From IMG/VR virus record IMGVR_UViG_3300025671_000450, positions 1-25,919 of that record: a stretch of 25,919 bases of DNA. One strand, given 5' to 3'. A model generated the notes under the pieces. The model was not told the origin of the DNA. It did no database searches and saw only the letters and a program-made list of their open reading frames with translations. This document shows positions 1 through 25,919 of this stretch, one piece after another; position 1 is the stretch's first letter; every line of letters begins with the position of its first letter. The translations under genes were made by a program, and so were the position numbers. Source of the DNA: a virus.

Positions 1-421
1 AGTACGCCTGCCGCATCGTGGAGTAGTTAGAGATCAGCGCTTCGGGGTCATTACGTTCAACCGCCAGCAAAGTGTTTGGGCCGATGATCCCGTCTGCTGC
101 TGAACCAGACGCGGCTTGCAGCATCTTGATGGCGCGGGATATGCCAGCGTTGACGGCAAAATCGAACACGCACCAATCAACCCCAGCCGGGAGATCATCG
201 CCGCGCACCTTGTTCCAATATAGCTGCTGATAAATAGGCCGAACGTCATCTTGCGTAAGCGCGCGCATCTCGGCTTCCGTCACGTCTCGCCGAGTGAAGC
301 GCTCATATGTGGCTTTGGTGACGCCCCAATTAGTCATGCCGCCGGGGTCGTTGGGATGATTTACGAAGCCACCCTCATGCTCCATGAGCCACCCAAAGCA
401 ACGGCTAAAGTTGCCGATCAT
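1..421 (-). CDS. Endolysin, glycoside hydrolase family 108 (partial, C-terminus beyond window)
   Basis: This is a peptidoglycan-degrading lysozyme that should release progeny once the holin opens the membrane. 140 residues are visible and the gene runs off the left edge without a stop. The N-terminus has the GH108 signature: a catalytic Glu in MEHEGGF (residues 13-19), then HPNDPGG (22-28) and TNWGVT (30-35). Later come YWNKVRGDDLPAGVD (68-82) and FDFAVNAG (86-93). The stretch from about residue 105 (ADGIIGPNTL) matches the peptidoglycan-binding half usually paired with GH108. No signal peptide or SAR anchor is seen, so export should depend on the holin. The ATG overlaps the holin stop (ATGA), which suggests translational coupling. 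The family call is firm; bond specificity is inferred from the family. Confidence 0.93.
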   Translation of the reverse strand, partial: MIGNFSRCFGWLMEHEGGFVNHPNDPGGMTNWGVTKATYERFTRRDVTEAEMRALTQDDVRPIYQQLYWNKVRGDDLPAGVDWCVFDFAVNAGISRAIKMLQAASGSAADGIIGPNTLLAVERNDPEALISNYSTMRQAY

Positions 422-834
422 TTTTTGAGCGTTCCGGCTATTTTCTCGCCTGATCGACCGACCACATAACCGCCAACGCCGATCATCAGCAGGTTCCAAA
501 GCTCGTCCGGCAGCGGGATGCTAAGAGCCACTTGCTGCCCAAGCGCGTAGTTGATTATCACCGTCGCAATTGGTGCTAACAGATAATTCCAGCCGACGAT
601 AGCCGTGATCGTTAGCATCAGGATCGGACGCCACGTCGCTGTGATCGTATGCTCAGATTTAGCCTCGGCCATAACGACCTGCGCTGCTGCCTGCTCGATG
701 GCGTGGCTGTTGGTCACCAGCGCCATGTTCAGTTCGCGCTCGATCTCGGCCCGTTTGTTCTGGTCTTCCGGCAAGATCCGGCCCAGGACATCTCCGACAA
801 GCGGAGCCAGGATAGGCAGAAGTGCTCCGATCAT
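418..834 (-). CDS. Holin, 3-TM superfamily (GTA-holin type)
   Basis: This 138-aa membrane protein is predicted to form the lesion that lets the endolysin reach the cell wall. A hydrophobic N-terminus (residues 1-20, MIGALLPILAPLVGDVLG) is followed by a charged amphipathic helix (23-63). Then comes the family hallmark ATWRP (66-70), a long hydrophobic stretch (71-97) and a third one (112-126). The Lys-rich end is probably cytoplasmic. Length and the helix-WRP-TM layout fit the holin-of-3TMs family seen in gene transfer agents and many proteobacterial phages. It overlaps the genes on both sides by 4 bp (ATGA), so the lysis genes are probably translated as a coupled set. Confidence 0.88.
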   Translation of the reverse strand: MIGALLPILAPLVGDVLGRILPEDQNKRAEIERELNMALVTNSHAIEQAAAQVVMAEAKSEHTITATWRPILMLTITAIVGWNYLLAPIATVIINYALGQQVALSIPLPDELWNLLMIGVGGYVVGRSGEKIAGTLKK

Positions 835-1130
835 GTGCAGACCTTTCGCTTAATGTGCTCGATGTCTTTTAGGATACTGGCAATCTCGCGCGCCCTGGCT
901 TCCATCTTTTCGGGTGCCAGCATGGTTGACAACACCTGCACGCGCTGCCCCATGACCTCTTGCTGCGTCTGGGCGCGGTCGGTGGCGGCGTCCAGCTTGC
1001 GCAGCCGCTGCTCTACATCCGCCAGCGTCTCAATAACGGCTTGCAGCTTTGTCTTAACTATCACGGCGGCGGACACGACTGACACGACCATGCCGCCAAG
1101 GGTCAGCAGCAACTTAAAGTCTACATCCAT
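831..1130 (-). CDS. Small membrane protein with N-terminal TM and coiled coil (spanin-like candidate)
   Basis: 99 aa. A single hydrophobic segment covers residues 7-25 (LLLTLGGMVVSVVSAAVIV). After it the protein is a long charged helix with heptad-like spacing (about 28-95, e.g. LADVEQRLRKLD). This is the shape of an inner-membrane spanin or a lysis-accessory protein. I see no lipoprotein partner (o-spanin) in the visible sequence. The gene sits between a 51-aa TM protein and the holin, overlapping both. A DUF2730-type phage protein is an alternative family. The position in a lysis cassette is clear; the spanin role is inferred only from shape and context. Confidence 0.6.
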   Translation of the reverse strand: MDVDFKLLLTLGGMVVSVVSAAVIVKTKLQAVIETLADVEQRLRKLDAATDRAQTQQEVMGQRVQVLSTMLAPEKMEARAREIASILKDIEHIKRKVCT

Positions 1131-1276
1131 TTGCGTCTAACCCATTCCACGATGCGGATTGATGTCCATATGATGGAAAGGCCAGCGGCGACGGCAGGCA
1201 ATATCTCCACCAGGCTGCCGATCACAACAGCCATGGAGAGCAGGTCGCCGATGCCTTTTGCCGCTTCATCGCTCAT
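1121..1276 (-). CDS. Small membrane protein of the lysis cassette (51 aa)
   Basis: 51 aa, starting ATG at 1276 and ending TAG at 1121. A short polar head (MSDEAAKGIGD) precedes hydrophobic residues 12-44 (SMAVVIGSLVEILPAVAAGL, then SIIWTSIRIVEWV), enough for one long or two short TM helices. It ends with a basic RRKWM. Small TM proteins with a similar ILPAIAA...IIWT.IR.YE pattern are frequent next to podovirus lysis genes, so a second holin or holin modulator is possible. The start overlaps the stop of the upstream micro-ORF (ATGA), and the 3' end overlaps the next gene by 10 bp in another frame. That packing supports real translation. Confidence 0.7.
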   Translation of the reverse strand: MSDEAAKGIGDLLSMAVVIGSLVEILPAVAAGLSIIWTSIRIVEWVRRKWM

Positions 1277-1335
1277 TGGCGTGATGTCCAATCTATTGGT
1301 GAGTCAGCGGCGCGTTTAAAGACAGAGTTTATCAT
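1273..1335 (-). CDS. Coupled micro-ORF, 20 aa, unknown
   Basis: 20 codons from ATG 1335 to TGA 1273, coding for a peptide that starts MINSVFKRAADS and ends WTSRQ. Both ends are ATGA overlaps, upstream with the 26-aa ORF and downstream with the 51-aa membrane protein, so it bridges the two by re-initiation. The peptide could be functional, or the frame may serve only to carry ribosomes to the next gene. No homologue is recognised. Confidence 0.35.
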   Translation of the reverse strand: MINSVFKRAADSPIDWTSRQ

Positions 1336-1412
1336 TTTGCCGCCCAACCCGTGTTCCCAGTCCCGCTTTCCTTGACGTAAAATGTAGTTCCCGCCCGCCG
1401 TTTGTCTGGCAT
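1332..1412 (-). CDS. Micro-ORF, 26 aa, tail-fibre C-terminal tag-like
   Basis: ATG at 1412 is preceded by a strong Shine-Dalgarno (AAGGAGG with 5 nt spacing), far better than chance for so short an ORF. The last 19 residues, GTTFYVKESGTGNTGWAAK, match the motif that closes many phage tail-fibre and tailspike proteins (TLYVKESGTGNTGWVAK type). Here it stands alone as a separate peptide. It may be a remnant of a longer fibre gene broken by recombination, or a detached tag that is still translated. Its stop overlaps the next ATG. Confidence 0.5.
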   Translation of the reverse strand: MPDKRRAGTTFYVKESGTGNTGWAAK

Positions 1413-1422
1413 GATCGCCTCC

Positions 1423-1497
1423 TTACGAAATGATGGCGTCCCGAAAGACAGAGCCTGTTATAGACTGACACCCAGACGTGCCGGATACGTCACACAT
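1423..1497 (-). CDS. Micro-ORF, 24 aa, overlapping tailspike stop
   Basis: ATG 1497 to TAA 1423. The start lies inside the last codons of the second tailspike, 8 bp of overlap, in another frame. The peptide contains QSITGSVFRDAIIS, and GSVFRD resembles a short motif near fibre C-termini. Its TAA directly precedes the Shine-Dalgarno of the 26-aa ORF. It may be a real coupled peptide or decayed fibre sequence. Low certainty. Confidence 0.25.
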   Translation of the reverse strand: MCDVSGTSGCQSITGSVFRDAIIS

Positions 1498-2938
1498 TGT
1501 CCCCGCGTCCAGTTTCGCACCATTGCTGCAAAACGCCGTCATATTGCAAAACCAGTTTGTCGGCCACGCCATTCAGCGTGAAGTTCACGCCTCCGTTCAG
1601 CCGAATGGTCCCAGCCCCGCTGGCAGAATGGACAACAACCACGTCGCGCGCGTTGACAGTTGTTCTTAGGGTGATGGTCTGGCCATCAACGCCACCATTG
1701 ATGGTAATAAGGTCATCAATCGCTGTCGCACCTTCCGTGTCAACGCTCACATTTGCGACAGACGGGCCGAAAAGGGTAATAGCATCAGAAGCAATGGTAA
1801 GACTTTGCCGAAGCGGTGCCGCGCCATAGTCAAAGCGATTGGTGGGGACGCCAGACGTATCAGTTACAAGCGCCGTCGTGCTGGTGACAGTGGTAGGGTT
1901 CACATATCTGTCAAGCTGCGCCGTGTTGCGCTCTGCACCTGACAAGAATTGAGCCGCACGCTGCACAAGTCCCGTGCTGTTTGAGATCGACGCAATCTTG
2001 ACGACGTTATCCGTATCGCCGGATCGGAAGTTGACGGCATATTTGTTCGCAGCCAAATTATGAACCGCAATATTCTGACCCACGCAGCCGACTGAACTGA
2101 GGTTCATGTCAACTGCGTTGTTGCCTTGATTATTCATGTCAATTACAAGGTCGGAGAACAAATCGCCCTTCGCGTTGCCGAACGCTATGCCCGTGGTGCA
2201 GTCGAAAACATTGACGCCGCTGATGATATTTTTGCGGTGTTCGATTGGACCAGAATTTCCTGCAGCAATTCCAATGATTGCTCCAGTGGCAACGCCGCCC
2301 TTGATCCATCCTTCTTGGCACCCGTTTTTCAACTGTAGCGCATAGCATGGAGAACCAGTTTTTCCGATGTTGAATGCGTTGCAGTCTGCAATGCCAGACC
2401 GGAACAGGTCGGCCAAAAGGATGCCGTTGTTCGCATTGTTCAAACCATCAACGGTGCAGTTGATGACTTGGTTGTCAAAATACGAAAGGTCTTCAGGAGA
2501 AGTGTAGCCTATGATGCCCGTGTTCTTGTAGTTCGTGACCTTGCAGTTGACGACCCGAACCTCGGAGCAGTTGAACCAGACGATCCCATGATTGGCATTG
2601 GATGCAAAAGACGAAAAGCCCCCGTCGATTTCCAATCCATCAATGGCCCATCCGTTTGTGTTGTTGATGGAGAGAACGCTGCCATAGTTGCCACCTCGCA
2701 CAAATTTGGCTTGGTCCGCAAAAATGGTGAACGGGTTTGCGTTAGCAACTGCGATGAGTGAGGTCAGAAGATATGTTCCGGGGTTTACAACGCCGACCAA
2801 CCCGTTTGCTGAAACATGCGAGAAAAAAGCCTGGATAGCCGCCGTATCATCCGCCACACCATCACCGACAGCACCATAATCTTTTACGCTGACTGGGGCG
2901 CTATTGAGCATTGTGTTGGTTACTTTAGTTAAAGCCAT
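1490..2938 (-). CDS. Tailspike/depolymerase-like protein with pectate-lyase-type beta-helix (no long anchor domain)
   Basis: 482 aa. A short leader (MALTKVTNTMLNSAP, 1-15) goes straight into VSVKDYGAVGDGVADDTAAI (16-35), the opening of pectate-lyase/tailspike right-handed beta-helices. Residues of about 40-340 carry beta-helix-like rungs rich in Asn, Gly and Ile/Val. Residues of about 375-482 form a separate C-terminal beta domain with TEGATAIDDLITINGG and LRTTVNARDVVVV, a module found at the end of many phage tail proteins. The probable role is binding or degrading a surface polysaccharide. Catalytic residues cannot be identified by eye. Unlike its upstream neighbour it lacks a T7 gp17-like anchor. 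An AGGAG 7 nt before the ATG supports the start, which overlaps the TAA of the upstream micro-ORF. Confidence 0.85.
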   Translation of the reverse strand: MALTKVTNTMLNSAPVSVKDYGAVGDGVADDTAAIQAFFSHVSANGLVGVVNPGTYLLTSLIAVANANPFTIFADQAKFVRGGNYGSVLSINNTNGWAIDGLEIDGGFSSFASNANHGIVWFNCSEVRVVNCKVTNYKNTGIIGYTSPEDLSYFDNQVINCTVDGLNNANNGILLADLFRSGIADCNAFNIGKTGSPCYALQLKNGCQEGWIKGGVATGAIIGIAAGNSGPIEHRKNIISGVNVFDCTTGIAFGNAKGDLFSDLVIDMNNQGNNAVDMNLSSVGCVGQNIAVHNLAANKYAVNFRSGDTDNVVKIASISNSTGLVQRAAQFLSGAERNTAQLDRYVNPTTVTSTTALVTDTSGVPTNRFDYGAAPLRQSLTIASDAITLFGPSVANVSVDTEGATAIDDLITINGGVDGQTITLRTTVNARDVVVVHSASGAGTIRLNGGVNFTLNGVADKLVLQYDGVLQQWCETGRGDNV

Positions 2939-3018
2939 TAATTTGCTCCTGTATAGGTGATTGTAGTCATTACATAGTCATTAGAGACAAAAGCACCGCC
3001 TTGTTGCCTGATTGTCAT
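2938..3018 (-). CDS. Micro-ORF, 26 aa, between tailspikes
   Basis: ATG 3018 to TAA 2938, with a good AAGGGG ribosome site 6 nt upstream. The start overlaps the previous micro-ORF's stop (ATGA) and the stop overlaps the second spike's ATG (TAATG). The peptide starts MTIRQQGGAF and ends TTITYTGAN, and it looks like the N-terminus of a longer tail protein cut short. It also carries the Shine-Dalgarno of the second tailspike, so its translation may control that gene. Confidence 0.45.
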   Translation of the reverse strand: MTIRQQGGAFVSNDYVMTTITYTGAN

Positions 3019-3143
3019 TTCTGGCCCCTTTCCCATCCACTGCCAAGATGTTCAACCCAAGCCCAAGATAGCAGCGTAGTTATGCCGCAGGACAGCCGCA
3101 CCGCGTGCCCATCCCAGATGTATGTTCCGCATTTGCTTGTCAT
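3015..3143 (-). CDS. Small ORF, 42 aa, between tailspikes
   Basis: ATG 3143 to TGA 3015, starting 18 nt after the first tailspike's stop. A moderate GGTGGA lies upstream. The peptide is rich in Trp and Gly (YIWDGHAVRLS, LLSWAWVEHLGSGW) and contains two Cys. No family is recognised. The ATGA overlap with the next micro-ORF and the filled gap between two structural genes argue for translation. It could be a small baseplate or adaptor peptide or a remnant. Confidence 0.45.
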   Translation of the reverse strand: MTSKCGTYIWDGHAVRLSCGITTLLSWAWVEHLGSGWERGQK

Positions 3144-3161
3144 ATTGATGCTTCCACCATG

Positions 3162-5654
3162 TCAAACAGTCGGGAAAAGCGTAAAGGCGATTTTGCGCGA
3201 TGCGCCGGTTCTGTTTTCGATGTAGATCAAGCCGTTGGGCTGAACCCCAATTGTTACCTTTCCAACAGTTCCCGTTGTCCCGGTCAACGCGGATGGCAAA
3301 AGTTGAATGTCAGAGGGCAGTGCGGTGATTGCTGCGATGGATGGCGTGGTTGCTGCTCGAAGCTGTATCAGCGCCGACTGCTGACTTGCTGACCCCTGAA
3401 ACGCCACGATGGCCGAGGCAAGAAACAACTGCCTGCCCAAATTAATGATTGTCACATTATCGTTTCCAACATCATAAGTGTATGTCGCTGGCGCGAGTGC
3501 GCTGGGGATCGCATTGGCGTCAATGCGAACATTGCTCATGGTTCCTGAATATCCGAAAGGCGTGGCTCGCGAACGCACGTCCACCGAAGAGGCAATGACA
3601 ATCTCGCGAAGCGTTCCCGCTGTTCGCGTCATCTGGACACCGACGCCCGTTGACCCCGAAGCAGCAATGTCCGAAAGATTAATGTGCTCTAGTAAACCAG
3701 TGCTGCCCTGCTCAAGAAGGATCACATTCGTCGGCTGAGAATTAATATTGTGATCGAAAATATTGCCGTAGCGAATGCTTCCTGTGCCGGACGTGATCAG
3801 CTTGATTGCATAATCCGTCGTGCCGGAAGAAGCGTTGCATCGCACACCCTTTAAGCTGAAATTCGAGACGCTGAAAGATGCAGCCTGCACCACGATAGCA
3901 GAAACTGCCGCAAGATAGCTAATTCCATCAACATTCACCGAAGAGACGCTCGAAAGCGCTCCTGGACCGCCTATACGAACAATCGCCCCGTGTGTTGAAC
4001 CTGCCGATGTACTGTTGACGATTTGCTGAATGTCGTGCTGACTGCCGCCATTGATGGTCACAATTGCAGAGGTTGCGGCATCGAAGATGGCAGAGCCACC
4101 ATACTTGATGTTTCGCACCCGCGAGTTGATGACGTTATTGATAACAATGGGGGTTTTGCCTTCGCCAACATCTACATCGTAAATTTCGCAGTTGTCGTGG
4201 TTGTGGACAATGTAGGCTCCGTCGAACTGCGCAATCTCAGACGTTTGAACTTCAAACTGAATATTTGAATGCTTCACAGCTTGATCAAGCGTTGTGAACA
4301 CGTTGAACCCGTTTGCACCAAGACGGAAGACAGTGCGACGAGTGCCTATCCCCTTAACGTGAATGCCACGACCTACGAGCATTGCGCTGCTAATGTGGTA
4401 GTTTCCGTTGTCGAATTGAACCTCGCCTTCACGCAAGTTACCAAGAGCGTCAAAGGCTTTCTGGATAAAGGGAGCCATGTCGGTCGTATCGAGCGGCGAC
4501 GGAAACGCACCGAACCATGAGGCGTGGACCTGCTTGCTGTCTTCGCCAATGCCGAGAGCGTCATCGTTGACAAGCCGATAATCTCCATCTCCCCTAAAAA
4601 TCCACTGACGCGCACTTTCAACACGGCTTTTCACCGTGAAGGTTTGACCGGAAGCCACAAGCAAATTTGCGCCCGTCTCAAAGATGATCGGAACCGTGAC
4701 ACTTGTGGTAGAGCAAGCAAAAGAGCCAGGAGGAAACCGAACATATCCTTCGGCAGTTGCCATTGCCTGAATGGCCACAACATCATCCGTCACCCCATCG
4801 CCAATAGCGCCAAAGTCTTTGACTGATACAGTTTCTTGAAGTTTATTCTGCACTGTTCTAGAAACAGAGCCTGCGGAACCTTGAGCGTAAGTAACCAGCG
4901 ACGCATCAGTCGCGCCGATAGCGCCGACGGCATAATTGACCACCTCAATATTATTCGTGCCGGTTGGCGGCGCGGCGGAAAATGTCAGCGTAGTGCCGGA
5001 TACCGTGTATGTGGCGCGCTGCTGATAAACGCCGCTGATGTAGACAGACAGCGAATTGCCAGCGGCACCTGGGTCTGCGGCAAGCGTAAACGCAACAGTG
5101 CTGCCGTCTCCACTAAACTGCTGTCGCGTAACGGCAGTCGGAGCCCCAGGAGCGCCGGCAGCCTGCACGCTGGGATTGCCCGCGGCGTCAAAGGTCAGAA
5201 ACGAATTGGCGCGGGCGGCAGCAGCCGGCAGCGTCATATTCAGCGTACCGCCGTTATCGACATGCGCTGGATCATATGGCGGAGCCATGAGCGTGCGCTT
5301 TTGTTCTTCGGCAAGTTGCTGGTCGAAGATCGTCAGCGCATCAAGCTGTTCGTTAATCGCGGAGGCGCGCAGATCGCCAGCCGTCACAAAGTCGGTGACG
5401 CGCTCAATATCGCGAGCGCCAAGGATGGTGATAGTATTGGCGGATGTAGCAGCGGAGACCAGGGTGACCGAGCCCGTGCCGTTCAGGTTTATCGTGACGG
5501 TGTAGTCCGTCGTCAGTGTCAGCTTAGTGCTGTCCTTGTAGACGGCAACGTCATTTTCATCGAGAACCTCGAAGGTGAACGCATATGGGCCGACACCGGC
5601 AGAGCCGCTGAACACAACCCGGCGAGTGATTGCATTGATAAAGTAGTCAGCCAT
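3162..5654 (-). CDS. Tailspike with T7 gp17-like anchor and pectate-lyase beta-helix
   Basis: 830 aa. Residues 1-125 resemble the N-terminal T7 tail-fibre domain that docks to the tail: MADYFINAITRRVVFSG, then TDYTVT, RDIERVTDF, and a helix ending QLDALTIFDQQLAEEQKR (103-120). A linker and small beta domain follow (about 170-243, QQFSGDGSTVAFTL and YISGVYQQRATYTVSG). From 276, VSVKDFGAIGDGVTDD opens a long parallel beta-helix (to about 720). A C-terminal beta domain ends IAFTLFPTV. It should be the primary receptor-binding or capsule-depolymerising spike. A GAGG 5 nt before ATG supports the start. The beta-helix opening is shared with the second spike but the rest differs, so it is not a simple tandem copy. 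Confidence 0.88.
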   Translation of the reverse strand: MADYFINAITRRVVFSGSAGVGPYAFTFEVLDENDVAVYKDSTKLTLTTDYTVTINLNGTGSVTLVSAATSANTITILGARDIERVTDFVTAGDLRASAINEQLDALTIFDQQLAEEQKRTLMAPPYDPAHVDNGGTLNMTLPAAAARANSFLTFDAAGNPSVQAAGAPGAPTAVTRQQFSGDGSTVAFTLAADPGAAGNSLSVYISGVYQQRATYTVSGTTLTFSAAPPTGTNNIEVVNYAVGAIGATDASLVTYAQGSAGSVSRTVQNKLQETVSVKDFGAIGDGVTDDVVAIQAMATAEGYVRFPPGSFACSTTSVTVPIIFETGANLLVASGQTFTVKSRVESARQWIFRGDGDYRLVNDDALGIGEDSKQVHASWFGAFPSPLDTTDMAPFIQKAFDALGNLREGEVQFDNGNYHISSAMLVGRGIHVKGIGTRRTVFRLGANGFNVFTTLDQAVKHSNIQFEVQTSEIAQFDGAYIVHNHDNCEIYDVDVGEGKTPIVINNVINSRVRNIKYGGSAIFDAATSAIVTINGGSQHDIQQIVNSTSAGSTHGAIVRIGGPGALSSVSSVNVDGISYLAAVSAIVVQAASFSVSNFSLKGVRCNASSGTTDYAIKLITSGTGSIRYGNIFDHNINSQPTNVILLEQGSTGLLEHINLSDIAASGSTGVGVQMTRTAGTLREIVIASSVDVRSRATPFGYSGTMSNVRIDANAIPSALAPATYTYDVGNDNVTIINLGRQLFLASAIVAFQGSASQQSALIQLRAATTPSIAAITALPSDIQLLPSALTGTTGTVGKVTIGVQPNGLIYIENRTGASRKIAFTLFPTV

Positions 5655-5656
5655 TT

Positions 5657-8600
5657 TTACCTCGTTCTACCAAATTCGCTCAGTTCTCGGACATTGGTTT
5701 GCATTCTGTCCGCAAGGTCGGGGTACATTACACTACTGGACGGCACTAAGCCATATTCGCGATATTCGTCCGCGCTGATTGGCTTGCGGAACCGCGGCGG
5801 CGCTTGGTTTTCTTCGTGCTCCGGTGCGACGCCAAACATGACTTTGCGTGCGGCGGCGCGATACTTGCTCACGATGCTGTCCACTTCAGACTGCAACTCG
5901 CCCTTTTGCACAATTGTGCCGCGCTTCTTAAACTCATCTACCCGCTCCTTGATCGCCTCGATAATGGCCTTGTCCATGGTCAAGCCATCGAGTTTGATCT
6001 TTTTGGCGTAGAGCATCTTGTATTCGTATTCGACATCAGAGCCCATGCGCACGCCATCAATCAACGTGTTTGGCTCTGCAATCCCATAGTCGATTGCGTT
6101 CAGATATTGCTGTAGCAAAGTTGCTTCGCCCCGCACCATGTAGGCTGGCAGGTAAGTCCTTTGCAGGTCCATTCCGACCTTGTCGCCATACGCATCCAGG
6201 CGCGGCTGGACGCCAGCGGAATATACCGGCACGCGACTGCGCAACCTGTTCCACGCCTCAATAAACCCGGCGATGGCCTTTGGGTCGTCCATGCCGAGCG
6301 GACGCTGATCCTCCGTAAACTTTGTAGATGGAATAGACGGATCAATCATGCGCTCAATTTTTGCCGCCAAGGCGCTGTTTGCCAGGTTCACTCCAGGCGT
6401 GGCGTTCAGCACAAAATTGCCATAAATTTTTGCTGCGCCATTGAGTATCTGGACCATCTTATTACCGGCGTCGCTTTCGTATGGATTGCCGGCAATAGTC
6501 ATCAGTTCACTGATCGCCGTCATCACCGGGATATTCGTCGAGAACTCGGATAGCGACAATGCTGCCGCGCCGACCATCTCGCTCATAATCGTTTCGTCGG
6601 GGTCATATGCGGAGAAATTGGTGGCGTCGCTGATACCAGCCGCGAGCAGGAACGGGATGCTGACCGGCTCCAGTCGCGATAGGCTGACAAACAGCTTGCC
6701 GTTAAACTGGTCTCGGCCATATGTGACCGCGTCCGCTCCAAGCAATTCACGCAACTTCTCAACGCTGGCGTCGTCATATGTGCCAGGGCCAAGCACGAGC
6801 GAGAACTTCTGCCAGCCCGATGCCCGCAAATTGCTTTGCTGCTTTCGGTCAGATGGACCTGCGCCCGTGACATGGCCATTCGCCGTAAGGGCATAAGCGG
6901 ACATAGCCAGCATGCCGCCAGTAGCGACGCGCCCGATAGCAAGGTCACGGCGGCGACCGCCCGCGTTGTAATCGTTCCAGAATTTCGGCGACGCAAAGTT
7001 CAGGATTGGCGTGCGAGCAGAGCCTTCATTCGCAATATTGAACAGCGTGCGATTGAACATCATCACCGGCTTTATTCCTGGCTTATTCATAAAGCTCTCG
7101 AAAGCCCACTGGGTGCGGCCCACCGCTGTCTTTACATCCGGGGCCTGTTGCAGCGTGATAACCTTGCGCAACTCGTCCGCGGTCTTAATCATCTTGTCCG
7201 TGGGATTGTCGAAGATGTCCTGCGCCGCCGCTTGCGCAATCTTCAACGCATCCGCTTCTGGCGTACCCTTCGCAATCTCGTCCTCGAAGACCTTGCGCGC
7301 CGCTCGTTGGACATCTTCATGCAATTGGATGCGTTGTGCAAACCCGCCAACAAATTCATCCGCTGCTTGCAGGCTTTTGAAAGGGACGCTGTAGACCGCT
7401 CCCATATAATCAATGCCGTTGCCCAGAGCCCTCGCGCCGCGATGCCCCGACAGCCTAGCCTGCTGCAATCCCTCACTAAGCAGATAGTCACCGCGGATGG
7501 GGTTGAAATTGCCTTCGCCTTTTGGCCCACCAGACGTGTTCTTGAGCGACGACGCCATCAAGCGCCAGCCATCACTGAAAGCGCCATATAATGCCAACGT
7601 CCGCGCCGTCACATCGTTCATGGTTGTGCGGTCAGCGTCGTAACTCGCGTCAAACATCTTGCGGAGGCCCTGCCGCGTCATCCCAATGGGGATAGATGCA
7701 AGTTGATCCACATAGTCAGCGCCGAGCATAAGGGTTGTGCCGGCCAAGTTATAAAGATGCGTGTCGGGGTTGCTGAGCAGCACGGACTGGGCGCTGTAGA
7801 CGGCGGCGTCCCACAGCCTGCCAGATAGGCCACGCTGCAACAGCTTGTTTTTCGCTGCGCGCTGCTGTGCGGCGGTGCCGGTGACGCTTGTATATTGGTT
7901 AGCTATGGCGAGGAGGTTAGTCTCGCCGCCCATTTCATTCAGCGCTTGATTGAGGCTGCGTAGATCGTCAGCCGGCAAGGCGGAAGCTCGTTTGAACGTG
8001 TTCAGCGCGCGAGCGACATCTGTCTGCGCGGACTTCATCTGGTCCATGATGACAATGTGCCTGGCCATGTGCTCGCGCAACTGTAGCTGCCCGGCTTCGT
8101 CAAGCGTGCCGGCGGTCATGCGGGCCATCAGGTCATCCAATTGGGTCGCACTGGCATCATGCAGATCAATCAACGCCGCCATGTTGACCGCAATCTGGTT
8201 GCCACCAATTTTGGTCGTCATGTCCTGCTGGCTGAAAATTGAGTCCAGCGCGTTCTGCGAGATGCCGCGGTTTCGCGCCTCATCATAGATGCTCTGAACA
8301 GTGCGAGTGCCTTGGTCTTGGACATCTTTCGCCATCGCCTGCACGGTCGCGGCAAGTTCGGCGCCGTCATAAAAGCGCGTATTGATTGGCCCTTTAACGA
8401 TGCCGGCCTCTGTCATGGCGGCAGACGGCGACGGGGCTTGGCGCGGCTCCCCTAATTCCGCAGCGCGCGTGGCAACAGCGTCATCCAGCTTTTGCTCGGC
8501 GACTGGAGGCGGAGACACTATCGGCGGCGTCTCATCAATCTGCTCGACGACCTGGGTTGCCGTATCCCCAGGCAGCGTTTCGGTAGGCGCTGGGGCAGGC

Positions 8601-8821
8601 TGAGCGGGCTGCGGTTGTTGCGGTTGTGGCTGTTGTTGCGGTTGTGGCTGTTGTTGCGGTTGTGGTTGTTGTTGCGGTTGTTGCGGTTGTTGTTGTTGTT
8701 GTGGTTGTTGTGGTTGTGGTTGTTGCTGAGCGGCTGCGGCCTTCTTCTCTTTCAAAAGACGCTGAACATCTGGTTGCGGTTTACCAAGAATGCCGCGCAA
8801 AAGTTGCCGTGTGCTGACCAT
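5657..8821 (-). CDS. Very large internal virion/ejection protein (T7 gp16-position) with Gln/Pro-rich leader
   Basis: 1054 aa, the largest product here. It starts with a basic helix (1-30). Next comes a low-complexity Gln/Pro tract (32-78) and a Pro/Glu-rich linker (79-135). A long, mainly helical body follows. Recognisable pieces are LLSNPDTHLYNLAG (348-361), a motif like the SNPxTHLxNxxG of large polyvalent phage proteins, and a hydrophobic segment of about 627-648 (AIGRVATGGMLAMSAYALTA). After that comes TGAGPSDRK...ASGWQKFS, typical of a protein common in podoviruses. By position (last ejection gene before the spike) it should enter the host with the DNA or form the trans-envelope tunnel. 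I see no lysozyme/transglycosylase motif, unlike T7 gp16. The start overlaps the upstream stop (TAATG). Confidence 0.7.
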   Translation of the reverse strand: MVSTRQLLRGILGKPQPDVQRLLKEKKAAAAQQQPQPQQPQQQQQPQQPQQQPQPQQQPQPQQQPQPQQPQPAQPAPAPTETLPGDTATQVVEQIDETPPIVSPPPVAEQKLDDAVATRAAELGEPRQAPSPSAAMTEAGIVKGPINTRFYDGAELAATVQAMAKDVQDQGTRTVQSIYDEARNRGISQNALDSIFSQQDMTTKIGGNQIAVNMAALIDLHDASATQLDDLMARMTAGTLDEAGQLQLREHMARHIVIMDQMKSAQTDVARALNTFKRASALPADDLRSLNQALNEMGGETNLLAIANQYTSVTGTAAQQRAAKNKLLQRGLSGRLWDAAVYSAQSVLLSNPDTHLYNLAGTTLMLGADYVDQLASIPIGMTRQGLRKMFDASYDADRTTMNDVTARTLALYGAFSDGWRLMASSLKNTSGGPKGEGNFNPIRGDYLLSEGLQQARLSGHRGARALGNGIDYMGAVYSVPFKSLQAADEFVGGFAQRIQLHEDVQRAARKVFEDEIAKGTPEADALKIAQAAAQDIFDNPTDKMIKTADELRKVITLQQAPDVKTAVGRTQWAFESFMNKPGIKPVMMFNRTLFNIANEGSARTPILNFASPKFWNDYNAGGRRRDLAIGRVATGGMLAMSAYALTANGHVTGAGPSDRKQQSNLRASGWQKFSLVLGPGTYDDASVEKLRELLGADAVTYGRDQFNGKLFVSLSRLEPVSIPFLLAAGISDATNFSAYDPDETIMSEMVGAAALSLSEFSTNIPVMTAISELMTIAGNPYESDAGNKMVQILNGAAKIYGNFVLNATPGVNLANSALAAKIERMIDPSIPSTKFTEDQRPLGMDDPKAIAGFIEAWNRLRSRVPVYSAGVQPRLDAYGDKVGMDLQRTYLPAYMVRGEATLLQQYLNAIDYGIAEPNTLIDGVRMGSDVEYEYKMLYAKKIKLDGLTMDKAIIEAIKERVDEFKKRGTIVQKGELQSEVDSIVSKYRAAARKVMFGVAPEHEENQAPPRFRKPISADEYREYGLVPSSSVMYPDLADRMQTNVRELSEFGRTR
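8621..8674 (-). repeat. Three tandem 18-bp repeats coding QQQPQP units
   Basis: Three contiguous 18-bp units, the first two identical (8621-8638, 8639-8656) and the third with one C-to-T change (8657-8674). They lie inside a wider Gln/Pro-coding tract (8588-8728) made of GTT/TGG-type triplets on the plus strand. They encode the flexible leader of the 1054-aa virion protein. The near-identity suggests recent slippage expansion. Confidence 0.9.
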
Positions 8822-9678
8822 TATAGCCTCCCAAATAATTTGCCAAGGCCACCAAGTGCCCCACTGATAATCCCACCGAGACCTGCGCCTTCTGCAACAT
8901 CCTGAGCAGGCTTGCGAGGGTCTGTGCCGGGCGGTAGTTCAGCGCCGGCTTCTTCGGCTATCTGCCCCCGAACAGCCGTCTCGCCTCCGGCCTGGATTGC
9001 GCCGGACCCAGCGCCCATGGCTATCTGCCGCTGCGTCATCAGCTTGGTGAGTTCTGCCGCCAATGCTTCGCGGCCAAGCGCCCCCGCCGCAACTCTAGCC
9101 GGCAGCACAAAGGCGGCACCGTAAGTCGCAATGTCCTGCATCACGCCGCGCGCCATTCGGTAGGAGCCCGCAGCCGTCCAATTCGGCAATTTCTCATAAA
9201 CATTCAGCATGTCGTTGAATGTCACGAAATCATCCGTCGAGCCGCGTTCGACCAAGGCAGCGAACTGGTCCAGCATCCCTGGGCGCAACTCTATCTTGCC
9301 CAATGGCTCCTGCGCTTTGTCGCTTATCTTAACTGGGCCGCTCCGCAGGTAAACGGTCTCTCCAGGCTTCGGAGCATTAGAGCGCTGATAGCTAGTCGGC
9401 CCAATCGGAATGTCGCCATCGACCAAGCCAACAGTCTTGTAGTTAAAGTCGGCGATCAGATTGATGCCAAACCGCCCAGCTTCTTCGTCCGTGCCGGTGA
9501 ACGGCTTGCCCATCATTAATCGATACATGCGCTTAGACGAATTAAGCCACTTCCGGCTCCCCAGCAAATCCCCTTCTGTGGTCTTTGGTTGAGTGTCTGG
9601 GTCAGCCGAGAATATCGCGTCGGTCAAGGCGTTGAATTGTTTCGCGACATCGATTTCGGTGCTGCTTTGATCAGTCAT
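8821..9678 (-). CDS. Hypothetical internal virion/ejection-cluster protein
   Basis: 285 aa, no family recognised with certainty. The N-terminal two thirds is soluble, with NFNYKTVGLVDGDIPIGPTS (99-118). The last third is Ala/Gly-rich and partly hydrophobic (ATYGAAFVLPARVAAGALG, then GLGGIISGALGGLGKLFGRL at the end). The C-terminal tail looks like an amphipathic or membrane-active helix. It lies between two large ejection-type genes, 2 bp after one and overlapping the next, so a role in the ejection apparatus or membrane channel is inferred from context. Confidence 0.6.
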   Translation of the reverse strand: MTDQSSTEIDVAKQFNALTDAIFSADPDTQPKTTEGDLLGSRKWLNSSKRMYRLMMGKPFTGTDEEAGRFGINLIADFNYKTVGLVDGDIPIGPTSYQRSNAPKPGETVYLRSGPVKISDKAQEPLGKIELRPGMLDQFAALVERGSTDDFVTFNDMLNVYEKLPNWTAAGSYRMARGVMQDIATYGAAFVLPARVAAGALGREALAAELTKLMTQRQIAMGAGSGAIQAGGETAVRGQIAEEAGAELPPGTDPRKPAQDVAEGAGLGGIISGALGGLGKLFGRL

Positions 9679-9680
9679 CG

Positions 9681-11378
9681 CTATCGCTCCAAGATACTAA
9701 GGATTGCATTAAGCTGCTGCTCAACACTGTTCCGTTCAGCGTCTCTCCCGTTCCAAAAACTGCCGGGTACTGTTTTGTTGAGATTGTCCAGCGCGTCCTT
9801 TACCGCTGTAATGTTTTCTAAATCTATCTTTTCGAGATACCGGCTTGCGCGCTCGTTTCCCCTAGCGTTGCGAATGGCGTTGGATAAATCCTGTTGGCGC
9901 TCCCGCTCATCCCTGCCTTTCTTAAACAGATCAATGGCGCGCTGATCATTATAGGCCCATGGCTGCTCAGGATTTTCTTCGTTATGTTTGTCCACGATCC
10001 TTGTGACAGCGTCCACTATGCGTGCAGTCTCTGCCTTATTTGGCTTGGTCTGCATATTCTCTGCCACCTGGGTCAGGGCTTTCTTATCTTCCTTCTTCTC
10101 GTCTTCCAACATCTGGCGCAGCGCATCGCGTCGGCTGGCAGGGATGCCGAATAGGTCCATCCGCTCGGTCAGGTCTCCCTGCGTGAGAATTCCGCCATTC
10201 CTTATGTCGGCCCTGATCTCGTCAATATTCTTGTAGTCGCCAACAGTGACCCTCTCAGTCGGCTCGTTAATGTTCCTTATCTGCTCTGAGGAAACGTGGC
10301 CTAGTTCGCCCAATCGGTTTAGCTGCGCTCTCGCCGCCGCTTGCTCCTCTGGCGTGCCATATCTAGCCTGATATATGGCCGCATCAACTGCCTGGCTGAT
10401 TGAGCGGTCTTGCTGAATGCGCGCGCGCTCGCTGGCCTGGTGCTGAGCGCTGTCTTCGGCGCGCCAACGCTGCATTACATCCGCCCGCTCTCTTTCCGTC
10501 AGGCCGTCCCATATGCTTTGGTAGCGCCCCCAGTTAGCATTTCGGCTCGGCACTTTGCCGCCCTCAATGCCATTAGCCACCAGAACGCTGACCCTTGCCT
10601 CATAGACCATCTTTTGGATTAGAGCAGGCGTTCTGCCAACAATGCTGGGATCACCTGTGGCCACGGCAGCATCGTTGATCTGCCGCGCAATCATAGCAAT
10701 CTGGACATCCATTTCTGGCGTGCCATCTGGTGTAACCCCACCAGCGCTGTTTTTAACAGTCGATTCAAACAGGCGCGGCGCATCTTCGATGAAGGAATTA
10801 AAGCGCGCCACATTGCCGGAGTTCGCCATCTTGTATCGGCGCTCAAGCAACCCTTTGTACACAGAATTGGCAGACGATGCCGCGGCAGCGCGGTACTGGA
10901 TAGCCTTCTCTGGATCAAGCGACGCAAGAACATCAGCATAGCCGTCGATCATGCCTTCGACGCGAGTGTTAAACTCACCCGGATCGACCAACACGCCAGC
11001 ATCGACCATCGCATCAAGATTAACCAGTTCCTGCTGGGTCTTGATCTCCAAGTCTGTCTTTAGCTGGGCTACAGCGGTAGCGCGGCTCGCCCGGCCAAAC
11101 ACGGTCCAGTCATCGCCGACAATCTCACTCACGTCGCGGCCACTGGCCAGCGCGTCCTTTATCTGATCGGCGGTAACTGGGTGCTCGTATCTATATTCGA
11201 TGCCGGCCTGCTGGGCCTTTGCTTCTGCCCGCTGGAAGGCAAACGAACTCAGGCGGTCCAGCGCATCCGACATGCTCTGGAAGCCGGCAGCCTGCGCCTG
11301 TGCCGCGCGCGTGAAATCGATTTCCGGGATGCGGCTGACCAGAGATGAGCGGCGTTGGTAGACAGGAAGTTCAGCCAT
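9681..11378 (-). CDS. Internal virion/DNA ejection protein (T7 gp15-like position)
   Basis: 565 aa, highly charged and almost entirely helical, with many Gln, Ala, Arg and Glu residues and few aromatics. The N-terminus (LPVYQRRSSLVSRIPEIDFTR) followed by AAQAQAAGFQSMSDALDRLS is a pattern I associate with ejection proteins after tail tubular protein B in podoviruses. No enzymatic motif is seen. The order TTP-B, small ejection protein, this protein, large proteins parallels T7 genes 12-14-15-16, so it likely forms part of the inner core or ejection conduit. The ATG overlaps the previous stop by 1 bp (TAATG). Confidence 0.7.
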   Translation of the reverse strand: MAELPVYQRRSSLVSRIPEIDFTRAAQAQAAGFQSMSDALDRLSSFAFQRAEAKAQQAGIEYRYEHPVTADQIKDALASGRDVSEIVGDDWTVFGRASRATAVAQLKTDLEIKTQQELVNLDAMVDAGVLVDPGEFNTRVEGMIDGYADVLASLDPEKAIQYRAAAASSANSVYKGLLERRYKMANSGNVARFNSFIEDAPRLFESTVKNSAGGVTPDGTPEMDVQIAMIARQINDAAVATGDPSIVGRTPALIQKMVYEARVSVLVANGIEGGKVPSRNANWGRYQSIWDGLTERERADVMQRWRAEDSAQHQASERARIQQDRSISQAVDAAIYQARYGTPEEQAAARAQLNRLGELGHVSSEQIRNINEPTERVTVGDYKNIDEIRADIRNGGILTQGDLTERMDLFGIPASRRDALRQMLEDEKKEDKKALTQVAENMQTKPNKAETARIVDAVTRIVDKHNEENPEQPWAYNDQRAIDLFKKGRDERERQQDLSNAIRNARGNERASRYLEKIDLENITAVKDALDNLNKTVPGSFWNGRDAERNSVEQQLNAILSILER

Positions 11379-11905
11379 TATATCGGTCCCACATTGCCGC
11401 CCATGTCAGCGCGCACGGCAGTCATGCCCCCGGATACATAGCCCCCACTTGCTGGCGGGCCACCCAGGAGGCCAGCGTTAAGCCCGGCCCCTGCGACTTT
11501 CGTAACAGCGCTGATGAGCGCCCCCGTCATCAGCCCGCGGGCTTGCTGCTTATATTGCTGGGCTTGCAGTTCCCCGGTGCGCTTCTCGATAGTCTGGGCG
11601 TCACGCTGCGAATAAAATTCCAGCGCGCCTTGCCCCATGGCAAATTCCATCAGCTTGCCGGCGCTGCCGGAAAACGGGTCAATCCCGCCAGCACCAGCGC
11701 GAGCGTTGATCGTCGCGTTCGTCCGCACAATTCGCTGGAGCGCCGCTACGCCTTCTTCCCGCGCCTCAAGCGCCCGCTGGTTTGCAACAAGCCTGGCTTG
11801 CGTAGCTTGCGCCATCAGGCCAGCAGCCTCGGTGCGCGCTTGAATAACCCCGCTGACGGCGGATGCGGCGGAGAGCGCTACGGCGGCAATTGCTTCTATG
11901 CCCAT
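11378..11905 (-). CDS. Internal virion protein, T7 gp14-like
   Basis: 175 aa. It begins with a hydrophobic Ala-rich helix (MGIEAIAAVALSAASAVSGV, 1-20), then a long charged helix. A Gly/Ala-rich hydrophobic C-terminal part follows (ARGLMTGALISAVTKVAGAG, then GLLGGPPASGGY). Length, composition and position match the small ejection protein of T7-like phages (gp14 type), which inserts in the outer membrane as DNA enters. Sequence similarity to T7 itself cannot be claimed by eye; the assignment rests on order and shape. Confidence 0.65.
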   Translation of the reverse strand: MGIEAIAAVALSAASAVSGVIQARTEAAGLMAQATQARLVANQRALEAREEGVAALQRIVRTNATINARAGAGGIDPFSGSAGKLMEFAMGQGALEFYSQRDAQTIEKRTGELQAQQYKQQARGLMTGALISAVTKVAGAGLNAGLLGGPPASGGYVSGGMTAVRADMGGNVGPI

Positions 11906-11906
11906 T

Positions 11907-14111
11907 TCAGACCCCTACGCTCACTTTGTAATCCAGGCCAAGCACAGTCATCTTCAGCGGATCGCCCTGCGTTAACGTGATCTGGCCATCGTAGCTGTAG
12001 CCGAGGATCGAGCGCAATGTCTTGATCCCGGTATAGCCCGGCACAGCGATATCCAACACCGCTTCATCAAACCCGCGGAACGGCACGATTTGGTTGTTAA
12101 TGCTCAAACTCTGCGTGTCATATAGATTGGCGCTGATCTCGAAGATGCGCTTTTTGTAACTGCGGATGGAGCCACGTTGCAGAGACGGCTCGAACGGCAA
12201 GGTCTTCAGCGTAGGCGTGAAAGCAAGGCCGACTTGATAACTCGCAGTCGCTGGGGAATTGAATGTAACAGTGTAAGGACTGCCAGGAACAGTCTGGTCA
12301 GGCTCAAGCAAGCCATCACGTATAATCTTGACAGTCTCGCCTTCAAGGTGCGCGAGCGCAACACTAGACGCCGCTCCGCCAGTCTTAGCGCAATCCAACA
12401 GCGTGTCACCATCAAACGCCTCCACATAATAAACATCAGCGCCGTTGATACTGCGCTTGACGACCGCATAGATCGTATCAATGTCCACGCCTACATTTTT
12501 GAACTCGCCATCGGTTGTCCATTCGGATGGGGCGATGACGTTCTGCGAGCGCAAGATTGTGTAGCAAGCAATGCTGCCATCGTCGCCGTTGACGATCAAT
12601 AGCCGGTCGCCCTCATCGGTGCTGGTCGCAACGCGCACCGCCATGTCGCTCGGCGACTTCAGCAGATGCGAGGACAACAGGCTGATCTTGGCGCTGGCAT
12701 AGGCCGCGACGCTGTCCGAATAGATAAACTCTTGCAGCGCTTTGCCTTGGCGCTGGATGTACAGCGTGCCGCCATCTACGTTTTGCACTCGCACCCCAGC
12801 CTTCACGCCAAACGCTGTCTGCTGCTTAACGATCAGCTTAGACGGCGTAATCGGCTCATCTAGAGTTTGAGGAACGTAGAACTCGCCGCCGGTCGTGAAC
12901 ACTTGCAAGTGTCGTCCGCTGTACAGATCGACGATGGCGTTAAACGTGCCAGTGTCCAGCGTTGCCTCGACCGCATCGTCGTCAAGCGCCTCGTTCGGCG
13001 CAAAATCGAAAAAGCCGGAGACGCGAGAGCCCCACAGCGTAGATGGCCGCGACCGGCTCCCGCCGAAATAGAGGCGACCCTCGTGGAACGTAACAGCGCG
13101 AGGCCAGCCGCGGGTGGAAGACCAGGTGTCCTCATAGCCGTGCTCAGACTGCCAACTGCCAGCGGATATGGTTGACGTGTCGAAGAACGGCACCTCAGCA
13201 TACGCCTTCACTTCGGTATCGCTGACGTATTCGATAATGCGGACGCGCCCAAAACCATTGAGCGCTTCAATGTACTCGTTCACCGCAGCAGGCTTGAAAG
13301 CCTTCACTTCGTAGCTTGATGTTGCGTCCGGGGCAATGTCCCAATCGGGGTAGACCGTCAACACCTTGGTTGAGGCAACATAGTCTTCAACGTGCCGCGT
13401 CTGCCCAGCGCCAGTGCCGGAAGTGACCTCGATAAACATGCCGTTGGGCTGATCATCAGACGTGAAGCTGGACGCGCCCTTCAACGTGATCGTGCTGATC
13501 GTGCCGCCCTGCGCGTTACCAGTATCGGTTGTGACGCCGCTCGCTGTGATTGTGACATTGCCGGCGGCTGCGGACGGGGTTATGTCGAAAGTCGGCTCGT
13601 GCGCATCAAGCTCGAAGGCATATTTCGGAATAAACTCGAATGGCACGACGCTGGCCGTCCAACTTGCGTCCGTCGCTCCGCGTACAATTCGCAGCGGCTG
13701 AACATCTTCGTGCGCGATGATAACCGTGTCGGCTGATTGAGCCCATGTCATCTCGTTCACAACGTCAGCCGTCAAGACTGCAATGCTCAGGTAGTCATTG
13801 CCACTGCCGTTGATATTCGCAACCAGCGCCCCGGCTTTGAATACATACATCCGGCCCGGCGTAAATATCAGCATGTAGCTGTCGGAGGTTGAGAACTCGA
13901 ACGCAACACAGCGAGTGGCATTTGCTGCACCAGCGTCCAACTCCGCCACAAATTTCGTGCCGTCGCGCCGCACTGCTCCGCCTTGTGGCTGGATGGACAC
14001 ATTTTGCGCCGTGGTCAGACCAGAGCGATATTGAGCCAGATCGACGCGAGCCCGCAACTTCGGGTCCATCTCGCCGCTGGTAAAATCATTCTGGACGAAC
14101 ACCACCCTCAT
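11907..14111 (-). CDS. Tail tubular protein B-like (nozzle) protein
   Basis: 734 aa. The N-terminus has the conserved start of this family in BPP-1-type and many other podoviruses: NDFTSGEMDPKLRARVDLAQ (8-27), AQNVSIQPQGGAVRRDGT (35-52), then YMLIFTPGRMYVF. The body is beta-rich, with repeated ITASGV/TLKGAS elements around 185-235 and a propeller-like middle (HEGRLYFGGSRSRPSTLWGS). It forms the tip of the short tail below the adaptor ring and is a platform for spikes. Its start overlaps the stop of the tail tubular A gene by 4 bp, the usual pair order. Confidence 0.85.
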   Translation of the reverse strand: MRVVFVQNDFTSGEMDPKLRARVDLAQYRSGLTTAQNVSIQPQGGAVRRDGTKFVAELDAGAANATRCVAFEFSTSDSYMLIFTPGRMYVFKAGALVANINGSGNDYLSIAVLTADVVNEMTWAQSADTVIIAHEDVQPLRIVRGATDASWTASVVPFEFIPKYAFELDAHEPTFDITPSAAAGNVTITASGVTTDTGNAQGGTISTITLKGASSFTSDDQPNGMFIEVTSGTGAGQTRHVEDYVASTKVLTVYPDWDIAPDATSSYEVKAFKPAAVNEYIEALNGFGRVRIIEYVSDTEVKAYAEVPFFDTSTISAGSWQSEHGYEDTWSSTRGWPRAVTFHEGRLYFGGSRSRPSTLWGSRVSGFFDFAPNEALDDDAVEATLDTGTFNAIVDLYSGRHLQVFTTGGEFYVPQTLDEPITPSKLIVKQQTAFGVKAGVRVQNVDGGTLYIQRQGKALQEFIYSDSVAAYASAKISLLSSHLLKSPSDMAVRVATSTDEGDRLLIVNGDDGSIACYTILRSQNVIAPSEWTTDGEFKNVGVDIDTIYAVVKRSINGADVYYVEAFDGDTLLDCAKTGGAASSVALAHLEGETVKIIRDGLLEPDQTVPGSPYTVTFNSPATASYQVGLAFTPTLKTLPFEPSLQRGSIRSYKKRIFEISANLYDTQSLSINNQIVPFRGFDEAVLDIAVPGYTGIKTLRSILGYSYDGQITLTQGDPLKMTVLGLDYKVSVGV

Positions 14112-14722
14112 GCGCGCGCATCCACAAGCGGAAATTCTTGAATTGCCTGGGCTGGCCGGTCAGTGCCGTCGATGACCATCACTACGCGACACAGTCCGCC
14201 GCGCATATTCTCACTTGGGTTACCATAAGCCAGTGAGTGGAAGTAATTCGCCTTGTCGATCTGGTCAGTCACCGGCTCCGCGAACTCCGCGGCAAGCGCA
14301 TGCTTGAGCAACCGCACAAACGGCGGCGGCATCGACGCCTCGGTAACCTGGTACTGGTAATCGATCCAGACTTGCTCATAGTTTGTGAACACGCTGGTGC
14401 CATAAATCTCAAACCCACGCAGCGGGGCAGCGCCTGTTGAACTGCTATTAAAGACAGCTTTTGGCGTGCCGAGAATATCACCCGGCATCTGGTAAGCGTA
14501 TTTCCATTCGTTGATGGGGGCAGACGACAGCCGTGCCAGCTTTGTCTTCTTCACCGACCAGGAATACGGATACATCATCAGAAGTGTGTCGCGGATGTTG
14601 CCATAAAGGCGGTCGGCGACCTGCGCCTCATCCGTGCCGTCGGCGAAACTAGAGAGCGGCGCAGCGCCCAGCATGATCAATGCATCCGAGCAGATGCTAA
14701 GTTTCGAATCGCCAGCAGCCAT
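14108..14722 (-). CDS. Tail tubular protein A-like (adaptor/gatekeeper)
   Basis: 204 aa. The motif LSICSDALIMLGAAPLSSF (8-26) and the following YGNIRDTLLMMYPYSWSVKK are characteristic of the gp11-like tail tubular A family. They are followed by WKYAYQMPGDIL and a C-terminal helix near LLKHALAAEFA. It forms the ring between the portal and the nozzle. GGAG 8 nt before the ATG supports the start. A weak terminator-like hairpin separates it from the small decoration gene upstream. Confidence 0.88.
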   Translation of the reverse strand: MAAGDSKLSICSDALIMLGAAPLSSFADGTDEAQVADRLYGNIRDTLLMMYPYSWSVKKTKLARLSSAPINEWKYAYQMPGDILGTPKAVFNSSSTGAAPLRGFEIYGTSVFTNYEQVWIDYQYQVTEASMPPPFVRLLKHALAAEFAEPVTDQIDKANYFHSLAYGNPSENMRGGLCRVVMVIDGTDRPAQAIQEFPLVDARA

Positions 14723-14743
14723 TGCCTATCTCCGGAAGAGGAA

Positions 14744-14765
14744 GGGGCGGGCCGAAACCCACCCC
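14744..14765 (-). terminator. Weak terminator-like hairpin after decoration gene
   Basis: On the minus strand, GGGGTGGG and CCCGCCCC pair (8 bp, one G-U) around a 6-nt loop, starting 6 bp after the stop of the 92-aa gene. It is followed by TTCCTCTTCC rather than a clean T run. It may act as a partial terminator or mRNA-end stabiliser. Confidence 0.5.
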
Positions 14766-14771
14766 AGCCTG

Positions 14772-15050
14772 TTAGTCGCTGTCGGTAGCCGCCAGCGTCG
14801 TGCCGTCGGCCACGTCAACTACGCCGCTAGCGTTCGAGAGAACCTGGGTCAGCGTGCAGACAGCGGTGCTGGCCGTTGAGGTCACGCAATAAATCAGATC
14901 GCCCACTTCAAGAGTGTCCGACAGATCATTGAAGTAACCTGCGGTGTTGACCGTCGCGATGGTATCGGTGGTCTTATAAGCATAGATGCCTGGGGCATTG
15001 CCACGCTTGGAAGCCGCTACAGTAGCGAAGCCGTCAAGATCAAAAGCCAT
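14772..15050 (-). CDS. Small head decoration/cement-type protein
   Basis: 92 aa. It starts MAFDLDGFATVAASKRGNAP, then YAYKTTDTIATVNTAGYFND (25-44), a pattern typical of small proteins coded right after the capsid gene in many phages. After LEVGDLIYC comes a beta-rich end with NASGVVDVAD and TTLAATDSD. Similar proteins are annotated as head fibre, minor head or cement proteins; BPP-1 has a cement protein at this position. The AAGGAG site 7 nt before ATG supports the start. It is probably co-translated with the capsid gene, 11 bp upstream. Virion location is inferred. Confidence 0.7.
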   Translation of the reverse strand: MAFDLDGFATVAASKRGNAPGIYAYKTTDTIATVNTAGYFNDLSDTLEVGDLIYCVTSTASTAVCTLTQVLSNASGVVDVADGTTLAATDSD

Positions 15051-15061
15051 GTCTGGTCTCC

Positions 15062-15895
15062 TTATTCGGTGCTGGAGATTTTGACGATGCCTTCATCGTC
15101 AATGGCCACGGCACCAGCCGAGAACATCGACGCGACCAGGAAGCTGGTCTTTTCGGCAATGTAGTTGATCTCGCTGCGCTGGTTCATGCCAATGCCGAGG
15201 CCGACAGCGTCGCGGTGGAATGCGAAGCTGGAGCGGGTCGATGGCAGCGGCAAGCCACCTTCGTCGCGGTCACCGAGCGTGATGAACTTGAAGCCCAAGA
15301 AGGTATCGAGTTCACCGCGGGCCAGCGCCTTGACGGTGGCGAAATCGCTGGAGGTCAGTTCCTGCTCATCCAACAAAGCGGCGAGGCCGTTTGCGTGAAT
15401 GATCATAAAGCGGCCTTCCATCGGCACGTTTTTCGTGTCGAGGGCCTTTTTAGCGGCCAGCAATTTAGCAAGGTTCAGGTTCGTGCCGACGCCGCCAATG
15501 TCGGTGCCGACAGTGGACGGAGACGAAGCAGCGTTCAGCGCGTCGATGACAAGCTGGTCCATGCGACGGCCGATAGACGCGCCGACAACCTGCACCAATT
15601 CGCGGCGCTCATCAAAGTTCACCTTCTGCTGCTGGAAGATGTCGCTGTATTCAGCAGCGATATAATCTTCCATCGTCGCAGAGACTTGCGAATAGGTGAC
15701 GTTGAGCGGGGTCACGTCCGTTTGCGGGACGCGGACAGTAGCAGTACCTTTACCAATTTTGGGGAACTTAACTACGTTACCTTCGACGTTGTTACGTTCG
15801 CGGGTTACGCCGGCAAGCGCGCGATTAGCCTGATACGCTTGCTTGACTTCCGCGTCGAACAACTGGACGAAGGCTGAGGAAATGCCGATTGCCAT
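15062..15895 (-). CDS. Major capsid protein (HK97-fold, BPP-1-type phage capsid family)
   Basis: 277 aa. An N-terminal helix (VQLFDAEVKQAYQANRALAG, 10-29) precedes an E-loop-like beta region (GNVVKFPKIGKGTATVRVPQ). A spine-helix region follows (TMEDYIAAEYSDIFQQQKVN, 74-93, then RRELVQVVGASIGRRMDQ) and a P-domain-like end (FITLGDRDEGGLPLPSTR and AEKTSFLVASMFSAGAV). Length and order match the Phage_capsid_2-type proteins. The neighbours (scaffold upstream, decoration protein downstream, portal before) confirm the role. It has a strong ribosome site (AAGGAG, 8 nt). A terminator lies upstream, so it may be transcribed as a separate capsid unit. Confidence 0.9.
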   Translation of the reverse strand: MAIGISSAFVQLFDAEVKQAYQANRALAGVTRERNNVEGNVVKFPKIGKGTATVRVPQTDVTPLNVTYSQVSATMEDYIAAEYSDIFQQQKVNFDERRELVQVVGASIGRRMDQLVIDALNAASSPSTVGTDIGGVGTNLNLAKLLAAKKALDTKNVPMEGRFMIIHANGLAALLDEQELTSSDFATVKALARGELDTFLGFKFITLGDRDEGGLPLPSTRSSFAFHRDAVGLGIGMNQRSEINYIAEKTSFLVASMFSAGAVAIDDEGIVKISSTE

Positions 15896-15924
15896 TTCCG
15901 ATTCTCCTTCAAGGAAGTTGCGGT

Positions 15925-15936
15925 TGATTGCAATCA
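15925..15936. promoter_or_regulatory. 12-bp perfect palindrome in capsid leader
   Basis: TGATTGCAATCA reads the same on both strands. It lies about 30 bp upstream of the capsid start, in a non-coding leader between a terminator and the gene. It could be an operator or a small RNA stem. No binding protein is known from this window. Confidence 0.4.
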
Positions 15937-15964
15937 GTTGTCCGCGGTGCGGGCCAATCGCTTA

Positions 15965-15984
15965 GACAAGGTAGCGCTCTTGTC
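15965..15984. promoter_or_regulatory. Inverted repeat in capsid leader
   Basis: GACAAG and CTTGTC (6 bp arms) flank an 8-nt loop that itself contains AGCGCT. It sits midway between the strong terminator and the capsid gene. With the palindrome at 15925-15936 it makes this 170-bp leader the most structured spacer in the late region. I could not identify a convincing -35/-10 promoter by eye. Confidence 0.35.
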
Positions 15985-16037
15985 TCCAAGCGTTTTTGAC
16001 GGGCCGGTGGGTTATCCGCTTTTGCACATATACGATT

Positions 16038-16063
16038 AAAAAGCCCGGCTGTAAAGCCGGGCT
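16038..16063 (-). terminator. Strong intrinsic terminator between scaffold and capsid genes
   Basis: On the minus strand a perfect 9-bp GC-rich stem (AGCCCGGCT / AGCCGGGCT) with a TTAC loop is followed by a short T run (the last stem T plus four more). It begins 4 bp after the scaffold stop codon. This is a textbook rho-independent terminator for leftward transcription. The capsid genes downstream need read-through, antitermination or their own promoter. Confidence 0.9.
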
Positions 16064-16067
16064 GCAA

Positions 16068-16865
16068 CTAGAAGAAATCCTGCTGGGCCTGTCCGCCGTA
16101 GACTTGCTCGAACAGCTTCTCAACTTTTTGTCGGTATGCCGGATTGGTGCTGTACTCTGGACTGCCGACCATAGCCTGCAATTCCTCTTTTGATGGCGCA
16201 CCTTCCGGTTGAGCCACGTTGATTGGAATGGCCTGGTCTCCGTAATAGCGTCGCACCTTTTGCAGTGCTCTCATGCCCTGCGCTGTGCCAGCCATAATGC
16301 GGAACTCATCGAAGTCGTCCTCGCCCCAGACGCCTTTGCGGACCAAGCTTTGCGCCCAATCCGTCACCGACTTAATCGTTGCGTCGGCATTTGGCCCCAG
16401 CTTTCGATATTCCTCATCATAGGATACCTTGGCCTGGTCAGCCTCCGCACTGGACAACTCCAAGAACTTTCTGCCAAGCGCCTCAAAAGCGTCCTGGGAA
16501 ATGCCGTTTTCCTTAGCCCAAGCGCGATAGGCCGTGAACAGCGCGTCATCTTCGCCGATATTAGCTTCTGAGAATATGCGAGTATCGTATTCGTCGGGCG
16601 TCTTGTGCTTGCCCTGGCTGAACTTTTTTTGCAGTTCGTTATACGACTTTACCAAGTTCTCAATGTCTGGCCCATCATCGCTCCAGAACTTCTCTGGATA
16701 CCAGTCTGGCCTAGTAACGTCTTCGTTATCTTCAGACTGATTTAGTTGCGGCGCGAGTTCCGCCGCAGCTTCCGGTTGCAGGTGGGAAATAGATTCCGGT
16801 TCCTGCTGGTTATCGCTGCCATCGTCAATTTTGGCATCGGCCAACAAGCCTTCGGTTTCGCTCAT
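16068..16865 (-). CDS. Capsid assembly scaffolding protein (T7 gp9-like)
   Basis: 265 aa. A very acidic, disordered N-terminus (1-50, rich in Asp, Glu and Gln) precedes RPDWYPEKFW (52-61), a motif typical of podovirus capsid assembly proteins. Helical segments follow (IENLVKSYNELQKKFSQG and LFTAYRAWAKENGISQDAFE). A C-terminal part has the pattern MRALQKVRRYYGDQAIP and ends in a helix (VEKLFEQVYGGQAQQDFF) probably used for capsid binding. It should guide procapsid formation and leave before maturation. Its ATG overlaps the Bbp19-like gene's stop; the terminator directly follows it. Confidence 0.87.
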   Translation of the reverse strand: MSETEGLLADAKIDDGSDNQQEPESISHLQPEAAAELAPQLNQSEDNEDVTRPDWYPEKFWSDDGPDIENLVKSYNELQKKFSQGKHKTPDEYDTRIFSEANIGEDDALFTAYRAWAKENGISQDAFEALGRKFLELSSAEADQAKVSYDEEYRKLGPNADATIKSVTDWAQSLVRKGVWGEDDFDEFRIMAGTAQGMRALQKVRRYYGDQAIPINVAQPEGAPSKEELQAMVGSPEYSTNPAYRQKVEKLFEQVYGGQAQQDFF

Positions 16866-17134
16866 AAGTTCCTCGCTCGTTCAATTCGACGCTCAATCTC
16901 GCGCACTATGGAGTTCTGTCCTTCCCGCGCGAACCCATGCGAAGCGTCCTCGCCTGGATACCATGTCGGCTGTTCAATCGTCTGCTCCCGCAAATGCATC
17001 AAAACCTTTTTGCCGTCGCGCGAATTAAACACCCGCAAATAAAGTCTGTCCAAATCATCGCGCGCAATGCGCTTGTCGTCATCGACCGGCTGCGCAAGTT
17101 CACGCAACCCATTCCAGCCTACATCGTCGCTCAT
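16862..17134 (-). CDS. Bbp19-like phage protein, unknown function
   Basis: 90 aa. RDDLDRLYLRVFNSRDGKKV, followed by LMHLREQTIEQPTW, and a C-terminal EGQNSIVREIERRIERARN match the family of small proteins named after Bordetella phage BPP-1 Bbp19. These are usually found between portal and scaffold, exactly as here. No catalytic motif is seen. ATGA overlaps at both ends place it in the head-assembly operon. A structural or assembly role is inferred from position only. Confidence 0.75.
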   Translation of the reverse strand: MSDDVGWNGLRELAQPVDDDKRIARDDLDRLYLRVFNSRDGKKVLMHLREQTIEQPTWYPGEDASHGFAREGQNSIVREIERRIERARNL

Positions 17135-18684
17135 GCAACACCCATTGGTTGTTCACCTTGCGTAGCCTGTTGCGCCGCCATGGCTTGCGCGGCCTGCATC
17201 ATCTGCTCCATCATCTGCTGCCGCTCTTGCGGTGTGGTGCGCAGTTCAGCCGGGACGCCCAATTTATCGGCTATGTAGTCAGCAATAGCGCCGACACGCA
17301 CCGCCATTTGGCCCTCTTGTCCCAGCGCGCTGGATAGCTGCACCCACTGCGTGATCTTCTCGATGTCGGTCATGTTCTGCGCCTGCGCGATGGGCGAAAC
17401 AGGCGTGACCTTTACCTCAAGGCCATTCACCCGCAGCGGCATGTCGATCAAACCCGCCTCATCCATAACGTAGAGGATGCGGCTGACCAGCGGGATCATG
17501 GTTTCCGTGATCAACCGGCCAAACGCGCTGCCTAGGTTCTGCGCGAGCTCCTTCATGCGTTCCGCGATTTCGGTCGCGCTGCGTGCGGACATATTGTCCG
17601 GCGGCAGTGTATCGTCGAGCATGATCTTCTTAATGTTCATGCGCAAATCGTTGATGACGATCTGCGAGACGTTGAAGTCGCCAGCGCGGGGCAATGGGCG
17701 CAGACTTTCGCCCTGCGGGCCACCATTGCGCGCAACGGGGATGATCGCTCCCGGCACGATGCGAATGGCTTGCGGGTTTAGAACACCATCGTCAGCCGCG
17801 GTGTAGACGCCGGCTATCGATAGGCTGGCGTTTTTCAGCAGCAGTTCCAGCGTCTTGTTCAGCGTCTTGATATCTGGGATTGCTGTCACCAGCGGGCCGC
17901 GCCCATAGACTTCGCCGGCAACCTTCATGTAGCGCGCCACGATCCACGGGCTGCTTTTCATGTGTCGCTCAAGCAAAGCCACCTTGTCGTGCGGCCAGAT
18001 CACCGCGTAGTGGAAAAGTCCGCTGTCAGGATCGTAGACCGTCGCCTCAAGCAGTTCGACCTCTTCGGTCGGCTTTTCGCGGACAATCAATTCCAGCCGC
18101 ATCGGCAATTCAGCGTCTGACCAGTGCTGCTTGATCGCCTCGGCCTTCAGACGCATCCGGCGATAGACATTGTCAACGCGGCCATGCGCGCCCTCTTCGA
18201 TGCTGACAAGATATTGCGGCACCGCGGTGAAGCGGATCGGCGTCACGTCATCTCCCGGCTGCACCAGCATGACGGCAGTGCCGACCGCCAAGTCCATCAG
18301 GAACTCGCCCATGGCCAGATCAAAGTTGCTTTGCCGCAGCAGCGAAAACATCTTATCCGAATAAACGTCCAGCGCAGACTGAGCCTCAATCGCGCGGTCG
18401 CTTGGGATTTCTGGCCCAGGCTCTAAGCGGCACCACCGCCCGTAAGCAGGGAAAAGGCCAGCCTGGATGCGGTTGGCAAAGCGCTGCGTACTGGTAATCG
18501 CCGTGCTATCGAACACCCGTACCATCTTGTTCTGGCCGGGCGAGCCGCCGCCCTCGTAATAACCGTCATAGAGATTGCGCTGCGGCAACGCGAACTCGTA
18601 ACAGTCCTCGTAAATCTGCCGCCAATTGTCCTTACGGCGCTGCGCCAACTCGTGACGCTTCATAATCTGTTCGACGCTTATCAT
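17131..18684 (-). CDS. Portal (head-tail connector) protein, T7 gp8 family
   Basis: 517 aa, the usual size. N-terminal RRKDNWRQIYEDCYEFALPQ (16-35) and DSTAITSTQRFANRIQAGLF (59-78) are hallmarks of the podovirus head-tail connector family. The middle has YGRGPLVTAIPDIKTLN (the crown/wing region conserved in gp8 proteins) and PDNMSARSATEIAERM. The C-terminus is Gln/Met/Ala-rich (about 485-510), a flexible barrel tail. It forms the dodecameric DNA entry ring, the terminase docking site, and nucleates the capsid. The downstream gene overlaps it by 4 bp. Confidence 0.93.
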   Translation of the reverse strand: MISVEQIMKRHELAQRRKDNWRQIYEDCYEFALPQRNLYDGYYEGGGSPGQNKMVRVFDSTAITSTQRFANRIQAGLFPAYGRWCRLEPGPEIPSDRAIEAQSALDVYSDKMFSLLRQSNFDLAMGEFLMDLAVGTAVMLVQPGDDVTPIRFTAVPQYLVSIEEGAHGRVDNVYRRMRLKAEAIKQHWSDAELPMRLELIVREKPTEEVELLEATVYDPDSGLFHYAVIWPHDKVALLERHMKSSPWIVARYMKVAGEVYGRGPLVTAIPDIKTLNKTLELLLKNASLSIAGVYTAADDGVLNPQAIRIVPGAIIPVARNGGPQGESLRPLPRAGDFNVSQIVINDLRMNIKKIMLDDTLPPDNMSARSATEIAERMKELAQNLGSAFGRLITETMIPLVSRILYVMDEAGLIDMPLRVNGLEVKVTPVSPIAQAQNMTDIEKITQWVQLSSALGQEGQMAVRVGAIADYIADKLGVPAELRTTPQERQQMMEQMMQAAQAMAAQQATQGEQPMGVA

Positions 18685-18692
18685 GTCCTGCC

Positions 18693-18914
18693 CTACTTCT
18701 TCGATCTGTTGCGGCTCATCGACATGACGACCAAATTGCGTCGAGAGTTATCGCGGGGGTTGCCGTTCTTGTGGTCAACATCCTTCCCATCGCCTTTCTT
18801 CACAGAGCCATTCGCCATCATCTTGCGGCGAGCCGCATTCCGCATGGCCCTGTTTTTCTTCTGCTCTGGGCTGCTGTGGTAGGTGTCGTATTCGTGCTTG
18901 TAGTCGCGCGCCAT
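18693..18914 (-). CDS. Small HNH-like protein
   Basis: 73 aa, very basic. The C-terminal part DVDHKNGNPRDNSRRNLVV (45-63) followed by SRNRSKK is the core of an HNH_3-type motif (DH, NGN, DN, NL). The N-terminus (ARDYKHEYDTYHSSPEQKK) is typical of short phage proteins of this group found near the portal. HNH proteins beside packaging genes assist terminase in some phages. At this length it may be a minimal nickase or only a DNA-binding relic. The gene starts 2 bp after the previous stop. Confidence 0.75.
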   Translation of the reverse strand: MARDYKHEYDTYHSSPEQKKNRAMRNAARRKMMANGSVKKGDGKDVDHKNGNPRDNSRRNLVVMSMSRNRSKK

Positions 18915-18916
18915 GG

Positions 18917-19189
18917 CTAACTCTTCTTGTGACGCGCAGCGAAGTTTGCAGCGGCTTCCTTAGACCCGAAGCCCCAGGCGCGCAGCGCAAGCGCAAGGCG
19001 CGTAGGCTCACCCTTCTCATTCTTCATCGGGCCGTCCATACCGGCAAACCGTGCAGCAAAAGAAACGCGGCGCGGATTGGTGCCAGACTTGACAGGCTCC
19101 TTCAGGTTGCCGCCTTCCTTGCGCTCGAAGTAGCGGCGTCCCGCTTCGTTCAATCCGCCAGACGGGCTTTGGTAGGCTTTCTTGACCAA
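18917..19189 (-). CDS. DUF6321-like phage protein (TTG start)
   Basis: 90 aa. KAYQSPSGGLNEAGRRYFER (4-23), then GGNLKEPVKSGTNPRRVSFA (26-45) and GEPTRLALALRAWGFGS match a small basic family (DUF6321 as I recall) common in tailed phages near packaging genes. The start must be TTG at 19189, because homologous residues begin there and the first ATG is at residue 51. AAGGA lies 10 nt upstream and the preceding stop abuts the TTG (TAGTTG). Function unknown; the basic composition suggests nucleic-acid contact. Confidence 0.75.
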   Translation of the reverse strand: MVKKAYQSPSGGLNEAGRRYFERKEGGNLKEPVKSGTNPRRVSFAARFAGMDGPMKNEKGEPTRLALALRAWGFGSKEAAANFAARHKKS

Positions 19190-19330
19190 CTACTTCATAT
19201 CCTTCGGCTTAGGCTTGCCGGCCTTGCGCATGGCAATCGCCACCGCTTGTTTCATGGGCCGGCCCTCCGCCATCAGCATCTTAATATTTTTGCCGACGAC
19301 CTTGTCGCTCTTGCCCTTTTGCAGCGGCAT
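19190..19330 (-). CDS. DUF6496-like small basic protein (46 aa)
   Basis: 46 aa from ATG 19330 to TAG 19190. The sequence MPLQKGKSDKVVGKNIKML, then EGRPMKQAVAIAMRKAGK, matches the short DUF6496-type phage proteins (KGxSxKxVxxNIKxLxxEGRPxKQAVAIAxxxAG). It overlaps the upstream stop by one base (TGATG) and abuts the next gene's TTG. The function is unknown; it is Lys-rich and probably binds nucleic acid or the head interior. Confidence 0.8.
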   Translation of the reverse strand: MPLQKGKSDKVVGKNIKMLMAEGRPMKQAVAIAMRKAGKPKPKDMK

Positions 19331-19533
19331 CAGCCAACACCCAGCGTGCGGCGGGTTTCGCCTGCAAGATCGAAGCGACCTTCGCCCAGTAGAGAACGGG
19401 AAGCGACCCGGCGGGCGCGGGCCTGCGAGGCCAACACCTTCTCAGCGCGTGTAGCTTCAGTCGGCTCTACGGCTTTCGCAACTTGCTTTGGCGCGCTGTC
19501 TTGACCAGTCAATGTCTTAACGAGATAACTCAT
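19330..19533 (-). CDS. Small protein related to its upstream neighbour (67 aa, T7 6.7/7.3-like position)
   Basis: 67 aa. The C-terminal half VLASQARARRVASRSLL, then ETRRTLGVG, aligns with the next protein upstream (LASQxRARR, LL, R.D, TLG). N-termini are MSYL versus MSFL. This suggests an old tandem duplication. A basic RARR core with a Gly-rich end before the portal recalls small T7 virion proteins such as gp6.7 and gp7.3, but this is analogy, not detected homology. The gene starts 1 bp after the neighbour's stop. Confidence 0.65.
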   Translation of the reverse strand: MSYLVKTLTGQDSAPKQVAKAVEPTEATRAEKVLASQARARRVASRSLLGEGRFDLAGETRRTLGVG

Positions 19534-19534
19534 A

Positions 19535-19750
19535 TCACGCTCCTAGCGTGCTTGCGGGGATGCCAAGGCGAGCATCTGGCCGATCCATGGACAGAAGCAT
19601 CCGCTGCCCACCAATACGCCGTGCGCGTTGCTGTGAGGCAAGGATGCGCTGCTGGCGCTCTTCCTGCGCCGCAATGCGCTCTTCCTGGCGCTTTTGCGCC
19701 GCAACAAGTTCAGGATCAGGCTTTGGAGCCTTCGGCATCAGGAAACTCAT
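19535..19750 (-). CDS. Small Gln/Arg-rich protein (71 aa, T7 6.7/7.3-like position)
   Basis: 71 aa. It starts MSFLMPKAPKPDPELVAAQK, a start style common to short virion-associated phage proteins. A charged helix follows (QKRQEERIAAQEERQQRILA), then SQQRARRIGGQRMLL and an end in IPASTLGA. The C-terminal pattern is shared with the adjacent 67-aa protein. The ATG overlaps the stop of the GNAT-like gene (ATGA). A minor virion or tail-assembly role is inferred from position and composition. Confidence 0.7.
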   Translation of the reverse strand: MSFLMPKAPKPDPELVAAQKRQEERIAAQEERQQRILASQQRARRIGGQRMLLSMDRPDARLGIPASTLGA

Positions 19751-20220
19751 GTTACCCTCGCAAACATAGTGTAGTCAGAACCGTCTGGCCCATATTTACG
19801 CAAAATACCTTCTGGCGTAAAGCCTAGCACTCGCGCCCACTTCAAAGCAACTTCATTCCGATTGTTGATGGTCATTTGCATTCTGTTCAACTTCTCTTCG
19901 GCTGCGTAGCGATATAATATGCGCCTCGCGGACTTTACTGCCGACACCGGAAGGGATTCGAACAGATAGTCAGTTAATAGCCACGCCTCCGCCATGCCGT
20001 TCCAATATTTGAAAATGCCGAAGCTGCCGGCCATGCGCCCGCGTATCATTATCGTTGCGCTCTCACCTTCGGTCTGGAAGGCGCGCAGTCTATCGTGCGC
20101 ATCTGGGAATAATTGCATGAACTCCCGGTCGAATGGCCTCAAGTTCATGGCAAGCGGATGGGTCCAATGGAACGGCACCAACCACGCATCCGCATTTTTT
20201 ATTTGATCCTGCCACCGCAT
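19747..20220 (-). CDS. GNAT-fold phage protein (DUF2833, T7 gp13-like)
   Basis: 157 aa. The layout fits the N-acetyltransferase-like DUF2833 family of T7 gp13: ATIMIRGRMAGSFGIF (55-70), then a C-terminal NRNEVALKWARVLGFTPEGI (120-139), the usual GNAT helix-strand end, and DYTMFARV. In T7 the gp13 protein is needed for proper virion assembly and does not stay in the mature particle; enzymatic activity is not established. The start is supported by AGGAG 8 nt upstream. It is the first gene after the primase-helicase, after a hairpin-bearing spacer. Confidence 0.8.
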   Translation of the reverse strand: MRWQDQIKNADAWLVPFHWTHPLAMNLRPFDREFMQLFPDAHDRLRAFQTEGESATIMIRGRMAGSFGIFKYWNGMAEAWLLTDYLFESLPVSAVKSARRILYRYAAEEKLNRMQMTINNRNEVALKWARVLGFTPEGILRKYGPDGSDYTMFARVT

Positions 20221-20269
20221 ATGCTATTCTCCTACTGCCTACTCGGCAACTTTCCTCCGTGTTTGTTCT

Positions 20270-20306
20270 GGCCGCTACGCTATATCCCCTGCGTAGCGGC
20301 CTTTTT
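20270..20306 (+). terminator. Perfect 11-bp stem with plus-strand T run at primase 3' end
   Basis: GGCCGCTACGC (20270-20280) pairs perfectly with GCGTAGCGGCC (20291-20301) around a 10-nt loop. TTTTT follows on the plus strand (20302-20306). As a terminator it faces rightward, against all visible genes. On the minus strand the same hairpin spans the primase stop codon without a U tail, where it could protect or process the mRNA end. Confidence 0.75.
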
Positions 20307-22121
20307 CTGCCCAATCCACACCTTGCCATCGGCGATCTCGACAAGCCCGCGCGCCTGTAGCCGCTGGCGTGCGCTGCCTCGCGACGATTTCGGCGTGTCC
20401 GGGAAATCTTGCCCATGTTGCTGCGCCCAAGCAGAATGCAAAATATGGTCCTGGCCAGCACGCGCAATAGCTTTGGTCAGCGAGGAAAGCGCGTCACGCT
20501 GCGTAGGCGATAGCCCATCCCGCTCTTCTTCCTCGTGAGGCACCAGCACGACGCTACTGTCGCTGATCAGCCCAATCGACTCAAAGCGGAACTTGTGATC
20601 GGCCACCGGCTCAGCATCCTTTTGCTTCTCAATCTTGATCTCTGATATGCGCTGGCCATCGTCGCCTTCGAGCGGGTTCATAAGGATGCTGGTATCAATG
20701 CCGCCCAGCAGCGCATTCGATCCGCGCAAGCCGCGCGTTACATCTTTGCCGCTGTGGTGTACTGCCAAGAGCGCGCAATTAAACCGCTTGCGGATGGCGT
20801 CGCAGGCGTCAACGAATAGCCCCATGTCAGTGCTGCTGTTCTCATCTCCGCCAAGCAATGCGCGGGCAACTGTGTCCACGACAATCATAACCGGGCTCTG
20901 CTGCATCGACGCCGCCGTATCGATGAGCTTGACGATGTCGGCGGCCTCGCGGAACTTTACCGCAGCCGGCAGCAGGTAGAACGGCGCGCCATTATGCACG
21001 CCATTGAACGCCTCCCACGCCTTTATGCGCTTGCCCATGCCACCAACGCCCTCGCCGGCTATGTAGATCACTGGGCCGTGCGCTACGACGCGCCCGTTGA
21101 ACGGCTTGCCGTATGCGACACACAGCGCCATATCGAGTGCAAGGAAGGACTTCCCTGCACCTGGTGGGCCGTACAGCGCGGCTAAGCCATGGCGCGGCAG
21201 GTAACCCTCGACCAGCCATTCAGCCGGCGGCATGTTGCGCAGTTCCGACAGCGACAGAAGCTGGAACGTGTCTGGTGGCGTCTGGTCGCTGACTACCACC
21301 GTACCGCGTATTGGCTGGAGCAGCTTGATGAGGGCGAGCAGGTCGTCGCGGGTGCCGCCAGCCTTGATCCAATCGACAATGTCACCCTTCGGCCCCAGGT
21401 CTGGCAGCGACAATATCCCGACCTTGCGGGCGACCGGATACAGTTCATTGGCGACCTTGTTCGCGTGGTTCTGCCCTGCCTCATCGTTGTCAGGAATAAT
21501 GACAATGGTGCGGTCGGTGAACCAATGGTTCAGGTCTGGCTTCCAGTTCCCCGCGCCGCCATGATTGGTCGTGGACAACAGGCCCAGCTTTGCCACTGCG
21601 TCGGCGCACTTCTCTCCCTCGACCACAATTATCGTGTCGCGCGGGTTCGTAACAATCGCCGGCAGATTGTATGGCAGAGGCGTAACATCCTTCATCACGC
21701 CTGGGTAAGAGCGCAACTCCCCATCGACTTCGCGCCATTGCTGAAACCGCTTCGATCCATCGGAGCGTTCGCGCCGCTTAACCTGATATTGCCGGATGCC
21801 GTACTGGTCGAAATACTCATATATCGCTGTTGTGAACTCGAACGGCTGGACGCTCGCATGTTCCTCGCGAGGAAGGCCGAAGACGCTCTCCAGCACCTCA
21901 GAGACCCGCACATTCGGGCCTTCCTGCTGCTGGATGACCCAAGATACGCCGCCACCAGCCCCCATCTCAAAATCATAGAAGCCGCCGCTGGCCTTGTCCA
22001 AAGACTTGCTGCCACTCGCGCCCCAGCGGATTTCTTCCCGCGTCTCTCTAGTGCGCTTCCCGTAGTAATGATCGCCGACCTCAGCAGCAATCTGAACCAT
22101 TTTAGCGTTTATTTGTGCCAT
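20280..22121 (-). CDS. Primase-helicase: TOPRIM plus RepA-type AAA ATPase
   Basis: 613 aa. Residues 1-80 resemble the start of phage primases (GGFYDFEMGAGGGVSWVI) but have no cysteines, so there is no zinc finger. TOPRIM motifs are IIVVEGEKCADAV (164-176) and IIPDNDEAG (208-216). The C-terminal ATPase has Walker A GPPGAGKS (318-325), Walker B VMIVVDTVAR (411-420) and the RepA/AAA_25 signature LLAVHHSGKD (451-460). A winged-helix-like tail follows (540-600). It probably primes and unwinds DNA at the phage fork, working with the SSB-like protein coded just upstream. The start is supported by AGGAGG with 6 nt spacing. Confidence 0.88.
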   Translation of the reverse strand: MAQINAKMVQIAAEVGDHYYGKRTRETREEIRWGASGSKSLDKASGGFYDFEMGAGGGVSWVIQQQEGPNVRVSEVLESVFGLPREEHASVQPFEFTTAIYEYFDQYGIRQYQVKRRERSDGSKRFQQWREVDGELRSYPGVMKDVTPLPYNLPAIVTNPRDTIIVVEGEKCADAVAKLGLLSTTNHGGAGNWKPDLNHWFTDRTIVIIPDNDEAGQNHANKVANELYPVARKVGILSLPDLGPKGDIVDWIKAGGTRDDLLALIKLLQPIRGTVVVSDQTPPDTFQLLSLSELRNMPPAEWLVEGYLPRHGLAALYGPPGAGKSFLALDMALCVAYGKPFNGRVVAHGPVIYIAGEGVGGMGKRIKAWEAFNGVHNGAPFYLLPAAVKFREAADIVKLIDTAASMQQSPVMIVVDTVARALLGGDENSSTDMGLFVDACDAIRKRFNCALLAVHHSGKDVTRGLRGSNALLGGIDTSILMNPLEGDDGQRISEIKIEKQKDAEPVADHKFRFESIGLISDSSVVLVPHEEEERDGLSPTQRDALSSLTKAIARAGQDHILHSAWAQQHGQDFPDTPKSSRGSARQRLQARGLVEIADGKVWIGQKKAATQGI

Positions 22122-22139
22122 GCTTTTCCTCCTGAAAGT

Positions 22140-22159
22140 GGCGGAGCCGAAGCCCCGCC
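22140..22159 (-). promoter_or_regulatory. UUCG-capped hairpin between SSB-like and primase genes
   Basis: On the minus strand GGCGGGGC and GCTCCGCC pair (8 bp, one G-U) with a TTCG tetraloop. It falls in the 46-bp spacer between two genes, followed by only ACTTTC and then the primase ribosome site. It is more likely an mRNA-stability or weak pausing element than a full terminator. Confidence 0.6.
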
Positions 22160-22167
22160 GTTATCAA

Positions 22168-22761
22168 CTAGAACAGATCGTCTTCCTGCGCAGATGGTGC
22201 CGCTGGTTCCGCAGCCGCCCCACCCATGTCTGCTGGACGATCTTCCCAACCGGCAATGTTCCACTTGGGAACGCGGAAACGCTGATCGCCCTGCGGTGTC
22301 GGGATTTCAATCACGCTGGTGCCGGTGATCGCCACTCTCGGCACCTTACCAGCGTGCTTCCCGCGCTCCGCCATGTAGACATCATGCAGCTTGTCCACAG
22401 CGTTGCGAACCGTGGCAGCGCCGGATGCAAATTCGCGGACGCCTAACTCCTCGCTCCATAGACGCAAGCGGAATACTGGGCGATGATCGTCGCTCGGCTT
22501 GTCGGGCATAGCCCCGCCCAGCTTGACCACCGCAAAGTCCGGCACGCCCATAAACGACGCCCAGCCCACCTCGATGTTCTCGAAGTCCATCAGCACTTCA
22601 AACGGAACGTCCAAGTCATCGTAACGCTTATCCCATTCGCCACTCGCGGTCTGGAAGCGCACCTGCTTGCTGAACACGCCTGCGCGAGCATCATACTTGA
22701 TGATCTGCATGAACTCGCGGGTGGACTGACCACCACCAGACCCTGGGAAACCTAAAGCCAT
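22168..22761 (-). CDS. SSB-like protein with acidic C-terminal tip
   Basis: 197 aa from ATG 22761, chosen because GGAG lies 8 nt upstream. A longer frame from 22881 would run 56 bp into the terminase gene. The core is beta-rich (IIKYDARAGVFSKQVRFQTA, 20-39; VPFEVLMDFENIEVGWASF; FAVVKLGGAMPDKPSDDHRP; FRLRLWSEELG). A disordered Ala/Pro linker leads to the end AQEDDLF. A hydrophobic residue after an acidic run at the very end is the protein-docking tip of SSB proteins. Position between terminase and primase-helicase agrees with single-stranded DNA binding. I do not recognise a specific family, so the role is inferred. Confidence 0.6.
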   Translation of the reverse strand: MALGFPGSGGGQSTREFMQIIKYDARAGVFSKQVRFQTASGEWDKRYDDLDVPFEVLMDFENIEVGWASFMGVPDFAVVKLGGAMPDKPSDDHRPVFRLRLWSEELGVREFASGAATVRNAVDKLHDVYMAERGKHAGKVPRVAITGTSVIEIPTPQGDQRFRVPKWNIAGWEDRPADMGGAAAEPAAPSAQEDDLF

Positions 22762-22825
22762 CTCTGGCACTCCTTCACTATCGGCAGAATCGCCGGCTCC
22801 TAACAACGCACTATGCGCTGGTAGC

Positions 22826-24376
22826 TCAGAAAACGCTGAAATCCATCTTCGCAACCGCCTGCTGAAACATCGGCTTGCCATTCGGGTTTCGCGTTAATCT
22901 CCTGTGCTCACCGCCACCCAGCATCAGGTAGCCGTAAGCGTCGCCAACGTGACTGTGCTCGTTCTTATTCGGCGCGTCACGAAAGCGCTCTTGCCCGCCG
23001 CCCATCGCGACGCGCTTAAAATGATATCCGCCGGACAACGACTTGCGTGTCCGAAAGCAATCCTTAGACACCAGAAGGCCGGGGCGTCCGTCGATCAACC
23101 TGTTCATCGGCGCAGCACCAGCTTCGCGGCGCACCATAAAATCGTTGCTGACCGTCGGCTGCGCTCGCAGCCCATAGGTGCGCAAATGGTCAAACGCTGT
23201 GACCTCAAATATCTCGTCCCGCTTGCCGCCAGCCGGGTCACCCCAGATGAACACCTCATGCTTAGGGAACTTGGTCTGGATGTCCGCCATCAGGTGATGC
23301 GTAAAGCGCTCCAGGCCCATGTCAAACGCCACCAGTTCATGCACAATATGCCAGCGCCCATTCTGCATCTTCTGGCCAAATACGGCGGCTGGGGTCAAGC
23401 CAAAGTCCAGCCCAATGTGCAGCGGTTGCCCAGGCTCAATCTCCAAATCAGCCGACATCAAACTGTCGCTGAACTCCGGCCATACCGGCTTCCCATCCTG
23501 CACATAAACATACTGCGCGCCCGCATAACACTGTATCCAGTCAAGCGTCTTACCAGCCAGTTGCTGCTCGTAATACCCGCGCGGCAAATTGTTGACGTTC
23601 TCCGCGGCATCATTCTCAATCCACCACTTGCCGGCGGCAAAGATCGCGTTGTCGTGCTCCTTCGTACCCTCAACAACGCCGCCAGGCTGCTTGTAGAAAT
23701 TCCAAGGATAGCGCCCGCGCACCTTGTTCTTCTCAGCCAAGCTGGGCCACCAATGATCGCTGTCCATCGGGTTGGTGCTCATCCACACCCCACGCCATGT
23801 GCAGCCGCCGTTGCGCTTGGTCGGGAAGCGACCTACGCGGCTGGTCAGGCCATCGACAACAGCCTTCGGCAACTCCCGCGCCTCATCGATAAACCCGCCA
23901 GTTAACTCAAGCGACAACAGTTTCCGCACGTCGCGGGGCTGGTCGAGCGCCAAGAAGATCACTTCGCAATCGACGCCGGGAACGCCGTCGCGCGGCGGCA
24001 ACTGAATGTGGTGCGTGATGGGTGGTGACCAGCGCATCGCACCCCACTCATGCTCAGGGAATAACTCCTGCCACGTCTTGATCGTCGTGGTGCGTAGCTC
24101 AGGATAGCTGTTCCTGATGACCGCAAACCTCGTGTAACGCACATTGTCTACCGGCGACGGCTCCTGCTTAACAGCACGCAGCATCACTTCAGCAAGGCTC
24201 GCATACGTCTTACCGCTGCCGACCGGCCCCATCAGCCCGCGCACAAACGCATCGTCACTCAAGAACTTCCAGACCGTCGGGCTCGCGCTAAAGTCGAGGT
24301 TGAGACCCGCCAGTCCAGTCTCCTTGGCACGACGCCTGCGTGGGCTGCGGTCAGTCGCTCGCGGTGACCGGCTCAT
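22826..24376 (-). CDS. terL: Terminase large subunit
   Basis: 516 aa DNA-packaging motor. ATPase domain: Walker A GPVGSGKT (50-57), Walker B ending FIDEARE (162-168, D164/E165) and coupling motif STNP (200-203). Nuclease domain: IGLDFGLTPAAV (321-332, D324), IWGDPAGG (377-384, D380) and HVGDAYGY (476-483, D479) supply the three acidic metal-binding residues. All catalytic elements are present, so it should be active. It starts with ATG directly after the stop of the small subunit gene (TAGATG). An Arg/Ser-rich N-terminus (1-20) precedes the ATPase. It cuts concatemers and pumps DNA through the portal. Confidence 0.96.
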   Translation of the reverse strand: MSRSPRATDRSPRRRRAKETGLAGLNLDFSASPTVWKFLSDDAFVRGLMGPVGSGKTYASLAEVMLRAVKQEPSPVDNVRYTRFAVIRNSYPELRTTTIKTWQELFPEHEWGAMRWSPPITHHIQLPPRDGVPGVDCEVIFLALDQPRDVRKLLSLELTGGFIDEARELPKAVVDGLTSRVGRFPTKRNGGCTWRGVWMSTNPMDSDHWWPSLAEKNKVRGRYPWNFYKQPGGVVEGTKEHDNAIFAAGKWWIENDAAENVNNLPRGYYEQQLAGKTLDWIQCYAGAQYVYVQDGKPVWPEFSDSLMSADLEIEPGQPLHIGLDFGLTPAAVFGQKMQNGRWHIVHELVAFDMGLERFTHHLMADIQTKFPKHEVFIWGDPAGGKRDEIFEVTAFDHLRTYGLRAQPTVSNDFMVRREAGAAPMNRLIDGRPGLLVSKDCFRTRKSLSGGYHFKRVAMGGGQERFRDAPNKNEHSHVGDAYGYLMLGGGEHRRLTRNPNGKPMFQQAVAKMDFSVF

Positions 24377-24805
24377 CTACTTCTCCCCCGCGGGGGTAGC
24401 GCCATCTTCTTCGTCGCCATCATCGTCTACCACCTCATACGTCGTCGTTTTCGGCCCGGTAATGTTGATGCCAATCATGCTGGGCCGCATGTTGTCTTGT
24501 TGCGGCTCCAACAACCCATGATGCTTCGCAAGGATGCGCGAGGCCGAAATCTTGTCATGCATCTCGACCTCGATCTGCGACCCCTCGCGTGTCGGCGTGA
24601 TCTTGACCTTCTTGATCGACTTGCGCGCACCTGCGCTCAGCGATGCCGATGGCTTCAACTGCACGCTGCCGTCAGCCTGCCACGTCAGCACGTCCGTGAT
24701 CTCAGACGCGGCGATGGCCTCTAGCTCCGCTAGAACCGCCTGCTTCCGCCCGTCATCCTGCGTGGCCAGCGTGGCACGCGCCTGCCTAATCGACCTGCGT
24801 GGCAC
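24377..24805 (-). CDS. terS: Terminase small subunit, lacking the usual N-terminal HTH
   Basis: 142 aa from GTG 24805, preferred because GGAGG lies 5 nt upstream; TTG at 24817 would add four residues. The body SEITDVLTWQADGSVQLKPS, then LSAGARKSIKKVKITPTREG and IEVEMHDKISASRILAKHHG, matches the C-terminal half of Terminase_2-type small subunits. It ends with an acidic tail (VVDDDGDEEDG). The usual N-terminal 50-60 aa helix-turn-helix that binds the packaging site is absent, and an in-frame stop just upstream rules out a longer frame. It overlaps the DUF6378-like gene by 20 bp and abuts the large subunit. It should regulate the large subunit; DNA recognition may lie elsewhere. Confidence 0.8.
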   Translation of the reverse strand: MPRRSIRQARATLATQDDGRKQAVLAELEAIAASEITDVLTWQADGSVQLKPSASLSAGARKSIKKVKITPTREGSQIEVEMHDKISASRILAKHHGLLEPQQDNMRPSMIGINITGPKTTTYEVVDDDGDEEDGATPAGEK

Positions 24806-25058
24806 AGGCACCTCCAATTGCTGCGTAGTTGATCATATCGACCCAGCTATCCCAATGCTCCGGCTGATGCGACAGGCGCGCCATCTTCAGCCCAGCCATG
24901 CAAAGCGCGACCTGATGCGCCTGCACTTCGACGCCGAGGATGGCGGTCCAGATGATCGAAATGCGCTCGTGCATCAGATATGCGTCGCCGTATTCGCCTG
25001 CGCGCTTGCCGAAAATTTCCTGGGCGTCCGCTATAAACTCTTCTGGCGCTGTTGGCAT
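24786..25058 (-). CDS. DUF6378-like phage protein
   Basis: 90 aa from ATG 25058, with AAGGA just upstream. AQEIFGKRAGEYGDAYLMHE (13-32), then RISIIWTAILGVEVQAHQVA and LKMARLSHQPEHWDSWVDM match the helical DUF6378 family found in many phages (pattern HGDxxxxHExIAxxWSAYLG...DVALxMxxLKxAR...DxxxDxxGYAA). The family may be related to all-alpha NTP pyrophosphohydrolases, but this is uncertain. A longer frame to 25301 would add a Pro/Gly/Cys-rich stretch read from non-coding DNA and overlap the HTH gene, so I reject it. It is probably a nucleotide-related or regulatory factor. Confidence 0.75.
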   Translation of the reverse strand: MPTAPEEFIADAQEIFGKRAGEYGDAYLMHERISIIWTAILGVEVQAHQVALCMAGLKMARLSHQPEHWDSWVDMINYAAIGGACATQVD

Positions 25059-25237
25059 GTCCTTATCGTCCTCTGTGGAAAGTTGCGAAAATTTTGCGGG
25101 GTACCCCCCATAGGTACAGGCCAGGGGTGGGGGGCAAAGGGTGCCGGTTTCGGCGCTGGCGGGCGGGCATGCCCTGCCGGGCCGGCACCATTCGACACGG
25201 ATTGCCGGCCCGTACATGGGCAAACGTCCGTTTGCGG
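25059..25237. other. Palindrome-rich non-coding region (candidate origin, operator or packaging site)
   Basis: This 179-bp stretch is the longest structured spacer. It has a perfect 10-bp palindrome GGGGTACCCC (25098-25107) and AAAATTTT (25088-25095). A nested structure has GTGCCGG (25141-25147) paired with CCGGCAC (25182-25188) around the palindrome GGGCATGCCC. The inverted repeat GCAAACG-TC-CGTTTGC (25220-25235) ends 2 bp from the stop of the winged-helix gene. None has a T run, so they are not ordinary terminators. Position beside a replication-type DNA-binding gene and the terminase genes makes an origin, operator or packaging site plausible. Confidence 0.55.
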
Positions 25238-25879
25238 TCATGAACAGGACACCTCCCCTATGGCTGGTACGCCGCGCCTGGCCGCAAGCGCCGCTTTGCA
25301 TGCCGCATAGGCCGCTCTGCGCATCGTCTCAGGCGTAACGCCATCCGCTGCATGCTGATGGGCAGAGCGGATCACGTTGGCGATGACGACGGTTTGCCCC
25401 GTCGCCTCCTGGACGCCGCGCGCGTAAGCGTGCGCCAGCGAGAGAGCGAGAGAGTGTTCAGCGTCGCCTGCGCCCTTTGCAATCCCATTCGTTCTGCGCT
25501 CACTATCATCGTCTATCATCTCGGCGCGCGGCATTGGCAGATGTATATCTTCAAGCCGTGGCATTGGTTCGTCGCCCGTCCACAGCACTTGATAACGGTT
25601 GATGCGCCATCCGCTCGCGGCATAGTCTTTGCTGCGGAGTTGGCGGACATAGCCCAGCGCCTTTAGCTTTTTGATCGCGTTGTTGACACTCAGGCGCACC
25701 GCATAGCCGCTTGCATTGGCCAGCGTCTCCATCGTCGGCCAGCAAACACCGGCGCTATTAGTATATATGCAGAGCGCGCCCAGCACTCGCAATTCGGTTA
25801 TGCCCAACCGCTGGTCACTAGGCGCACGGCTAGGCATGATCGAAAAGCGGCGCGGCGGATCAAAAGGGGAGCTCGTCAT
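25238..25879 (-). CDS. Winged-helix replication-type DNA-binding protein
   Basis: 213 aa. Residues 25-97 form a winged helix of the HTH_36/phage replication type: LGITELRVLGALCIYTNSAG, then VCWPTMETLANASGYAVRLS (recognition region) and NAIKKLKALGYVRQL, then a basic wing with WRINRYQVLW. The C-terminal half is helical and Ala-rich (HAYARGVQEATGQTVVIANV, then RRAAYAACKAALAARRG). Such proteins bind origins or act as regulators in phage replication modules. The start is well supported by GAGGAGG 5 nt before ATG. It overlaps the end of an upstream gene by 20 bp. It is an origin-binding or regulatory protein, which of the two is not decidable here. Confidence 0.75.
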   Translation of the reverse strand: MTSSPFDPPRRFSIMPSRAPSDQRLGITELRVLGALCIYTNSAGVCWPTMETLANASGYAVRLSVNNAIKKLKALGYVRQLRSKDYAASGWRINRYQVLWTGDEPMPRLEDIHLPMPRAEMIDDDSERRTNGIAKGAGDAEHSLALSLAHAYARGVQEATGQTVVIANVIRSAHQHAADGVTPETMRRAAYAACKAALAARRGVPAIGEVSCS

Positions 25880-25919
25880 CCAACCCTCCTCGCGTCCGCA
25901 CCTCGCGCACTTGCGCGCC
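25860..25919 (-). CDS. C-terminal fragment of an upstream gene with SSB-type acidic tip (partial)
   Basis: Reading from the right edge, one frame stays open for 19 codons and stops at TGA 25860-25862. Its end is TRGGLDDELPF, which resembles the acidic-PF tip of single-stranded DNA-binding proteins (DDDIPF type) and of some phage recombination proteins. The fragment overlaps the winged-helix start by 20 bp and contains that gene's ribosome site. The fragment is short, so the call depends on that tail and on tight packing. Confidence 0.55.
   Translation of the reverse strand, partial: GAQVREVRTRGGLDDELPF

Follow-up and report, generated by a model that had tools for sequence, protein, structure and literature searches.

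What is the role of the noncoding DNA that lies between a putative replication gene and the terminase genes of this phage? The window, meaning the whole 25,919-base stretch of an uncultured virus record analyzed here, is a podovirus-like fragment in which all genes with a clear function lie on the minus strand. In mRNA order, a winged-helix (HTH_36) gene is followed by the spacer at 25059-25237, a DUF6378 gene, the genes for the terminase small (TerS) and large (TerL) subunits, and then portal, coat, and tail genes. A preliminary description of the locus had placed the spacer beside a winged-helix gene and the terminase genes, as the following assignments bear out, and had proposed that the spacer is a replication origin, an autoregulatory operator, or a packaging site.

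25238..25879, minus strand: putative O-like replication initiator gene, encoding a 213-aa HTH_36 winged-helix protein and lying just upstream of the element (Pfam HTH_36, E 3.7e-9)
24786..25058, minus strand: DUF6378 gene (Pfam DUF6378, E 2e-22)
24377..24817, minus strand: TerS gene (Pfam Terminase_2, E 1.1e-8)
22826..24376, minus strand: TerL gene (PHROG 2, E 1.3e-23)

Elsewhere in the window, SSB-like and primase-helicase genes occupy 20280-22881, and a small HNH endonuclease gene (18693-18914) lies directly ahead of the portal gene; HNH proteins have a packaging role in some cos phages. The DUF6378 gene of the window phage has two candidate starts, either an ATG at 25241 (ATGA overlap, good ribosome-binding site) or position 25058. 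Its homologues in Gordonia phages (H1, H9, H13, H15, and H16) are labelled phosphofructokinase in several RefSeq phage records, a name that looks unsupported given so short a domain.

The case for function had first been made from palindromes, and all of those named in the preliminary description are present in the spacer where it placed them. Besides GCAAACG/CGTTTGC, treated below, the sequences it singled out are these.

25088-25095: palindrome AAAATTTT
25098-25107: palindrome GGGGTACCCC
25124-25134: G-rich run GGGGTGGGGGG
25140..25189: inverted repeat GGTGCCGG (25140-25147) and CCGGCACC (25182-25189) around GGGCATGCCC (25165-25174), lineage-specific

By count, however, these sequences are just mildly unusual for the composition of the spacer. 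Three perfect palindromes of at least 8 bp occur where 1.2 would be expected (P 0.11), and the 7-bp inverted repeats number four where 1.1 would be (P 0.047). Equally high counts are reached in about 1% of the other 179-bp windows of the record. The accompanying statement that the rest of the window has almost no spacers was overstated. Four others appear on the same gene list, at 1292-1489 (198 bp), 2939-3161 (223 bp), 15896-16067 (172 bp), and 19190-19329 (140 bp), and retention of the DNA is therefore a weak argument for function when taken alone. Strong evidence for function comes from conservation in relatives rather than from retention of the spacer.

Conservation of the palindromes among relatives was the test by which the preliminary description had proposed to be judged, and its outcome was divided. 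In three close relatives the spacer has its full 179 bp and no indels, and in two of them (L004 and L015) GGGGTACCCC is already broken. Both GGGGTACCCC and the GTGCCGG/GGGCATGCCC structure are confined to the window phage and its closest relatives. No common structure was found in the family spacers, and the GGTGCCGG/CCGGCACC repeat around GGGCATGCCC probably lies outside the conserved function. In contrast, GCAAACG/CGTTTGC and the combination of AAAATTTT with the G-run are found throughout the family. The claim that the spacer DNA is functional is thus upheld by the family-wide conservation of two elements, here called box A and box B, and sequence comparison leads us to regard 25059-25237 as a real, noncoding, functional site.

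25220..25235, minus strand: box A, a 16-bp dyad GCAAACG-GA-CGTTTGC (GCAAACGGACGTTTGC) right behind the initiator stop
25212..25216, minus strand: TGTAC, which often follows box A at near-constant spacing in the family, as judged by eye in aligned spacers
25088..25142, minus strand: box B as a whole (about 55 bp), made up of a C-rich arm, a variable interior, a G-tract, and an AT box
25124..25142, minus strand: left arm of box B, ACCCTTTGCCCCCCACCCC (a G-run on the plus strand), strongly conserved in at least about 220 loci
25110..25123, minus strand: interior of box B, variable in sequence and nearly fixed in length
25104..25109, minus strand: G-tract of box B, GGGGGG, replaced by other sequence in a second subtype
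25088..25095, minus strand: AT box of box B, AAAATTTT, at a nearly fixed distance from the left arm

Altered forms of box A (GCAAACGTTGGTTTGT, GCATACGGACGTTTGC, and CCAGACGAACGTATGG) occur near the initiator stop in most of the family. At least 11 of the 14 consensus positions were matched in 56% of 62 nonredundant family regions versus 1% of shuffles, a contrast that is somewhat flattered because the consensus came from those same spacers. Each genome scanned has at most one strong copy, and no second one was found in the window or in any of those genomes.

Read in the minus-strand sense, box B consists of ACCCyTTGCCCCCCrCCCC, 12-15 variable bases, TATGGGGG, about 8 bases, and AAAATTTT, and, counting from the TTG, the AT box ends at a distance of 50 or 51 in 122 of the 145 elements measured. 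A more distant relative with a DUF6378 protein 56% identical to that of the window phage (L005) keeps just ACCCCTTGCCCCCC-CCCC, TATGGGGG, and AAAATTTT, with the same spacing. A pattern scan recovered 55 viral contigs, and the element found was mostly 46-48 bp long though 32-60 bp were permitted. Homologues of window-phage genes adjoin box B in all but one of these contigs; the exception (L030), which has no such homologues beside the match, was put down to chance. With scans for half of the element the set grew to at least about 220 contigs. Pattern and profile searches may miss divergent elements. A second subtype was also seen (L172, L177, L182-L184, L187, L201, and others), in which the C-rich left arm is kept and CAGTCCCCCAC..AAACTATTTT replaces the G-tract arm.

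Box B appears to be a single-copy element of this phage family. When the left arm was searched with two mismatches allowed, 16 of 17 long genomes gave exactly one match; the remaining genome gave none, and neither did the backward-read controls. Among 84,980 bacterial and archaeal species genomes there were 18 pattern matches, none of which had the remaining element behind an initiator gene, and these matches are due to chance. BLAST of the element against annotated phages and plasmids returned nothing useful, and no earlier description of it was found in the open-access literature. Among isolate records covered in full for BcepC6B, HTVC010P, and MEP301 and in part for others, Methylophilales phage MEP301 is the sole one in which box B was found after a homologue of the initiator gene; the element there follows gp55 (L253:857-921, nhmmer E 1.4e-5). 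The protein encoded by gp55 is an initiator homologue (profile E 3e-23). The MEP301 spacer is a lower-GC version of that in the window, with box A reduced by eye to a half-site, and the element is unannotated in the record. According to its published description, the MEP301 genome gave a circular assembly and had no gene identified as encoding a DNA polymerase (PMC8024684). A box B profile search gave no match in the AT-rich pelagiphage HTVC010P; shortly upstream of its terminase genes, GACCCCTGGCTACCCCCCAC (L259, 565-590) resembles the left arm of box B by eye.

Which neighboring gene does the element belong to? In 199 of the 199 box B loci with enough upstream DNA, the initiator profile detects an HTH_36 homologue whose own end is no more than 327 nt from that of the element, on its upstream side, and none of these loci has box B without the initiator gene; 27 further loci were excluded from the count, being cut off too near the element. 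The reverse test gave the same answer. Alignment of the initiator protein alone fetched 80 loci, 74 of them with at least 300 nt behind the gene, and box B was found 60-112 nt after the initiator stop in all 74 versus none of the 74 reversed control sequences. Since many of the 80 contigs are shared with the pattern scans, this test checks completeness and is not a wholly new sample.

The surrounding genes are more mobile than this pairing. The DUF6378 gene does not always stand behind box B, and the downstream genes vary. The SSB-like and primase-helicase genes occupy three positions relative to the initiator, box B, and the terminases (L039, L042, L068, L086, and L157; L032, L035, and L065). 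The primase-helicase block precedes the initiator in 88 loci, falls between box B and TerS in 5, and follows TerL in 6, and box B remains behind the initiator at every one of these positions. From the initiator stop to the end of box B there are 88-327 nt, and from box B to TerS 15-4657 nt. The right arm of box B also tracks initiator divergence (partial rank correlations of 0.39-0.52) more closely than that of TerS and TerL (0.04-0.46), a comparison confounded by the closeness of box B to the initiator; the interior varies almost freely. Box B is missing from all 80 loci of the sister TerL group (Hodr type), as are a close initiator homologue and a recognizable TerS, and because the three are missing together their absence does not separate replication from packaging. 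The full record of Burkholderia phage BcepC6B, which encodes a related TerL, has neither the initiator nor box B, whereas MEP301 has both.

The protein to which the element is linked appears, from family matches, to be an O-like replication initiator. Pfam HTH_36 and the PHROG replication-initiation families 270 and 391 were matched by all 17 aligned initiator homologues. The AlphaFold model of the initiator, with a mean pLDDT of 83, combines a MarR-like winged helix with a helical domain at the C terminus; solved structures match it weakly, at E 0.03 or worse.

The reading that we favor, with confidence that is about evenly balanced, is that the spacer is a cis-acting, initiator-linked replication origin of the adjacent O-like initiator. 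A dimer of the winged-helix protein would bind the single dyad of box A. Box B, with its conserved C/G-tract arm and the short AT box that follows, would be where the duplex opens, and a helicase, either the phage primase-helicase or that of the host, would be loaded there. The binding of box A by the initiator, the melting of the AT box, and the origin activity are inferred. The linkage in both directions argues for an origin, as does the pairing of presence and absence in MEP301 and BcepC6B. Of the three candidates in the preliminary description, the origin is favored, packaging is its main rival, and an operator is poorly supported. An analysis of GC skew, which that description had named as a check, showed no sign change at the element, and one-way transcription dominates skew in these genomes. 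No iteron array was found, each genome having at most one strong box A. Somewhat more tentatively, at a little less than even confidence, the site may represent an undescribed type of phage origin in a large, almost uncultured podophage lineage. Such an origin would consist of one initiator-bound dyad and a C/G-tract/AT-box element behind the initiator gene, and its G-rich strand could aid opening through a G-rich hybrid or folded form.

Alternatively, box B may be a packaging start recognized by TerS, either pac or a cos site with the interior as cohesive end, in which case its place behind the initiator would merely be a conserved early/late boundary. We consider this possible but unlikely. 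TerS and TerL lie downstream of box B in nearly all loci, fixed arms flanking an interior that varies would be a suitable layout for a cohesive end, and in SPP1 pac and the beginning of the TerS gene overlap (PMC6316719). Moreover, seven contig ends or stretch starts fall inside box B (ends in L002, L089, L099, L129, and L205; starts in L092 and L157). These may, however, be assembly breaks at a variable stretch between conserved arms. Those within box B are spread over different bases, with no one cut point, and the termini of near-complete contigs lie at varied distances from it; the pile-up of contig ends at box B that was looked for as a sign of cos was not seen, sequence collections not being equivalent to virion-end data. 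The circular assembly of MEP301 (PMC8024684) also fits headful packaging better than cos. We prefer an origin over cos or pac because, where other genes intervene, box B keeps its place by the initiator gene and is parted from TerS; a constant link to TerS is usual, though not strictly required, for pac or cos. In addition, no box B was found without the initiator in the 199 loci.

Less probable still is that boxes A and B act as a transcriptional switch or phage-specific promoter through which the HTH protein controls the downstream genes. The element always lies ahead of same-strand genes, a dyad is typical of a dimeric regulator, and the modeled winged helix of the initiator resembles those of MarR regulators. 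Against this, a search of the region for sigma-70-like promoters and terminator-like sites found none, the downstream genes differ by lineage while the element does not, and the family matches of the protein are to initiators. The narrower proposal of an autoregulatory operator fares poorly. Such a site would be expected ahead of the regulator gene, overlapping its promoter, yet box A is found at the 3' end of that gene or beyond it, and neither the window nor any scanned genome yielded a further strong copy.

That box B works as a structured RNA, whether in an early or a late transcript, is very improbable. Pairing between the C-tract and G-tract arms would be possible in the main subtype, but the G-tract is replaced in the second, and box B folded no better than shuffles, with mean z scores of -0.3 (sense) and -0.2 (antisense) over 68 nonredundant elements; the rest of the spacer was also near zero. 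A hairpin or Rfam family was rejected on these scores together with the lack of an Rfam match, and the constraint therefore most likely acts at the level of DNA. We think it equally far-fetched that the spacer encodes the N terminus of the DUF6378 protein, whose reading frame is open from 25241 (with the ATGA overlap with the initiator stop), has the same length in the three close relatives, and is preceded by a good ribosome-binding site, but whose extension has no family match; for the family this was rejected, since the same element stands ahead of unrelated genes and unrelated reading frames follow box B in relatives. An element tied to DUF6378 was likewise rejected, in that actinophage DUF6378 genes lack it and box B also precedes other genes. 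The tblastn matches of the spacer frame in actinophages proved to be low-complexity alignments.

An anonymous spacer is thereby turned into a defined cis-element that can be recognized in hundreds of environmental phage fragments. It orients these genomes, serves as a landmark in their alignment, and points to a protein and a DNA site to test. If the origin reading is correct, the element would define the start of replication in an abundant, hardly cultured podophage group and offer a minimal replicon as a working tool; should it prove to be a packaging site, it would supply a packaging signal for this podophage group.

Among known systems, the proposed origin most invites comparison with those of lambda and SPP1. 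In lambda, O binds an imperfect inverted repeat that adjoins an AT-rich tract (PMC7466680), and the locus described here resembles ori-lambda in its O-like winged-helix initiator, its inverted repeat by an AT-rich stretch, and the linkage of the candidate origin to the initiator gene. It differs in having one dyad and no iteron array, in the long C/G-tract arm of the element, and in the position of box B 60-112 nt behind the initiator stop, whereas ori-lambda lies inside the initiator gene. The origin bound by gp38 in SPP1 includes an AT-rich element (PMC6316719), and oriL and oriR share with the present locus a phage initiator, a linked candidate origin, and an AT-rich unwinding element (PMC6316719), although SPP1 has direct repeats and two origins where there is here one element without repeats. 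Finally, box B is like SPP1 pac and cos sites in being a noncoding or gene-edge element near the terminase genes, but unlike them it is tied to the initiator gene, up to several kilobases from TerS.
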